A stretch of DNA of 64,000 nt from assembly GCA_036504445.1 (NCBI GenBank), contig DASXVE010000020.1, forward strand, positions 1 through 64,000, in the 5' to 3' direction. Under the pieces are notes generated by a model, which had not been told where the DNA came from, searched no databases, and saw nothing but the letters and a program-made list of their open reading frames with translations. Shown here piece after piece: positions 1 through 64,000 of this stretch. This DNA comes from Candidatus Aquicultor sp. (GTDB lineage: Bacteria > Actinomycetota > Aquicultoria > Aquicultorales > Aquicultoraceae). The position numbers were made by a program, and so were the translations under genes. Every line of letters starts with the position of its first letter. Position 1 is the first letter of the stretch.

Positions 1-105
1 GCCATCATTGCCACGGCAAAAAAGCTGCTTGGTATTATCTACCAGACCCTGAAGAACAAGTGGGTCTTTGAGGATTTCAGCAACTTTGTGCTGAGATCGA
101 CATAA
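1..105 (+). CDS. C-terminal end of a probable transposase (5' end outside window)
   Basis: The first 34 codons are open from the window edge and stop at TAA 103-105. The peptide contains ATAKKLLGIIYQTLKN followed by WVFEDFSNFVL. This resembles my memory of the C-terminal tail of IS110-type transposases, but so little is visible that the family is a guess. It lies 39 bases before the eno start, with no terminator seen between them. Confidence 0.4.
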   Translation, partial: AIIATAKKLLGIIYQTLKNKWVFEDFSNFVLRST

Positions 106-123
106 AAATGTAAGTTGGAGTAG

Positions 124-1431
<1,308 letters not shown>

Positions 1432-1487
1432 TAGTAGCGGTCGATAAGTATTACGACAGAGTGAACCAGTAACACGGAGGATATATA

Positions 1488-2900
1488 GTGAGGCATGCGA
1501 AAATTGTATGTACGGTCGGTCCGGCTAGCCGCAACATCGAGACGATGAGAAAACTTCTTGATGCCGGCATGGATGTGGTACGCGTCAATATGGCGCATGG
1601 CAGTTACGATGATCATGCCGCCACGATTGCCAGCGTGCGCCAACTTGAGGAAGAGACCGGTCGGCCGCTGGCGATTCTCATGGATCTCTCCGGCCCGAAA
1701 CTTCGTATCGGTGACATTGAAGGCGGCCCAACGGTTCTCAACGAGGGCGATACCTTTACGGTCACCACCCGACGGGTTGCCGGCAACGACCAAATCGTCT
1801 CGATCAATTATCCTGAGCTGCCGCGCGAAGTTAAACCGGGCAATACCATTTTAATCGATGAAGGCCTCATCATACTTGAGGTGACCGATATTGAGGGCGA
1901 AGACGTGCACACCAAGATAATCGAAGGCGGGCCGCTCAACGCTCGCCGGGGCGTGCACCTTCCTGGCGTCAACGTGAGCCTCTCTCCGCTCTCCGAAAAG
2001 GATCGAGCCGATCTGACGTTTGGCCTTGATCAGGGTGTTGATTGGGTAGGTCTTTCATTCGTGCGCTCCGCCGATGACGTTAAAATGCTTAAGAACTTAA
2101 TAGATTGGGCGGGCAGCAAGGCGAAAGTAATCGCCAAGATCGAGAAACAAGAAGCGGTAAACGACATTGACGAGATCATCGCCGTAACCGATGGAATCAT
2201 GATCGCCCGCGGCGACCTTGGCATTGAGATGCCGACCGAACGCGTACCGTTCGCCCAAAAGACGATTATCAATAAATGTCTCGTGGTCGGCAAACCGGTA
2301 ATCACTGCTACACAGATGCTCGACTCGATGATACGCAATCCGCGCCCCACACGGGCCGAGGTAAGTGACGTCGCTAACGCGGTCCTGGATGGCACGGACG
2401 CCCTTATGCTCTCCGGAGAGACGGCTATGGGGCGCTTCCCCGTTGAGAGCGTGCTTATGATGGCACGGACGATTCTGGCAGCCGAACACATGCAGAAATA
2501 CTGTATCGATCGCACCAACGGTATCCGCCAACCGCATCTGAGCACGACCGAGGCGATCAGCAGCGCTACGTGCGAAATCGCGACCGCGCTTGAGGCGACC
2601 GCAATCATCACGTCGACGCAATCCGGTGAGACGGCGCGTCAGGTGGCCAAGCATCACCCGTCACAGCCGATCATCGCGATCTGCCCGAGGAATGAAGTTA
2701 TCAGGCAGTTGCAGCTGACCTGGGGCGTGATACCGCTTAAAGCAGGTCCGAGCACTAATCTGGACAATATGTTCGATATTGCGGTCGATACGTCGCTTCA
2801 CGCCAACCTTATCGCTAAAGGCGATCGGGTGGTCATCACTGCAGGTGTTTTGGTCAATCAACCGGGAACGACAAATCTTATCAAAGTGCAGAGAGTGTAG
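1488..2900 (+). CDS. pyk: Pyruvate kinase
   Basis: Transfers phosphate from phosphoenolpyruvate to ADP, giving pyruvate and ATP. The 470 residues cover the barrel, the B domain and the C-terminal allosteric domain, without the extra PEP-utiliser-like domain some Firmicutes carry. Motifs seen are KIVCTVGPASR at the N-terminus, VIAKIEKQEAV with the catalytic lysine, and TATQMLDSMIRNPRPTRAE. The start is GTG at 1488 after a CGGAGG box. It follows eno by 56 bases, which couples the last two steps of lower glycolysis. The ftsB-like gene follows after 142 bases with no obvious terminator between. Confidence 0.97.
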   Translation: MRHAKIVCTVGPASRNIETMRKLLDAGMDVVRVNMAHGSYDDHAATIASVRQLEEETGRPLAILMDLSGPKLRIGDIEGGPTVLNEGDTFTVTTRRVAGNDQIVSINYPELPREVKPGNTILIDEGLIILEVTDIEGEDVHTKIIEGGPLNARRGVHLPGVNVSLSPLSEKDRADLTFGLDQGVDWVGLSFVRSADDVKMLKNLIDWAGSKAKVIAKIEKQEAVNDIDEIIAVTDGIMIARGDLGIEMPTERVPFAQKTIINKCLVVGKPVITATQMLDSMIRNPRPTRAEVSDVANAVLDGTDALMLSGETAMGRFPVESVLMMARTILAAEHMQKYCIDRTNGIRQPHLSTTEAISSATCEIATALEATAIITSTQSGETARQVAKHHPSQPIIAICPRNEVIRQLQLTWGVIPLKAGPSTNLDNMFDIAVDTSLHANLIAKGDRVVITAGVLVNQPGTTNLIKVQRV

Positions 2901-3042
2901 TTTGTGCGAAATAGCTGATTCCGCTCTTTCTTATGGCGTCCGGTTGTACTATCATATACGTTGAGAAGTGGTCGCACTGCAACCCCAATCATGGCAACAG
3001 ATGCACTAAGATATATACTACAACACAGCAAAAGAGACAGTA

Positions 3043-3627
3043 TTGGATGCACGACAAGGCCACAAGAAGGGCCACAGTACAAAGCACAGAAGCAATCATC
3101 CCGGCCAGCGACCGGTGTGGGCGACCACGCCACAGTCTGGCACGAAGCATCCTGCCCAAACTCGCACGGGTACAAAACGTCTTACCCAGGCACCATCACC
3201 ACGCCGTACCGGCAACAGTAATGTCCGGGAACTTCGTCCGAAAGCCAAGAAAAAGATCAGGTTTAACTACGGACGTATCGCCATGCTTGCTGTCTTTGTT
3301 TACTTCGTTATCTGGACGATTTATCCATTATCTCATCGGATCGAACAAGGTAGAGAACTCCAGAAGCTGCAGAAGCAGCTCAATACCATTCAAAGTGAAA
3401 ACACCCAGCTTTCTCAGCAGGTCAAATATTTGCGCTCAGATGAGTTTGTGGAGCAAAAGGCGCGCGATTTGGGGCTCTCGAAACCCGATGAGGAAGTTGT
3501 TGTGGTAGTCCCAGAGGATTTAAAAGCAACGCAGAAGGGAAACAATCAGAGTAGCCAAAAGAGTGGTGCTATAGCTCAGCCTTCGTTGTGGCAGAGACTA
3601 ACCGGATTCTTTTCAAATGTATTATAA
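3043..3627 (+). CDS. FtsB/DivIC-like septum formation initiator
   Basis: Small bitopic membrane protein of the divisome; FtsB/DivIC proteins bridge FtsL and FtsQ/DivIB. The first 75 residues are basic, low-complexity and rich in His, Pro, Thr and Arg, likely cytoplasmic. One membrane segment lies at about residues 80-98 (MLAVFVYFVIWTIYPL). It is followed by a coiled coil (LQKLQKQLNTIQSENTQLSQQ), then the short motif VEQKARDLGLSKPDEE that is typical of DivIC proteins. The location downstream of eno is the usual actinobacterial one. The start codon is uncertain because the upstream ribosome site (AGAGACAG) is weak. Confidence 0.85.
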   Translation: MDARQGHKKGHSTKHRSNHPGQRPVWATTPQSGTKHPAQTRTGTKRLTQAPSPRRTGNSNVRELRPKAKKKIRFNYGRIAMLAVFVYFVIWTIYPLSHRIEQGRELQKLQKQLNTIQSENTQLSQQVKYLRSDEFVEQKARDLGLSKPDEEVVVVVPEDLKATQKGNNQSSQKSGAIAQPSLWQRLTGFFSNVL

Positions 3628-3713
3628 CGAGGACCCTATCAATTCTTGACATGTACCCTCGTAAAATGGGAAAATCGCATCATGAATATGAAGGGAGTTT
3701 CTGAAACAAACGT

Positions 3714-4091
3714 ATGTCTGTGGAAATTGGAAGTATTGTCGAAGGTAAGGTAGTCAAAACTACAAACTTCGGCGCATTTGTCGAGCTTGCCGGAGGTCTC
3801 ATCGGGCTAATTCATATCTCCGAAATTGCGCACTCTTATGTAAAGGACGTCAAGGAGTTCTTGCACGAAAATGACGAGGTCAAAGCAAAGGTGGTTGCCA
3901 TCAAGCCAGACGGCAAGATCGATCTCTCCTTGAAGCAACTTGAAGAACCTCCGAAAGAAGAGGTTAAAGTCCGCACGTTCGAAAGGCGTGAGTCGGGCGA
4001 ATCGTTTGAGCGCATGATGAAAAATTTCCTTCGCTCGAGCGAGGAGAGACTAGGGGATATTAAGAGAAACATAGAAGGCAAACGCGGTTAG
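3714..4091 (+). CDS. S1-domain RNA-binding protein
   Basis: 125 residues with a single S1 RNA-binding fold at residues 3-75 (GSIVEGKVVKTTNFGAFVEL, IGLIHISEI, DLSLKQLEE). A basic and acidic helical tail follows (SFERMMKNFLRSSEERLGDIKRN). Size and layout match the YugI/GSP13/CvfD type of ribosome-associated general stress proteins. The role is inferred from those relatives; no partner is visible. It sits between the divisome gene and DUF501 and is followed by a terminator. Confidence 0.85.
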   Translation: MSVEIGSIVEGKVVKTTNFGAFVELAGGLIGLIHISEIAHSYVKDVKEFLHENDEVKAKVVAIKPDGKIDLSLKQLEEPPKEEVKVRTFERRESGESFERMMKNFLRSSEERLGDIKRNIEGKRG

Positions 4092-4155
4092 AAGCGCAAA
4101 CACATTCGACGGTGGTTAAACACGCGATAATCATAATAGATGACCAAGTTTGAAA

Positions 4156-4192
4156 AAGTATCTCGAGGGATAACAGAGAGGTGCTTTTTTCT
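4156..4192 (+). terminator. Rho-independent terminator after the S1-domain gene
   Basis: Nine-base stem AAGTATCTC (4156-4164) pairs with GAGGTGCTT (4178-4186) through two G-U wobbles. A T-rich run follows. It separates the eno-pyk-ftsB-S1 block from DUF501-ppx. Confidence 0.6.
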
Positions 4193-4235
4193 TCTTTTCC
4201 CATGATATTAATGATACACATATGACTATGAAGTA

Positions 4236-4748
4236 ATGGTGGTGGGTATGACGACAACGCTTGCGCAAGGCGACGTTGAAACAATAGAGAAGCAGCTGAA
4301 ACGGCACGCACGCGGCATCCGGCGTGTGGCATCACGCTGTGTGCTTGGTTGCCCCGAGGTGCTGGAGTCCGATGTATTTGTCGATGCCGGCACCCCGTTT
4401 CCTACGCTCTTCTGGCTTTCGTGCCCGCTCAAGGTAAAAGAGGTATCGAAGCTGGAGGATGCGGGCTGGTCCGAGCGCTTGCAGCGCGAGATTACGCAAG
4501 ATGGGCGGCTCTGCGAGGAAATACTTACTGCGCATATCGACTACATGGCGCGCCGCCGCAAGGCAGCAACAGGAGTCGACCATCCGGTGCTGACAACGGG
4601 CGTCGGTGGTGTCCACGATCTTCGCGGTGTAAAGTGCCTGCACGCCCACTACGCTCATTACTTAGCGACCGGCAAAAACCCGATCGGCCGCATGGTAGAT
4701 GAGCAACTCGGCTCAATTTCATGCCAAAGGCGGTGTGATACCAGATGA
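4236..4748 (+). CDS. DUF501 family protein
   Basis: 170 residues of the DUF501 family, which is largely confined to Actinobacteria and relatives and is regularly found between ftsB/divIC and ppx. Features seen are CVLGCPEVLESDVFVDAGTPFPTLFWLSCP at residues 32-61 and GVHDLRGVKCLHAHYAHYLATGKNPIG near the C-terminus. The Cys and His clustering hints at metal or nucleotide binding, but no activity is established to my knowledge. Two starts are possible: ATG 4236, or ATG 4248, which has GGTGGTGGG just upstream and looks better. The stop overlaps the ppx start by four bases (ATGA), so the two are translationally coupled. Confidence 0.85.
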   Translation: MVVGMTTTLAQGDVETIEKQLKRHARGIRRVASRCVLGCPEVLESDVFVDAGTPFPTLFWLSCPLKVKEVSKLEDAGWSERLQREITQDGRLCEEILTAHIDYMARRRKAATGVDHPVLTTGVGGVHDLRGVKCLHAHYAHYLATGKNPIGRMVDEQLGSISCQRRCDTR

Positions 4749-5665
4749 TTTTCGGGGCGATCGATATCGGTACAAATACAGTGCGCCTACTCATTAAGCG
4801 CCGTGATGATGAAGGGTGGCACGATCTTGTTCGCGAGATGGAAATCACCCGTCTCGGTGAAGGTGTCGACAGGGAACACATCATTAAACCTGAAGCGATG
4901 GAGCGAACGCTCAGCGCGTTTGCACGGTATAAAGAACTCATGGATGAGCATGGCGTAGAGCGCTCGCGCGCCATTGCGACCAGCGCCATGCGCGATGCCG
5001 GCAACGCCGATGATTTTATCAGGCTCGTTCAGGAACGCCTTGAAATCACCATCGAGGTCATAACGGGCGAAGAGGAAGGCAGGCTTACCTTTGCGGGGGC
5101 TACCGGTGAAGACACGCCGGCGCCGGATGATCTATTGGCGCTAGTTGTTGATGTGGGAGGCGGTAGCACCGAGTACATCTACGGTGCCGAAGGCATCGTT
5201 TTCGGTGCAAAAAGCCTTGATATCGGCTCAGTACGCTTATCGGAGATGTTCATGCAACACGATCCGCCCACACCGGGCGAGCTCGCCAATGTTCATGAAG
5301 CCGTGCATGATCTAACGGAGACCGTTTTTGCGGTAATCGCTGCGGCAAAACCGGCGATATTGATCGCCGTGGCCGGTACGGCAACGCAGGCCTCGGCGCT
5401 GGTGCATAAGATTGCACCGTACGACCCGGCAAAAATTCACGGCTCGCGCATTACGCTTACCGATCTCGTCGAATTAATCAAACAGCTGGCATCCGTTCCG
5501 CTGGAAGAGCGCAAGCGCATCGTGGGAATGCATCCGAAACGGGCGGACGTTATCATTGCCGGGGCTATTATCCTTGAAGAAACGCTCAGGGGTTTACGCT
5601 TTTCGGAAATGGTCGTAAGCGAACGCGATATTTTAGACGGGATAATTTACTCAATGGGTATATAG
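4745..5665 (+). CDS. ppx: Ppx/GppA family exopolyphosphatase
   Basis: Exopolyphosphatase or guanosine pentaphosphate phosphatase of the actin/HSP70 ATPase fold. The 306 residues match the short form without the C-terminal HD domain. Motifs are AIDIGTNTVRLLI at the N-terminus, ATSAMRDAGNADDF, the VITGEEEGRLTFAGA loop with the catalytic glutamate, and VVDVGGGSTE. Sequence alone does not separate polyphosphate from pppGpp as substrate. The four-base overlap with DUF501 indicates one operon. Confidence 0.92.
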   Translation: MIFGAIDIGTNTVRLLIKRRDDEGWHDLVREMEITRLGEGVDREHIIKPEAMERTLSAFARYKELMDEHGVERSRAIATSAMRDAGNADDFIRLVQERLEITIEVITGEEEGRLTFAGATGEDTPAPDDLLALVVDVGGGSTEYIYGAEGIVFGAKSLDIGSVRLSEMFMQHDPPTPGELANVHEAVHDLTETVFAVIAAAKPAILIAVAGTATQASALVHKIAPYDPAKIHGSRITLTDLVELIKQLASVPLEERKRIVGMHPKRADVIIAGAIILEETLRGLRFSEMVVSERDILDGIIYSMGI

Positions 5666-5684
5666 GGTGGGCAGAAAAGCTACC

Positions 5685-5713
5685 TTGACTTTAGCTAAAG
5701 TAATCGCTACATT
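5685..5713 (+). promoter_or_regulatory. Sigma-70 promoter of tRNA-Leu
   Basis: TTGACT (5685-5690), a 17-base spacer and TACATT (5708-5713). The tRNA 5' end lies 38 bases downstream. This is a good match to the housekeeping consensus. Confidence 0.6.
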
Positions 5714-5750
5714 AAATTAGGAATTCATGTGTTTAGCACGTGATATACAT

Positions 5751-5837
5751 GCCCGAGTGGTGGAATAGGTAGACGCAGCGGACTTAAAATCCGCCGCCCT
5801 TGCGGGTGTGCCGGTTCGAGTCCGGCCTCGGGCACCA
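5751..5837 (+). tRNA. tRNA-Leu (anticodon UAA)
   Basis: Acceptor GCCCGAG (5751-5757) pairs with CTCGGGC (5827-5833), followed by discriminator A and an encoded CCA (5835-5837). The anticodon arm is GCGGA-CTTAAAA-TCCGC with anticodon TAA at 5785-5787. A long variable arm (GCCCTTGCGGGTGT) identifies it as a class II tRNA, and the T arm reads CCGGTTCGAGTCCGG. Confidence 0.97.
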
Positions 5838-5840
5838 GTG

Positions 5841-5885
5841 CAGAAAGGCATCGATTCGATCGATGCCTTTCTGCTATTATTTTGG
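5841..5885 (+). terminator. Terminator of tRNA-Leu
   Basis: Perfect 15-bp stem: CAGAAAGGCATCGAT (5841-5855) and its complement at 5859-5873. The loop is TCG and the sequence CTATTATTTT follows. It begins only three bases after the tRNA CCA. Confidence 0.9.
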
Positions 5886-6024
5886 CCGATATTACATGCG
5901 TAATTACCTAATTGGGTGCTTTACATAGGGCGTGATTTGGAGCAAGATGTGGGTAGAGGCACTCGTTCAGGGTGATTCCGGCAATACTACCGCATTGCAA
6001 TGATGATAAATTTTACTTCCAGGG

Positions 6025-6390
6025 ATGGATTATATGCTTAACGTTGAAATAGCTCGCAAAACTGGTATCCATGTTATGGTGCTTGCCGGTGAATTCGATC
6101 TCACCGAGAAAGATCGGGTTAGCGATTATTTTCAGACCGTGCTCGCAGAAGCACCAAAGGGACTAATCGTTGATCTTTCAAACGTATCCCTTATCGATAG
6201 CTCCGGCATCGGGCTGTTGATCTCAAACAAAGCGAGGCTTAATGATATTGGAGCTCGCTACGCACTTGTTCTTGGGAACAACGGCCATCTTATAAAAAAG
6301 TTCAGTAACCTCGGCCTGTTTGACGCATCGGGTATTGAGCGATTTGCCTGCAAAGACGACGCATGCCAGGCTATCGGACAGCAGCCGTAA
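6025..6390 (+). CDS. STAS-domain anti-sigma factor antagonist
   Basis: 121-residue SpoIIAA/RsbV-like protein. Dephosphorylated proteins of this family bind an RsbW/SpoIIAB-type kinase and free its sigma factor. The STAS fold covers almost the whole length (VMVLAGEFDLTEKDRVSDYF, LIVDLSNVSLIDSSGIGLL). The phosphorylatable serine is S59 in DSSG. ATG 6025 is followed by a second in-frame ATG at 6034; CCAGGG just upstream favours 6025. A possible partner kinase, the RsbW-like gene at 16475, is 10 kb away, so pairing is only a guess. Confidence 0.92.
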   Translation: MDYMLNVEIARKTGIHVMVLAGEFDLTEKDRVSDYFQTVLAEAPKGLIVDLSNVSLIDSSGIGLLISNKARLNDIGARYALVLGNNGHLIKKFSNLGLFDASGIERFACKDDACQAIGQQP

Positions 6391-6428
6391 TTCTCATTTT
6401 CCCGTAATTCTTAGCATGCTTTACTAAA

Positions 6429-6848
6429 CTACGTACCGCTTGCGTGTCGGTTGTTATCCGGTGCATCCGGTGCATCCGATGAACCTGGCTCGCTGGAGCG
6501 CGATTGCTCGTTTTGCTGCCGTCGGGGAGGCAGCCGGCGTGATAGTCGCGGCCTTTGTGTGCTGCGCGGACCGGGACGTTCGAACAGCGCATCAACGGCA
6601 TCCCTGGCCAGGCGAACAAGAAGAATAACCGCCGCGATTCCCATAATACCGGTGGATGCCGCCACTAGAACGGATGAATAACGGGCGAGAATATTAACTC
6701 CGGTCATAAGCATCCCGGTTCCAAACACAAACACGGCGACGGATGCTATTGCGATGTCTATATAACGGTTACGGTTTAAATAGGCATAAAGGGCGACCGC
6801 TCCGGTCAGGTATGAAGCGAGCGCTATGCCGATATGATTGATGTCCAT
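6429..6848 (-). CDS. Small multi-pass membrane protein of unknown function
   Basis: 139 residues. Three hydrophobic segments lie at about residues 5-24, 31-53 and 58-80. A hydrophilic tail rich in Arg, Pro, Ser and Gln follows (residues 90-139), probably cytoplasmic and disordered. I do not recognise the family. A clear AGGGGGG ribosome site four bases before the ATG supports expression. It is convergent with the STAS gene, the two stops being 38 bases apart, and no partner gene lies beside it on the same strand. Confidence 0.65.
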   Translation of the reverse strand: MDINHIGIALASYLTGAVALYAYLNRNRYIDIAIASVAVFVFGTGMLMTGVNILARYSSVLVAASTGIMGIAAVILLVRLARDAVDALFERPGPRSTQRPRLSRRLPPRRQQNEQSRSSEPGSSDAPDAPDNNRHASGT

Positions 6849-7112
6849 GGTGCCCCCCTAGGTCTCTTTCAAATCTACCCACCTTGGTGTCGCAAGAATC
6901 AGCAAAAGCACACCGATTGGTTCACAATAGCGGCAATTTGCATACAAAACCCTATTGTGGAATAAACATGCAAGGGCATCGCCATCGCGCATGGTTGCGC
7001 CTCTGGATGCTACATAACCGGCAAATGGTGGATATTGCCTGTTCACGAAGTTTGCACTACAGTATGAGTATCCTTTTATGATGCGTCGGCATTAAAAAAT
7101 CTGAGAAGAGGT

Positions 7113-7946
7113 ATGAATATGAGTGACGCTGCCATCAGGCGGGTCCTTGAAGAGCTAAAGAGCGGCAGTATAAATATCGATGCGGCATACGAGCGGCTGC
7201 ATCACCTGCCCTTTACCGATCTTGAATTTGCCAAGGTCGATAACCACCGCGCACTCCGCCAGGGGTTTCCCGAGGTCATCTTCTGCCAGGGGAAAACACC
7301 CGAACAGGTCCAAAGCATCGCGCAAACGCTTTTAAAGAACAGCGATACGCTTCTTGCAACACGAGCGGATGAAGCGGCTTTTGAGGTGGTGCGGGCGCTA
7401 GAGGCGACCGCACAGTATCACGCGCAAGCGCGCGTGATCACGGTGGATAAGCGACCGCAGCACGATGGCGTCGGCAGTATCGCAATCGTGAGCGCCGGTA
7501 CGGCCGATGTGCCGGTTGCCGAAGAAGCAGCGGTTACCGCGCAGATGCTAGGCGCTAATGTCGAGCGTATTTACGATGTCGGCGTCGCCGGGCTACACCG
7601 TCTCTTGGCGTTTTACGAGCGCCTGGCCGACGCCAAGGTTATCGTTGTTGCGGCCGGCATGGACGGTGTGCTTCCCAGCGTTGTCGGTGGGTTGGTGTCC
7701 TGCCCGGTCGTTGCGGTGCCGACCAGCATAGGCTACGGTGCGCACTTTGGCGGTCTTGCACCGCTTCTTACTATGCTTAATTCATGTGCGAGCGGTGTTG
7801 CCGTGGTCAATATTGATAACGGCTTCGGGGCCGGGTATTTGGCGGCTATGATTAACCGCATCGGCGAGCCCGACAACCTCTCCGGTTGTTTGGATGAGCA
7901 ATCAACCGGTCGCAGTAAGGACGGCGAACATGCAAAGAGCAGCTGA
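7113..7946 (+). CDS. larB: LarB, pyridinium-3,5-biscarboxylate mononucleotide synthase
   Basis: LarB carboxylates and hydrolyses nicotinic acid adenine dinucleotide, the first step in making the nickel-pincer nucleotide cofactor of lactate racemase. The 277 residues contain the PurE-like domain: IAIVSAGTADVPVAEEA, VAAGMDGVLPSVVGGLV, AVPTSIGYGAHFGG and NIDNGFGAGYLAAMINR. The start ATG 7113 follows AGAAGAGG. It overlaps larE by 17 bases with the start chosen here. Neither larA (racemase) nor larC (nickel insertion) is in the window, so the final user of the cofactor is unknown. Confidence 0.93.
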   Translation: MNMSDAAIRRVLEELKSGSINIDAAYERLHHLPFTDLEFAKVDNHRALRQGFPEVIFCQGKTPEQVQSIAQTLLKNSDTLLATRADEAAFEVVRALEATAQYHAQARVITVDKRPQHDGVGSIAIVSAGTADVPVAEEAAVTAQMLGANVERIYDVGVAGLHRLLAFYERLADAKVIVVAAGMDGVLPSVVGGLVSCPVVAVPTSIGYGAHFGGLAPLLTMLNSCASGVAVVNIDNGFGAGYLAAMINRIGEPDNLSGCLDEQSTGRSKDGEHAKSS

Positions 7947-8739
7947 AAAACTAACCGGTCTTGAGGCCGTTCTTTCCGGTATGAAGAGCGTCGTTATCGG
8001 GTTTTCGGGTGGTGTTGACAGCACTTTTTTACTCAAAGTAGCCCTTGATGTGCTCGGGCCGAAGAACGTGCTCGCGGTTACGGCGTACTCAGCGACACTC
8101 GCTCTAAACGAGCTTGAGGCGACAGAAGCGCTCGCCCACCAGCTCAGCGCCGAGCATATGGTCATCAATGCCGATGAGCTCGCGCACCCTCAGTTTATTA
8201 CAAACCCGCCGGAGCGCTGCTATCACTGCAAGAGACTGCGTTTTTCCATGATTGATAAGATTCGCCGCCAGCGTACTTTCGCTGTTGCGCTCGACGGAAC
8301 AAACGCCGATGACGAGGATGATTGGCGCCCCGGCATCAAAGCTGCCGAGGAGCTAGGCGTTCGCAGCCCGCTTAAAGAGGTTGGGATGACCAAAGACGAT
8401 ATCCGCGAGCTATCCAACGCTTGCGGTCTTCCTACCTGGGATAAGCCATGCACGCCGTGTCTTGCGTCGCGTGTGCCGTATGGTGAAGTTATCACCGAGG
8501 AAAAACTCAAACAAATCGCCGAGGCCGAAAGCTATCTACGTGAGCTTGGCCTTACCGAGCTGCGGGTGCGGCACCACGGCGACATCGCACGAATCGAAGT
8601 ACCGAGCAAGGACCTTATCAAGGTGGCTGCGCAAGCCGGCACTATCGCCGCGCGTATAAAAGCCCTGGGATTTCACTTCATCGCGCTTGATCTTGCGGGC
8701 TTCAAAAGCGGCAGTTTGAACGTCGGCATCGGCAAGTAA
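7930..8739 (+). CDS. larE: LarE, sulfur transferase for nickel-pincer cofactor
   Basis: Converts the pyridinium biscarboxylate nucleotide to the bis-thiocarboxylic acid form, using ATP in a PP-loop domain. The PP-loop is GFSGGVDSTFLLKVA at residues 24-38. An in-frame ATG exists at 7894, but AAGGACGG just before ATG 7930 favours the shorter 269-residue protein. Relative to that start, cysteines lie at 165, 174 and 177 (DKPCTPCLASR). Some LarE proteins use one sacrificial cysteine and others bind an iron-sulfur cluster through three; this cysteine-rich pattern suggests the latter. Translationally coupled to larB. Confidence 0.92.
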   Translation: MQRAAEKLTGLEAVLSGMKSVVIGFSGGVDSTFLLKVALDVLGPKNVLAVTAYSATLALNELEATEALAHQLSAEHMVINADELAHPQFITNPPERCYHCKRLRFSMIDKIRRQRTFAVALDGTNADDEDDWRPGIKAAEELGVRSPLKEVGMTKDDIRELSNACGLPTWDKPCTPCLASRVPYGEVITEEKLKQIAEAESYLRELGLTELRVRHHGDIARIEVPSKDLIKVAAQAGTIAARIKALGFHFIALDLAGFKSGSLNVGIGK

Positions 8740-8763
8740 TATCGCCCACCGCGCTAGAAATAT

Positions 8764-8792
8764 TTGACACCTACCTGTTACGATGCTACGTT
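8764..8792 (+). promoter_or_regulatory. Promoter of the Rrf2-cysK-cysE-isc operon
   Basis: TTGACA (8764-8769), a 17-base spacer and TACGTT (8787-8792), about 76 bases before the Rrf2 start. The leader contains the imperfect dyad TATCGGAATTATGGTATTA (from about 8822), a possible site for the regulator itself. That assignment is inferred from position only. Confidence 0.55.
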
Positions 8793-8868
8793 CTTATAAA
8801 CACACAAAATCGCACTAATTGTATCGGAATTATGGTATTAGCTATATTGCCAGGTGTAAGGAAGTGTT

Positions 8869-9315
8869 ATGAGGTATTCAGCTAAGAGTGAGTACGCGCT
8901 CAGGGCGTTAATCGATATGGCAAGCAATGACGGACATAAGCCGGTCGGAGTCCGTGAAATTGCCATGCGGCAAGGTATCCCGGAGCGTTTCTTAGAGCAA
9001 CAAATCCCGAGGCTCAAGAAAGCGGGTCTGGTCAACAGCCAGCGCGGGTCACAAGGCGGCGTAACATTGGCGAGAGCACCGCAGGATATAACGGTTTACG
9101 ACGTTATCCAGGCGCTTGACGGTCCCGTGGCGGCGGTTTCTTGTGCCGGCAACGGCGCATCGGAATGCGCTCGCAAAACACAATGCGCACTGCAGGATTT
9201 ATGGTATCAGGTCGATACTGCTGTTGAGGGCATTCTTAAAGATACGACGCTCGATCAGCTTACCATGAACCAGGTACGGTACGATCAAGCAATGCAGCCG
9301 ATGTATTATATCTAG
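8869..9315 (+). CDS. Rrf2/IscR-family transcriptional regulator
   Basis: 148-residue winged-helix regulator (MRYSAKSEYALRALIDMAS, IPERFLEQQIPRLKKAGLV, SQRGSQGGVTLA). Three cysteines at 92, 100 and 106 sit where IscR binds its [2Fe-2S] cluster, so this protein probably senses iron-sulfur status. CymR-like cysteine regulators share the fold but usually lack this triad. It heads an operon with cysK (15 bases away), cysE, iscS, iscU and mnmA. Control of cysteine supply and cluster assembly together is the natural inference. Confidence 0.9.
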   Translation: MRYSAKSEYALRALIDMASNDGHKPVGVREIAMRQGIPERFLEQQIPRLKKAGLVNSQRGSQGGVTLARAPQDITVYDVIQALDGPVAAVSCAGNGASECARKTQCALQDLWYQVDTAVEGILKDTTLDQLTMNQVRYDQAMQPMYYI

Positions 9316-9330
9316 TAACGGGAGGATGCA

Positions 9331-10299
9331 ATGGGACAGATTTATAACAACATCACCGAGACTATTGGTCGCACGCCGCTTGTTCGACTAAACAGGATCA
9401 CCGATGGCGCTGCGGGTACAGTAATCGCCAAGGTGGAATCATTCAATCCTGCAGGAAGCATCAAAGACAGGATCGGCGTCAACATGATCGACTGGGCCGA
9501 GAGCCAGGGCTTGCTCAAACCCGGCCAGACCATCGTAACACCGGCCGGCAAAGCTTCGGGGGCGACCATTATCGAACCGACCAGCGGAAATACCGGTGTT
9601 GCGCTGGCATTTGTTGCCGCGGCACGCGGCTACAAGGTAATCCTTACTATGCCGGATACTATGTCGATTGAGCGCCGGTCTCTGCTAAAGGCTTACGGTG
9701 CCGAGCTCATCCTAACTCCCGGATCAGAAGGTATGCAGGGGGCAGTCGACAAGGCTGCAGAAATTAAAAACGAAAATCCCGATTATTATCTGCCGCACCA
9801 ATTTGAGAACCCCGCCAACCCGGATATGCATCGCAGGACGACCGCCAACGAGATTTGGCATGATACCGACGGTGCCGTTGATATACTGGTGGCCGGTGTC
9901 GGCACGGGTGGCACGATAACGGGAGTTTCCGAAGCGCTCAAGCAGCGTAAACCGGAATTTAGAGCGGTGGCGGTTGAGCCCGCAGATTCACCGGTTCTTT
10001 CGGGCGGGCAGGCAGGCCCCCACAAGATACAAGGCATCGGCGCCGGCTTTGTTCCGAAAGTATTAAATATTGATATAATTGATGAGATCATACAGGTCAC
10101 GAATGAAGAGGCTATACAGTTCACGCGGCGGCTCGCTCGCGAAGAGGGGATACTGGCCGGTATCTCAAGCGGCGCAGCCACCTATGCTGCGGTCCAGGTT
10201 GCTAGGCGGCCTGAAAGCGCCGGAAAACTCATCGTCGTGATATTGCCCGACACGGGCGAGCGATACTTGAGTAATCCGGTATTCGCGGACCTAGATTAA
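9331..10299 (+). CDS. cysK: Cysteine synthase A (O-acetylserine sulfhydrylase)
   Basis: PLP enzyme that makes cysteine from O-acetylserine and sulfide. The 322 residues include [11 protein letters not shown] with the Schiff-base lysine K45, the substrate loop PTSGNTGV (83-90), GTGGTITGV for phosphate binding and the C-terminal [10 protein letters not shown] few extra residues ([10 protein letters not shown]) precede the SGNTG loop. The ATG at 9331 follows GGGAGG. Together with cysE 44 bases downstream it forms the complete serine-to-cysteine route, which feeds the desulfurase further along the operon. Confidence 0.97.
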
Positions 10300-10343
10300 A
10301 CGGCCAAAAGAAATAATAAGAAAGGCTTACGGTTATAAGGTTA

Positions 10344-11096
10344 ATGTTTCGAACTCTAAAAGAAGAGGTCAAAACAATATTTGATAAAGATCCGGCGGCG
10401 AAAAGCATCGTCGAAGTGGTTTTGTGCTACCCTGGTTTTCACGCGATTCTTATGCATCGCACAGCGCATTACCTGTATAAGCGGCGCGTGCCGCTTATCC
10501 CGCGATTTATTTCGCAAGTGAGCCGTTTCATGACGGGCATCGAGATCCATCCCGGCGCCAAGATTGGGCGCAGATTTTTTATCGATCACGGTATGGGTGT
10601 TGTTATCGGCGAGACCACCGAGATCGGCGATGACGTGCTTGTGTACCAAAACGCCACACTTGGCGGTACAGGGAAGGAAAAGGGCAAACGTCACCCCACA
10701 CTTGGCAACCACGTCGTTGTCGGTGCGGGCGCGAAAGTGCTCGGCGCGATCATGGTCGGCGCGAACGTTAAGATCGGCGCCGGTTCGGTCGTTATTCGAA
10801 ACGTTCCGGCAAACACCACGGTAGTCGGTGTACCCGGGCACGTTATCTTCTCGAGTGTGAAAGGGCGCACCGCCGAAGAAGAACTCGAGCACGGTCACTT
10901 GCCCGATCCGGAGGCACAGGCTATAAAGTGTTTGGGCGATCGCATCAGAGAGCTTGAACAAAAAATGGATGAGATGAACAAACGCCAGCAAAAGCAAGCC
11001 GCGTCGGCGCTGCGTCTGGTAAAAGACGAAACCGCTGTATGTGAGCTTGACGGCGCCGGTGTTGACGATACATATACATCAGGCGATGGCATCTAG
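10344..11096 (+). CDS. cysE: Serine O-acetyltransferase
   Basis: Acetylates L-serine with acetyl-CoA to give O-acetylserine for CysK. This is the short bacterial form (250 residues) with the N-terminal helical region reduced. The left-handed beta-helix carries hexapeptide repeats ([41 protein letters not shown]). Catalytic D81 and H82 are in FIDHGMG. The tail is basic and acidic ([16 protein letters not shown]) and ends without the usual isoleucine-only peptide, although GDGI does end in Ile as CysK-binding tails do. The stop is 13 bases before the iscS start. Confidence 0.95.
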
Positions 11097-11109
11097 GGGA
11101 GGCGACAAT

Positions 11110-12288
11110 TTGGAGAAGTTCATCTATATGGATTATGCGGCAACGACACCGGCACGGCGTGAGGTCGTCGAAGCGATGATGCCATATTTCACGCAGGAAT
11201 TCGGGAACCCTTCTTCGCTGTATACATTGGGGCGTAGTGCGCGCGGCGTCATCGAGGATGCTCGCGACCGGGTCGCCGCGTTTATCGGCGCCGATCCGCG
11301 TGAGATTGTCTTTACGGGCGGCGGTACCGAGGCCGATAACTTTGCGATTAAAGGTATTGCATACGGCAATGAGAAAAAGGGCAATCATATTATAACGACG
11401 ACGGTCGAGCATCACGCATTGCTCGAACCCTGTCATTTCCTTGAGAAACGCGGGTTTGAGGTAACATACGTGCCGGTTGATGAGCACGGTATGGTCGATC
11501 CGGCGGATATCGCAAAAGCGATGAAAGACACAACGGTATTGGTTTCGGTCATGCACGCAAACAACGAGGTCGGGACGATCGAGCCGCTCGCCGAAATCGG
11601 CAAGATTGCCAGAGAACGCGGTATTCAGCTTCACACCGACGCGGTGCAAAGCGTGGGTCATATTCCGGTTGACGTCAACGAGCTCAACGTCGATTTGCTC
11701 TCGATGTCGGCGCATAAGCTCTACGGCCCGAAAGGCGTCGGTGCGCTATACGTGCGGCGCGGCACACGTATGGTGCCGTTTATGCATGGCGGCAGTCAGG
11801 AGCATAACCGCAGGGCCGGCACACACAATGTGCCGGGCATTGTCGGGTTCGCAAAGGCAATCGAACTTGCGGAAAAAGAAATGGCGGCTGAAACGGTGCG
11901 TTTAACTGAGCTTCGCGATTACCTTATCCGCGGCATGCTCGGGCAGGTAAGCTATGCGCGCCTGAACGGTCATCCGACAAAGCGGCTTCCCAGCAACGCG
12001 AGCTTTTGCCTGGTCGGTGCCGAAGGCGAAGCAATCCTATTAAGCCTCGACATGGAGGGAATTAGCTGCTCAAGCGGTTCGGCATGTACATCGGGTACGC
12101 TCGACCCGTCGCACGTACTGATCGCGATGGGGGTTCCGGCTGAGATCGCACACAGCAGCCTGCGGCTCTCCCTCGGTCGCGAGACAACCAAAGAGGATAT
12201 CGATTACGTTCTCGAAGTTCTGCCACCGATTATCGAGCGCTTACGAGCAATGTCGCCTCTTGATGCGAGCTGGGGAAAAACCTGTTAA
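11110..12288 (+). CDS. iscS: Cysteine desulfurase (IscS/NifS)
   Basis: PLP enzyme that takes sulfur from cysteine, forming alanine and a protein persulfide for iron-sulfur assembly and tRNA thiolation. I choose TTG 11110 because GGGGAGG lies seven bases upstream; longer in-frame starts reach back into cysE. This gives 392 residues. Motifs are MDYAATTPARREV at the start, HADAVQ-like HTDAVQSVG (175-183), SAHKLYGPKG with PLP lysine K203, and GSACTSG with the catalytic cysteine C326. It lies directly upstream of iscU and mnmA, its two expected sulfur acceptors. Confidence 0.95.
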   Translation: MEKFIYMDYAATTPARREVVEAMMPYFTQEFGNPSSLYTLGRSARGVIEDARDRVAAFIGADPREIVFTGGGTEADNFAIKGIAYGNEKKGNHIITTTVEHHALLEPCHFLEKRGFEVTYVPVDEHGMVDPADIAKAMKDTTVLVSVMHANNEVGTIEPLAEIGKIARERGIQLHTDAVQSVGHIPVDVNELNVDLLSMSAHKLYGPKGVGALYVRRGTRMVPFMHGGSQEHNRRAGTHNVPGIVGFAKAIELAEKEMAAETVRLTELRDYLIRGMLGQVSYARLNGHPTKRLPSNASFCLVGAEGEAILLSLDMEGISCSSGSACTSGTLDPSHVLIAMGVPAEIAHSSLRLSLGRETTKEDIDYVLEVLPPIIERLRAMSPLDASWGKTC

Positions 12289-12301
12289 GGAGATAGATAG
12301 C

Positions 12302-12688
12302 ATGTACAGCGAAAAGGTAATGGAGCACTTCCGTAATCCGCGAAATGTCGGTGAAGTCGAGCAGCCGGACGGCATTGGCGAGGTCGGCAACCCGACGTGC
12401 GGCGATATGATGCGCATTACGATTAAGGTTAAAGATAATAAGATCGACGATGTAAAATTTAAAACGCTCGGCTGTGGCGCGGCAATTGCCACAAGCAGTA
12501 TGGTTACCGAGATGGCATTGGGCAAGAGCCTTGAGGAAGCCGAGAAGCTTACCAGGCAGGACATTGCCGATGCGCTCGATGGGCTGCCGCCGCAGAAGAT
12601 GCATTGCTCGGTGCTGGCCGTTGACGGCCTGCAGAAGGCAATAGAAGATTACCGCACGAAAAATGGGGGAGCACCTGATAACGGGTAA
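12302..12688 (+). CDS. iscU: Iron-sulfur cluster scaffold IscU/NifU-like
   Basis: Scaffold on which [2Fe-2S] and [4Fe-4S] clusters form. The start is ATG 12302 with AAGGAGATAGATAGC upstream, giving 128 residues. Cluster ligands are C33 in NPTCGD (with D35 beside it), C58 in LGCGAAIA and C102 in MHCSVLA, preceded by H101. It lacks the C-terminal Nfu domain of full NifU. The 13-base gap after iscS and five-base gap before mnmA show tight operon packing. Confidence 0.95.
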   Translation: MYSEKVMEHFRNPRNVGEVEQPDGIGEVGNPTCGDMMRITIKVKDNKIDDVKFKTLGCGAAIATSSMVTEMALGKSLEEAEKLTRQDIADALDGLPPQKMHCSVLAVDGLQKAIEDYRTKNGGAPDNG

Positions 12689-12693
12689 TATTT

Positions 12694-13794
12694 ATGGTTA
12701 AAACGGCTAAAACAAAAGTGGTATGTGCTATGAGCGGTGGTGTCGACAGCTCTGTCGCCGCCGCGCTTCTTGTAGAGGCCGGCTACGACGTAATCGGCAT
12801 TACGATGAATATCTGGCCCTCGGCAAAGACCGAGGAAGAGGCCGAGCGCTTCGGCGGTTGTTGTTCGCTCTCCGCGACCGACGATGCAAAGCGCGTAGCG
12901 TATACACTGGGTATTCCGCACTACACCTTTGATTTCCGCGAAATTTTCAAGCAAGAAGTCATCGAAGACTTCGTAACCGAGTACCAGCGCGGGCGCACAC
13001 CGAACCCCTGTATTCGCTGCAACCAGTATGTAAAATTTCAAGCGCTACTTCATAAGGCAAGGGCAATCGGCGCAGAGTATATTGCGACCGGGCACTACGC
13101 GTGGGTTGAGCACAGTGAAGAGCGCGGCCGTTACCTGCTGAAAAAAGGCATCGATGAGAGTAAAGACCAGTCCTACGTGCTCTACGTGCTCACGCAGGAG
13201 CAGCTATCGCACACAATGTTTCCGGTCGGTCATATTACAAAAGAGGAGACCAGGCGCCGGGCTACTGAGCTTGGGCTCACGGTAGCTCAGAAGAAAGAAA
13301 GCCAGGAGATATGTTTCGTTCCCGATAAAAACTACCCAAGATTTGTCACCGAGTATACACCGGGCGCTGATCGCCCGGGGCCGATTTACGACATGCAGGG
13401 CAACGTACTCGGCACGCACAACGGCATTATTCACTATACAATAGGGCAGCGCAAAGGGCTTGGGATATCGGCACCGCAGCCGCTTTATGTAATTGCGATA
13501 CAAGAGGAAGAGGATGCAATTATCGTCGGCACTAAAGATCACCTTTTGAAAAGCAGCCTTGTTGCCCGTGACATTAATTTGATCTCGATCGGCCGGCTTG
13601 CCGGGCCGATGCGTGTGAAAGCAAAAATTCGCTACAAATCGCCGGAAGCGCCGGCTACAATCACTCCGCTACCGAACGACGAGCTTCATGTTGAATTCGA
13701 TTACCCGGAATCCGCAATATCACCCGGTCAGGCTGTCGTATTTTACGACGGTGATGTCGTGGTCGGTGGCGGCACTATCGACCGCTCGGTTTAG
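12694..13794 (+). CDS. mnmA: tRNA 2-thiouridylase MnmA
   Basis: Thiolates U34 of tRNA-Lys, Glu and Gln with sulfur passed from the desulfurase. The 366 residues carry the PP-loop SGGVDSSVAAALL (14-26), the catalytic cysteine region NPCIRCN (C106, C109), DQSYVLYVL, and C207 in SQEICFVPD. Last gene of the sulfur operon. Its 3' end overlaps the convergent DUF5714 gene by 20 bases, so no terminator is visible between them. Confidence 0.96.
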   Translation: MVKTAKTKVVCAMSGGVDSSVAAALLVEAGYDVIGITMNIWPSAKTEEEAERFGGCCSLSATDDAKRVAYTLGIPHYTFDFREIFKQEVIEDFVTEYQRGRTPNPCIRCNQYVKFQALLHKARAIGAEYIATGHYAWVEHSEERGRYLLKKGIDESKDQSYVLYVLTQEQLSHTMFPVGHITKEETRRRATELGLTVAQKKESQEICFVPDKNYPRFVTEYTPGADRPGPIYDMQGNVLGTHNGIIHYTIGQRKGLGISAPQPLYVIAIQEEEDAIIVGTKDHLLKSSLVARDINLISIGRLAGPMRVKAKIRYKSPEAPATITPLPNDELHVEFDYPESAISPGQAVVFYDGDVVVGGGTIDRSV

Positions 13795-14554
13795 AGAACG
13801 GGCACGCAGCTCCTAAGCATTTATATGGATTTCGCTTCTGGTGCTGGCATTTTGTGATGGTTCGCGGCAGGGAAAGCCCCATATGTTCCTTGATGGCGTC
13901 ACAGGCACTCTCGATTGCAAGACGCGTGCTTAATTTGCAGCACGTCCCCATATATGAAGCTATTTTTGCCGTAGCCGCGTTTGTGGTTTGCATTGCGATC
14001 TGGCGTTCTCTTCCCTTAGGTTTATCACACGTAGCATCGGTAAGCAGGCTCATAACCACACCGGCCGCCAGGGCGGCGCCGCACGCGCCGTAATTAGCGC
14101 ACATGCACGACGGAACTCTATCCGTCCAGGTACGATCAAGAGCGCGCTCTATGAGATCATCGTTAATGATAAGTTCTTGATCGTTATACGACACGGGACC
14201 CGCGCTTTTTAGCGCTGCGGTTAGCGACATTGCCACTATAGCGTGATGCTCGCCGCCGATCATCGGCACCGAGGGATGGCTCATCATCTGCTCGGCAATC
14301 TGTATCGGGTCGTTAAGCTTAGTCGTTATGGCGATTGTGGTGATCGCATGAAGCGCATCCTGACCGTGGCAGGCATCGCAGACGAAATGATTATTTACGC
14401 ATGAAATCGTTCCCGCGGATGCTTGACCACAGAAATAGCAAGTAAGTAGCTCCGGCCTAGCCCGGTATATAAGTTTTTCACCGCATACCATGCAGTTTTC
14501 AGTATACCTGGTGGTAGCTCAACATCCGTTGCCAGAGTGCAGAATTTCCGACAT
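13775..14554 (-). CDS. DUF5714 family protein, candidate selenoprotein (in-frame TGA read as Sec)
   Basis: A frame of 260 codons starts at ATG 14554 on the minus strand, six bases after a strong AAGGAGT site. Codon 12 is TGA (14519-14521), and the frame then continues open to TAG at 13775-13777. The N-terminus reads MSEILHSGNGC, then the TGA, then ATTRYTENCMVCGEKLIY. The ENCMVCG part already matches the start of the DUF5714 fold, so family homology begins upstream of the only alternative start (ATG 14491), which has no ribosome site. Downstream are many conserved Cys (CYFCGQ, CDACH, CMCANYGACGAA, CCKLSTR, CLGAACPF) and the GGEHH motif. A hairpin placed like a bacterial SECIS follows the TGA. 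The biochemical role is unknown; DUF5714 is sometimes called methyltransferase-like. Confidence 0.7.
14480..14496 (-). promoter_or_regulatory. SECIS-like hairpin downstream of the in-frame TGA
   Basis: In mRNA sense the segment reads ACTGCAT-GGT-ATGCGGT. It makes a seven-base-pair stem with one U-G pair and a GGU apical loop. The loop begins 29 bases after the TGA. Bacterial SECIS elements usually lie within the coding sequence just after UGA, with a guanosine in a small apical loop at about this distance. Whether SelB binds it is untested. Confidence 0.5.
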
Positions 14555-14650
14555 GTGATAACTCCTTATGTAAGGGAACGGCCACTCGTGCTCTTAACCT
14601 ACAACAATGGCCCTACTTCCAAGCTATATGTTCGTATCCTACCTGTCAAT

Positions 14651-15739
14651 CTAGTTATCGGCCGCTTTCAGTATGTGAAAGGGGTCGGCAGCACAGCCAC
14701 CGCTCGGATGTATTTCAAAATGTAAATGCGGCGCAGAGGCACTCGCGTTGCCGGTGCTTCCAACATAGCCAATAATTTGCCCGGCAGTGACTTGTGAGCC
14801 GGTGGTAATATTGGGTGCGATGCAATTTAAATGGCAGTAATAGTAGGTCGAGCCATTTGCCCCCGCTAAATAAATACTGATACCACCCAGGCCGCGATCG
14901 TGCGCCTGCGACCTCTCAATGATCCCGGAAATGCACGCGACTACGGGCGTACCCTTTGCCGCCATAATATCGCATCCTTTGTGATGACGGCCGCCGGAAC
15001 GTGCAAACCCCCAGCTATCGATATAGTTATGCGGGCCGGCCACCGGAAAAATAAACCCACAATCGCGCTCGCCGCCCCGTGACGTGTTCGTGCTTCGCGA
15101 CGGAGCAGCCGTTGGAACCATAGCAATCTTGTATGTTGCGCGTAGTTTGGCAACGGGCAGTTTTACCGTCGCCGCAGGCAGGTTGCGCTGCCGCGCTCTT
15201 ATTTGGTTTTCAAGCACAGTTTTTTGTTGTTGTACCAGGACGAGTTGTTTGGCTTGTGTCTCTTTTGCCCGGGCGAGTTCAATTTTATGCCGGGCGAGGG
15301 CGGATCGCTCCGATCGAATATTCGCGATGACGTGTGTGTCTTCTTCCATAATACTGGTGATCAACATCACTCTTGACATAAAATCGCTGTAACTACATGA
15401 AGATGCAAGAATAGAAAGAAGCTCTACCGGGCCGTTTTTGTAGGCCTCCAGCACCCGTTTGTTAAATTCAATTGTTGCGGCAGTTAGCCGGCTTTGCGTA
15501 AGAAAAAGCTCACGCTCGTTTTCGGTGATTTGCTTGTTGGTCAGCTGCAGCGCCGCAGTTGCCACATCACATTTTGTTGCCGTATCCCTGAGGGTCTCGA
15601 TACCCGCTGTATCCTGCGGGGTAGTTGCCTGTACACTCGAGGTTGTATCGGTTGAGTTCGAGGACATCGCTGGTGCCATGCCGATCAAGAAAAAGCACAC
15701 TATAATCGGCATAAGTATCACTAGTCTTCGTAAACCCAA
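14651..15739 (-). CDS. Secreted M23-family peptidoglycan endopeptidase with coiled coil
   Basis: Zinc metallopeptidase predicted to cut peptidoglycan cross-links outside the membrane. The start is TTG 15739 with AAAGGAAGTG upstream. A signal peptide covers residues 1-26 (RRLVILMPIIVCFFLIGMAPAMS). A long helical region with coiled-coil pattern (ALQLTNKQITENERELFLTQ to ENQIRARQRNL) spans about 60-190. The C-terminal lysostaphin-type domain has HHKGCDIMAAKGTPV and HLHFEIHPSG with the zinc ligands. EnvC-like architecture suggests a role in cell separation. It stands alone, divergent from a 735-base gap. Confidence 0.9.
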   Translation of the reverse strand: MGLRRLVILMPIIVCFFLIGMAPAMSSNSTDTTSSVQATTPQDTAGIETLRDTATKCDVATAALQLTNKQITENERELFLTQSRLTAATIEFNKRVLEAYKNGPVELLSILASSCSYSDFMSRVMLITSIMEEDTHVIANIRSERSALARHKIELARAKETQAKQLVLVQQQKTVLENQIRARQRNLPAATVKLPVAKLRATYKIAMVPTAAPSRSTNTSRGGERDCGFIFPVAGPHNYIDSWGFARSGGRHHKGCDIMAAKGTPVVACISGIIERSQAHDRGLGGISIYLAGANGSTYYYCHLNCIAPNITTGSQVTAGQIIGYVGSTGNASASAPHLHFEIHPSGGCAADPFHILKAADN

Positions 15740-16474
15740 AACATCACTTCCTTTCGCTTAAGTTTAGGCCGCAAAGGCCACAGAGGTATTTACCCTAAAG
15801 ATTATGCCTGTAGCGCATAATTCCTTAATTTCTTATCCTTCGGTTTTTAGTGCATTGATAATCAATAGAAGAGTACGATGTCTGATTTCAGTAGAGGATT
15901 GACGCGGTTCCTTTGGTTTAATTGATTACGGCGATTGTTGCTGCGAAGTAAGATTTCGAGTAATTAATAAACACATTCTTGTTGATCGCGGTATGGGGCC
16001 TGTCGCATTGCGACAGGTTGTCTCGTGCTAAGTGTAAAATCACTCCTTTGTTTCGATGTCCTAAGTTAAGCATTGTAACAGAAAACGCTGGAATGTCCAA
16101 ACCATATATTTCCAGCTGTTGCACAAACACAGGATATTTTGTTTCCGATATTTAGTTTAGTGCTCAATTAATATACCCCGTAGCCTATGCGATATGCTTA
16201 AATACCAGGCAACATCGGTCAATACTGTGGGGGGTATAATGCTCAAGGCTTGCAGTGCGCTTTGCAGTTCTGGTACTCTAGTATTAAGCATGAATTAAGT
16301 ATAGACCACCGATAAGTAGCTCGGCCCCTCCAACTACTTATCGTGGTCTATTTTTTTTGCAAGCTTGTATTAGGTCGCAAAAGCTCTGAAAGTATTTGAT
16401 TGAGGGTGAAGTAATCGGCATATTTTGCCGATGCTTTCGGGTAAGTAGCCCTTTTTCTACTAGGAGTATGCGCT
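15740..16474. other. Long intergenic region between M23 peptidase and RsbW-like gene
   Basis: 735 bases without a convincing gene. The right part holds a TATAAT at 16235-16240 followed about 60 bases later by a strong terminator, which suggests a short untranslated transcript. A perfect 8-bp hairpin, CCTGTCGC-ATT-GCGACAGG, lies at 15999-16017 without a T-run. The 5' leader of the M23 gene (15740-15830) contains hairpins GGCC-GCAAA-GGCC and ATTATGC-CTGTAGC-GCATAAT whose function I cannot assign. Confidence 0.5.
16302..16358 (+). terminator. Strong terminator or attenuator upstream of the RsbW-like gene
   Basis: An 18-base left arm (16302-16319) pairs with 16334-16350 over 17 bp with one bulged C. 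The loop is 14 bases and eight T follow at 16351-16358. It lies 117 bases before the next gene. It ends either a small RNA begun near 16240 or a regulated leader. Confidence 0.8.
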
Positions 16475-16942
16475 ATGAGACGAATCAGGAGATCGACACA
16501 GGACATTATCGAACTTACCGTACCGGCCACGCTCAAATACTTAAAAATCATCCGGCAACTTATCCTCGATGTAATGCACAGCGCACGGTTTAGCGATGCA
16601 GATATCAATGATTTCATGCTCGCGATTATGGAAGCTGTAACCAACTCGATGCGGCATTCCAATAGTGACAATCTAACCGTTCGCTTCGAGGTAAATACCA
16701 AGGGAATAACGGTCCACATTATCGACCAGGGCTGCGGCTTCATATTCAGTAAGAAGAGCTGCAAATTCCCGGGGGTCGGTAACTCAGGGGGTCGCGGGTT
16801 GCCGCTGATGTACTGTCTGGTGGATTCTCTCATCGTTAGAAGTAAAGAGAGCTACGGCACACAGATTACTATGGTCAAGCATATCAGAAAGACATCCCGA
16901 CGGCGCGACCCGGTTCTGCAAGCCGATAGCAAGATAAGTTAG
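16475..16942 (+). CDS. RsbW-like anti-sigma regulatory factor (HATPase)
   Basis: 155-residue serine kinase of the GHKL fold that binds a sigma factor or phosphorylates a STAS antagonist. Motifs are the N-box LAIMEAVTNSMRHS, the G1 box IIDQGCGF and the G2-type GGRGLPLMYCLVD. The start ATG 16475 lies eight bases after AGGAG. The basic tail KTSRRRDP is unusual but short. No sigma factor or STAS gene adjoins it; the nearest STAS gene is at 6025. A terminator follows at 17030. Confidence 0.88.
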   Translation: MRRIRRSTQDIIELTVPATLKYLKIIRQLILDVMHSARFSDADINDFMLAIMEAVTNSMRHSNSDNLTVRFEVNTKGITVHIIDQGCGFIFSKKSCKFPGVGNSGGRGLPLMYCLVDSLIVRSKESYGTQITMVKHIRKTSRRRDPVLQADSKIS

Positions 16943-17029
16943 CCCGCAGGAAGTGACATTGTAAGCGTCCTAACGTGCAAGGGCTCTCGTAAAACTAATC
17001 CAGAAATTATAAATATTTATAGAAATAAG

Positions 17030-17058
17030 AAAACGCCTTGGCATACAAGGCGTTTTTA
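17030..17058. terminator. Terminator between the RsbW-like gene and tldE
   Basis: AAAACGCCTTG (17030-17040), a five-base loop and CAAGGCGTTTT (17046-17056), followed by T. With A-rich left and T-rich right arms it can serve both converging transcripts. Confidence 0.85.
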
Positions 17059-17168
17059 TTGCGTCGCTTTGTTCAGTTCGATAGCTTTGACAAGAGCCTG
17101 CTTGCAAAGAGCCGTTATTTTACTCGTCTGCAGCTCGATCTTTTTGCAATGCTAGTAATTGCGCGCTG

Positions 17169-18506
17169 TTAGAACTGGGTCGCGCCGGTAAAGCTAAACT
17201 CGTTTATTTTCAGATACGGGACGTAGCTTCCCCCGAGTATTGCGCTTTTAAGCTGGCGATCTTCCGACACCATAACTACGTTGGAGAGCGCTTCAAGGAT
17301 GCTTTGAGTAAAGCGCAGATTTTTAATCGCCGCTTTGATCTTGCCGTTCTCAATTAAAAACGTACCGTCGCGGGTCATGCCGGTCAGCGTTGTTCGTATC
17401 GGGTCTTCAAGGTTCGTGTAATGGAAGCGACTGACCAAAACGGCACGCTCCGAGCTCTTTACCATCTCGTCAAAAGTGGCGTCGCCTGCCCCCATGATGA
17501 GGTTTAGCGGCAACGGCCCATAAGTGTTCGGCGCGGGGAGTGCGTGCCCGGTCGATTCTTTTCCTTCCTTATGCGCGGTGTAGCTGTCATAACAGACGCC
17601 TTTAGCAACGCCGTCCTCAATAAAGATAACCTTTTGCTTCGGCACGCCCTCGAAATCGAAGGGGAGCCCGATGGTACCGGGGTCGAATGCATTATCCCAG
17701 ATCGAAACGTTCGGGCTTACGATTTGCTGCCCGATTTTACCGTTCATAAAGCTTCGACCTTCTTGGAACGCGAGTGCGCTAAAACCTGCAAACGCCAGGA
17801 ACGACACTATATCCGCGACTGCTTCCGGTTCCAATATCACGGTGTATTTGCCCGGCTTCATATCGACGGGGTTCTCGCTTGCCAGTGCTTTGGCTTTTGC
17901 AGTGTTCGCGAGGGTATTCATATCGATTTTTGCCGCACTTATCGAGATCTCGCTCGCAAACGCCGAGCTGGTTCTCGACATCGCGACCGATTTTAGTTCG
18001 GCTTCGCTCAGTGTGCCGATCGCATTAACGCCGAGCGTATTTGCGACGCCGACGATGGTATAGCCGGTGGAATACGCGCCGGCCGCCGTGAGGTTCTGCG
18101 GCTCGACGACATTGATAAATTGCGCCACCGCCCGCGCCCGCTCTTCAGGCGTGATTTCCAACGTCGAGCGGGCCACCATGTCCCGCTGCTCGATCGGTAG
18201 AGGTTTTGGCAACGACACAAAATCCTTATCAGGAGGCCTATGTTTGGCTATGAGCGTAGCTTTATCGACCATTTCGTGGATGGACTCAGCGTCGAGCCGG
18301 TTCGTCGAGGCGTATCCGATTCTTTTATCAACAACCGCCCTGATTGAAAGGCTCACGTTAGTGGTGGCGACGTTTTGATGGATATAGTTGTTTGAATAGC
18401 GGGTGAGTGCCGTGTCTCCCGCCGTTGCCAGCACCTCGAGCTGGTCCGCTTTTGAGTAATCAACCGCTGTTTTAAGCGCTTGTTGGATGAGGTCCTTATC
18501 CATCAT
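17169..18506 (-). CDS. tldE: TldE/PmbA-family metalloprotease subunit
   Basis: Non-metal-binding partner of the TldD/TldE heterodimeric protease, which cleaves modified peptides and helps activate RiPPs or degrade unfolded peptides. The 445 residues lack HExxxH, as expected for TldE. Conserved stretches include NYIHQNVATTNVSLSIRAV near the N-terminus and VLVSRFHYTNLEDPIRTTLTGMTRDGTF near the C-terminus. Its start overlaps the tldD stop by four bases, so the two are made together. No RiPP precursor is recognisable nearby. Confidence 0.93.
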   Translation of the reverse strand: MMDKDLIQQALKTAVDYSKADQLEVLATAGDTALTRYSNNYIHQNVATTNVSLSIRAVVDKRIGYASTNRLDAESIHEMVDKATLIAKHRPPDKDFVSLPKPLPIEQRDMVARSTLEITPEERARAVAQFINVVEPQNLTAAGAYSTGYTIVGVANTLGVNAIGTLSEAELKSVAMSRTSSAFASEISISAAKIDMNTLANTAKAKALASENPVDMKPGKYTVILEPEAVADIVSFLAFAGFSALAFQEGRSFMNGKIGQQIVSPNVSIWDNAFDPGTIGLPFDFEGVPKQKVIFIEDGVAKGVCYDSYTAHKEGKESTGHALPAPNTYGPLPLNLIMGAGDATFDEMVKSSERAVLVSRFHYTNLEDPIRTTLTGMTRDGTFLIENGKIKAAIKNLRFTQSILEALSNVVMVSEDRQLKSAILGGSYVPYLKINEFSFTGATQF

Positions 18507-19945
18507 CTACCAACACCTACCTTCACATTTCTAAACCGGGCCGGCGCCGCACCGTGTGCGACATGAGCGATTTGCGTAGGCTCGCCTTTGCCGCAGTTGG
18601 CCAAGCCCCAAACTTTCCACTCGTCAGGGCCGGCGATTGCATCGCATGAATTCCAAAACTCCGGTGTAATACCGGTATAATTCGGGTTTTTCACCATAGC
18701 GCCGAGCTTGCCGTTTTTAATCTCCCAGCCTATCTGTGTGGCGAACTGGAAGTTGAGCCGCTTATCATCGATACTCCAGCTGCGATTGGTAGCAAGATAC
18801 AGCCCGTCCTTAACGTCGGCGATCATCTCTTCAAGCGATGAATTGCCCGGCAGTAAGTTTACGCTTGTCATGCGAATCAGCGGAATCCTATTCCAGCCGT
18901 CGGCCCGCATGCAGCCGTTACTCGTTTCAGCAAGGATTGGTCCGGTCTCGCGCGAGGTGAGATAATTTACAAAAATCCCGTTTCGCACAATATCAAATCG
19001 TTGTGCCGGTATGCCCTCGTCATCATAACCAAAGGTGCCGAGTGCGCTCGGAATTGTCGCGTCGGAGTTAATATTAACAATGGGGGAGCCGTATTGAAGT
19101 TCCCGCAGCTTATCAATCGTAACAAAACTCGTGCCGGCGTAGCTTGCTTCCATGCCGAGTACGCGGTCGAATTCAGCCGGATGCCCGCACGATTCATGTA
19201 CTTGAAGCGCGAGCTGGCTTCCGTCCAAGATAACGGTAAATTCGCCGCTCGGGCACTCTTTTGCCTTAAGCAGCGCGGCCGCCTCTTCGCCGATTCGCTG
19301 TGCGTGATCTGCCAGGTGCAAATTCATAATGAACTCATAACCGGAAGTCGCCGTATCACCCCCGTGCGAGTTTGGGTAGGAGCGCTCTTGAATCTCGCCG
19401 CCCGCTATCGCTATGGCGTCAAGGGCGGCTCCCGACTCGGTAATATACTGTTCGATGTAGCTTCCATCGAGGCTGGCGAAAATCTTATGCTGCTTTGATA
19501 TATCCATAGAAGCGGTTGCGATGGCCACGCCGGGTGTTTTTCGAACCGCCTCTTCAGCGGCGCTGAGCAGCGTGAGCTTGTCTTCAAGGGATATGCTAAA
19601 CGGGTCGATTTCGATCGGTGTACGGTAGGTATCCTGAATTACCGGAGCGGGGGCGAGCACCACGTTTTCCTTCTTAATTAGCGCGCTTGCCTTGGCGATA
19701 TCAACCGCGAGGCGGGCGACACGTTCGATCTCTTGCTTCTCAACGCGGAAACTGCCGGCAAATCCCCAGGCGCCGTCGGCGATGACCCGCACGCCGAACC
19801 CGTAATTGGTCGAGGTGCTCGCGTCTTCGACACGCCCGTTTTTTATCGAGATCGATTCGCTTTGCTCCTCGATAATCCGGATATCCGCATAGGTTGCGCC
19901 GTAGGTCTTAGCGACGTCGAGCGCGAGAGAGGTTAAATCCTTCAT
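18503..19945 (-). CDS. tldD: TldD-family metalloprotease subunit
   Basis: Catalytic zinc subunit of the TldD/TldE protease. The HExxxH motif is H250-E251-x3-H255 (HESCGHPAEFD). The third ligand should be the cysteine in the C-terminal half (SNGCMRADGW region). The 480 residues match the family. The ATG at 19945 is preceded by AGGAAGGTGG. First gene of the tldD-tldE operon on the minus strand. The substrate is not evident from context. Confidence 0.94.
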   Translation of the reverse strand: MKDLTSLALDVAKTYGATYADIRIIEEQSESISIKNGRVEDASTSTNYGFGVRVIADGAWGFAGSFRVEKQEIERVARLAVDIAKASALIKKENVVLAPAPVIQDTYRTPIEIDPFSISLEDKLTLLSAAEEAVRKTPGVAIATASMDISKQHKIFASLDGSYIEQYITESGAALDAIAIAGGEIQERSYPNSHGGDTATSGYEFIMNLHLADHAQRIGEEAAALLKAKECPSGEFTVILDGSQLALQVHESCGHPAEFDRVLGMEASYAGTSFVTIDKLRELQYGSPIVNINSDATIPSALGTFGYDDEGIPAQRFDIVRNGIFVNYLTSRETGPILAETSNGCMRADGWNRIPLIRMTSVNLLPGNSSLEEMIADVKDGLYLATNRSWSIDDKRLNFQFATQIGWEIKNGKLGAMVKNPNYTGITPEFWNSCDAIAGPDEWKVWGLANCGKGEPTQIAHVAHGAAPARFRNVKVGVGR

Positions 19946-20056
19946 CCACCTTCCTCCTTCAACATTAACGTTACTAGGATTCCCAAAAATGTCCCCGCTT
20001 AAGCACGTTTACCAACTGCCCGCAGGGAAAGGGAAAAGGGTATTGCTATAGATACT

Positions 20057-20083
20057 TAAAAGGGCGCTTTAAGCGCCCTTTAT
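20057..20083 (-). terminator. Terminator of the NlpC/P60 gene
   Basis: Stem AAAGGGCGC/GCGCCCTTT around 20059-20081. On the minus strand it is followed by TTTTAAG. It lies about 70 bases past the stop of the hydrolase gene at 20152. Confidence 0.8.
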
Positions 20084-20151
20084 TTGCATAATACCACAAG
20101 ACTTAAAGTGGTGAATAACCTGTATGAAATTGCGCGCCCTCGGCTATAAGC

Positions 20152-21438
20152 TTATGGGAGCGAAGGCGCCGGCAGGATACTGATGATCCGGCGTGAGCAG
20201 TTATAGTCATGGCGATCGGCTAGTTTGCTGATCTTTACGACGTCGTTGCGCTTCGGCGCGTGGATGTAATAGCCCTCGCCGAGGTAGATACCGACATGAT
20301 GGATCGGGCTACCGAAGAAGACCAGGTCGCCTGATTGCAAGCCGCTGTATTCCACCGCGATACCGACCTTAACTTGCTCGCCTGTATAGTGATAGAGCTG
20401 GATACCGAACTTGGCAAAGACGACTTTTACCAGACCCGAGCAATCGAGACCGACATCCGGGTTTTCGCCGCCCCACACGTATGGAATACCGAGGTATTTG
20501 ATCGCTTCGAAAGCGACTGTGCCGGGCTGTACGGCAATGCGACCGCTTTGATTCTGGGCCGGCTGGGTTTGCTGTGGCTGCGCGGGATCATTTGTATTCG
20601 TAGGTGCCGGGGTCGGCTCGTTTACCGGCTGGGTCAACTTCTGAACGACCGTAGCCTGCTCCTGCTGGCGCTTTGCTTCTTCTTGGGCGAGTATCTGTTT
20701 TGTCGGGGCGTCGATGCTAGCCAAGAGAGCGGTCTCTTGCCGCATTTTATCCTCGATAGCTTTCTTGCGGCTTTCGAGTTGTACTGTGATATCTTTTTGC
20801 TGGTTGTAAAGTTGATCGAGAGAGTTCTTGGTTTCCTCGACCTTCATTTTCTGATCGTGCAATTTCCCGAGAAGCTCAGCATCTTGCTCACCGATCTTCA
20901 TCAGCAAGCTCAAGCGCGTGAACAGCTCTGAAAAACTGGCGTTATCAAGAATCGCCTCAACCGGCTCCATATCACCGTGTTTGTAGATGTTGGAGAGGCG
21001 CTCGTTGAGAACCTGGCGCTGTGCTTCAAGCTCAGCCTCGAACCAGCGCAATTTATCGCGCGTCTCGGTAAGGTTTGTTTGAATCGTTGCCAGCTTTGTA
21101 TTTTCTGCAAAATATTCGGTATTGAGTTGCTCGAGCTCATTGCCGAGTAAGTCAAGTTCTTGTCTGATTCTCTGAGCTTGAGCCTGCCTGACAGCCGTAT
21201 CGGCGTCGGCAAGCGCTTGTTCTAGCGTAGGTACAGCTGGTATAGCGCCGACGGCATCTGGGGCCGCCGTAGTTGCGGTCGCTGTAGAATCCGAGTTCGA
21301 TTGAGTTGATGAAGCTGCGTTAGTTGTTGCTTGTGTATCTGTAACTGCATTAGGTGCTGCTATAGCTATTACTGGTGCTACCAGGACATACAGCATCAAG
21401 ACCGCGAGAACAACATTAACAGTCTTGTAGTGAAACAA
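20152..21438 (-). CDS. Secreted NlpC/P60 endopeptidase with N-terminal coiled coil
   Basis: Peptidoglycan D,L-endopeptidase of the RipA/PcsB style. The start is TTG 21438 after AGGAGGAG. A signal peptide lies at residues 1-28, a Thr/Ser/Ala-rich linker at 30-70 and a long coiled coil at 72-265. A Pro/Gln-rich hinge (270-300) precedes the NlpC/P60 domain at about 303-410. The catalytic residues are C333 in LDCSGLV, H381 in HHVGIY and H393 in YIHAPK. PcsB-type coiled coils let FtsEX-like partners regulate such enzymes; that link is only inferred here. Single-gene transcript. Confidence 0.93.
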   Translation of the reverse strand: MFHYKTVNVVLAVLMLYVLVAPVIAIAAPNAVTDTQATTNAASSTQSNSDSTATATTAAPDAVGAIPAVPTLEQALADADTAVRQAQAQRIRQELDLLGNELEQLNTEYFAENTKLATIQTNLTETRDKLRWFEAELEAQRQVLNERLSNIYKHGDMEPVEAILDNASFSELFTRLSLLMKIGEQDAELLGKLHDQKMKVEETKNSLDQLYNQQKDITVQLESRKKAIEDKMRQETALLASIDAPTKQILAQEEAKRQQEQATVVQKLTQPVNEPTPAPTNTNDPAQPQQTQPAQNQSGRIAVQPGTVAFEAIKYLGIPYVWGGENPDVGLDCSGLVKVVFAKFGIQLYHYTGEQVKVGIAVEYSGLQSGDLVFFGSPIHHVGIYLGEGYYIHAPKRNDVVKISKLADRHDYNCSRRIISILPAPSLP

Positions 21439-21604
21439 TAGACTCCTCCTGAGTGCTTGTATAACAAGATATTACCATATAATACCAGCGATTGCCAGCA
21501 TTATTAGAAACCACTACAGTACTACAGTATATAACTGCCGTGTTGTTTTTGCAATGAAAACAGATGTGTGTTATTATGATTTAGCCGCACAGACGGCACA
21601 ACGG

Positions 21605-21674
<70 letters not shown>

Positions 21675-21678
<4 letters not shown>

Positions 21679-21760
21679 CACAGTTTTATAGCTTGAAAAA
21701 ACGCCTCTGGGAAGGCGTTTTTTCATTTTGGAAAATGATAACCCGGGAGAGGATTTGAAC
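21675..21760 (+). repeat. Island repeat R0 (tRNA-fMet 3' end, terminator, opposing tRNA-like fragment)
   Basis: Starts in the last bases of tRNA-fMet (GCTACACAGTTTT). It includes the terminator stem AAAAAACGCCT/AGGCGTTTTTT at 21696-21723 and ends in GATAACCCGGGAGAGGATTTGAAC. Read on the minus strand, that end resembles a T loop (GTTCAAAT) plus 3' acceptor strand of another tRNA. Copies recur as R2 (28231-28314) and R3 (30064-30148), and the GCTACA core recurs in R1 (23227). Confidence 0.75.
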
Positions 21761-21916
21761 TTTGGTCTTTTCGAGCTGCTGTCTGTGTTCAAATCCCAGG
21801 ATTCACTTAAATGATACATATGTTCATTCTAATGAATTTACCCCTCTGTTCAGTTCGAACGGTTGATGTTTCTGAATTACTAAAACAGTCAAGGCTTATG
21901 CCGGGAATAAATCCTC

Positions 21917-22030
21917 TTGAGTTATTCTAAATAAGTGATATAAATGAGAATAACTTAGTTCACTATTCTAAAATAGTGTCGATAATTAGATTAAAGAAAA
22001 AACACTATTCTAATGTCCTAGAACAGTGTT
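21917..22030 (+). promoter_or_regulatory. Promoter and three palindromic operators of the Fic gene
   Basis: A likely promoter is TTGAGT (21917-21922) and TATAAA (21939-21944), 16 bases apart. Three inverted repeats share the half-site TATTCTA or its complement. Site A is GTTATTCT at 21921 with AGAATAAC at 21947. Site B is CACTATT-CTAA-AATAGTG at 21961-21978. Site C has 12-base arms at 22001-22012 and 22019-22030 with one mismatch. Site C ends at the ribosome site, so binding there should block expression. Confidence 0.65.
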
Positions 22031-22043
22031 AAAAGGAGATTTC

Positions 22044-23138
22044 ATGGCCAGAGCACCATTCATACCACCAAAACTACCCCCAAAATTAGATTATAATGCG
22101 TTTATCAAGGAGATAAGTTCAGCCAACCGTGCGCTTGGCGAACTCAATGGTCTGCTAGTCAACATTCCAAATCCCGATCTATTAACTTCACCTCTGCTTA
22201 CGAAAGAGGCGGTCTTAAGCTCACGGATAGAGGGCACGCAGGCTTCTCTTGAAGATGTTCTCAAATACGAGGCAGAAGATAAATCTTCAGAAGTTGATGA
22301 GAAGGAAAAAGATATTCGAGAGATTATCAATTACCGTCAAGCAATGCGCTTGGCTATTGAAGAATTAGAAAAGCGACCGATAAGCGAAAATCTGATTAAG
22401 AAACTGCATTATGTTTTACTTGATTCCGTCAGAGGAGCTAGAAAAGATAGAGGCAATATCAGAACAACACAAGTATTTATCAGTTCTCCTGGGGCTTCTA
22501 TAGAGGAAGCAACGTATATAGCGCCGCCAGCCACTGAAATATCGTCCCTATTGAGCGGTTGGGAAACTTACATTAATTCAGATAAAGAACAAGATCCAAT
22601 TGTGCAAATCGGCTTAGCACATTACCAGTTTGAAGCTATTCATCCGTTTTTAGATGGAAACGGTAGGATCGGCCGACTTTTAATTCCTCTATTCTTGTAT
22701 CAAAGAGGGCTCTTATCATATCCGCTTCTTTATATCAGTGAATATTTTGAAGAGAATCGTAAGACTTACTACGAACTCTTAAACAATGTAAGTAGTAATG
22801 AGGACTGGAATAGTTGGTTGAAGTTCTTTCTAAACGCCATAACTACCGAATCACTAAAGACAAAAGTTACAGTAATGAGCATTCTTGATCTTTATAACAG
22901 CCTTAAAACCGAGATTACCTCGATTAATTCGATTTATGCACAGAGCTTGCTAGATATTATCTTTATCACACCGATAGTATCTTTTGCCAGCATTAAAGGG
23001 CATTTGAAGGCTGCAAGTAATCAGACAATCTATAACCTCTTAGCTAAGTTTGAGAAAGCTGGTATCCTGCAAGAGATATCCGGAAAACAAAGAGATAGGG
23101 TTTACGTATTCAATAGTCTCATTGAAATTCTTAAGTAA
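22044..23138 (+). CDS. Fic-family protein with N-terminal inhibitory helix and C-terminal winged helix
   Basis: Fic proteins transfer AMP or other phosphate-containing groups to target proteins. The start ATG 22044 follows AAAGGAG, giving 364 residues; a GTG at 22026 is in frame but overlaps the ribosome site. The catalytic loop HPFLDGNGRIGR is complete at residues 200-211. SSRIEGT at 59-65 is the inhibitory alpha-helix motif of intramolecularly inhibited (class II) Fic enzymes. Residues about 290-364 look like a winged-helix domain (IVSFASIKGHLKAASNQTIYNLLAKFEKAG) and probably bind the palindromes upstream. Sole gene of cassette 1 of the island; AT-richer than the chromosomal genes before it. 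Confidence 0.92.
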   Translation: MARAPFIPPKLPPKLDYNAFIKEISSANRALGELNGLLVNIPNPDLLTSPLLTKEAVLSSRIEGTQASLEDVLKYEAEDKSSEVDEKEKDIREIINYRQAMRLAIEELEKRPISENLIKKLHYVLLDSVRGARKDRGNIRTTQVFISSPGASIEEATYIAPPATEISSLLSGWETYINSDKEQDPIVQIGLAHYQFEAIHPFLDGNGRIGRLLIPLFLYQRGLLSYPLLYISEYFEENRKTYYELLNNVSSNEDWNSWLKFFLNAITTESLKTKVTVMSILDLYNSLKTEITSINSIYAQSLLDIIFITPIVSFASIKGHLKAASNQTIYNLLAKFEKAGILQEISGKQRDRVYVFNSLIEILK

Positions 23139-23158
23139 GCAAGACCGATTTTCACTTC

Positions 23159-23267
23159 AGAGCTTCTCAAAATAATCGGTTAGTTTATCTATCAGCTCTT
23201 TCTGGCTCGAATAGTGTTGGATTAGGGCTACAAAACTGGTAGATTATGGCTTTGCAAAGCCATAATC
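23159..23267. repeat. Island repeat R1 with adjoining perfect hairpin
   Basis: Bases 23159-23232 share the left part of R2 and R3 (AGCTTCTCAAAATAATC, GCTCTTTCTGGCTCGAATAG, GCTACA). On the minus strand this part reads as a protein C-terminus ending QKELIDKLTDYFEKL and a stop. The terminator part of R0 is replaced by a different perfect 12-bp hairpin, GATTATGGCTTT-GC-AAAGCCATAATC (23242-23267), with TTCTTT after it. It divides the Fic cassette from the AbiE/TOTE cassette. Confidence 0.7.
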
Positions 23268-23403
23268 TTCTTTATTTTAAGCGCTTTTTGTTCAATAAAA
23301 GGTGTTAATGAAAGCGGGTTAATATCAATAGCAACAAGCGAGAACGGTGCGAACAGGCGTTTGCAACGAAACATAATAATTAGCTTTAGACGAACAAAAC
23401 ACT

Positions 23404-23449
23404 TGACGAAAATAATAAATAGTTCATAATTGGTGACACAATAAACTAC
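23404..23449 (+). promoter_or_regulatory. Promoter and possible operator of the AbiE operon
   Basis: TTGACG (23404-23409) and CATAAT (23426-23431), spaced by 16 bases. The -10 region lies in an imperfect inverted repeat, TAGTTCAT (23421-23428) and ATAAACTA (23442-23449), 7 of 8 complementary. AbiEi proteins are known to repress their own operon from such repeats. 23268-23403 shows nothing else that I can assign. Confidence 0.45.
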
Positions 23450-23468
23450 TATTGATGAAGGAGTTATC

Positions 23469-24383
23469 ATGGCTGTCGAAAGCCAAACACTAGGAAAACT
23501 TGGTTCGAAATTACTTAGAGGCCTAAGTACAGAAAATAAAACCGTGTTTTCTTTAAGAGATGCCCAAGAATTATTACCCGATAAGAGCGGTACTTCTGTC
23601 AAGCAGCTTTTAAGTCGTCTTGTCAGGTCTGGTTGGCTCATCCGCTTAAAAAGAGGTCATTACTTAATAGTTCCTCTTGAGGCAGAATCACCGGATTTAT
23701 GGAGTGAGGATTCTTTCGTGTTGGCTTCTGCTAGTGTGGCGGGGTCTATGGCTATATCAGCTAGGGCTCATATTGCGAGTCTTGAAGAATCTAACCATAA
23801 TCTTAAGCTGGAAATACAACCAAAAGAATATGCAGTTTCTTATTGGTCGGCCCTAAATTATTATGGGTATACTGAGCAAATACCAAGAACCGTTTTTATC
23901 AGTACACCCAAGAGAGAGACCTCAACTTCCCTAGAGCTTCTTAATATTCCATATCGCCTAATTTTTCTATCCCCTAAGAAGTTCTTTGGGGTTACGGCCG
24001 TATGGATTAATAATAAGCCAGTGCAGATAACCGATAAGGAGAAGACGATCGTTGATTGTTTTGACCGACCGAAGTTCTGTGGTGGAATTATTGAGGCAGC
24101 AAAGGGCCTCTCTGAAGGTATTAAAGATGGTGTTGATTTAAAAAGACTGACATCACATGCCCATCAAATAGGCAATAGCGCCGTATTTAAGCGCTTAGGA
24201 TTTTTAGCAGAATCCTTAAGGTTACCCGTTGATCCATGGTTGATCGAGTGGCAAAAGCACATATCTAAGGGCTATAGTCTACTTGATCCTACCCAACCAA
24301 AACGGGGTCGGTACAATGCAAAGTGGCATGTAATCGTAAATGTCGAAGACATCACAACAGCTGATGAGAGGGTAGTTGGATGA
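23469..24383 (+). CDS. AbiEi-like antitoxin (type IV toxin-antitoxin)
   Basis: 304-residue protein with an N-terminal winged helix (FSLRDAQELLPDKSGTSVKQLLSRLVRSGWLIRLKRGHYLI, residues 25-65). A C-terminal AbiEi-type domain follows (YWSALNYYGYTEQIPRTVFIST, KEKTIVDCFDRPKFCGGIIEAAKGL). The order wHTH then AbiEi-C, and the four-base ATGA overlap with a nucleotidyltransferase toxin, are the hallmark of the AbiE system. Such antitoxins repress transcription and neutralise the toxin without direct contact. ATG 23469 follows AAGGAG. Confidence 0.9.
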   Translation: MAVESQTLGKLGSKLLRGLSTENKTVFSLRDAQELLPDKSGTSVKQLLSRLVRSGWLIRLKRGHYLIVPLEAESPDLWSEDSFVLASASVAGSMAISARAHIASLEESNHNLKLEIQPKEYAVSYWSALNYYGYTEQIPRTVFISTPKRETSTSLELLNIPYRLIFLSPKKFFGVTAVWINNKPVQITDKEKTIVDCFDRPKFCGGIIEAAKGLSEGIKDGVDLKRLTSHAHQIGNSAVFKRLGFLAESLRLPVDPWLIEWQKHISKGYSLLDPTQPKRGRYNAKWHVIVNVEDITTADERVVG

Positions 24384-25225
24384 TACTAAAAGCCGAGGTC
24401 ACCAAGTTTGCCAGGACGTTAGACGTTGATCCGAACACAATAGAACGAGATTATGTCATCTCCTGGTTTCTAAGCGGTATCTATGCTGATGCGGTTCTTG
24501 CAGAAGCATTAGTTTTTAAAGGTGGCACTGCTCTTAGGAAAGTGTATTTTCCTAATTACCGCTTTTCTGAAGACCTTGATTTTACGGTTGCTATAAGCTC
24601 GGAACAGCTTACCAAAGAGATTCTTTATGAGAGACTACAAAATGTCGCTAGATCGGTTAGTGCTCTAAGCGGTATTAGTTTTAGCCTTGTTAGCTTCGAA
24701 AGAACTCGCGATGTGCTTGGAGAGGAGGCGTTTGCCAGTAAGGTTGCGTATGTGGGGCCAATGCAAAATAGGTCTAGCTCACCACCCAGAATTAAGTTGG
24801 ATATAACCTTTTACGAGGACGTTATCTTCCCAACAAACAAGTTATCGCTTATTCATGGCTATTCAGATGAGTATATGTGTGCTCGAGAAATCAGGGTCTA
24901 TGCTCTTGAGGAAATTGTTGCCGAGAAGCTTCGCTCCATACTACAAAGGAATAGGCCACGTGACATCTACGACCTCTGGAGCCTGTTATGCAAAAACACC
25001 CACGAGATAAACTTGTGCGAGCTTGTTCGTGGCTTTTATAAGAAATGCGAGCATAAAAAAGTCGCTTTTACGGGGATAAATGATTTCTTTACCCCTGAAA
25101 GGCTCGATTCTCATGCTAATGCTTGGGAGAAAACCCTTTGCCACCAGCTAGCTGAACTCCCAAATTTTAAGGACGTCATTAATGATCTGAAAACTAAAAT
25201 AGTTGAGCTATTTGATCTCAAATGA
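24380..25225 (+). CDS. AbiEii-like nucleotidyltransferase toxin
   Basis: 281-residue DUF1814 toxin of the DNA polymerase beta superfamily. Members inactivate tRNA or other targets by adding nucleotides, and act in abortive infection. The active-site signature is FKGGTALRK (46-54) and RFSEDLDFTV (61-70). The catalytic-type EIVAEKLRSILQRNRPRDIYDLW lies near residue 175-200. Overlaps the antitoxin gene by four bases. Intact length suggests a functional system, presumably phage defence for the island. Confidence 0.92.
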   Translation: MILKAEVTKFARTLDVDPNTIERDYVISWFLSGIYADAVLAEALVFKGGTALRKVYFPNYRFSEDLDFTVAISSEQLTKEILYERLQNVARSVSALSGISFSLVSFERTRDVLGEEAFASKVAYVGPMQNRSSSPPRIKLDITFYEDVIFPTNKLSLIHGYSDEYMCAREIRVYALEEIVAEKLRSILQRNRPRDIYDLWSLLCKNTHEINLCELVRGFYKKCEHKKVAFTGINDFFTPERLDSHANAWEKTLCHQLAELPNFKDVINDLKTKIVELFDLK

Positions 25226-25288
25226 TTTAGAGTAGCAAACGCATATAGGGGCATTGCAAAAGATATGGGATTTCTCCGAAAGGGAAAT

Positions 25289-28179
25289 ATGGATTTGCAT
25301 GATGACCTTCGATCACAACTTGAGATAGCGCTGGCGGAAAATACCAGGCTTCGTGACGAGAATTGCCGCCTGAGGGAACAGCTTGGATTGCCGACAGTGG
25401 TGGTCAAATCAGCACAAACTACAGCTTTTGCAACCGCTCAGGCTCCTAGCGTCATAAAGAACCCTTCGACTCCCGATGCCAAAGTAGCTTTATTTAAAAG
25501 TCTTTTTAGGGGACGTGAAGATGTTTTTGCCATGCGCTGGGAAGGAAGAAGTGGTAAATTGGCTATTCACCTGCTTGCCTTCATGAGTGGGACAGACAAC
25601 TATGCGCAAAGCCGAGAATAAAGTGTGCGGAATGCAAGAACCGTGAACTTCGAGCGGTTACGGATGAAGTCATTAGCAATCATCTGTCGGGAAAACATAC
25701 GGTAGGGATTTACCCGCTTTTGTTAGACGAGACCTGTTGGTTTCTTGCGATCGATTTCGATAAAGTCGCTTGGAGGGACGATGTTGAGGCTTTTGCGCTG
25801 GCTTGCAAAGAGGTAAAAATCCCTGCAGCAATCGAGCGTTCCCGGTCCGGAGAGGGTGCTCATGTATGGGTTTTCTTTAATCGGCCGATTTCCGCATCGC
25901 TCGCGCGCAAACTCGGGTGCGCGCTGTTGACACGAACAATGGAAAAGCGACATCAGCTCGGCCTTGATTCATATGACCGTTTGTTTCCCAATCAGGATAC
26001 CATGCCTAAAGGCGGTTTTGGGAATCTGATAGCACTTCCACTACAGCTTGAGGCCAAGAAGAATGGGAACAGCTTATTCCTTGATGCGAATTTTGAGCCA
26101 TATGCCGACCAGTGGTCGTTTCTGTCGAGCATTGATCGGATAGCAGCCGATGACGTTGGTCGGATTATAAAAGAATTGGTCTCGGATGGTGATGCTATTG
26201 GTGTACGGGCGAGTTTTCCAGAGGAGGCCGATGATAAACCATGGGCTCTTCCACCTTCAGGCGTAAGACAGCTTAAGTTAACTGACGGCCAGCTTCCAGA
26301 CAGTGTTTGCATAGTTTTAAGTAACTTGATTTATATTGAAAAATGTGGACTTCCTCCCGCCATGGTTAACCGCCTGGTGAGCCTGACGGCATTTCAAAAT
26401 CCTGAATTTTATAAAGCCCAAGCGATGCGTCTATCAACGTTTGGCAAACCGAGGATAATAAGTTGTGCTGACGATTTCGACAACTACATCGGGCTTCCTC
26501 GTGGTTGTTTAGGCGACGTGCTGGAAACGTTAGCCGAGCATGGCGTTATGGCGGAGTTACTTGACGAGCGTTTTGCCGGAAACCACATTGATGCAGGATT
26601 TCACGGTGAGCTAACCCCTTTGCAGCAAGAAGCATCCAACGCAGTATTGGCGCACGACATAGGGGTTATTAGCGCTGAAACTGCGTTCGGCAAGACAGTT
26701 ATCGGGGCGTGGCTTATCGCTGAGAGAGAGGTCAATACGCTCGTTTTAGTTCATCGGCGGCAATTAATGAACCAGTGGCGGGAGAGATTGGCGACTTTTC
26801 TTAACCGATCACCGAAAGAGATCGGCCTTATCGGTGGCGGTAAAGTCAAACCGACTGGCGTAATTGACATCGGGATCATCCAGTCCTTGAACTTCAAGGG
26901 TCAGATTAAAGATCTCATTGCTGATTACGGCCAGGTTATCGTAGACGAGTGCCACCACATATCTGCCTTCAGCTTTGAACAAGTGCTAAAGCAGGCGAAG
27001 GCAAAATATGTAGTAGGGCTAACCGCAACACCTGTTCGCAAAGATGGCCATCAACCGATCATATTTATGCAGTGTGGGCCCATTCGTTTTCAGGTGAAGG
27101 CCAAAGAACAAGCAGAAATGAGGCCTTTTGCACACTATGTGATACCAAGGTTTACAGGTTTTAGAGCACCGACAGACAAAGACGAAAGAGAATTAACGAT
27201 TCAAGAAATCTATACCGAAATAGCTGGCAACGAGCTACGAAATCGGCAAATCATAGACGATGTCATAAAAAGTTACGAAAGCGGTAGGAGCTGTCTTGTT
27301 TTAACTGAACGAACTGCACATGTCGAACTGCTTGCAAAAAAGCTGAGTGAGAGAATCCCCGATGTAATAGCTTTAACCGGCGGCATGGGTGCCAAGGAAA
27401 CCAAGAAGATGTTGGCAAAGATATCTGAAACGCCGCTCGATAAACAGGTAACTTTAGTTGCTACAGGCAAATACATTGGCGAGGGCTTTGACGAGCCCCG
27501 TCTTGATACTCTGTTTTTAGCAATGCCTATTTCATGGAAAGGCACATTGCAGCAATACGCAGGCAGGCTGCACAGATTATACGAAAATAAAAATGAGGTG
27601 CAGATATACGATTATATAGATATCCACGTAAGGATGCTTGAAAAAATGTACAACAAAAGACTTAATGGTTATGCCTCAATCGGGTATAAAGTAAAAGGCG
27701 ACAGTATTGCCGTAGAGTCAATAGATATTATCTTTGACAAGAACAGCTTTTTACCAGTTTATAGCAACGACATTGTGAATGCTGCAAGAGAGGTTTTGAT
27801 AGTCAGTCCCTTCGTCACCAAAAGACGAGTTGCGCAAATGCTGCAATATTTTGGCGCTATGGTTGGCAGGCAGGTAGAAATAACCGTCATAACTAGGCCG
27901 GTCGAAGATTTTAAAGAGAAGGATAGAACGGTCTTAGAGCGCATTTTCGATGTGTTGAGGAATGCAGGTATCAATATAATGTTCAAATCAAATATACATC
28001 AGAAATTTGCAGTTATCGACCAAAGGATAGTATGGTATGGGAGTGTAAATCTTTTGAGCTTCGGGAACGCAGAAGAAAGCATAATGCGACTTGAAAGCCC
28101 CAATATATCACATGCACTAATGAAAAGCATCGAAGTTCACTCTATCTCCAGCGCCTCAAATCAAAGCTTCTCAAAATAA
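25289..28179 (+). pseudogene. TOTE-type primase-helicase-PLD nuclease gene broken by one frameshift
   Basis: Two adjoining frames form one gene. The N-terminal part (25289-25621) has a coiled coil (ENTRLRDENCRLREQLG), then FKSLFRGREDVFAMRWEGRSGK. After GGTAAAT at about 25555-25561 the homologous reading moves to another frame: GYSPACLHEW, a Cys cluster CAKPRIKCAECKNREL, and on into the main frame ending at 28179. A one-base loss (AAATTGGC where AAATCTGGC would be expected) explains it. Domains in order are an archaeo-eukaryotic primase with LAIDFDKVAW, an SF2 helicase with AETAFGKTVIG and IVDECHHIS, and a C-terminal PLD-type nuclease with HQKFAVID. The order matches TOTE conflict systems. An ATG at 25265 is a second possible start. 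Confidence 0.85.
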
Positions 28180-28314
28180 TCCCTTAACTTGTCTAACTGG
28201 TACTCGTAGTTCAAATAGTGGCTCATCGCGGCTACACAGTTTTAAGACCGAAAAACGCCTTTCCATAGGCGTTTTTTCATTTCGGGGAACGATGACCCGA
28301 CAAGGGATTTGAAC
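28165..28314. repeat. Island repeat R2
   Basis: The left part begins AGCTTCTCAAAATAATCCC, overlapping the last codons of the TOTE gene. The right part, 28231-28314, repeats R0: GCTACACAGTTTTA, stem AAAAACGCCT/AGGCGTTTTTT, GATGACCC and GGATTTGAAC. On the minus strand the left part encodes a C-terminus ending QLDKLRDYFEKL and stop. Bases 28315-28400 continue with weak tRNA-like similarity on the minus strand but form no proper cloverleaf. 28400-28540 shows nothing clear. Confidence 0.75.
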
Positions 28315-28545
28315 TGTAATATCTTTACCAGACATAGGTTTATAACCGCATACTCTTTAAGCCAGTTAGCACTAGATTCGCTATCAGTTCATCTCCGTTG
28401 TGTCGGACATCTTCTTTCACATAACCTTACGCGCCAAAACCGTCCAGCGCTTCAGTTTTTATCGACGCCTTGATTGGGCCCGCTTCTAATGGCCCAGGCC
28501 AAAGATTTTAGGGTTAGTCTTTGGAAACACAGGGTTTAGTTTGTA

Positions 28546-28592
28546 TTGACAGAAGCCGAACGTAAAACTATAATGAATGACGTTCATTCATT
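28546..28592 (+). promoter_or_regulatory. Consensus promoter with TetR operator
   Basis: TTGACA (28546-28551), a 17-base spacer and TATAAT (28569-28574) match the sigma-70 consensus exactly. The palindrome AATGAATGA-CGT-TCATTCATT (28572-28592) has perfect nine-base arms and overlaps the -10 end and start point. This is the expected operator for the TetR protein encoded just downstream, so autorepression is likely. Confidence 0.85.
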
Positions 28593-28605
28593 TAGGAGGA
28601 TACTA

Positions 28606-29223
28606 ATGGCTAGAACCAAGAAATCACCGGAGCATTGGCGGTCCGATCTCTTAGCTGCAGCCCAACGATTATTTGCCGAAAATGGCGTTGCTCGTACATC
28701 AGTTGGAGCTATTGCGAAGGCTGCCGGAGCGGCGGCGGGTACTTTCTATCTGTACTTTGATTCTAAGGAAGATCTCATCAGAGAGCTTGCAAAGAATATG
28801 GCTCAAAAGTATTGCGAAGCCGTCTCTGTAATTGCAAAAACACCTGGCCTTGGGGCTGTCGAAAAACTATTTAAAATACTTGAAATATCTTTTATTTCCC
28901 TGGATCAGAGAGATGTGATGGATCACTTCCATAAAGAGCACAGCAAGCTAGTTCATTTCTTGCTGGTCGAAGAAGTGGCTCAGCGTCTGAACCCGGCTTT
29001 CGAGGAGATCATCAGCCAAGGTGTAAGTGAAGGCGTTTTTACAACGCAATATCCGAAAGAGAGCGCAGCATTTGTCATAGCGGCGGCGAATGCTATTCCA
29101 GACGTTCATGTTCTTACAAAAGATGAAATAAACCAATGGAAAGAAGCTTTGTTGGAGTTCTCGCTAACGGCGCTTGGCTGCGAGGCGACTACGATACTGG
29201 ATATGAAAAGGAGTCCTAGATGA
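28606..29223 (+). CDS. TetR/AcrR-family regulator
   Basis: 205 residues from ATG 28606, six bases after AGGAGGA. A longer in-frame TTG at 28546 is the promoter -35 box and is not a start. The N-terminal helix-turn-helix reads LLAAAQRLFAENGVARTSVGAIAKAAGAAAGTFYLYFDSKEDLI. The C-terminal ligand domain is divergent, so the inducer is unknown. The stop overlaps the next start by four bases, making the membrane iron-sulfur protein its probable target as well as itself. Confidence 0.92.
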   Translation: MARTKKSPEHWRSDLLAAAQRLFAENGVARTSVGAIAKAAGAAAGTFYLYFDSKEDLIRELAKNMAQKYCEAVSVIAKTPGLGAVEKLFKILEISFISLDQRDVMDHFHKEHSKLVHFLLVEEVAQRLNPAFEEIISQGVSEGVFTTQYPKESAAFVIAAANAIPDVHVLTKDEINQWKEALLEFSLTALGCEATTILDMKRSPR

Positions 29224-29963
29224 AAAGGCAGCGCATAAGAAAAGCATTAATTTTAATCTCGTTTCTGTTGTTTCCAGTTACTCTTAATTACTTTTCGCCA
29301 GCGTTGATTATCGAGGGCGCAGCGAAGGGAATCGTGGTTGGCAGTTTTATTATCTTTACAGCACTGTTTTTCTTCGCTCTTTTCTTGGGGAGGGCATTCT
29401 GCGGTTGGCTTTGCCCAGGCGCTGGTCTCCAAGAAGCATGCTTCGTGGTGCAGGATAAGACGGTGAAAGGCGGCAAGAGAAATTGGATCAAGTACTTTAT
29501 CTGGGTGCCCTGGATCACGACCATCGCCTTTTTTGCAATCAGAGCGGGTGGGCTGCATTCCATAAAACCTTTCTATCAAATGGAGTCCGGCATATCAGTG
29601 ACCGATCCTTTTAACTATGTAATATTTTATATCGTCATACTGCTCATTGCCGTACCTGCCTTTGTGACGGGGAGACGAGCATTTTGTCACCGCTTCTGTT
29701 GGATGGCGCCGTTTATGGTGATCGGCGATGAGATCGGAAGGCTCTTGAAATTACCAGGTCTTCGTCTGACTTCCGACAGGAACAAGTGTGTTAGCTGCAG
29801 GACGTGCACAAAGAAGTGCCCCATGAGTTTGGATGTCAACCAGATGGTCCAGAGGGGCTCCATGACAAACAGCGAGTGTATTCTCTGCGGAACATGTGTT
29901 GATGGTTGCTCAAAAGGGGCGATTGCTTATTCATTCAGCGCAGGAAAGCAGATCGCGCGCTAG
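29220..29963 (+). CDS. Membrane-bound 2[4Fe-4S] ferredoxin-type protein (NapH/RnfB-style)
   Basis: 247 residues with about four membrane segments (roughly 10-28, 38-57, 92-108 and 133-150). The conserved FCGWLCPGAG motif is at 60-69 and FCHRFCWMAPF at 155-165. Two classical four-cysteine clusters lie at the C-terminus: C190, C193, C196, C200 and C220, C223, C226, C230. The layout fits the NapH/CcoG/NosR-like polyferredoxins that pass electrons at the inner face of the membrane. The electron donor or acceptor is not encoded here. Co-transcribed with the TetR gene. Confidence 0.88.
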   Translation: MKRQRIRKALILISFLLFPVTLNYFSPALIIEGAAKGIVVGSFIIFTALFFFALFLGRAFCGWLCPGAGLQEACFVVQDKTVKGGKRNWIKYFIWVPWITTIAFFAIRAGGLHSIKPFYQMESGISVTDPFNYVIFYIVILLIAVPAFVTGRRAFCHRFCWMAPFMVIGDEIGRLLKLPGLRLTSDRNKCVSCRTCTKKCPMSLDVNQMVQRGSMTNSECILCGTCVDGCSKGAIAYSFSAGKQIAR

Positions 29964-29997
29964 AATGAAGAGCTTTTTATGAATTAGAAATATATTA

Positions 29998-30148
29998 AAG
30001 CCCCATAAAATATCCCTCCAACCCGTCAACCAGCTCTTTCTGGTTCGAATAGCGTTGGATTAGGCTACATAGTTTTAAGCTTGAAAAAACGCCTTTCTAT
30101 AGGCGTTTTTTCATTTCTGAAAATGATGACCCAGGAAGAGATTTGAAC
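29998..30148. repeat. Island repeat R3 (right border)
   Basis: The left part (CAGCTCTTTCTGGTTCGAATAG, GTTGGATTAG) is close to R1. The right part, from GCTACATAGTTTTAAGCTTG (30064) through stem AAAAACGCCT/AGGCGTTTTTT to GATGACCC and GATTTGAAC, is close to R0. On the minus strand the left part encodes a C-terminus with NQKELVDGLEGYFMGL and a stop. It is the last copy before the exopolysaccharide cluster. 30149-30370 holds no gene that I can see. Confidence 0.75.
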
Positions 30149-30370
30149 TTTTAAGTTTTAAGCGCGCTTCGCTGCTAACTATAATCGATTCTTCCAAATG
30201 CGCATTGTATAAGTTTCTGGGCTCAGGTCACAGGAATCTGTTGGTGAATTAAAAAAGGGCTAAACATAGTAATTACACAGATAGTCTCATATTAAGCTAT
30301 CTCTTGTACGTTTAGAAATTTTGAAAAGGGATATAAGGATTAAGCAGTGAGGAAGAGGTAGGAGAATAAT

Positions 30371-31867
30371 ATGAAGCGTGGGCATATCTTGGAAGAACAG
30401 GCTGATATTCTTAAATTCTTAGGGGTTATAAACAAGAGGAAAACGATAATTATTCTCGGCGCGCTAGTTTGTTTATTATCTGCGATAATAGTGACCGTTC
30501 GCATGTCTCCCGTATATGAGGCTTCTGTTCAAGTTTTAGTTTCTCAGAGGCAAGCCACAGGAAATGATCGATCGTCAGGTGAGTCATACCAAGCTGTACT
30601 TTTGAGTGAGCGGCTCGCTAAAACCTTTAGCCAGATGATAATAAGTAGAACACTTGCCGAAAAAGTTATAGAAAAATTAGAACTTCCTTTACTGCCAGAA
30701 GATTTACAGCAGAAGATAACTGCGGAGCCAGTGAAAGATACCCAGCTTATATTGCTTACAATTAGCGATTCTAACCCAGTTAGAACGAAGAATCTAGCTA
30801 ATACGTATGCCGTTGAATTAATCAAAATGACTGAAAAAGTCGCATCTTTATCTGAGTCGATAGACGTAAGCATAGTTGAACAAGCCGTAGTCCCACTTAA
30901 ACCAGTGAAGCCAAAACCCCTTTCGAACGCGATTCTAGCTCTCTTAGTTGGGCTAATAGCAAGCACCGGCCTCGCTTTTCTTTTAGAAATGCTTGATGAT
31001 ACGGTGAAAGAATTAGATGAAATAGAACAGCTTGTTACGCTACCATCCCTCGGTAGGATCCCTTATGTCAGCGATCCATCTCTTCTAGATGACAACAGCT
31101 CTATGATTTCAGAAGCGTACAGAAGCCTCAGAACAAATCTCCAGTATCTTAACTTTGATCAATCAATAAGGACGCTCGTAGTAGCAAGTGCCGGTGCTGG
31201 AGAAGGCAAGACAACCATTTCATCAAACCTCTCAATTGTGCTTGCACAAGCCGGGCTTAAGGTACTTATAATTGATTGCGACTTAAGAAAACCCAGCTTG
31301 GGTGGCATTTTTTGTAAACCGGCCAGTGCCGGGCTCTCCAATGTTTTAGCCGGCGCTTTACGTCCTCATTCCGTTATGTTGGCGACAAACATAGAAGGGT
31401 TACGTGTTATAACAAGCGGACCGATTCCTCCGAACCCTGCAGATCTGTTAAATTCTGATCGAATGGATGCACTTCTTGCCGATTTAAGAGACGAGTTTGA
31501 CCTGATAATTCTAGACAGCCCTCCAATTTTAACAATGGCTGATACCGCGATTCTTGGAGCTAAAGCAAACGCTGTTCTCTTGATAACAAGCCTTGGAAAG
31601 ACAAAGAAGAGCGAATTAGTTCCGGCTAAAGATGCGCTTGATAAGGTAGGGGCTCGCGTAATCGGTTTTGTAATAAGCAACACAAAAATAGCTAATAAAA
31701 GCGGCTATTACCACTACGATGGCTCTTATTCTCAGCGAGCAACGGCACGTAAGAAAAACCGTTTAATCGCTAAGATTAGGGGCAATAAACAAGTCGAACA
31801 TGACTATTTAATTGCGAAAGTATCAGTAGGTGATTATGAAAAAGAAAAATCAAACGTCACAGCATAG
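30371..31867 (+). CDS. Wzz-type chain-length protein fused to BY-kinase
   Basis: A polysaccharide co-polymerase and tyrosine autokinase in one chain of 498 residues, controlling export chain length. The N-terminal membrane helix is at about 25-43, the Wzz periplasmic part at 45-180 with PVKPKPLSNA before the second helix (185-205), and the kinase domain from about 225. Walker A AGAGEGKT is at 274-281, A' VLIIDCDLRKP at 298-308 and Walker B LIILDSPP at 378-385. A tyrosine cluster, SGYYHYDGSYSQ (444-455), is the autophosphorylation tail. First gene of the glycan cluster. Confidence 0.93.
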   Translation: MKRGHILEEQADILKFLGVINKRKTIIILGALVCLLSAIIVTVRMSPVYEASVQVLVSQRQATGNDRSSGESYQAVLLSERLAKTFSQMIISRTLAEKVIEKLELPLLPEDLQQKITAEPVKDTQLILLTISDSNPVRTKNLANTYAVELIKMTEKVASLSESIDVSIVEQAVVPLKPVKPKPLSNAILALLVGLIASTGLAFLLEMLDDTVKELDEIEQLVTLPSLGRIPYVSDPSLLDDNSSMISEAYRSLRTNLQYLNFDQSIRTLVVASAGAGEGKTTISSNLSIVLAQAGLKVLIIDCDLRKPSLGGIFCKPASAGLSNVLAGALRPHSVMLATNIEGLRVITSGPIPPNPADLLNSDRMDALLADLRDEFDLIILDSPPILTMADTAILGAKANAVLLITSLGKTKKSELVPAKDALDKVGARVIGFVISNTKIANKSGYYHYDGSYSQRATARKKNRLIAKIRGNKQVEHDYLIAKVSVGDYEKEKSNVTA

Positions 31868-33779
31868 GCCTACTAAGCCATTAGCAATAAGGAACAAAAT
31901 ATTAGTTTTGCTTTCAAGCCTTATCGTGGTTGTGCTCGTTGTAGCCTATGGTGTTGTGCTTGCGACCGACCTCATGGGCGCTAAACATTTTTTACTTCAA
32001 GGCAGCGATAACCTGCAGTTGGCTTACCTCGAATCAGAAAAAGCAGAGCTTGGACGAGCAGGGGAGCATTTTAAGCAATCGAAAGATAATTTTTTAAGTG
32101 CAAGCAAAATATTAAATCGCCCGAGCGTTAGCATCTTAACCCCAGTACCTGTTGTCAATAAGAATGTTCTGGCTCTTAGGCAACTAACGTCTACCGGCAT
32201 AGAAGCCACGCTCGCTGGCGACGCGCTTATGCGGGCATCAATGAGTTTCCCGCAGAAAAATGGAAAGATTGACCTTGGTATTAATAATGGACAAATTGAT
32301 TTACGACCCTTTATCGCCGCAAAACCTTATTTCGACCAGGCTAATTTTCATTCTCTCCTAGCGGTTGCCGAGTATGGAAAGATGCCGAACCCTACATTGC
32401 TCTCTTCAATTGAGAGAGCACGAGACGAGCTTGGGCAGCAGTTGCCTAAGCTGAGAAGCATAACCAAGAATGCAAAGCAAGCAGTTGATTCATTGCCGGG
32501 TATTCTGGGCGCAAACGGCAAACGGCGGTATTTTCTAGCTGTTCAAAATAATGCCGAGCTAAGGGCAACAGGTGGTCTTATTGGAAGCTATGGCGTGATA
32601 ACAGTTGAAAATGGCAAGTTCACGCTCGATGCTTTTGATGAAATACATAAGCTTGAGAAGAAAAATCAGCCACCAGTAGACGCACCGGAGGATTTTGTTT
32701 CCCGGTATAGCCGTTTTAAGGGAACAAGCATGTGGCTCAATGTCAATATGAGCCCTGATTTTCCTACTGTAAGCAGGCTATTGGTTAAGCTTTATAAGAG
32801 CGTGACAGGTGATAGCGTAGACGGCGTAATTAGCGTTGATCCAGTAGCGCTCAAGTATTTACTGGTGGCAATAGGGCCTGTTAAGATTCCGGGGGCGTCT
32901 ATCGATGTAGATGCCAATAATGTTGTTGATTGGACACTTGTGCAGGCGTATGCGCACTATCCCGAAAACAAGGAACGAAAAGACTTTCTCGCAGATGTTG
33001 CAAAAGCTGTTTGGGAGCACATGGTTTCAGGTCAGATTGAGGATAAAACAAAATTTGTAGATCAACTTAGCTTAGCACTTTCTGAAAAGCATATGGCGTT
33101 TTTTAGCACGTATGAGCAAGAACAAAAGCTGGCAGAAAGCCTTGGTTATGCGGGTGCGATACTGCCGACATCGGATGATTATCTTCAGGTTTTAATGCAA
33201 AACCACGGTGGAAATAAGGTTGATATTTACATGCATGAGAAAATCGATTACTCGATAAACTTGAGACCAGATGGCTCAGGGCTCGCAAAGCTAACAATTA
33301 AAATTTCAAACGAAACACCGCTTATCGGCTTGCCGGAATATGTGGCTGGAGAGCATCCATTAGGCGCTAAGGGTGGCTATAGTAATACCTGGCTCAATAT
33401 CTTTGTGCCGAAAGGCGCCCAATTATTGGTGGCAAAGGAAGACGGAGTAGATAGCGAGGTTGAAGTAGGCTTTGAAAAGGACAAAACCGCCTTCTCACAA
33501 TACGTAGAAATAGCGCCTAGAGCAAGTAAAACGGTTGATCTCACGTACGAACTGCCCCATGTCTTAATCCCTAATAATGATCGCATAAACTATAGCCTTG
33601 ATTGGCAGGTGCAGCCAGCCATTAACAAGCCCGACAGCACCTTCAAGGTTATAGCACCTCAAGGGTTTGAGTTCAGCCAATTACCGGCAGACCTAAAAAG
33701 AGAAGGAAAAGTAATCTCTTATAATGGAGTGCTTATGAAAGATCAACGGTTTGATTTTTCTCTCGTTGACAATCGTTAA
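31836..33779 (+). CDS. DUF4012 membrane-anchored protein
   Basis: 647 residues from ATG 31836; a GTG at 31830 is in frame. One N-terminal membrane segment lies at about 20-45 (ILVLLSSLIVVVLVVAYGVVLA), and the rest is extracellular. The DUF4012 core includes RRYFLAVQNNAELRATGGL and GSYGVITVENGKF. The family is common beside Wzz and glycosyltransferase genes in Actinobacteria; its activity is unknown to me. The start lies within the 3' end of the Wzz-kinase gene, so the two are coupled. Confidence 0.88.
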   Translation: MKKKNQTSQHRPTKPLAIRNKILVLLSSLIVVVLVVAYGVVLATDLMGAKHFLLQGSDNLQLAYLESEKAELGRAGEHFKQSKDNFLSASKILNRPSVSILTPVPVVNKNVLALRQLTSTGIEATLAGDALMRASMSFPQKNGKIDLGINNGQIDLRPFIAAKPYFDQANFHSLLAVAEYGKMPNPTLLSSIERARDELGQQLPKLRSITKNAKQAVDSLPGILGANGKRRYFLAVQNNAELRATGGLIGSYGVITVENGKFTLDAFDEIHKLEKKNQPPVDAPEDFVSRYSRFKGTSMWLNVNMSPDFPTVSRLLVKLYKSVTGDSVDGVISVDPVALKYLLVAIGPVKIPGASIDVDANNVVDWTLVQAYAHYPENKERKDFLADVAKAVWEHMVSGQIEDKTKFVDQLSLALSEKHMAFFSTYEQEQKLAESLGYAGAILPTSDDYLQVLMQNHGGNKVDIYMHEKIDYSINLRPDGSGLAKLTIKISNETPLIGLPEYVAGEHPLGAKGGYSNTWLNIFVPKGAQLLVAKEDGVDSEVEVGFEKDKTAFSQYVEIAPRASKTVDLTYELPHVLIPNNDRINYSLDWQVQPAINKPDSTFKVIAPQGFEFSQLPADLKREGKVISYNGVLMKDQRFDFSLVDNR

Positions 33780-33850
33780 GCAATCGCCTATTGCATAGCG
33801 GCCCCGTCATAAAGTGTCTGTAAAAAGGTAGCCGTACACATCTTCAATAA

Positions 33851-34201
33851 AAGTCCCAAGCCGAAGCCGTGCTGGCAAAATCGATCGAAACCTCGGGATT
33901 CGATCTCATCGACCGCATCGGTGAGCGCAAAGTAAAGAGCGCTCTCGATATTCTCACAACGATTCTACGGCAGGAGGAAGAGCACGATAACAAGTACCTC
34001 ATCGAGCATCTAACGGGAGCTGAGGGTAAAAAACTACCATATTTTGCCGTAGCTAAGCTTAGAGCGCAAAGCCATAATTTCTCAGTGGGCGAGTTAGTTA
34101 AGATTTTTAATCACTTGATCGAGGCTGATATCGCACTTGAATCAAGCTCGCACCCCCCTGAAGGAATCATGGAAGACCTGGTTATCAGGTTGGTCGGGTA
34201 A
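33851..34201 (+). pseudogene. 3' remnant of a DNA polymerase III delta subunit gene (holA)
   Basis: The open stretch begins right after TAA 33848-33850 and has no good start. The peptide QAEAVLAKSIETSGFDLIDRIGERKVKSALDIL, then YFAVAKLRAQSHNFSVGELVKIFNHLIEADIALES, fits domains II-III of HolA. The N-terminal AAA+ module is missing. A GTG at 33869 could allow translation of about 110 residues, but no ribosome site precedes it. Presumably a fragment left by rearrangement, the full gene being elsewhere. Confidence 0.65.
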
Positions 34202-34315
34202 TTGTATCCTCAATCCTCATTATGGATATCAGCAATGATTATGTTGAAATAAGGGTATATGGTTGAATGTAACCCTAAGGTATAGCTGATTTTACGTACT
34301 GAAAGGCGGTAACTT

Positions 34316-35308
34316 ATGGCAAATACGCAGTATGCAGCCGATTTTCTTCAATCTTACGGGCCTCAGCTGCCCATAAACGAGCTGGTAATTGAAATGAATA
34401 AGCTTTACCATGCATGTGAGGCAAGCATTTACGATACCCAGCACCCAGAAATACACGACCAGCTTCCTTTGCTTTGGCAAGAAATGATCGAACATAGTTT
34501 GCAGCAATACCCAAATCGCGCATGGCGTATTCTTGATATTGGTTGTGGTACGGGGTTTGAAGCTAAACAGCTTATCCAAAACCTACCGCAAGGCAGCATA
34601 GAAAGCATTGTATGCTACGATCCATCTTTAGAGATGCTTGATTCCTGCCATTCGGCAATTTCGCCAATCTTTCCAAAGGCGTTCTTTTGCTCTGACCTTG
34701 GAGTGGTCCCGGCTAATCAAGGTCCTTATAATTTGCTCGCAACTAACTCATTGCTCCATCATCTGCCTAATCCCAAAGAAACCATTAACCACGTACTGCC
34801 TTTGCTTGCGCGTAACGCTATTTGGTTGGCCGGGCACGAACCATCAAATAGGTTCTATAGCAATCGTGAATGCATGGAAAATTATGAACGTTTTCTAGGG
34901 GAGAAGAGAAAGAATGAATGGAGGCGATATTTTTCACCAGAAAAATATTTAAGAAGATTCAAGAGGATGGTTGGGCTAGAAAACGATTTCGTTAATCAGA
35001 TTGCAAATGAGGCGCTTCATAGAGGTTTGTTTAAAAGAAAGCCATCAGCCTCTGCCATCGACCTGCTAGTTGATTTTCATGTCGCACATACAATCGAAGA
35101 AGCGGAAGCGGGTCGAGGATTCGATTTTGAAGTTTTGCAGCAGAACTTCGATGGGTTTTGGTGTCTTATCTATGTAAAGTCCTATTCCTTTATGGGTCCT
35201 TACTACGAGGGCAACCTAAGCAATAGATGGCTATATTTATGCAGGAATTTAGCATATAAGTTTCCTATGGATGGAGCAAATTTCTGCTCAGTCTGGGCAA
35301 GGCAATAA
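34316..35308 (+). CDS. Class I SAM-dependent methyltransferase
   Basis: 330 residues. SAM-binding motif I is ILDIGCGTGFEAKQL at about residues 72-86. A motif IV-like TNSLLHHLPNPKETI follows at about 143-157. The long C-terminal part after residue 180 is not familiar. The ATG at 34316 follows GAAAGGCGG. It lies in the glycan cluster, so a sugar or lipid-carrier substrate is plausible but not shown. Followed by 270 bases of AT-rich sequence with no gene. Confidence 0.8.
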   Translation: MANTQYAADFLQSYGPQLPINELVIEMNKLYHACEASIYDTQHPEIHDQLPLLWQEMIEHSLQQYPNRAWRILDIGCGTGFEAKQLIQNLPQGSIESIVCYDPSLEMLDSCHSAISPIFPKAFFCSDLGVVPANQGPYNLLATNSLLHHLPNPKETINHVLPLLARNAIWLAGHEPSNRFYSNRECMENYERFLGEKRKNEWRRYFSPEKYLRRFKRMVGLENDFVNQIANEALHRGLFKRKPSASAIDLLVDFHVAHTIEEAEAGRGFDFEVLQQNFDGFWCLIYVKSYSFMGPYYEGNLSNRWLYLCRNLAYKFPMDGANFCSVWARQ

Positions 35309-35581
35309 TACAGGAAATGCTGTTAAGGTACCCATCATCATTATGTTATCAATCACCTAATTGGGTACTAATCATTGCTCTTTATCAAAGACCGTACCGA
35401 TGCAGGCGTTATCACACTTATTTATCCCTAAAAACCACTAAAAAACCAATCCCTATTAAACGTTTTAATTTATCGAAATTGGAGAATATTAAGAAATGAG
35501 TAATCTAGCCATGATAATATATAACAGCAATATGAACAGTAAATTAGCAGATGATACTGGCAATACGGTCATTTGGCAGAT

Positions 35582-35813
35582 TGTCAACGCCGGTTGAAAA
35601 TTGACCCCCTGAGAATCATTGACCCACCTCCTTTGCTGAGAGAACGCCGGCTTTTCGTTTGTCTTTAAGCCGGTAGGATTCACCCTTGATGTTGATGGTG
35701 ACTGAATGATGAAGCAGCCGGTCAAGTATGGCACCGTCAAGTACGTTATCTTGTGCTACCACCTCACCCCAGGCACCGTAGCCTTTATTCGATGTTAAGA
35801 TCATCGTGCGTCA
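35582..35813 (-). mobile_element. IS21-family remnant: right end and 3' part of istB
   Basis: The minus strand from about 35813 to 35616 encodes MILTSNKGYGAWGEV, then ILDRLLHHSVTINIKGESYRLK and KRKAGVLS, the C-terminal end of the IstB helper ATPase. The IS terminus lies at about 35582 (TGTCAACGCCGGTTG) with the repeated TTGACCC motif inside it. The istA gene, most of istB and the left end are missing. A stop codon lies a few codons upstream of the surviving part. Confidence 0.8.
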
Positions 35814-36146
35814 AAAGGAGGCAAAAGTCCCTATCACCGCTGCGTGATCAAGGCCGCTATTTACAGACGGATTGGGACTTGACCTAGCATAGCAAAGCTT
35901 CGCACGAATATTTCACATAATTTGTACACTTGCCTTTTATCTTTTTTGCTTCGGTATCTTTTTTCGAGGTTGTTTTTAGTTTAAGCCCTTTTACGGGATT
36001 ACGAAGCCATTAACATGGCTTAGTGCTTATTAAAAGACATGCGCTAATACTTGGAAGCACATGTTTAAAAAAGTAGTAAATCGGTTAAATACAGATCGCC
36101 GAATATTGTAATATCAATATTTGGTATTACTAAATAGCCATTACCA
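35814..36146. other. AT-rich intergenic region before the sugar transferase gene
   Basis: 333 bases without a gene. Hairpin AAGCCAT-TAAC-ATGGCTT lies near 36003-36022, following CCC-TTTTA-CGGG. The sequence is otherwise AT-rich, with stretches such as AATATTGTAATATCAATATT close to the gene start. It probably contains the promoter of the next operon, but I cannot choose one confidently. Confidence 0.4.
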
Positions 36147-37739
36147 TTGGAAGGGTCAGCTACTAAGAGACATATGAGAAATACTAGGACAAGGTACGGT
36201 ATAGATAACGATCAAGCCAAGGACGTTCTATTACATCCCGACGTAATTGAGCAAGTAGATGTTGTGGAGCAGATTTCGCCCCAAATTAGAAGCCGGCGAG
36301 TTTTCTCTCAGTTGGGTGTAGTGCTGGTTCTAGCTATGGCAGATATTATCACCCTGGCTATGGCCCTCTATCTCGCGATTCTTATTCGCTTACACGCACT
36401 GCCTCCATTAGCCAAGGCGTTTACCCCCGGGATTCCTTCAAGGCTTATCGACCAGCTATGGTGGGTTTTAATCATCGGCCTCGCATGTCTCACTTATGAA
36501 AATTTATATTCAAAGCGATTGCCGTTTTGGAGGGAGTCTAAGAGATTAGTAAAGTCTATGACGCTGGCTTTTATTCTCATGCTCGCCGTTGTTTCGTTAG
36601 GCAAGATGAGCAATGAAGTTTCTCGCACAGTGTTGGTTTTAGGCTATCTTATTTCAATTATTCTATTGCCCCTCGCACGGTTAACAACAAAAACTATTCT
36701 AACACGGATTGGTTTTGGAACCCGGTCTGTCCTCATTTTGGGTGCAGGTAAAACCGGCGAATTGGTCGCTCGCATGTTATTGCGGGACCATTTCTTGGGT
36801 TACCGTGTCGCCGGTTTCTTGGATGATAATCCAATCAAGCGCGCTAAATACATCCAAGTAAACGGCGCATGTTTTCCCGTTATGGGGACTTTCAGTGACT
36901 GTGATCGGATCATGGAGCAAACCGGTGCTCGCCATATTATTATAGCAACCCCGGGAATGTCAGCCGGCAAACTCGTAGCGCTTGTAAACCATCTCCAACG
37001 GCAAGCCGATTCGGTAGCGGTAATTCCCGATCTCGTCGGCGTACCGATTATAGGCATCGAAGCTAACTACTCAATTGATGAGCAAATGCTCTCGCTTCAT
37101 ATCCGCAACAATCTTGCAAACCCATTAAAGACGTTTACAAAACGCCTTTTCGATTTAGTCGTAGGCACCATTATCTTGATTGCCGTATTGCCGATTATGC
37201 TCCTCATCATGGTCGCAGTCAAACTCGATTCGCCGGGGGCGTCAGTTTTCTCGCACTCCCGTATTGGAAAGGGCGGGACGGCGTTTAAATTCTACAAGTT
37301 CCGGACCATGTATGTAAATAACGAAGAGATTCTACAAAAGCATCTTGAGGGTAATCATAGGGCGCAAATGGAGTGGAGGACGTACGCCAAACTCAAAGAG
37401 TACGATCCACGTGTCACGCGGGCAGGGAAACTCCTTAGGAAAACAAGCCTCGACGAACTTCCGCAGATATTTAACGTGATCAAGGGAGAGATGAGTTTGG
37501 TCGGCCCGCGTCCTTATCTGCCAGGAGAGTTCACCCGATTGGGAACCCATGCCACATCCATTTTGTCGGCCCGACCCGGTGTAACAGGCTTATGGCAGGT
37601 CAGCGGCCGCAACAAGATAGATTTTGAAGGCCGGCTAGGCCTCGAATCCTGGTATGTTCGTAACTGGTCCCTGTGGCTAGACATTACGCTGCTCGCTCGA
37701 ACTTTGGGCGTGGTATTAGCAGGAAAAGGGGCGTATTAA
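36147..37739 (+). CDS. Polyprenyl-phosphate sugar-phosphate transferase (WbaP/WcaJ type)
   Basis: Starts glycan assembly by putting a sugar-phosphate on undecaprenyl phosphate. The 530 residues comprise four to five N-terminal membrane helices (about 55-190), a Rossmann-like domain with [19 protein letters not shown] (197-215) and the C-terminal catalytic domain. That domain begins [15 protein letters not shown] and contains [32 protein letters not shown] and [17 protein letters not shown] 36147 and ATG 36174 are both possible starts; neither has a strong ribosome site. Confidence 0.9.
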
Positions 37740-37920
37740 TTATCTAGTAAAGATAATTAATATCAAGCGATAGTAGTTTAAAATATTAGGCTTTAAGAAA
37801 TATATGAAGAGACGGTAAAGAGCATGTCCATTTAACCTATGCCTGTACTGCTAGATCTTAGCGCAATTAGATACAGGTAATACGCTTGGTAAGGCAATAA
37901 GCGGCAGGGGAGTTCAATTA

Positions 37921-38775
37921 ATGTCAGAAACATCTCAGGATTTAGCAGTAGAAGCTAGCGTTTTATTAACAGATGAGTTAGAAAATGTTTTTTTGCCTGG
38001 GGTAAACCGTAAGCAGACTGCTTCTCAGTTTTTAGCAACGCTAATTCTAACCATGACAGATTTGGTCTGCGTATTAGGTGCTTTTTTCACAGCCCTTATA
38101 ATACGGATGAAGATTCTGCCTGTTGTTGCTTCAATAAACAATGTAGAAGTACCTAAAATCATGCTAAATCGATTATGGATGACCCTTTCGGTCTATATTC
38201 TGTGTCTAACCTATGAAGGTCTCCACACCGAGCGGCTTAGTTACAGGGAAGAGACAAAGCAACAAGTTAAAGCAATTACGTTGGCTTTTATGCTGGCGAT
38301 CATCTCTTTGGGTCAGCTGGGTGATTATGTCTCACGAACAGTTCTCGTATTGGGTTATCTTATGTTGATTGTCTTATTGCCCGCAGGGAGGCTAATGGCA
38401 AAAAAGGTTTTAGCCGGAGCTGGTCTAAGGGATCAACCTGTGATAATGCTGGGGGCGGGTAAGACAGGTAAGCTCGTGGCGAACAGCTTATTGCGAGAAA
38501 AATATATGGGCTATCGTATTGCCGGGTTTTTTAATGATCAGATTCTTAAAAGATACCTTGATGCAAACCCTGTAGCCAGGCATGATCGGAATAAGTATGC
38601 CTGGCCCAGAGGCTATGACCCTCGGCTAACACGGGTTGGTAGCCTGCTCAGGAAGTTCAGTCTGGGCGAGCTTCCCCAAATCCTTAATGTGCTTAAAGAT
38701 GGTATGAGTTTGGTTGACCCGTGTCCTTATCCTCCGAGAGAGAGGCTCCGTCTCATTAACCATGCCGCGTACTAA
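37921..38775 (+). CDS. Internally deleted paralogue of the sugar transferase
   Basis: 284 residues, related to the preceding gene over its N-terminus (membrane helices, [31 protein letters not shown]) and then directly over the late catalytic region ([34 protein letters not shown]). About 190 residues between them, including the start of the catalytic domain, are missing without loss of frame. The GPRP motif has become DPCP, and the RPGVTGLWQ end is absent. Catalysis is very unlikely. It is either a decaying duplicate or a membrane adaptor. Confidence 0.8.
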
Positions 38776-38844
38776 ACATATTAAGTTGCCCTACCTTGAA
38801 CCTGCAGGCATTCAGGATAACTGACTGAGAGTTAGGAATTAGAG

Positions 38845-39618
38845 ATGTTAAAAAAAGAAAGCATTGCTAGATTCTTCGATACCGCGGCGGTCGGGCGAGA
38901 TCAGGCTATTGAGGAATCTCTGACTGTTAACTATGAACAAATAGTCAGGCAGCAGAAAGTATTGACTTTGGCTGATTTTAAACAAGGTGACCGTGTGCTT
39001 GATATAGGATGCGGTAACGGGCGCGATTTATCCGCGCTCGGTCATGGATATCCGCACATCTCGTTAGCCGGCGTAGATTTTTCTCCGGGAATGTTGAGAG
39101 AGGCTTCGCGTCGGCTCGCAACCGAAGGTCTTAAAGGCATTGAATTAAAAGTTGCAGATGCATGTGCTCTGCCATTTGATGATAACACATTCGATCTAGT
39201 TATCTGCAGTGAAGTTATTGAGCATATTCCGGATTACAGATTAGCGATACATGAAATCTGGCGTGTACTATGCCCCGGCGGCTCGTTAATTGTGACAACA
39301 CCGAACTGGCAGAGCCTATACGGGGTAGATAGAAAACTGCTGGAATGGATGCGCGTGAGGCGCGGCAAAGAGCCATGGGATCATGAGTATGATTGTTGGA
39401 AAACATCAGCGGAAGTTAGGAGTGCGTTAAGGAAGCATGGTTTTAAGATTATCAAGCAAGTAGGCGCATGCTACTTGCCCGGCTTTATCATGTTTAGCAG
39501 GTTACCAAAAGTGATTCAGCGTACAGTTATTTATTTTGTCGGTTTGGTTGAGCCCATACTGTCAACGGTATTGCCGGGATTTGGCTATATGATTGGTTTT
39601 CTTGCGCGTAAAGATTAG
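38845..39618 (+). CDS. Class I SAM-dependent methyltransferase (UbiE/Methyltransf_11 type)
   Basis: 257 residues. Motif I VLDIGCGNGRDLSALG is at about 51-66, then VDFSPGMLREA and ADACALPFDDNTFDLVICSEVIEHIPD, all typical of Methyltransf_11. The C-terminus is hydrophobic (LPKVIQRTVIYFVGLVEPILSTVLPGFGYMIGF), suggesting membrane attachment and a lipid-linked substrate. Spacing of 69 bases from the deleted transferase paralogue. Confidence 0.85.
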   Translation: MLKKESIARFFDTAAVGRDQAIEESLTVNYEQIVRQQKVLTLADFKQGDRVLDIGCGNGRDLSALGHGYPHISLAGVDFSPGMLREASRRLATEGLKGIELKVADACALPFDDNTFDLVICSEVIEHIPDYRLAIHEIWRVLCPGGSLIVTTPNWQSLYGVDRKLLEWMRVRRGKEPWDHEYDCWKTSAEVRSALRKHGFKIIKQVGACYLPGFIMFSRLPKVIQRTVIYFVGLVEPILSTVLPGFGYMIGFLARKD

Positions 39619-39702
39619 ACCTGGACGGCAATATTTATTTCCGTAGCTTACGTTGCTGGTTCGCACTATGGGTGCGGTGTTAATGGAAAGGGGGCTTATT
39701 AT

Positions 39703-40497
39703 ATGTCAGGAATAGATTTAAATGAGGATCATCAACCTATAGATCATATGCAAATAGATTATCTTCGTCTAGGTTATGCCGAATTCTACGTCCAAGAGAA
39801 CCAATTTGATCAACAGACTTTAGATGATCTAGCAGATTATTATTGGGCCAACTATGGTTCCTTTCTACCAAAAGATCCAGAAGCACGAATTCTAGATGTG
39901 GGCTGTGGCGGCGGTCAATTCTTAAGGTGCCTTGAACAGAAGGGCTATCGCTCGCCTATCGGTGTTGATATATCTTTGAATATGGTTCGGCTTGCCTCTA
40001 CTGTCGCTAGAAACTCTCAAGTAGATTTAACTGAAGATACCGAGAGATACCTAAAAGAAACAGGGCCATACGATGCCATAGTGATTGATGACGTGCTTGA
40101 ACACATACCCAAACATCAGACAATCCCGTTTCTGCTCTCAGTTAAAGAAGCCCTTAGGCCGGGTGCAACTCTTTTGATAAAAGTGCCGAATATGGGCGCT
40201 CTTTTTGTCGGTCAATCTAGGTATATAGATTTTACTCACGAAGTAGGATATACGCAGGAAAGTCTGCATCAGGTGCTAAAAGATATTGGTTACGTTGATA
40301 TCACGCTCTGGGCTCCAATCCCTCCGCCGCCCAACTGTCTTACACGCTCTTTGCGAAGAGCGCTGGGTAACTTCCGCAGAGCATTTCTAAGTGCCGCAAT
40401 CGAAAGAACCTTGGTTTGGGCGGGATATAGTGTACCAAAGATTACATCAGAACTCCTAATGGCCGTAGCAAGGAAACCAGGTCAAGCAACAGATTGA
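39703..40497 (+). CDS. Class I SAM-dependent methyltransferase
   Basis: 264 residues. Motif I ILDVGCGGGQFLRCLEQKG is at about 63-81, with VDISLNMVRLAS and YDAIVIDDVLEHIPKHQ following. This resembles methyltransferases of polysaccharide clusters that modify the terminal sugar (Methyltransf_23). The start ATG 39703 is preceded by GAAAGGGGG. The stop overlaps the TTG start of the flippase gene, so the two are coupled. Confidence 0.85.
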   Translation: MSGIDLNEDHQPIDHMQIDYLRLGYAEFYVQENQFDQQTLDDLADYYWANYGSFLPKDPEARILDVGCGGGQFLRCLEQKGYRSPIGVDISLNMVRLASTVARNSQVDLTEDTERYLKETGPYDAIVIDDVLEHIPKHQTIPFLLSVKEALRPGATLLIKVPNMGALFVGQSRYIDFTHEVGYTQESLHQVLKDIGYVDITLWAPIPPPPNCLTRSLRRALGNFRRAFLSAAIERTLVWAGYSVPKITSELLMAVARKPGQATD

Positions 40498-42044
40498 ATA
40501 TCGAACACGAAAGGCAGGAAAGGGTTTTGGGGGCCTCATTTCGCAAAAAAGCTATTAGCGCAACATTCTGGGGCAATTTTGCGCTGGTTGCAGCATATGC
40601 GGCGCAGTTAACCTTTATTTCCCGATTTGGGGTTGGCAGGTCACTTGATGTCTACCTTGCAACCAATTCTATCGCTAATTTCTTTTTGGCCGGGGTTGGC
40701 GGCGGTTTTTTAAATTCTCTGGTATCCGGGCTTCTCCGTGATAGGGATAATGGGTCTGGTTTTACAGGTGTTGCAAGTGCCACGAGCATAATCATAGGAA
40801 TGATTTTTATCGTTATTGGGACAATGTTGGGTTTATTTGCTTTACCTGTATTACATAGCATAATGCCGGGGCTTATGGTCAGGTGTAGCGAGTTGGCCAT
40901 AAACTTGCTTAAAGTTAACGCACTTGCATTTGTACTTAACGGTGTGGCATTTGGGCTTACAGGAATTCTTTACGCGCAAGGCAAAATGGGTCTCGCATCG
41001 TTTTCGCCGGCTTTCGTAAGCTTGGGCGGCATGATCGGTGCTCTTTTGTTTGGCGGTTCGTATGGCGTAAGCTCTATTGCCTGGGGGACTGCAGCAGGTA
41101 GCCTTGTGCGCCTTGTGGCTAGTTTTGCTTTGCTCTACAGGGTGAAATCAATCAAAGTACCTCGAGAGAGGGTGGAGTGGGCAAAAGCAAAAGAGGTGCT
41201 TCGCATGTCGTTTCCTTTGTCATTAATTGGAATGCTATTCTTCGCTAGCTCATTAATGGACAAAAGATTTGCGTCTTATCTGCCATCCGGAAGCATAACT
41301 TTGCTAAACTATGGAATCTTGCTAAACACGACCGTAGTAAGCTTAATGTCGGGCGGTCTAGCCATAGCAGGAACGCAATCGCTCAGCAGCAATGAAAAAC
41401 GACGGTCTCAGGTTTTATTTTGGAAAATGGTATGGTCGTCCTTACTGGTAATGCCGCCAATTATCGCTATATACTTAATCGCACGCGAGCCAATTATCAC
41501 GCTAGTTTTTGGTTGGGGTAAGGTTAACGCAAAGGATATTGTTCTACTTGGAAAAATAATCTTGTGGAGTTCCGGTATTCTTATCGCAGCTCCGACCGCT
41601 GCAGTTATTAGTGCTCTTTATGCTGAGAGAAAGATTAGAGAAGTCGCCGTTTCGATATTAACCGGCCTTGTTCTATTTTGGCTTGTTGCAACAGAATTGG
41701 TATCTTCATTGGGGATTACCGGTCTCGCTCTAGCATACTCAGCGTTCTATATAACATCAGCGGTTGTTTTGATGATTTTCCTTTTTAGGTCTGGGTTTAT
41801 TGCTGAGGAGCAGAGTTTGTTCACTCAATTTGGGGGATTCGTCTTCACACTTTTTATTGGGGCGGCCGGGGGCGTGTCGTTGCTTCATGCTAGTAAATAT
41901 TTTTTCCAGAATGCCTCATCTCATGTAACCGCTGCAATACAAATCCTTTTGGTAAGTGTGGCGATTTTCGCCACACAAGTACCTTTTTGGCGGAGAGCAT
42001 GGTTAAACATCTCTGGATTTGAAGGAAAGGAGATTAGAGAGTGA
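40494..42044 (+). CDS. MurJ/Wzx-like lipid-linked oligosaccharide flippase
   Basis: 516 residues with about 13 to 14 membrane segments, of the MOP/MVF flippase superfamily (LVAAYAAQLTFISRFGVGRSLDVYLATNSIANFF). It should move the lipid-linked repeat unit across the membrane. The start is TTG 40494 overlapping the previous stop; the stop overlaps the next GTG start by four bases. Confidence 0.88.
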   Translation: MNIEHERQERVLGASFRKKAISATFWGNFALVAAYAAQLTFISRFGVGRSLDVYLATNSIANFFLAGVGGGFLNSLVSGLLRDRDNGSGFTGVASATSIIIGMIFIVIGTMLGLFALPVLHSIMPGLMVRCSELAINLLKVNALAFVLNGVAFGLTGILYAQGKMGLASFSPAFVSLGGMIGALLFGGSYGVSSIAWGTAAGSLVRLVASFALLYRVKSIKVPRERVEWAKAKEVLRMSFPLSLIGMLFFASSLMDKRFASYLPSGSITLLNYGILLNTTVVSLMSGGLAIAGTQSLSSNEKRRSQVLFWKMVWSSLLVMPPIIAIYLIAREPIITLVFGWGKVNAKDIVLLGKIILWSSGILIAAPTAAVISALYAERKIREVAVSILTGLVLFWLVATELVSSLGITGLALAYSAFYITSAVVLMIFLFRSGFIAEEQSLFTQFGGFVFTLFIGAAGGVSLLHASKYFFQNASSHVTAAIQILLVSVAIFATQVPFWRRAWLNISGFEGKEIRE

Positions 42045-43216
42045 AATTGGCATTCGTTACCTATCACTTACCACCTGATGCGTTAGGTGGAGCCGAACGT
42101 TATGCGATATCTTTAGGCAGTTGGCTTAACGAGCGAGGTAACGAGGTCGAGGTTTTCGGTGCGGCAACAAAACTGCGTTATCAAACTATGGGTCATCATG
42201 GGATTACCTTGAGAAAGCTCCCCGTGCTGAGGCAGCATCGTTATTATAGCTACTTTGCCTCGCTTTGGGGAACTCTGCGGGCCGAATCGCCGTTGTTTTC
42301 GATTGTGCAGGGCTTTGGTATAACGCACCTCTCTGGGTTTGTGGTTTCAGCATGCAAGGGAAAACTGCCTGTGGTTCTTCGGGTAGAAGGAGAACTTGAG
42401 CCACATATTTGTGCCCTTAGCGATACTAAGATTATGGCGTTACCCGCATGGTGTGAGAGAACAATGAAGCAGGCGGATCATTTTGTGGTCGTCTCAAAGT
42501 GCTCCGTCGATGAGCTGTCTAATTGGGGCATTCATCCGCAGAGAATAACCTACCTGCCAAACGCCATAGATACCGATTATTGGGTGCCTGCATCACAGGG
42601 TAAAAGAGATGTTCGCCGAAGCCTACAGCTTCATGACAATGCATTTTATGCTGCCTGTGTGGCAAGGCTTCGGCCAGAAAAAGGTCATAGGACAGCCCTT
42701 AATGCATGGCGTTTGGTAGTCAACCAAACACCGGATGCAAGGCTCCTTGTTATAGGAGACGGACCCGAGGAAAGTGACCTGCGTAAACTTGTGCGAGATC
42801 TCTCTCTCAGTGATAATGTTTTATTTCTGGGTCATAAGGATAACGTTAGAGAATACCTGCAAGCTGCAGATGTCTCGCTACTTTTTTCTAGCGCAGAAGG
42901 ACCAGCGATCTCCGTACAGGAATCCCTGGCCTGCGGTATCCCGGTTATAGCCACAGCGGTAGGGGGTCTTAAAGATTCTGTTATTCCCAATGAGACCGGC
43001 ATTTTGGTTCGGCCGGGGGACCCTGAATCAGCGGCAACAAGCATTCTGCAATATATGAACGACAAGCATCTAGGATCAAAGCTTGCGCGAGGCGCGCGGG
43101 AGTTTGCCGTGCGCAACAGATCGCATAAAGTCTTGGCGTCCTGTTACGAGGCTCTGTTTAAGGAAGTAATTGAGCGCTGGGAAAAAGAAACCGGGAAGAG
43201 GTTGGCAGGTAGATGA
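42041..43216 (+). CDS. GT4-type glycosyltransferase
   Basis: 391 residues, GT-B fold. Visible are the N-terminal LPPDALGGAERYAISLGSWL, the middle ITYLPNAIDTDYW, the donor domain start VARLRPEKGHRTAL, and the C-terminal EGPAISVQESLACGIPVIATAVGG with the conserved E-x7-E type nucleotide-sugar site. GTG 42041 follows AAAGGAG. Overlaps both neighbours by four bases. Confidence 0.92.
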   Translation: MKLAFVTYHLPPDALGGAERYAISLGSWLNERGNEVEVFGAATKLRYQTMGHHGITLRKLPVLRQHRYYSYFASLWGTLRAESPLFSIVQGFGITHLSGFVVSACKGKLPVVLRVEGELEPHICALSDTKIMALPAWCERTMKQADHFVVVSKCSVDELSNWGIHPQRITYLPNAIDTDYWVPASQGKRDVRRSLQLHDNAFYAACVARLRPEKGHRTALNAWRLVVNQTPDARLLVIGDGPEESDLRKLVRDLSLSDNVLFLGHKDNVREYLQAADVSLLFSSAEGPAISVQESLACGIPVIATAVGGLKDSVIPNETGILVRPGDPESAATSILQYMNDKHLGSKLARGAREFAVRNRSHKVLASCYEALFKEVIERWEKETGKRLAGR

Positions 43217-44247
43217 GTCTAGTTCGAGCACTAAGAGTCAAGTTGGTTGATGGCCATACACCGGCACAGATTTTCAACGCCGCGCTCGCACGGGTCAACC
43301 TCGGCGTGATCGCTATTTATCAGCCCGTAGAGTTGATCTTCAACGTTACCGATCGATGCACTCTGCAGTGCCAGATGTGCATGAATCATGCACCGACGTC
43401 GCTGGTTGAAAGTACAGCCGGGTATCACATCCCGTGCGAGGATCTCTCATTTGATCTTTATAAGCACGTGATGGAGAAGTATCCCAAGGCAATGAATGTC
43501 TGCCTGGCGGGCATCGGAGAGCCTTTGGTCAACTCTGAGATATTTAAGATGGTAAGCTTCGCGAAGCAGAAAAAGAAGCGCGTATCCATCGTCTCGAACG
43601 GAACGCTTCTCTCCTCGGCCTTGGATGAGATGGTCAAGTATTCACCAGATTTCATCTCCATTAGCCTAATCACTGCACAAGAAGACGATTTTGAGGCAAC
43701 TTGCAATGTCTCAAAATCCACCTTTAACCGCATTATTGAAGGAATAAGAGGATTGATTGAAGTGCGCAATCGCATGGCATTGCCTATGAACATTGGTTTG
43801 TCATGCGTGCTCAAAAAATCTCGACTTGCCATTGTGGAGCCCATGATTGAATTGGCCGCCTCTTTAGGGGTGGATTCTATAGATTTTCATAACCTTATAC
43901 CTTCAACACTGCCCGGCTGTGATATAGGGGAGTGTTTATTTGCCGAAGACCAGAGCGCCACAGAAACATTCTCCCAGATCCCGATACCGCCTGGCTTAGC
44001 AGTTAGATTTCCTAAATTGTTAAAGCGAGAGATTGATGTGCAAAAATGCAGAAGCTTTAATAGAGTGCTCTATGTCGATGGCAGGGGAAGCATATCAGGC
44101 TGCTACAGGGTTTTTCCTCCGGATGCGGCAAACGGTTCAGTATTTGAACGAGCGGTTTGGAATAATGATTATTTCAAAACACAAAGACGCAGGTTTAAGC
44201 GGGGGAAGGTGCCGGATACCTGCCGGTACTGCGTGGACCTTTCATAG
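43213..44247 (+). CDS. Radical SAM protein with C-terminal SPASM-like cluster
   Basis: 344 residues. The CxxxCxxC motif is C49, C53, C56 (DRCTLQCQMC). A C-terminal cysteine group (KCRSFNRVLYVDGRGSISGCYR and CRYC) suggests auxiliary iron-sulfur binding. The middle is typical of the partial TIM barrel (VCLAGIGEPLVNSEIF, VSIVSNGTLL). The embedding in a coupled glycosyltransferase operon (four-base overlap upstream) implies a sugar or lipid modification step. The substrate is unknown. Confidence 0.87.
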   Translation: MSLVRALRVKLVDGHTPAQIFNAALARVNLGVIAIYQPVELIFNVTDRCTLQCQMCMNHAPTSLVESTAGYHIPCEDLSFDLYKHVMEKYPKAMNVCLAGIGEPLVNSEIFKMVSFAKQKKKRVSIVSNGTLLSSALDEMVKYSPDFISISLITAQEDDFEATCNVSKSTFNRIIEGIRGLIEVRNRMALPMNIGLSCVLKKSRLAIVEPMIELAASLGVDSIDFHNLIPSTLPGCDIGECLFAEDQSATETFSQIPIPPGLAVRFPKLLKREIDVQKCRSFNRVLYVDGRGSISGCYRVFPPDAANGSVFERAVWNNDYFKTQRRRFKRGKVPDTCRYCVDLS

Positions 44248-44290
44248 TCTTGAAGACAGAGTAAGCAGGGCGCAATTTGAGGATAACGGT

Positions 44291-45856
44291 ATGATTCAAA
44301 ACGAAAACTTGTCTAATCTGAGATTGGCATCAACAGGCACACGACATGTGCCGTATTTGAGCAGGGTGTTATTATTTTGCCTAGCCTTCCTGTTTCTGCT
44401 AGGTATTCAAGCCCTAAGCTACGCTATCACCGGTGATATTCAACTTGGGCTCGTCTTTATTTTGTTGATCGCTCTAGGGGCTCTTGCTTTCGAATATCCT
44501 AAGATCGGCCTGATGTTTACCCTGGGGTGGACGATCATACAGTATTGGTTTACGGATGACTTCCACATACTGCCTCAGACTGCAGTCTGGCTGGATGAGG
44601 CCCTCATAATGATAGTGATACTATCCGTGGTTATCAGGAAGGCGCTCCGAAGAGAACCACTGGCTAGAGCTAATCTATCCCGGCCGATCTTGCTATTTAT
44701 TGCTATCGGTCTAATCGCAACAATTTGGAATCAGAACTCCTTACTAATCGGCCTTGTCGGCATCAGAGGTATACTGCAATATGCGCTTGTATTCTACGCA
44801 ATCATAAATCTCGAACTATCTCAAAGGGAGCAAAAACGCTTTATAGGCGTAATGATCGCCGGGGCAATTCTTCAGATATTTGTGACGCTTAGCCAGCTTA
44901 TGCTCAGGGGCGGTGGGTTGGGGATGCTTCCAGCTAGAATCATGAATGGTATCAGTATTAGCGGTGAGCCTATGGGTGACCTAACTCCGGGTACTTTTGG
45001 GTTGGGGGGCGCAAATAACATGGGGTACTTCCTGGTGATTGTGATTATCTTTCTCCTCGGCAGCGCTATTTATAATAATAAGTTTCGTTGGCTGTCTATC
45101 GCATTAGCCCTGTCTTTATTTTTACCATGGTCTCTTGCCTCAGCCAGAGGCAGTTACTGGATGTTTTTACTTATAGTGGCGATCAACGTGTTGCTAGCAC
45201 GCATAAGGTATGTAACTACGCGAAATCCAGCATTCATATGTGTTTCAGCAATAGCTTTATTGGTGGCATATATTGAGCTGGTTCCATTGATTTCCCGAGC
45301 ATGGGATCTAGTTGTTACGATGCAGAGCCAGCCGTATTCTCCCCGTTTCTTATATTACGGTGTGGTTTACGCCATTGTGAGTAAAAGCGTGCTGCGGCTC
45401 TTAATCGGTCTTGGGCCGGGCATGTTTGGCAGCTACACCGCAGGTGTTTTCGGTACTTACTACGATCGCCTTCTTCGGGGAATGTTCTCGCAGGGCGATC
45501 CGGTCTGGTCTACGATAAGCGGTGATTCCCAGATCCTGGCGCTATTCGCCGAATTCGGCATTATTGGCTTGATTGTGGCTTCGTGGCTTATCTTTGCGAT
45601 GTTCCGGAATGCCAGGCAACTACTGTTGGTGGATAGGGATGCATGGTCAAATGTAGTTGCAGTTGGTGGTCTTGCCAGTGCATTGATATTTCTGTTTGCA
45701 TCGGTTCTAACCAATGCCTGGGAGGTTCAGCCTATTGCTAGCTGGATTTGGGCGTTTGCTGGGCTTGTCCAGCTTAACAATAATAAGCAAGAATTCTTAG
45801 TCCTTGATCCTGTAGAAAAACAAAAAACTACTGCGCGAAAGAATCATGTATCATGA
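44291..45856 (+). CDS. O-antigen ligase/polymerase-like membrane protein
   Basis: 521 residues from ATG 44291, preceded by GAGGAT. In-frame codons upstream to 44033 overlap the radical SAM gene and lack membrane character, so they are excluded. About 11 to 12 membrane segments and a large loop at about 350-400. The layout matches Wzy/WaaL proteins that join repeat units or ligate glycans. The hydrophilic end (VEKQKTTARKN) is cytoplasmic. The stop overlaps the next start by four bases. Confidence 0.85.
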   Translation: MIQNENLSNLRLASTGTRHVPYLSRVLLFCLAFLFLLGIQALSYAITGDIQLGLVFILLIALGALAFEYPKIGLMFTLGWTIIQYWFTDDFHILPQTAVWLDEALIMIVILSVVIRKALRREPLARANLSRPILLFIAIGLIATIWNQNSLLIGLVGIRGILQYALVFYAIINLELSQREQKRFIGVMIAGAILQIFVTLSQLMLRGGGLGMLPARIMNGISISGEPMGDLTPGTFGLGGANNMGYFLVIVIIFLLGSAIYNNKFRWLSIALALSLFLPWSLASARGSYWMFLLIVAINVLLARIRYVTTRNPAFICVSAIALLVAYIELVPLISRAWDLVVTMQSQPYSPRFLYYGVVYAIVSKSVLRLLIGLGPGMFGSYTAGVFGTYYDRLLRGMFSQGDPVWSTISGDSQILALFAEFGIIGLIVASWLIFAMFRNARQLLLVDRDAWSNVVAVGGLASALIFLFASVLTNAWEVQPIASWIWAFAGLVQLNNNKQEFLVLDPVEKQKTTARKNHVS

Positions 45857-47058
45857 CAGGTTGCGAACGTAGAGGGCTTCAAGATAATACCATCATATAT
45901 TTCGGGGGCTTCAACCGGTATAATTTTTTAAGTTTCTGGCAGAGGACTCAAGAAGTTGCTTGTTGGCTGGCAACCAACAATAGGCTCATTTATATCGAGC
46001 ATCTGCCGTTTAACAATGAGGGCTGGCTCGTTTACATTTATAACCTTATGCGGCGAGTGGTGGGCCCGAAACGATCTGAGTGCCACATTAAGAATTTAGA
46101 GTTCTTTTTTCCAATGATTGTGCCGCTACCAGAGTTCGGAATTATTAGACGGCTAAATAGATACCTCATAGATCGACAAATCCAGCGTTTACTTAGGCGT
46201 TCTCCTGATAATAGCAGCCAGGTAATCTGGATAAATTGGCTTAGCCCTTATGCGTATGATTATGCGCAAGGCAGCAGCGCTTTTACCATATATGATTGTA
46301 TTCAGAATTATCAGAGCTTGGCGTACCCACCCGAGATCAGAAAGCTGGATAATCTTTTAGCAGAGCGAGCCGATCTCGTTTTTTCCGATGCGTTAACTAA
46401 CTATAGCGAGAAGCTAAAGACTAACCGTAGCGTGCACTATGTTCCTCAGGGCGTAAGCACTGATTGGATATCTGTAAAGACAACTGATATGCCGGATGAT
46501 ATGCAAAGCCTCAAGAGGCCGATTCTGGGGTATGTGGGCGCCTTCCATAGGGCATTCGATTATGAACTGTTCAGCGATATTGCCCGCAGTAAGCCCGAGT
46601 GGACGTTTGTTATTGTCGGTAAGCCCAACAAGAAGGCGCAAGAGCTGGCTAATCTTAAAAATGTAGTTCTCTTAGGAACAAAATTACACGACGAATTGCC
46701 GGATTATATCTCGCACTTTGATGTCGCCCTGATTCCTTATGTTATGAATGATCTGACCGAGGGTGTTTTCCCAACCAAGCTATTTGAGTATTTATGCTTT
46801 GGTAAACCAGTTGTATCCACTTTTTTACCTAGTCTTACTGAATATAAACAGTTCGTAAGGTTTGCATTTGATGCCGAAGGCTTTATTAAAGAATGCGAGA
46901 GCGCTTTAGAGGATGATGACCCGTCGAGAAGAGCCCGGATTGAGATTGCGGGCGAGAACACCTGGAGTAAGCGTTTTGAAGATATGACAGCTATTTTATA
47001 CGATACGATAGTTATTTATTACAGCAAGAATGGGAATAAAGACGTAGAGGCGGCATGA
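45853..47058 (+). CDS. Glycosyltransferase, TuaH-like
   Basis: 401 residues, GT-B fold. The N-terminus (IIYFGGFNRYNFLSFWQRTQE, IEHLPFNN) resembles teichuronic-acid-type TuaH glycosyltransferases. Then VHYVPQGVSTDWI, LGYVGAFHRAFDYEL, VALIPYVMNDLTEGVFPTKLFEYLCFGKPVVST follow. Starts at ATG 45853 inside the end of the ligase-like gene and ends one base before the GTG of the next gene. Confidence 0.85.
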   Translation: MTGCERRGLQDNTIIYFGGFNRYNFLSFWQRTQEVACWLATNNRLIYIEHLPFNNEGWLVYIYNLMRRVVGPKRSECHIKNLEFFFPMIVPLPEFGIIRRLNRYLIDRQIQRLLRRSPDNSSQVIWINWLSPYAYDYAQGSSAFTIYDCIQNYQSLAYPPEIRKLDNLLAERADLVFSDALTNYSEKLKTNRSVHYVPQGVSTDWISVKTTDMPDDMQSLKRPILGYVGAFHRAFDYELFSDIARSKPEWTFVIVGKPNKKAQELANLKNVVLLGTKLHDELPDYISHFDVALIPYVMNDLTEGVFPTKLFEYLCFGKPVVSTFLPSLTEYKQFVRFAFDAEGFIKECESALEDDDPSRRARIEIAGENTWSKRFEDMTAILYDTIVIYYSKNGNKDVEAA

Positions 47059-48909
47059 GTGAGTAAAAAACACGTTGTTTTAATCGGACTAAATTTTGGT
47101 CTTGAGAGAAATACCGGCGACAAAAACTTTTGGGTCGAGCTAATCCCATTTCTTGCCGCTGGTCTCGAACGCATCACTATATTTTCGGTAAAGCCCCATG
47201 CGGTACCGGAAGAGGAACTTACTATCAATAATTGTGCCCTGAGAGTTAAGTATCTAACGCCAAGGTTTTTAGAAGTGCCAGGCTCGTTGAACAAGAGACC
47301 GAACATCTTTTGGAGGCGGGGGAAGTTCCCGTCTCTTCTGGGCGTGGTCGAAAAGCTTTTAAATACAAAACGATTAAAAAAAGAACTAGAACTGCTGTAT
47401 AATTCTTGTCCTTATAGTTATGTCCATTTAATGGATAATTTCGGCATAACCAATCGACTTATCGCTAATAATGCCAAGGCTCCAGTATCCGTATCGGCAA
47501 TGGCTTATCAAGGTAGAAAGCCCGAATGGTTGTACAAGCTGTACCTGCGCATCAGCTATGGGCAAGATAATCTCACCGTGATTCCATACAGCAAATCTTT
47601 CGAGAAGAGGCTGATTGAGCAAGGGTTTGAGCAGCGAAGGATTAGAAGAATTCCGTGGGGCATAAAGCCGGTTAGCCTAAATAGTAACAGGGATAATACG
47701 GGATCAAGGAAACCGCTTATCCTGTGGGCGGGATATATCCAGCAAACTAACAGGAACGATTTTGAATTTGCTTATCGAGTCGCAAAAAGATCATTGGCTC
47801 AAGGCCTTGATGCCACATTTATCTTTGCTTTCAAGCCGGAATCATTCGAGGATGGCCTTGAGTCCTATAATGATCCTTCGAATAATATCGTAGTGAGACC
47901 CACGACAAGTAAAGAATTCCAAGAGCTACAACACACGGCCAATGTGTTTCTTTCACCGATTACAAACTCTAAATGCATCCTTGCTCCGCCTCTGACATGG
48001 CTTGAGATGCTTAGCGTCGGGGCGCCTATCGTAACATTGGATATCCCAGGTGCTTCAGAGGCGGTTGTTTCGAGGGAAACTGGTTACTTAGCTACTTCTG
48101 AAGAGGATATCATGCAGAAACTCTTTCTTGCCATAGAAAACTCTCGCTACATGAGGGATAAGTGTATCGATCTGGTGGAGCGTAGATATAGCCTTGTAGA
48201 TATTTCAAAGGAATATCTTGCTCTTTTCAATGATTTTACAAGGGACTCTTGTGCAAAATACAGGGCTCGAGAGCATTATCAAGATAAGAACATTGCGACG
48301 CATTACGATAGTAAGAGATTCGTGTCCATTAAAGGACGTGTAACCGACTGGCTTGAGATAAATACGATACAGAAAGCGCTCAAGGCCACCAACGTTGGTG
48401 GGGGGGCGAAGATTTTAGATATACCTTGCGGCACGGGGAGGCTATCGCTTCATCTGGCTGAACAGGGTTATTTTGTCACCGGGGGCGATATATCGCGGGC
48501 TATGCTGGATGTCGCAGAAGAGAAAGTCCGGCGTTTGCAGACCGCTCGTCATGTCGACTTTCATCAGGTCGAAGCAGAAAAATTGGCCTTCCCCAATGCA
48601 GCATATGACGCCGTTATATCGTTGCGTCTTCTAGGTCATGTGCCTCCTTCGGTTAGGCTTACTATGCTAAGGGAATTCGCAAGGGTAAGTAAGCGCTATG
48701 TCGTGCTTGCTTATTATTGTAAAGAGTGCCTGCAAGGGTTATTACGTCGAAGCAAGAGACGCGAGAGAAATATCCCGTGGTATCCCATATCGCTCAACGC
48801 TATAGACAAGGAGCTTGTGGCGGCCGGTCTTAAACGTGTAAGGCTTCTGCCAATGGCTTTAGGTATTTCTGAAACGCTGATAGTTCTAGCTGAAAAGGGT
48901 GAGGTTTAG
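47059..48909 (+). CDS. Bifunctional glycosyltransferase-methyltransferase fusion
   Basis: 616 residues. Residues 1-395 form a GT4-like enzyme (RRIPWGIKPVSL, LILWAGYIQQTNRND, LTWLEMLSVGAPIVTLDIPGASEAVVS). After a short linker, residues 405-616 are a class I methyltransferase with ILDIPCGTGRLSLHLAEQGYF (about 452-472) and DAVISLRLLGHVPPS. Such a fusion suggests that the sugar is methylated as, or soon after, it is added. GTG 47059 directly follows the previous stop. Confidence 0.88.
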   Translation: MSKKHVVLIGLNFGLERNTGDKNFWVELIPFLAAGLERITIFSVKPHAVPEEELTINNCALRVKYLTPRFLEVPGSLNKRPNIFWRRGKFPSLLGVVEKLLNTKRLKKELELLYNSCPYSYVHLMDNFGITNRLIANNAKAPVSVSAMAYQGRKPEWLYKLYLRISYGQDNLTVIPYSKSFEKRLIEQGFEQRRIRRIPWGIKPVSLNSNRDNTGSRKPLILWAGYIQQTNRNDFEFAYRVAKRSLAQGLDATFIFAFKPESFEDGLESYNDPSNNIVVRPTTSKEFQELQHTANVFLSPITNSKCILAPPLTWLEMLSVGAPIVTLDIPGASEAVVSRETGYLATSEEDIMQKLFLAIENSRYMRDKCIDLVERRYSLVDISKEYLALFNDFTRDSCAKYRAREHYQDKNIATHYDSKRFVSIKGRVTDWLEINTIQKALKATNVGGGAKILDIPCGTGRLSLHLAEQGYFVTGGDISRAMLDVAEEKVRRLQTARHVDFHQVEAEKLAFPNAAYDAVISLRLLGHVPPSVRLTMLREFARVSKRYVVLAYYCKECLQGLLRRSKRRERNIPWYPISLNAIDKELVAAGLKRVRLLPMALGISETLIVLAEKGEV

Positions 48910-50192
48910 TGGTGAACTCTCGAAGGAGAGAATCGTCCATCAATAAAGTCTTGCTGGTTAATAAGTTTTTCTATCTTAAAGGCGGCGACGCGAAGGTTTT
49001 CTTCGATACGGCTGCTCTGCTTAAGCAGAACGGTCATATGCCGGTTTTCTTTTCGATGCAACATCCTGAAAATTTTTCTTCCGAGTTTTCGCCCTATTTT
49101 ATTAGCAATATAGATTTTGGTGGCGCCAATAAAATAGGCCAGCTTAAAGCGTTTAGCAGAATTATCTATTCTGTTGAGGCCAAACGCAAAATAAAAAGGT
49201 TGGTAGAACAGGAAAGGCCCGATATTGCGCATCTTCATAATATCTATCATCAGATCTCGCCTTCCATATTAGATGTATTAGATGAGCATTCGATCCCAAG
49301 CGTAATGACGCTGCACGATTATAAGCTAACATGTCCTGCCTATACGCTTTTATCGATGGGTAGCGTTTGTGAAGAATGCCGGGATGGAAAATATTATAAG
49401 GTAGCCCAGCATAAGTGCACCAAGCAATCATTTCTCAAAAGCTCACTTAGCGCAATTGAAATGTACATACATCATTACCTTCTGCATGTCTACAACAAGG
49501 TCAAAGTCTTTATTTCGCCAAGCGCTTTCCTTAAAAGCAAAATCTGGGAGATGGGATTTAGGGGAGAGGTCGTACACCTGCCAAACTTTATCGATAGCAC
49601 GAGGTTTACCCCAGCCTTTAATAACGATGGGCGTACGTTTATTTATTTAGGACGGTTGTCGGTCGAGAAGGGCCTTTTAACATTGTTAAAGGCGGCCGGC
49701 GAGTTAAAAGGCAGGTTCAACCTCAAAATTATCGGCGATGGTCCTCTGAGAGAAGACCTGGTTGCATATGCTAGAGATAACAAGCTCTCAAATGTAGAGT
49801 TCCTAGGCTATTTGCACGCAGATGCCATAAAAAAAGAGGTCTCCAAGGCAGTCTTTACTGTAGTGCCGTCGGAATGGTATGAAAACAACCCCATGTCAAT
49901 AATTGAATCCTTTGCCCTAGGAAAACCGGTCATTGGCGCCCGCATTGGGGGAATCCCCGAACTGGTGAAAGATCAGGAAACAGGCTTAACGTTTGAGCCC
50001 GGCTCGTGTTCGGATTTGGCAGATAAGATATCGCAGTTGATCCAAAACCAGAAACTTGTCTTCGATATGGGGCAAAATGCTCGCTTGCATGTCGAACAAA
50101 GACTAAATCCACAGGTGCACTATCAAGTACTCATGGAGATATATAGAAGAGCTCAGCAGAGAACTCAAGAAAAATCTAAGACGACTGCTTGA
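48909..50192 (+). CDS. GT4-type glycosyltransferase
   Basis: 427 residues. The N-terminus (VLLVNKFFYLKGGDAKVFFDTA) matches GT4 enzymes. The acceptor domain carries the cysteine set TCPAYTLLSMGSVCEECRDGKYYKVAQHKC, which is common in the CapM/WcaI-like group. VHLPNFIDSTRF, FIYLGRLSVEKGLLTLLKAA and PSEWYENNPMSIIESFALGKPVIGARIGG follow. The start GTG 48909 shares its first base with the previous stop. Confidence 0.9.
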   Translation: MVNSRRRESSINKVLLVNKFFYLKGGDAKVFFDTAALLKQNGHMPVFFSMQHPENFSSEFSPYFISNIDFGGANKIGQLKAFSRIIYSVEAKRKIKRLVEQERPDIAHLHNIYHQISPSILDVLDEHSIPSVMTLHDYKLTCPAYTLLSMGSVCEECRDGKYYKVAQHKCTKQSFLKSSLSAIEMYIHHYLLHVYNKVKVFISPSAFLKSKIWEMGFRGEVVHLPNFIDSTRFTPAFNNDGRTFIYLGRLSVEKGLLTLLKAAGELKGRFNLKIIGDGPLREDLVAYARDNKLSNVEFLGYLHADAIKKEVSKAVFTVVPSEWYENNPMSIIESFALGKPVIGARIGGIPELVKDQETGLTFEPGSCSDLADKISQLIQNQKLVFDMGQNARLHVEQRLNPQVHYQVLMEIYRRAQQRTQEKSKTTA

Positions 50193-50249
50193 TGGAAGGT
50201 TACCGCACCAGGTAAGAGTCTGGCAATGTACAAGGAGGGGAGTTATTAA

Positions 50250-51242
50250 ATGCGAAGGCCGATGACGGCAATTGTTGCTGTGACATATAGATGCAACGCG
50301 CGATGCAAGATGTGCGATATCTGGAAAAAGAAAACATCAAAAGCTGATGAGATGCCTATATCAAGCTATCGGGCGCTTCCAGATACACTGCGTGATATTA
50401 ATATTACAGGCGGGGAGCCATTTCTCAGGGATGATCTACCTGAGATAATACGGACTATCAAGGCAACATGCCCTAAAGCAAGAATCGTCATATCAACCAA
50501 CGGGATACTTGTCAATAAAATCCGCTCTAGAATCCCCAAGATTTTAGAGCACGATTCGAACATTGCCGTAAGGGTATCCATAGATGGCATGGGGCCGCAC
50601 CACGATAGCATCAGGGGTATTTCTGATGCGTTTAAAAAGGCAATCGAGAGCGCTTCTTTAATGAAGCACGAAGGTGTTCGAGATTTTGGCATCGCAATGA
50701 CGCTCACTTCTGAAAACGACGATCAGCTGCTCGACGTATACCGTTTTGCAAAGAAATTAGATATTGAGTTTAGCGTCACTTTAGTATCTGGCTCTGAAAT
50801 ATACTTTGGAACAGATAAAGCAGATTTGCGACCCAGGGTTTTATCACAACTAGCAACTCTATCTAAGCAAGAATATTTAGCTTGGAAGCCCAAGCATTGG
50901 TTTCGAGGCTGGTTTGCAGAAACACTGCTGCACTACGCGAACACCGGCGAACGAAACTTGGCTTGCGATGCGGGTTCCGGTTTCTTTTATCTTGATCCTA
51001 CCGGTGATATATATGCCTGCCATTTGAAATCTGCCCGTATCGGAAATCTCCAAGAGCAAAGCTTTGCCAGCATATGGGATTCCGCACGCGCAATTGAAGT
51101 ACAAAATCAGCTGAAGGGATGCCAGGATTGTTGGATGATTTGCACGTGCAAATCCGAGTTTTTTAAGCAGCGGATCAAAATAGGTCAAGAGTTGCTTAGA
51201 GGCAAAGTAGGCGTTCACATGCGAGGTATCGGCCAGAATTGA
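50250..51242 (+). CDS. Radical SAM protein with SPASM-like C-terminus
   Basis: 330 residues. The cluster motif C15, C19, C22 is in TYRCNARCKMC. NITGGEPFLRDDL is the classical GGEP motif. The C-terminus has CHLKSARIGN and CQDCWMICTC, fitting an auxiliary cluster of the SPASM or twitch kind. ATG 50250 follows AAGGAGGGG. The second radical SAM enzyme of the cluster; it resembles MoaA/PqqE-like proteins only in general form. Confidence 0.87.
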   Translation: MRRPMTAIVAVTYRCNARCKMCDIWKKKTSKADEMPISSYRALPDTLRDINITGGEPFLRDDLPEIIRTIKATCPKARIVISTNGILVNKIRSRIPKILEHDSNIAVRVSIDGMGPHHDSIRGISDAFKKAIESASLMKHEGVRDFGIAMTLTSENDDQLLDVYRFAKKLDIEFSVTLVSGSEIYFGTDKADLRPRVLSQLATLSKQEYLAWKPKHWFRGWFAETLLHYANTGERNLACDAGSGFFYLDPTGDIYACHLKSARIGNLQEQSFASIWDSARAIEVQNQLKGCQDCWMICTCKSEFFKQRIKIGQELLRGKVGVHMRGIGQN

Positions 51243-52375
51243 AGATTGCATTTATCGGCCAAAAAGGAATACCTGCAACCTTTGGCGGAGTCGAGTATCA
51301 CGTCGAAGAGCTTGCATTAAGACTAACAGCAAGAGGGCATGATGTAACAGCTTATGTAAGAGACTGGTACACGCCCCGCGAGCAGTTGGAGTTTTGCGGC
51401 GTTAAGCTTAAGCATGCCCCAACTATTAAGACAAAGCATCTAGACGCATTTGTTCATAGCTTTGCTTGCTCAATAGATGCGCTTTTGAACCAGTATGACA
51501 TCATCCATTATCAGGCAATAGGCCCGTCGTTTTTCTCATGGATGCCCAAACTAAAAGGGAACGGGATAGTGGTCACAATCCATAGTTACGATTACAAAGC
51601 CGGCAAATGGGGTGGCTGCGCTCGCTACTTTTTGAAGAAATGCGAAACAATGGCTTTAAAGATACCTCACCACACGATTGTTGTGGCCAAACACCAGCGT
51701 GATTTTTACCGCTCGCTGGGCAACGATGTCATCTACATTCCAAATGGTGTGCCGTTGCCAGAGTCAAGCGAACCGCATGAGATTACCAGCAAATTTGGGC
51801 TCAAAGGCAGGGACTATATTCTTTCTATGGGACGGCTTGTTCCTGAGAAACGGATTGATTGGCTGTTGGACTCGTTCTTAAAAATAAAGCCCGACAGCAT
51901 AAAACTGGTGATAGCAGGTGGATCGAGTGCGACTGACGACTACGTGGCCGCTCTCCATCGGCGCGCAAAAGGGGACGCGGATGTGATTTTTGCAGGGTAT
52001 GTTGCCGGACGGCTCAAAGCAGAGCTTTTTAGCAATGCCCGGCTCTTTGTGATCCCATCGGAACTCGAGGGTCTTCCAATTGCCCTTCTCGAAGCGATGA
52101 GCTACTCTCTCCCTTGCTTGGCAAGTGATATACCGCCGCATCTCGAAGTAATTACCGATTCGGTAAACGGTTTTTTGTTTAACAAGGATAATCAAAACGA
52201 TCTGACACAAAACATTCAAAGCTTGCTGACGTTAGATGACCAAAAGCTATTCGCAATAGGTGAAGAGGCTAGATTATTAGTGGCCGGTAGTTATAATTGG
52301 GACGATGTGGTCGACCAAGTTGAAGATATCTATTATGGTCTATTGAATGGTACGTCATTCAAATTAGCGGCATAA
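51239..52375 (+). CDS. GT4-type glycosyltransferase (last gene of the glycan operon)
   Basis: 378 residues. IAFIGQKGIPATFGGVEYHVEEL at the N-terminus is characteristic of rhamnosyltransferase-like DUF1972/GT4 enzymes. VIYIPNGVPLPES, LSMGRLVPEKRIDWLLDSFL and PSELEGLPIALLEAMSYSLPCLASDI follow. The TTG start overlaps the radical SAM stop. A bidirectional terminator lies 18 bases downstream and closes the cluster. Confidence 0.92.
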   Translation: MKIAFIGQKGIPATFGGVEYHVEELALRLTARGHDVTAYVRDWYTPREQLEFCGVKLKHAPTIKTKHLDAFVHSFACSIDALLNQYDIIHYQAIGPSFFSWMPKLKGNGIVVTIHSYDYKAGKWGGCARYFLKKCETMALKIPHHTIVVAKHQRDFYRSLGNDVIYIPNGVPLPESSEPHEITSKFGLKGRDYILSMGRLVPEKRIDWLLDSFLKIKPDSIKLVIAGGSSATDDYVAALHRRAKGDADVIFAGYVAGRLKAELFSNARLFVIPSELEGLPIALLEAMSYSLPCLASDIPPHLEVITDSVNGFLFNKDNQNDLTQNIQSLLTLDDQKLFAIGEEARLLVAGSYNWDDVVDQVEDIYYGLLNGTSFKLAA

Positions 52376-52393
52376 GCATCCCCGTAAAGATTA

Positions 52394-52430
52394 AATAACT
52401 TAGGTGTGCGATCTGCACACCTAAGTTATT
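52394..52430. terminator. Bidirectional terminator at the end of the glycan cluster
   Basis: Perfect 16-bp stem: AATAACTTAGGTGTGC (52394-52409) with its complement at 52415-52430, five-base loop. It serves the glycosyltransferase from the left and the convergent secreted-protein gene from the right. Confidence 0.88.
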
Positions 52431-52501
52431 TACTTCAAAGAATTTATCCATCGGCGTCTAGCCGAGTGCGTTACGAATCAGCGATTATGCGATTATTTTT
52501 G

Positions 52502-52990
52502 CTATAGCCACTCTGATACTGTCTCTACAACCTGACCCCAAATGGTCGAGATTTGATGAGTTACCGATCCATGCGTAGAGGTTGGATCAACAATTGAAGA
52601 AGCACCAGAGTGTTTCGACGAACATTTAGAGCGTACGTAGATCGTTTTTAGTAGCACGAGTGTCCCGCATTTCTTACGTTCACCCGTACAACTTATCGTA
52701 TGATAGCCTTCTTTTGTTTTTGATGGGATAGTGAGGCTAAAGCTTACTTTGCCCGAACTACTGGCTTTTGCTTGGCAGACTTTGCGTCCATCCCAACATA
52801 CAGTGCATGTAGTGCCCGGTTTAAAGCCCTTTCCATAGCAGCAACATGTCGACTCCGGATGGCACGAAGCCCCTTTTACTGTTAATGAACCAAAAAATGT
52901 TGGCCCATAACTCTCAGCATGAGCACTTGCCAGTGCAGGCATCATAGCAATGACAACCACCATCAATACAAGAAAACCTTTTTTTAGCAT
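52502..52990 (-). CDS. Small Cys-rich secreted protein
   Basis: 162 residues with a signal peptide at 1-24 (KGFLVLMVVVIAMMPALASA). The mature part has about a dozen cysteines (ASCHPESTCCCYGKGF, TTCTVCWDGRKVC, ISCTGERKKCG, RSKC). The pattern FxPGTTxTVxWDG with GKVSFSLTIPS and GYHTISCTG looks like an Ig-like or IPT-like beta sandwich stabilised by disulfides. I do not recognise a named family. ATG 52990 is preceded by GGGAGGGAAG. Alone on its strand, convergent with the glycan operon. Confidence 0.75.
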   Translation of the reverse strand: MLKKGFLVLMVVVIAMMPALASAHAESYGPTFFGSLTVKGASCHPESTCCCYGKGFKPGTTCTVCWDGRKVCQAKASSSGKVSFSLTIPSKTKEGYHTISCTGERKKCGTLVLLKTIYVRSKCSSKHSGASSIVDPTSTHGSVTHQISTIWGQVVETVSEWL

Positions 52991-53395
52991 ATCTTCCCTC
53001 CCTTAATTTAGTAGTTTTACAGCACGCTTGGTATTTCTGCCGTCATCTCCAAATTTATTCGCTAGAATTCTACTAGCTATGGCTACTAGTTGCTTCTTAG
53101 TATAAACAGCTGATTTACAGTGTTAATAAGTGTATTTATATCTTAAACGTGCACATGCTAAACATATTACGGATAACATATGCAAAAATGATTTTAATCA
53201 AGTCTCACTTTGGGCTTGTTGACCTGACCCCCGAAAACTGTTTTTAGAGATGGACAGCCCCTCTGGCGAAAATTACAGGAACACCAGTAGGCAAAAAACA
53301 TAAATACTTTTTGTTGACTCTTCCCTTGGGGTTGGTCGTATCATAACAATTGAGGGTCGGTATTCAATGACATATACGGAAAAGAACGGTGGGTT
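52991..53395. other. Intergenic region with insertion-sequence-like scar and MerR promoter
   Basis: 405 bases without a gene. Around 53217-53245 GTTGACCTGACCCCCGAAAA resembles terminal sequence of IS elements, but no transposase remains, so this is only a possible scar. The right end holds the MerR-type promoter listed separately. 53000-53210 is AT-rich, and I see nothing in it. Confidence 0.4.
53314..53344 (+). promoter_or_regulatory. MerR-type promoter with 19-base spacer
   Basis: TTGACT (53314-53319) and TATCAT (53339-53344) are 19 bases apart, the overlong spacing that MerR proteins correct by twisting DNA. The spacer contains an imperfect dyad, GACTCTTCCC with GGGGTTGGTC, 7 of 10 complementary. 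The MerR-family gene starts 52 bases downstream, so autoregulation is likely. Confidence 0.65.
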
Positions 53396-54205
53396 ATGTA
53401 CAGCATCGGTGAGTTCTCAAGAATCTCAGGTCTCTCCATAAAAGCGCTACGCCTCTATCATGAACGGGAGCTTCTCGTCCCGCATAAGGTGGATGAGGCC
53501 TCAGGATATCGCTATTATGACGGCGCAAATATTGAGAGAGCGAGGATTATCCAACACCTGAAGGGTATGGAATTTAGCCTCACGGATATTGTCGAGATCC
53601 TTGAGGGCGCATCCGATGATGCTGATGCCATTAAGTTCTTGAAGGACAAGCGGGCTGAAATCGTGTCGAAGATTAGCAACCAGAAGAAAATTGTAGCCGA
53701 TCTCGACATGATTATCAGCAAAGAAGAGGAGGCTATTATGGCTTTAAACGACGCGGGCTTTGAGATTGAAGAACGGATGCTCGATACGCTGCTGGTTGCA
53801 GGTATACGGTTTAAGGGCAAGTACAGCGACTGCGGTGAGATGTTTGGCAAACTGGGGAAAGCGGTAGGCCGTTATATAAATGGCAAACCGATTAATCTCT
53901 ATTACGATTCTGAGTTTAAGGAAGACGGTGCCGATATTGAAACGTGCTTCCCGGTTAGAAAAGGGGCGAATAGCGACGGTATTACCGTGCACGAGTTGCC
54001 GGGAGGCCCGAGCGTCACTCTCATGCACAAGGGGCCCTACGAAACCCTTAATCGCAGCTACGAAAGAATCATGGCCTATATCAAAGAAAAAGGCTATGAA
54101 GTAACGTTGCCGTCAAGAGAAGTGTATATAAAAGGACCGGGGATGATCTTTAAAGGCAAACCCGAGAACTATTTAACCGAGATACAGATGCTGATCGAGC
54201 GCTAA
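53396..54205 (+). CDS. MerR-family regulator with GyrI-like ligand domain (BmrR type)
   Basis: 269 residues. The MerR helix-turn-helix is YSIGEFSRISGLSIKALRLYHERELLVPHKVDEASGYRYYD (2-42). A dimerisation coiled coil lies at about 80-118, and a GyrI-like effector domain at about 125-269 contains GGPSVTLMHKGPYETL and YLTEIQMLIER. Such proteins bind hydrophobic drugs and switch on efflux genes; no efflux gene is adjacent, but a MacAB-type system lies 4 kb downstream. The start ATG 53396 has only a weak ribosome site. Confidence 0.92.
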   Translation: MYSIGEFSRISGLSIKALRLYHERELLVPHKVDEASGYRYYDGANIERARIIQHLKGMEFSLTDIVEILEGASDDADAIKFLKDKRAEIVSKISNQKKIVADLDMIISKEEEAIMALNDAGFEIEERMLDTLLVAGIRFKGKYSDCGEMFGKLGKAVGRYINGKPINLYYDSEFKEDGADIETCFPVRKGANSDGITVHELPGGPSVTLMHKGPYETLNRSYERIMAYIKEKGYEVTLPSREVYIKGPGMIFKGKPENYLTEIQMLIER

Positions 54206-54237
54206 GACACAAACCCCGGACAAAACGATTTCTATTA

Positions 54238-54267
54238 AACCGCAGGTAGAAAGCCTGCGGTTTTTTT
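54238..54267 (+). terminator. Terminator of the MerR-family gene
   Basis: AACCGCAGG (54238-54246), a seven-base loop and CCTGCGGTT (54254-54262), then a T-run. A second perfect palindrome, CCCCCGC-TAT-GCGGGGG (54284-54300), follows just before the Cache fragment and may mark a junction. Confidence 0.9.
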
Positions 54268-54308
54268 ATGCGTCAGCGAATACCCCCCGCTATGCGGGGG
54301 AGTTCAAT

Positions 54309-54977
54309 GTGGTCAATGCTTCTTATCAGAAAAACGTTCAACTTATTGCTGGAGAATCCGCCAGGTTATTCCAGCAATCCTTTAACAACCTTGAGGCGAG
54401 CAATGTCAATATGATGTCGGCCACGCTGCCGGGCCTCATGGAAAACGAAAACTATAAAAAGCTCTTTATGGCAAAAGACAAGGACAAGCCGCTTGCAGCT
54501 ACGCGTCCGGTATTTGAAGAGCTTAAGGCGAAAAACCGAATTACCAACTGGAATTTTATAAATCCGGAGCCCCAAAGCACGGTTTTCTTGCGGATACATA
54601 AGCCGGAGCAAGTAGGCGATGTTTTAACGCGGACCACCTTTGTAGAGGCGGTCAAGAAAGAAGACTTTGCCGCAGGCAAAGACCTCGGTAAGGCGTCGTT
54701 TGCCTTGCGCGCGGTTCATCCTTATTACTACAACAACAAGCTCATCGGGTATATGGAGCTGGGTGAAGCGGTCGATCACTTTTTAGGGTCTATGCGCACA
54801 CAGACCGGCAACGAGTACGGAATGCTCATCGATAAGAAGTTCCTCGATAAAAACGAGTGGGAAAAGCTGCGGGCATCGTCCGTTTTGACGGGAGCATTAA
54901 CAATATTCCAAGTGCCGGCAAAGTACTTGGCAAAATCCAAAAAGGCGGGTCCGTTTACGTCAGAGCACTTTTTGTAA
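54309..54977 (+). pseudogene. Cache-type sensor domain fragment, probably truncated receptor
   Basis: 222 residues from GTG 54309. The sequence (AGESARLFQQSFNNLEASNVNMM, HPYYYNNKLIGYMELGEAVDHFLGSM, QTGNEYGMLIDKKFLDKNEW) resembles the extracellular Cache domain of methyl-accepting chemotaxis proteins and histidine kinases. The N-terminal membrane anchor, second membrane helix, HAMP and output domain are all absent. No ribosome site precedes the GTG, and the frame upstream runs through the terminator. A remnant is therefore more likely than a free-standing sensor. Confidence 0.6.
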
Positions 54978-55043
54978 GTATGATACAAGAAACAGAAGAT
55001 CAACAGAAATCTAAAAGCGCTTAGATGTGGAAGCGTTGGTCTG

Positions 55044-55080
55044 GCAGCCGTCAATCTACGAATTGACGGCTGCTTTTTTT
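55044..55080 (+). terminator. Terminator after the Cache fragment
   Basis: GCAGCCGTCAAT (55044-55055), loop CTACGA, and the exact complement at 55062-55073, followed by seven T. Its presence suggests that the original receptor gene ended here. Confidence 0.9.
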
Positions 55081-55095
55081 ATCTGTCTCGCTGTT

Positions 55096-55130
55096 TTCTC
55101 AGTTACTTCTCAGCTTTATGTTGATATAAT
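55096..55130 (+). promoter_or_regulatory. Regulator binding repeat and leaderless promoter of the two-component operon
   Basis: Direct repeat TTCTCAG at 55096-55102 and 55107-55113, an 11-base period as for OmpR/PhoB regulators. GTTACT (55102-55107) and TATAAT (55125-55130) are 17 bases apart. The ATG is at 55139, so transcription should begin at or within two bases of the start codon. Confidence 0.65.
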
Positions 55131-55138
55131 GCAAGCAA

Positions 55139-55819
55139 ATGAGAATCTTAGTAGTAGAAGATGAGCACAAAATTGCAAATTCGATCAAAAAAGGTCTCGA
55201 GCACGAAGTCTACGCGGTTGACGTCGCCTATGACGGTGAGTCCGGTTTTTACATGGCCTCGAGCGAAGACTACGATGTCATCGTCCTTGATTTGATGTTG
55301 CCGAAAATGGACGGGATTGAGGTATGCAAGCAGCTACGCGAGTGCCGCATTCATACCCCGATCCTGATGCTTACCGCGAAAGGCAAACTTCACGACAAAG
55401 TCGACGGGTTAAACGCCGGGGCGGATGATTATCTGGTTAAACCCTTCGCTTTTATAGAGCTGCTCGCCCGGATTAAAGCGTTAACGAGACGGCCCAAAGA
55501 AAGCCTCGGCTCCGTACTCTCAATAGATGACCTGGCGCTGGATACGCTGACCTATGACGTTACGCGGGCAGGGGAGCGCATCGAACTTTCAAGGAAAGAA
55601 TTCGCCCTTCTTGAGTATTTGCTTCATAATAAAAATCGCATACTCACTAAAGACCAGATCATCAGTCATGTATGGGATTATGATGCCGATATACTTCCCA
55701 ACAATGTCGAGGTCTATATCGGCTATTTGCGCAGTAAGATCGACAAGCCGTTTAGCGATAAGCCCTCACTCATACACACTGTGCGTGGATTCGGCTATAG
55801 AATTGGAAGTGACGCTTAA
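55139..55819 (+). CDS. OmpR/PhoB-family response regulator
   Basis: 226 residues. The receiver domain (1-120) has the phosphoacceptor D51 in VLDLMLPKMDG and the lysine in YLVKPFAF. The winged-helix DNA-binding domain (130-226) contains ISHVWDYDADILPNNVEVYIGYLRSKID and HTVRGFGYRI. It is followed after three bases by its histidine kinase. The direct repeats before this operon, the DUF2680-like gene and the MacA gene make it the likely regulator of all three. Confidence 0.95.
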   Translation: MRILVVEDEHKIANSIKKGLEHEVYAVDVAYDGESGFYMASSEDYDVIVLDLMLPKMDGIEVCKQLRECRIHTPILMLTAKGKLHDKVDGLNAGADDYLVKPFAFIELLARIKALTRRPKESLGSVLSIDDLALDTLTYDVTRAGERIELSRKEFALLEYLLHNKNRILTKDQIISHVWDYDADILPNNVEVYIGYLRSKIDKPFSDKPSLIHTVRGFGYRIGSDA

Positions 55820-55822
55820 TAG

Positions 55823-56896
55823 ATGTTTCGCTCAGCTCGCATTAAGTTGACCGCTTGGTACCTCTTAACCATCATGCTGATAAGCATTGTATTAAGCTTA
55901 GCGGTATACCATTCGTCAACATTTGAAATCAGAAGAGGTTTATACCGTGCAGCGATGCAAGACAACGCCGGCCGGTTGCACTTGCAGCTGCCCCACGGAT
56001 CCACACCTCCGCCACGACCGGTTCCCAATTCATTATTTGCCGGACCTTTCCCGCCGCCCCCGCCCGGTTTTAACGAGCAACTATTTGCTGAGCAAAAGCA
56101 AAGAGTAGCGATGCAGCTTGGCGTGCTAAACCTGGGCATCCTAGGCCTTGCCGGTTTGGCGGGCTATTTACTGTCCGGGCGAACCCTCAAGCCGATTGAA
56201 GAGATGTTGGATGAGCAGAAACGATTCGTCAGCGACGCCTCTCACGAACTGCGCACGCCATTGACGGCTATGCGGACCGAGACGGAAGTCGCGCTCCTCT
56301 GCAACAAGCTTGATCCCGCCGATGCAAAAGAAGTGTTGGAGAGCAATCTGGAGGAAATCGGCAAATTGCAGCTACTGGCGGATAATTTGCTTACCTTAGG
56401 TAAGTATGAAGCCGCAACATATAAACTTAATGTAGCGAACGTTGATTTAGCTGAAGTATTTGAAGATGCGTTAGAGAGAGTCCGGCCGATGGCGCAAGCA
56501 AGAAATATTGAATTGGAAAGCAGCATTAATAGCAGTATCGTTCTTCATGCCGACAAAGAGCCGTTAACGCGCATGTTCGTCATCTTCCTGGATAACGCTA
56601 TCAAGTATGGCCTGGAGAATAGTAAAGTGATTATGAGCGCTCACACGCTTAAGAATAAAGCGGTTATCAGCATCCAGGATTTTGGCATCGGTATATTTGC
56701 CGATGATTTACCGCATATCTTCAACAGATTCTACCGAGTAGATACCGCTCGAACCAAGACCGGTGCTACCGGCTATGGTCTCGGCCTCTCTATTGCCAAA
56801 GACATAATCGATCTTCATCACGGAAACGTTGCCGTAACGAGCACCCCAGACGAAGGCACGACGTTCACCGTAACCCTTCCGCACGTCTTCTCATAA
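55823..56896 (+). CDS. Sensor histidine kinase
   Basis: 357 residues. Membrane helix 1 is at about 9-29. A short extracytoplasmic loop of about 70 residues with a Pro-rich run (PFPPPPPGF) follows, then helix 2 at about 99-118. No full HAMP domain is visible. The phosphoacceptor is H141 in ASHELRTPLTAM. The ATPase domain has FVIFLDNAIKYG, IQDFGIGIF and TGYGLGLSIAK. A small sensor loop suits detection of cationic or membrane-active compounds, but that is inference. Confidence 0.94.
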   Translation: MFRSARIKLTAWYLLTIMLISIVLSLAVYHSSTFEIRRGLYRAAMQDNAGRLHLQLPHGSTPPPRPVPNSLFAGPFPPPPPGFNEQLFAEQKQRVAMQLGVLNLGILGLAGLAGYLLSGRTLKPIEEMLDEQKRFVSDASHELRTPLTAMRTETEVALLCNKLDPADAKEVLESNLEEIGKLQLLADNLLTLGKYEAATYKLNVANVDLAEVFEDALERVRPMAQARNIELESSINSSIVLHADKEPLTRMFVIFLDNAIKYGLENSKVIMSAHTLKNKAVISIQDFGIGIFADDLPHIFNRFYRVDTARTKTGATGYGLGLSIAKDIIDLHHGNVAVTSTPDEGTTFTVTLPHVFS

Positions 56897-56927
56897 GAAA
56901 CTATAAATAGTTTCTAGATCACCCCCT

Positions 56928-56946
56928 TTCTTAAGCCTTCTCTCAG
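56928..56946 (+). promoter_or_regulatory. Putative response-regulator site before the DUF2680-like gene
   Basis: TTCTTAAG (56928-56935) and TCTCTCAG (56939-56946) repeat with an 11-base period, and their 3' ends match the CTCAG/TAAG halves seen at 55096 and 57794. Located 60 bases before the gene start. Confidence 0.45.
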
Positions 56947-57005
56947 CTTTGCTGCAGATAATAAGACTTAGATAACAATTACTTTTGGAAAGGAGGTGGC
57001 AACTA

Positions 57006-57596
57006 GTGCCCAAGATACGGTTTAGAACATTGGTGGTGGCCGCGGCCGCGGTTTGTTTACTTCTGGTAGGCAGTTATAGCGTTTTTGCGGCTACTACGAC
57101 AAGCACATCCAAGTATCCATCAATAGTCACAAAATTGGCTAAAGCATTTAACCTTGATCCGGTAAAAGTAAATAGAGTATTCGACGATGAAAGAACTGCA
57201 ATGGAGGCGCAGCGGGGAACGCAGTATAAGGAACGCTTGGCCCAAGCTGTTAAAGACGGAACAATAACCGAAGCACAGAAAGAAACCATCTTGAAGAAGA
57301 TGGACGAAATGAAAACAGCATTCGACGCACTTAAAGACCTTTCGCAAGAAGAGCGAAAGACCAAGATGGACAGCCTGCGTACAGAGTTACAAGCGTGGGC
57401 AAAAAAGAACGGCCTCGATCAGAAGATGTACCTATTACAGTTCGGAGGACCGGGCGGCGGTCGTGGAGGATTCGGCCATGGCCCGGGTGGCCCGGGCGGT
57501 AAAGGCGGCCCCGGCGGATCCCCCGGTTGGGGCGGCATACCACCGAGCGCTCCAGATTCAACTACCGCCGGTAGTTCTGGCAGCGCAAGCAACTAG
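57006..57596 (+). CDS. Secreted DUF2680-like protein with Gly-rich tail
   Basis: 196 residues from GTG 57006, six bases after a strong GGAAAGGAGGTGG site. A signal peptide lies at 1-28 (LVVAAAAVCLLLVGSYSVFA). The helical part has AVKDGTITEAQKETILKKMDE, the DUF2680 pattern of short helices, at about 75-105. The C-terminal 55 residues are low-complexity Gly/Pro (FGHGPGGPGGKGGPGG). Function unknown. Its position between the two-component genes and the MacA gene suggests an envelope-stress product, comparable in style to CpxP/Spy-like proteins, though no homology is claimed. Confidence 0.8.
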   Translation: MPKIRFRTLVVAAAAVCLLLVGSYSVFAATTTSTSKYPSIVTKLAKAFNLDPVKVNRVFDDERTAMEAQRGTQYKERLAQAVKDGTITEAQKETILKKMDEMKTAFDALKDLSQEERKTKMDSLRTELQAWAKKNGLDQKMYLLQFGGPGGGRGGFGHGPGGPGGKGGPGGSPGWGGIPPSAPDSTTAGSSGSASN

Positions 57597-57630
57597 ACAG
57601 GTTAGGAAACAGGCGAATACGGTAAAAGAA

Positions 57631-57668
57631 GCAATACGGGTGGCTTTACGCCACCCGTATTGCATTTT
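57631..57668 (+). terminator. Terminator of the DUF2680-like gene
   Basis: Perfect 14-bp stem: GCAATACGGGTGGC (57631-57644) and its complement at 57650-57663, followed by ATTTTT. Confidence 0.92.
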
Positions 57669-57793
57669 TAACAGCACCAACATTATCGAAGCACAATAAT
57701 ACTTTGAAAGTACTCGTTGCAAGAACCTATTCTTGACATCAATTTACCGCCCTTTCAGCAATATTTCCTAAAACCTTCAAAGCAACCCCTTTT

Positions 57794-57811
57794 TTCTAAG
57801 ATGTTTCTCAG
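57794..57811 (+). promoter_or_regulatory. Putative response-regulator site before the MacA-like gene
   Basis: TTCTAAG (57794-57800) and TTCTCAG (57805-57811), an exact 11-base period. Same unit as the repeat upstream of the response-regulator gene. It lies 65 bases before the MacA-like start. Confidence 0.55.
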
Positions 57812-57875
57812 GTCTGGCACCAATAATAGATTTAGGATGCAAAACTATTCTAGAAAAGAAGGTAGAGAATAACAT

Positions 57876-59867
57876 ATGGGTGCTTTTTTGCGTGTACTAC
57901 GATCTAGGAAACGGGTTCTGGCCTTTACCGCGATTCCTGTTCTGATTCTCGCTATTTGGGCAATTACTTCGCTCGGGAAAAAGGATCAGACTCAGTATCA
58001 AACTTCTACGGTCGAGAAAGGGATGATTATCTCCTCGATTAGCGCATCGGGGCAGGTCTCTTCGGCTAATGATATCCCTCTGACAACGCAGGCGACGGGC
58101 GTCGTCAAAGCGGTGTATGTAAAAGACGGCGATATGGTCAAAGCCGGAGATAAAATCCTCGAGATAAAGCTCGATTCGAATGGGCGCAAGACAAAAGCCC
58201 AGGCGTGGTCTTCATACCTGGCCGCAAAAAGCGCGGTAGAAAGCGCAGTCGGGAACCAACTGCAAGCTAAGAAAGATGCGAGCACCTCGGGCAATGATGT
58301 CACCGCCGCCAATCAGAACAAACTCCAGTCGCTTCAAAGCATTCAACAAGCGCAAGCGCAGCTCGAATCGGCGCAAACCTCTTGGAATAAGGCGCAAGAT
58401 TCCTCAACCAGCGAATCCGATAAGCAGCAAAAACTTCTCAGCCTTGAATCGGCACAAACCGCACTGGCGCTCGCGCAGCTGAAATATAATGATTCAGATT
58501 CCAACGCTGCCAAGACAAACAGCCAGAACCTGCTGCAGCTGCAACAGGGTTTACAGCAAACGCAGTCGGCTCTCATGCAAGCGCAAAATGCATACGACCA
58601 AGCGTCTGATGCTACCCAGACAACCACAGAAGAGCTACAGTCAAAGTTTTACGCGCTTCAGGCAGCCCAAACAGCGCTATCACTTGCACAGCAGAAATAT
58701 GACGACGCAGCCGCAGGCGACACATCGAGCACCGAGCAAAGCAAGCTCCAGCTGCAACGCGATATACAGCAAGCTGAAGCGGCGTTAATCCAGGCGCAGG
58801 CCGCATATAAAGATGTGCAAGACCCATCGAATAGCGAATCGGACAAAAAGCAGAAGCTTTATGCTTTGGAGGTCGCGCAAACCGCGCTCACGCTCGCCCA
58901 GCAGAAATTCAATAGTGCGGGTGCCGATATAGCATCGGCATCTTATAGCGGCCCTATCGCCAAACAAAAGGCAAAGAGCAGCAACACCGCTTTGCTTAAG
59001 GCGCAAGCCGATCTCAGCTCGGCACTCGAAACATACCAGGCTACGCTCGGCATGGTCGTAGCTCCGGCAGATGGCAAGATCAGCGATCTCATGGTTACGG
59101 AAGGCATGGTGATTTCCTCAAGCTCATCAAGCAGTAGCAGCGGCTCGTCGAGTAGCAGCTCAGGTCAAGGATCGTCGAGCGGAAGCAGTTCGAGTAGCAG
59201 CTCGGGTTCATCGAGTTCGGGAGGCCAGACGGTCGCACATCTTTCCATCGACAGCAATCCGATAGCATCGGTTAATTTGACCGAGATCGACATTAGTAAG
59301 GTAAAAGTCGGCCAGAAGGTCACGCTCACGCTCGATGCCTTTACGGATAAAACATTTACCGGCAAGGTGCTCGGCATCAACCGCAGCGGCTCGGTCAGTT
59401 CCGGCGTTACCAACTACCCGGTCTCAATCGTGTTCGACACCTTGGATGAAAACATCCTGCCCAATATGGCAGCAAGCGCCAACATTATTACCGAGACCAA
59501 AGACAACGTGTTGCTTGTTCCGGTCGGGGCGGTTAAAACATCGAACGGAGCATCGACCGTTCAGGTACTCAAGAACAATAAAACGCAGGATGTAACGGTT
59601 GAAACCGGCATCTCTTCCGACAGCCAAATTGAAGTTGCATCGGGCTTAACCGAAGGACAAACCATCGTCACCGCGACCATAAGCACCGCCACCCAGGCGG
59701 CAAGCAGCTCCAGCGGCTCGTCACCGTTTAGCGGCAGCTTTGGAAACAGAAGTAGCGGCGGCGGCAGTAACAGCAGTGGCAGTAGTACAAATCGCAGTGG
59801 TAGCAGCTCGGGTGCGTTAGGCGGCGGCATGGGCGGCCCTCCCGGTGGTGGTCCCGGTGGCTTTTAG
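57876..59867 (+). CDS. MacA/HlyD-type membrane fusion protein with expanded hairpin and Ser-rich insert
   Basis: 663 residues, much longer than usual MacA (about 370). A membrane anchor lies at 12-32. The first half of the lipoyl and barrel region contains TTQATGVVKAVYVKDGDMVKAGDKIL (71-95). A long helical hairpin with three tandem units of about 70 residues carries the repeated motif AQTALxLAQxKY at 193-204, 264-275 and 334-345. After the returning lipoyl strand (VVAPADGKISDLMV) is a Ser/Gly-only stretch at 414-450. The barrel follows (VNLTEIDISKVKVGQKVTLTLDAF), and a Ser/Gly tail ends PPGGGPGGF. Partner of the ABC transporter genes downstream. Confidence 0.9.
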   Translation: MGAFLRVLRSRKRVLAFTAIPVLILAIWAITSLGKKDQTQYQTSTVEKGMIISSISASGQVSSANDIPLTTQATGVVKAVYVKDGDMVKAGDKILEIKLDSNGRKTKAQAWSSYLAAKSAVESAVGNQLQAKKDASTSGNDVTAANQNKLQSLQSIQQAQAQLESAQTSWNKAQDSSTSESDKQQKLLSLESAQTALALAQLKYNDSDSNAAKTNSQNLLQLQQGLQQTQSALMQAQNAYDQASDATQTTTEELQSKFYALQAAQTALSLAQQKYDDAAAGDTSSTEQSKLQLQRDIQQAEAALIQAQAAYKDVQDPSNSESDKKQKLYALEVAQTALTLAQQKFNSAGADIASASYSGPIAKQKAKSSNTALLKAQADLSSALETYQATLGMVVAPADGKISDLMVTEGMVISSSSSSSSSGSSSSSSGQGSSSGSSSSSSSGSSSSGGQTVAHLSIDSNPIASVNLTEIDISKVKVGQKVTLTLDAFTDKTFTGKVLGINRSGSVSSGVTNYPVSIVFDTLDENILPNMAASANIITETKDNVLLVPVGAVKTSNGASTVQVLKNNKTQDVTVETGISSDSQIEVASGLTEGQTIVTATISTATQAASSSSGSSPFSGSFGNRSSGGGSNSSGSSTNRSGSSSGALGGGMGGPPGGGPGGF

Positions 59868-60645
59868 CGCCCAAGCAGCACAACGAGTTCCCGATCAGGG
59901 CGATTCGATCATCAGCCTAGAACACATCACCAAAGTGTATAAAACCGAGTTGGTGGAAACCGTTGCGCTCGCCGATATCACGTTCGACGTACGACCCGGT
60001 GAATTTGTAGCCATCATGGGCCCTTCGGGAAGCGGAAAATCGACGCTCATGCACATCCTGGGCGCGCTCGACAAACCCACCTCGGGCACCTACATTCTTG
60101 ACGGCAAAGATGTGGGCAAACTCTCGGGTATCGAGCTTGCGCACATCCGAAACCAGAGCATAGGCTTCGTTTTTCAATCATATAACCTGCTCGCCCGCAC
60201 AACTGCGATGAAAAACGTGATGGTCCCGATGGCGTACGCGCGTATGCCGAAAGAGGAACGCACGCGCCGGACAACAGAGCTTCTTGAGATGGTGGGGCTC
60301 GGCGACAGGATGGAGCACACTTCAAACCAGCTCTCCGGCGGCCAGCAGCAGCGCGTGGCGATAGCCCGCTCACTCGCCATGGACCCGGCAATTATTCTTG
60401 CCGACGAGCCGACCGGAAATCTTGCGTCAGCCCAGGGAGAAGAGATTATGGAAATATTCCATAATCTGCACGCTAAGGGGCATACGATTATTATGATCAC
60501 GCACGAGCCGAGTATTGCCGAGCACGCGGAGCGCGTCATTTTTATCCAGGATGGCAAAGTTTTCTCAGACGATAATCATCATCTCCAACGCTACGTTGGT
60601 CTCAATAAAAACACTATAAGGGAAGATGCTCATGGAACTATTTGA
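59845..60645 (+). CDS. MacB-type ABC transporter ATP-binding protein (LolD/MacB family)
   Basis: 266 residues. Walker A GPSGSGKST, the signature LSGGQQQRVAIARSLAMDP, Walker B IILADEPTGNL and the H-loop MITHEPSIAEHA are complete. The start at ATG 59845 overlaps the MacA-like gene by 23 bases within its Gly-coding tail; the first 20 residues are atypical, so a later start is possible. It powers the FtsX-like permease encoded next. Confidence 0.93.
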   Translation: MVVPVAFSAQAAQRVPDQGDSIISLEHITKVYKTELVETVALADITFDVRPGEFVAIMGPSGSGKSTLMHILGALDKPTSGTYILDGKDVGKLSGIELAHIRNQSIGFVFQSYNLLARTTAMKNVMVPMAYARMPKEERTRRTTELLEMVGLGDRMEHTSNQLSGGQQQRVAIARSLAMDPAIILADEPTGNLASAQGEEIMEIFHNLHAKGHTIIMITHEPSIAEHAERVIFIQDGKVFSDDNHHLQRYVGLNKNTIREDAHGTI

Positions 60646-61858
60646 AACGATAGCAACCGCTATCGAGGCCTTACGGCTCAATAAGATGCGAACTGCGCTG
60701 GCCACTCTGGGCATCGTCATCGGCATCGGCGCGGTTATCGCCCTGGTGTCTTTAGGACAATCGAGCCAACTCTCAATCCAGTCCCAGATACAGACGCTCG
60801 GATCAAATCTGCTAACCGTCAGGCCGGGTGCGCAAAATAGTGGCGGCGTGCGAGGCGCTACGGGAGGCGGAACCACTCTAACCCTAAAAGACGCCGAAGC
60901 GATTATGACTTCATCGCAGGTGACGACGGTGGCAAATGTCTCGCCGGAACTTAATCAGAGAAGCCAGGTCGTTGCCGGCAGAAACAACACAAACACCACG
61001 ATCATGGGCTCGACACCGGCATACACAGAGGTGCATAAGCTCACGGTCGGTTCAGGGCGATTTTTTACCGACAACGAAGTAACAAGCATGGCTAAGGTCG
61101 CCGTGCTGGGCCCTACAGCCGCACAAGACCTCTTTGCCGACGCTGCAAACGCGGTTGGGCAGACAATTCGAATCAACGGAGCGACGTTCACTGTCATCGG
61201 TGTTAGCGTGGCAAAAGGCGGTAGCGGTTTTTCCAGCCCGGACGATATGATTTTTATACCGCTTACTACCGCTCAGAAGATCGTTTTCGGCATGGATTAC
61301 CTCGGATCGATTGCCGTAGAAGCGAAAAGCCAAGAGCAGATGACGCAAGCGCAAAACGAAGTCGGCTATTTCTTGCTTGCACGTCACAAAATCTCCGACC
61401 CGTCGAACGCTGATTTTAGCATCATGTCGCAACAAGATATTATGGGTGCCGCGACATCGGTTACCGGTACGTTCACAACGCTGCTCCAGGGCGTGGCAAT
61501 GATTTCACTTTTGGTCGGTGGTATCGGTATTATGAATATCATGCTTATCACCGTTATTGAGCGCACTCGCGAGATAGGCTTGCGCAAATCCCTCGGGGCG
61601 ACCGATAGCGATATAGTCACGCAATTCCTCAGTGAATCGGTTCTACTGACGCTCTCAGGCGGCGTCTTAGGAATGCTGCTCGGCGTCGGAATTGCGTACG
61701 CCGTAACCAAGATCGTACCGAGTCTCCCGTTTGTTGTGTCACTCTCTTCGATCTTGTTGGCGATCGGTGTCTCGGCCGCGATCGGCATCGCATTCGGCAT
61801 ATACCCCGCACAAAAAGCCGCGAAGCTATCACCGATAGAAGCGCTGCGGTTCGAATAA
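60632..61858 (+). CDS. MacB-type FtsX-like ABC permease
   Basis: 408 residues from ATG 60632, preceded by GGGAAG; another ATG at 60626 is in frame. A MacB-like periplasmic core domain follows the first helix (LATLGIVIGIGAVIALVSLG, SQIQTLGSNLLTVRPG). Three C-terminal helices form the FtsX domain (IMNIMLITVIERTREIGLRKSLGA). With the ATPase and the adaptor it makes a tripartite-like exporter of peptides or antibiotics; in a Gram-positive envelope no outer channel is needed. Confidence 0.93.
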   Translation: MELFETIATAIEALRLNKMRTALATLGIVIGIGAVIALVSLGQSSQLSIQSQIQTLGSNLLTVRPGAQNSGGVRGATGGGTTLTLKDAEAIMTSSQVTTVANVSPELNQRSQVVAGRNNTNTTIMGSTPAYTEVHKLTVGSGRFFTDNEVTSMAKVAVLGPTAAQDLFADAANAVGQTIRINGATFTVIGVSVAKGGSGFSSPDDMIFIPLTTAQKIVFGMDYLGSIAVEAKSQEQMTQAQNEVGYFLLARHKISDPSNADFSIMSQQDIMGAATSVTGTFTTLLQGVAMISLLVGGIGIMNIMLITVIERTREIGLRKSLGATDSDIVTQFLSESVLLTLSGGVLGMLLGVGIAYAVTKIVPSLPFVVSLSSILLAIGVSAAIGIAFGIYPAQKAAKLSPIEALRFE

Positions 61859-61893
61859 ATATCTAAAAGCAATTATTTGTAGGAGGTACGGTA

Positions 61894-62424
61894 ATGAGTA
61901 ACGCAAAGGGAATTGTAGTAGCGGTCGTGCTCGTCATCCTGGCAGGCGGCGGCGGCTTTTACGGCGGCATGCAATACCAGAAAGCGCAGACGCCATCGTT
62001 TGCGCAAGGTGGATTCGGCGGCCCGGGCGGCATACCGGGAGGCGGCACAAGCCAGGGACAAGGGCAGAACGGTAATGGCCAGCGTCAAGGTGCCCCGGTA
62101 TCAGGCCAGGTCGTATCCAAAGACAGCAGCAGTATTACCGTCAAACTTACCGACGGAAGCACCAAGATAGTGATGCTTTCATCGAAAGCATCGATCGGCA
62201 AATTCACGACGGTCAAAGCGAGCGAGATCAGGGAAGGCGAGCAGGTCACGGCATTCGGCACGACCAACTCGGACGGTAGCGTAACCGCGTCTATGATTCA
62301 GCTGGGCAGGCCTGCAGGCATGTTCGGGAACAGAAGTCCCGGTGCCAACGGCAATAATAGTGGCGGTGGCAGTGGTAATGCCGGCGGTAATAATAGCAAT
62401 TCAAGCGGCAATGTACAGCAGTAA
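61894..62424 (+). CDS. DUF5666-like membrane-anchored protein
   Basis: 176 residues. An N-terminal anchor or signal lies at 5-25 (GIVVAVVLVILAGGGGFYGGM), then a Gly/Gln-rich linker. A small beta domain at about 68-130 contains VSGQVVSKDSSSITVKLTDGSTKIVML and IREGEQVTAFGTTNSDGSVTASMIQ, typical of DUF5666. The Asn/Gly-rich tail is low-complexity. TAGGAGG precedes ATG 61894 by 7-8 bases. Last gene of the exporter operon, role unknown. Confidence 0.82.
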   Translation: MSNAKGIVVAVVLVILAGGGGFYGGMQYQKAQTPSFAQGGFGGPGGIPGGGTSQGQGQNGNGQRQGAPVSGQVVSKDSSSITVKLTDGSTKIVMLSSKASIGKFTTVKASEIREGEQVTAFGTTNSDGSVTASMIQLGRPAGMFGNRSPGANGNNSGGGSGNAGGNNSNSSGNVQQ

Positions 62425-62465
62425 TCGCTAGCAAAGATAATGACTAGTTGACGTGCCCCCTAATA

Positions 62466-62508
62466 GGATGGCTTGCAGCAACTTACCCCATGCTGTTGCA
62501 AGCTATCC
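62466..62508 (+). terminator. Hairpin after the exporter operon
   Basis: A 15-bp stem, 62466-62480 with 62494-62508, including two G-U pairs. No clear T-run follows, so termination may be weak or factor-assisted. Confidence 0.5.
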
Positions 62509-62648
62509 AACTTTACGTAATGCAGTAAGATAGGGAGGTATGTGTATAAAATGCCCAACGGAAGCGAGCCGTAAATGCCGGTTTGTACAAAATTCGTCGA
62601 GATTGGCGACACATAGATGAGGGAAATTGCGCGGGAATAGGTGATATC

Positions 62649-63371
62649 ATGCAGAAAATTCTCGTTATTAATGACGATAACGAATCATGTGAACTGCTCA
62701 AAGAATACCTGTCGCCGGAAGGCTTCGAAGTCAATATTGCCAATAATGGGCTGTCGGGGATCGAACATGCCGTCGGAGAAGATTGCGACCTGATCGTGCT
62801 CGATGTAAAGGTTCCAGAGAGCAACGGTTTTGACGCACTGCGCCAACTACGCGGCAGGGTTGCAACGCCGATAGTGATACTTACGGCTCGCGGTGACGAT
62901 GTGGACCGGATTATCGGTCTCGAGCTCGGGGCGGATGATTGTTTATCAAAACCCTTTAATCCCCGGGAGCTGCTGGCACGCATCCGTGCGGTGTTACGCA
63001 GAGTTAAACCGGATAGGGAAGACGGCGAGCCGTTCTTTAGCTCCAAGAAGAGGCTGCAGGTCGGCGATGTGGAAATGGACCTTGGTACCCGCGTAGTTTG
63101 TTGTTCTGGCCAGCAGGTGGAACTCACGGCAGCAGAATTCAACTTGCTGGAAAACATGCTTAGGAATGCCGGTGAGCTCGTCACGCGCGAAAACCTCATT
63201 CAGGTTGTGCTCGGCCGTTGTCTGACCCCGTACGACCGCAGTATCGACGTTCACGTGTGCAAGCTCCGCAAGAAGCTCGGCAACGATATGGCGGGGCTCG
63301 AACGAATTAAGACGATTAGAGGCGTAGGCTATTTGTATGCTCTTACCCCCCGAACAAGAGGAGATAGGTGA
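62649..63371 (+). CDS. OmpR/PhoB-family response regulator
   Basis: 240 residues from ATG 62649 after AATAGGTG. Receiver D52 is in VLDVKVPESNG and the lysine in CLSKPFNP. The winged helix (residues about 130-232) has VTRENLIQVVLGRCLTPYDRSIDVHVCKLRKKLG and RTIRGVGYLY. It is CpxR-like in length and domain order. No kinase gene follows in the window, so its partner is unknown; the kinase at 55823 belongs to the other regulator by adjacency. Confidence 0.92.
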   Translation: MQKILVINDDNESCELLKEYLSPEGFEVNIANNGLSGIEHAVGEDCDLIVLDVKVPESNGFDALRQLRGRVATPIVILTARGDDVDRIIGLELGADDCLSKPFNPRELLARIRAVLRRVKPDREDGEPFFSSKKRLQVGDVEMDLGTRVVCCSGQQVELTAAEFNLLENMLRNAGELVTRENLIQVVLGRCLTPYDRSIDVHVCKLRKKLGNDMAGLERIKTIRGVGYLYALTPRTRGDR

Positions 63372-63395
63372 TTTTAGACACCTATCTCCTCTGTA
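63357..63395. terminator. Hairpin overlapping the response-regulator stop
   Basis: Perfect 14-bp stem: AGAGGAGATAGGTG (63357-63370) and its complement at 63379-63392, loop ATTTTAGA. The gene's stop codon lies at the top of the left arm. It probably terminates both converging genes. Confidence 0.7.
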
Positions 63396-63452
63396 ATTCT
63401 CTTGCTGCAATAACCAATCTCCGAGCTATCGCCAGACAGAAACCAATTTCTA

Positions 63453-63983
63453 CTACGCAGACCATGACCAGGCCAGAGAGGACTCGTTGCTAGCCTCCTG
63501 GCTGTAGCTTGCCGTGCTTGCCTTCATGTAACTGCTGATCGCCATATCAAATATGGCCTTAATATCCGTTTTAGAACTGCTGGTACTCGTGCTGGACGAA
63601 GCAGATGAACCATCTTCATCATCTTTGCTAAGTGCGTCAAGAAGGGCTTTTAGCGTATCTTCTTGGCTGTTCTTAACTGAACCAGCGCCACCTGGACCAC
63701 CCGGTCCACCGGGCCCTCCGTGCTTGGCCATCTTGTCTATAAACGTGTCTGATTCAGCTTTGCTAATGCTACCGTCCTGATTCGTATCGATTTTGCTGAA
63801 CATCTCATCAGCGCTTGGCCTGCCTGCAGGAGCGTTGGCTTGCATTTGGCTCATTTCGTCCTTGCTGATTTTGCCGTCGCCGTTAGTATCGATCATGTTG
63901 AATATTTGCTCTTTCATATCGGTCGCGGAACTTTGATCGATTCCAAGATTAAAGCCGCCCATCGCACCCATCTGCTGCATCAT
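63453..63983 (-). CDS. EF-hand calcium-binding protein (5' end may lie outside the window)
   Basis: At least 176 residues. Two canonical EF-hand loops are DTNGDGKISKDE (about 33-44) and DTNQDGSISKAE (about 67-78). A Gly/Pro run (GGPGGPGGPGG) follows, then a Ser/Thr-rich acidic helix. The frame is open to the window edge beyond the first ATG, and no ribosome site precedes that ATG, so the true start is probably further on. Bacterial EF-hand proteins of this kind are often short, repeat-rich and of unknown role. Confidence 0.82.
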   Translation of the reverse strand: MMQQMGAMGGFNLGIDQSSATDMKEQIFNMIDTNGDGKISKDEMSQMQANAPAGRPSADEMFSKIDTNQDGSISKAESDTFIDKMAKHGGPGGPGGPGGAGSVKNSQEDTLKALLDALSKDDEDGSSASSSTSTSSSKTDIKAIFDMAISSYMKASTASYSQEASNESSLAWSWSA

Positions 63984-64000
63984 CGTGCTTGGTCCTGATC

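Follow-up and report, generated by a model that had tools for sequence, protein, structure and literature searches.

The window analysed here, a stretch of 64,000 nucleotides from a Candidatus Aquicultor sp. genome, contains on its minus strand a DUF5714 gene with a single TGA codon in its reading frame (Table 1). With TGA translated as U, the frame from ATG 14554 remains open past this codon to a TAG stop codon at 13777-13775, and the product begins MSEILHSGNGCUATTRYTENCMVCGEKL. A preliminary description of the locus had placed AAGGAGT ahead of this ATG, TGA at codon 12, a frame running on to 13775 and a 7-bp stem with a GGU loop 29 bases after the TGA. The ribosome site and the stem were both found at the expected positions, the TGA is read directly from the sequence, and the frame is uninterrupted, encoding 259 residues if TGA specifies selenocysteine (Sec). 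Automatic ORF calling begins the gene at ATG 14491. At its 3' end the gene overlaps by 20 nt (13775-13794) the 3' end of a convergent neighbor that we take to be mnmA-like, a name read from its sequence. The two genes are adjacent and convergent in two further genomes as well (G007 and G004).

Table 1. Features of the seleno-DUF5714 locus, in coordinates of the window
Feature	Position	Strand	Basis or remark
Shine-Dalgarno-like AAGGAGT	14561..14567	minus	Sequence; 6 nt ahead of the start codon
Seleno-DUF5714 gene	13775..14554	minus	Begins at ATG, ends at TAG; Sec at UGA codon 12; 259 residues
N-terminal arm MSEILHSGNGC, codons 1-11	14522..14554	minus	Retained in orthologues; disordered in the model
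In-frame TGA, codon 12, read as Sec12 beside Cys11	14519..14521	minus	Sequence; same codon in L018-L021
SECIS-like hairpin ACTGCAT-GGT-ATGCGGT	14480..14496	minus	7 bp, GGU loop; codon identity in five orthologues
Alternative start ATG (Met22)	14489..14491	minus	Judged a non-start: no ribosome site, loses Cys21
Double zinc-ribbon-like region C21 C24 C39 C42 C52 H56 C59 C62	14369..14494	minus	Alignment
DUF5714 helical domain, H103, C158, C205-C206, C236, C246, C251	13796..14344	minus	Pfam, conservation, AlphaFold2 model
mnmA-like gene (tRNA 2-thiouridylase)	12694..13794	plus	ORF list; convergent neighbor, context only

The Pfam profile PF18978 (DUF5714) matches residues 71-253 of the product (E 3.3e-40, 137.9 bits compared with a gathering score of 26.2). 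It had been proposed that the residues directly following the TGA already belong to the DUF5714 fold. This is correct only in part, because the profile starts at residue 71, but all eight Cys and His residues of the preceding double zinc-ribbon-like region are invariant among 21 aligned homologues, and this region probably binds zinc. In an AlphaFold2 model of the window protein (pLDDT 84, pTM 0.81), the zinc-ribbon-like part towards the N terminus is predicted with confidence and is followed by a helical domain; residues 1-18, which include the arm, are disordered (pLDDT <50). A search of the PDB by sequence identified no relative, and a Foldseek search with the model likewise identified none (best E 0.58); the fold therefore provided no functional lead.

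The genome from which the window derives (G000) is a draft of 2.57 Mb in 34 contigs. A genome search for selA, selB, selC and selD had been suggested, and all four are present, in one locus within 5 kb on contig C25: the tRNA-Sec gene, which is selC (C25:100324-100415, 76.6 bits), selB (C25:100579-102468, 400 bits), selA (C25:102510-103880, 615 bits) and selD (C25:104126-105046, 374 bits). The selD gene carries an in-frame TGA of its own (KSGUAAKMGPGD). We considered a reassignment of TGA in the genetic code and ruled it out, because TGA is an ordinary stop codon that terminates 14 of the 44 large ORFs of the window.

An orthologue search covering 20 relatives identified four orthologues (L018-L021) with 64-71% identity over the full length of the protein, including the part preceding the TGA. 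Each of the four contains exactly one TGA, has a start codon and a purine-rich ribosome site just 5' of the TGA region, and encodes a protein as short as the window protein with its own stop. Including the window gene, the TGA is at codon 12 and is preceded by a Cys codon in 5/5 sequences, and the arms of the orthologues always end in Gly-x-Cys-Sec or Gly-Asp-Cys-Sec. N-terminally extended homologues have TGA beside Cys in this position, and not unrelated residues. Gene order is conserved as far as the fetched flanks extend (L038-L040 and L094, with gene names read from the sequences): PmbA/TldD-like genes or an M23-type peptidase are on one side, and mnmA, iscU, iscS, cysE and cysK are on the other. 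In L038 two extra genes precede mnmA, the same two genes follow in L040, and no peptidase is visible beside the DUF5714 gene of L039. We rejected the mnmA-iscU-iscS neighborhood as a functional context, as the genes are convergent; for the same reason, the neighborhood marks orthology and not an operon. The window gene is not part of an informative operon.

These comparisons bear on the possibility that the TGA arose as an error in sequencing or assembly, or that the gene is a pseudogene in decay. Nothing specific supports this beyond the draft state of the genome. The same codon-12 TGA in four independent orthologues from other genomes excludes an assembly error, and 13 further in-frame TGAs are present in paralogues and in Acetoanaerobium. 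Moreover, the sequence following the TGA is under purifying selection (dN 0.06-0.26 in comparisons of the window gene with the orthologues), with dS mostly not estimable because synonymous sites are saturated. We consider the chance of an error or a pseudogene to be negligible.

Alternatively, codons 1-11 could constitute a leader peptide ending at the UGA, which would act as a stop or as a selenium- or cysteine-sensing attenuator, with the protein itself starting by reinitiation at ATG 14491. This ATG is in frame 27 nt past the TGA and is the start chosen by automatic ORF calling, but it lacks a ribosome site, and a start at this position would remove Cys21, which is invariant in all 21 aligned homologues. 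Furthermore, the codons from the TGA to this ATG remain in frame and preserve a Y-x-E-N motif in the orthologues, and the much longer stretches between TGA and zinc ribbon in paralogues are likewise in frame and free of other stops, which a leader peptide does not explain. The complete Sec machinery of the genome also stands against a leader peptide, and there is only a slight chance that it accounts for the locus.

Bacterial SECIS elements are hairpins positioned shortly past the UGA, at a spacing of 16-37 nt, with a G in the first positions of the loop. The window hairpin agrees with this description (7 bp, a GGU loop, 29 nt from the TGA to the start of the loop; -5.9 kcal/mol), and its role in translation is predicted. 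By itself it is weak evidence: about 5% of dinucleotide shuffles of this single sequence contain an equally stable hairpin that follows the SECIS rules, so that the significance in the single sequence is marginal (p about 0.05), and an Rfam search over the hairpin at a relaxed threshold returned chance matches only, with no SECIS. Across the five orthologues, however, not one of the five successive informative codons in the hairpin region (for Glu, Asn, Cys, Cys and Gly) varies, whereas across the gene only 16 of 128 degenerate codons for invariant residues are identical in all five, which gives a hypergeometric estimate of 1.7e-5 for a stretch named in advance. Because the TGA and the hairpin codons are both shared by all five orthologues, we regard the hairpin as far more than a chance structure. 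The conservation is in part protein-driven, because the hairpin overlaps the codons of a CxxC motif. Paralogues encoding the same CMVCG motif do not retain a hairpin of the window type, and the codon freeze is therefore confined to genes that have the motif 29-35 nt past the UGA.

A different hairpin was observed in 12 paralogues; with the T of the TGA as the start of counting, it occupies nt 15-20/25-30. In this alignment 87.5% of cells can pair, the best of 190 placements (mean 40%), and covariation is 0.606 compared with 0.406 after shuffling, with 1 of 500 shuffles reaching 0.606 and slid versions at most 0.29; the 12 rows are related by descent, and these figures are not clean probabilities. 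In single sequences the significance of the paralogue hairpin is modest, and L022, L025, L026 and L031 show no such significance. Its weight as a putative SECIS element rests on the pattern across sequences and not on single sequences.

Taken together, the sel locus, the TGA of the orthologues and the conservation of the hairpin strongly support the proposal that residue 12 is Sec beside Cys11, and codon 12 of the window gene almost certainly encodes Sec.

Among NCBIfam models, the only convincing match of the window protein was to NF045648 (MbdU), with 174 bits compared with a cut-off of 600. MbdU has been catalogued as a metal-binding double selenoprotein with a CU motif and two Sec residues, credited to Haft & Tolstoy 2025 (PMC13188914 Table 1); the positions of its Sec residues were taken here from this review table and from the HMM. 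The match covers model positions 34-267 of 468, and its local alignment begins at residue 14 of the window protein, past the arm. The short arm peptides alone had no match in NCBIfam. The arm of the paralogue L022, by contrast, adds 15 bits to its NF045648 match and aligns its Cys with model position 8 and its Sec with position 9, so that the profile includes an N-terminal arm, and the Sec of L033 also falls at position 9. The DUF5714 regions of MbdU and the window protein are homologous, and we are highly confident that the two proteins are related.

It is then conceivable that the UGA encodes Sec but that the product is nothing other than MbdU, whole or in part, and hence already described, as the 174-bit match and the CU motif of MbdU could suggest. 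We consider this to be very unlikely. The score is far below the cut-off, and the 259-residue window protein, with one Sec, ends after DUF5714, whereas MbdU comprises 468 amino acids with a second Sec and a DUF2284 half (corresponding to model positions 284-467). The orthologues are equally short, end at their own stops and share a conserved neighborhood, and there are several distinct paralogous clades. No DUF2284 partner was seen encoded next to the window gene. Among the genomes searched for MbdU, 297 from the phylum of the window and 151 from that of L042, none had a gene scoring above the cut-off. We found no mention of DUF5714 in the literature searched. The preliminary description did not know DUF5714 as a selenoprotein family. 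This requires correction in that MbdU contains DUF5714, and a DUF5714 selenoprotein with an N-terminal Cys-Sec has very probably been catalogued in this larger form; the single-domain, single-Sec branch is distinct from MbdU and is new. The full reading, a 259-residue selenoprotein related to MbdU with one Sec in a Cys-Sec arm, is very likely to be correct.

In-frame TGAs near the start are a general property of DUF5714 genes in the genomes of this bacterial family, in which they occur in 17 of 18 full-length genes, with Cys beside the TGA in 16 of these 17. The order is C-U in the clade of the window gene and in L022/L023, and U-C in L029 and in a third clade; L027 has U without a neighboring Cys, and its start is uncertain. 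In the arms of L022, L023 and L029 the Sec position is fixed relative to a shared GExQ motif, with Cys to its left (GSCU) or right (SSUC). A second DUF5714 gene with an in-frame TGA is present in the window's own genome on contig C23:8149-9000 (L105; also L033 and L087), with the U-C order MNEERPNVVLAGGUCTDSGAGQH. A tree built without the arm resolves several distinct paralogous clades and implies that the Sec state changed three times or more; Sec was therefore lost or gained more than once.

Replacement of Sec by Cys in some homologues is the usual comparative proof of a selenoprotein, although it is not obligatory. Among the aligned homologues, none has an arm with Cys in place of Sec; instead, there are arm-less or Arg-Arg versions (L028, L041, L042, L047). 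Together with L078, these are members of the DUF5714 family without a Sec arm, and L028 has Arg-Arg in place of the Cys-Sec dyad. The Sec-less PF18978 proteins have the same zinc ribbon, helical domain and Cys pattern as the window protein, but no N-terminal Cys-Sec arm. In L028 and L047/L048, which lack an arm Sec, an in-frame TGA lies in a fused AhpD-like domain (CQPU, CAPU), as though these proteins obtained their selenol from a different source. Fusions of DUF5714 to an AhpD/carboxymuconolactone-decarboxylase-like domain were observed in L092 (G009:C52, 5428-6396, minus strand), L047 (G060) and L048 (G254). Their in-frame TGA, in CQPU or CAPU followed by xxYC, makes them candidate fusion selenoproteins.

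Beyond this bacterial family, the arm was not detected in any other family among 397 sampled genomes of the phylum. In a different phylum, in Acetoanaerobium noterae of the Clostridia (NZ_CP154629.1, L077:5923-6696, plus strand), we identified a single-domain DUF5714 ORF with the architecture of the window gene and a GGCUG arm (MIDKTSHVGGCUGPATETAGVQ...SENCLVC). The incomplete gene table lists no gene at this position.

We propose that SelA, SelB, SelD and tRNA-Sec would decode the UGA at codon 12 as Sec, with the GGU-loop hairpin 29 nt further on as the directing signal. The encoded protein would be a Cys-rich, probably zinc-binding DUF5714 protein with a disordered N-terminal arm ending in vicinal Cys11-Sec12. 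In mammalian thioredoxin reductase, a flexible C-terminal arm carries Gly-Cys-Sec-Gly. The likeness, adjacent Cys and Sec in a flexible arm at one terminus, extends to the Acetoanaerobium protein, which reads GCUG, but it is a resemblance only: the proteins are unrelated, the arms are at opposite termini, and the window protein has no FAD/NADPH domain. By analogy, the arm of the window protein may swing between a partner and the core. In one version it would hand reducing equivalents on to the cysteines clustered in the helical domain (C158, C205/C206, C236, C246, C251); in the other it would itself bind a metal or metalloid, as a soft and mobile ligand. We put forward this shuttle or ligand mechanism tentatively, as one possibility among others.

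Alternatively, the Sec arm could serve structure or regulation, for instance by tying synthesis to selenium status, and not act as a redox or metal device. This would fit the early UGA, a cheap way to make translation dependent on selenium, as well as the disorder of the arm and the family members that do without a Sec arm. The retention of Cys beside Sec in nearly all genes although its side varies points instead to dyad chemistry. Also against this alternative, L028 and L047/L048, which have no Sec in the arm, carry an in-frame TGA in the AhpD-like domain. We thus regard a purely structural or regulatory arm as unlikely.

Other bacterial selenoproteins with a CU motif include the MerB-like lyase SaoL, HgcA, KCU-star/DUF466 and the CopZ-family form 2 (PMC13188914 Table 1). 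They share the adjacent Cys-Sec with the window protein, and several act in organometal or metal chemistry. None of them is known to be homologous to DUF5714. A circumstantial lead to metalloid or methyl chemistry comes from relatives of the window protein. On a Paraclostridium plasmid a Sec-less DUF5714 gene adjoins arsM and a gene for an ArsR-type regulator, and on contigs of Bacteroidales and Chitinivibrionales Sec-less DUF5714 is fused to radical-SAM and methyltransferase regions. The L092 fusion gene lies downstream of a gene that appears to encode a uroporphyrinogen-decarboxylase-type methyltransferase; this assignment and those of the radical-SAM/methyltransferase fusions were read from sequence only. 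It is thus possible that the window protein functions in metalloid or methyl-transfer chemistry. More broadly, DUF5714 could be the core of a selenium-dependent metal or metalloid device of anaerobes that obtains its selenol from a Cys-Sec arm (CU or UC) or from a fused Sec domain (the AhpD-like CxPU domain, or DUF2284 in MbdU), the arm then being a new soft-metal or methyl-transfer device, but a proposal of this breadth is doubtful.

In conclusion, we report here a well-supported single-Sec branch that is to be added to the prokaryotic selenoproteome and that is not named by any curated model we found. Its host belongs to a lineage of Actinomycetota known from metagenome assemblies; the branch comprises several paralogous clades and extends to one member from another phylum. 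In standard ORF calling such genes begin past the UGA, which clips the Cys-Sec arm. The change of side of the Cys, together with the Sec in the fused AhpD-like domain, constitutes a natural experiment on the role of the dyad.
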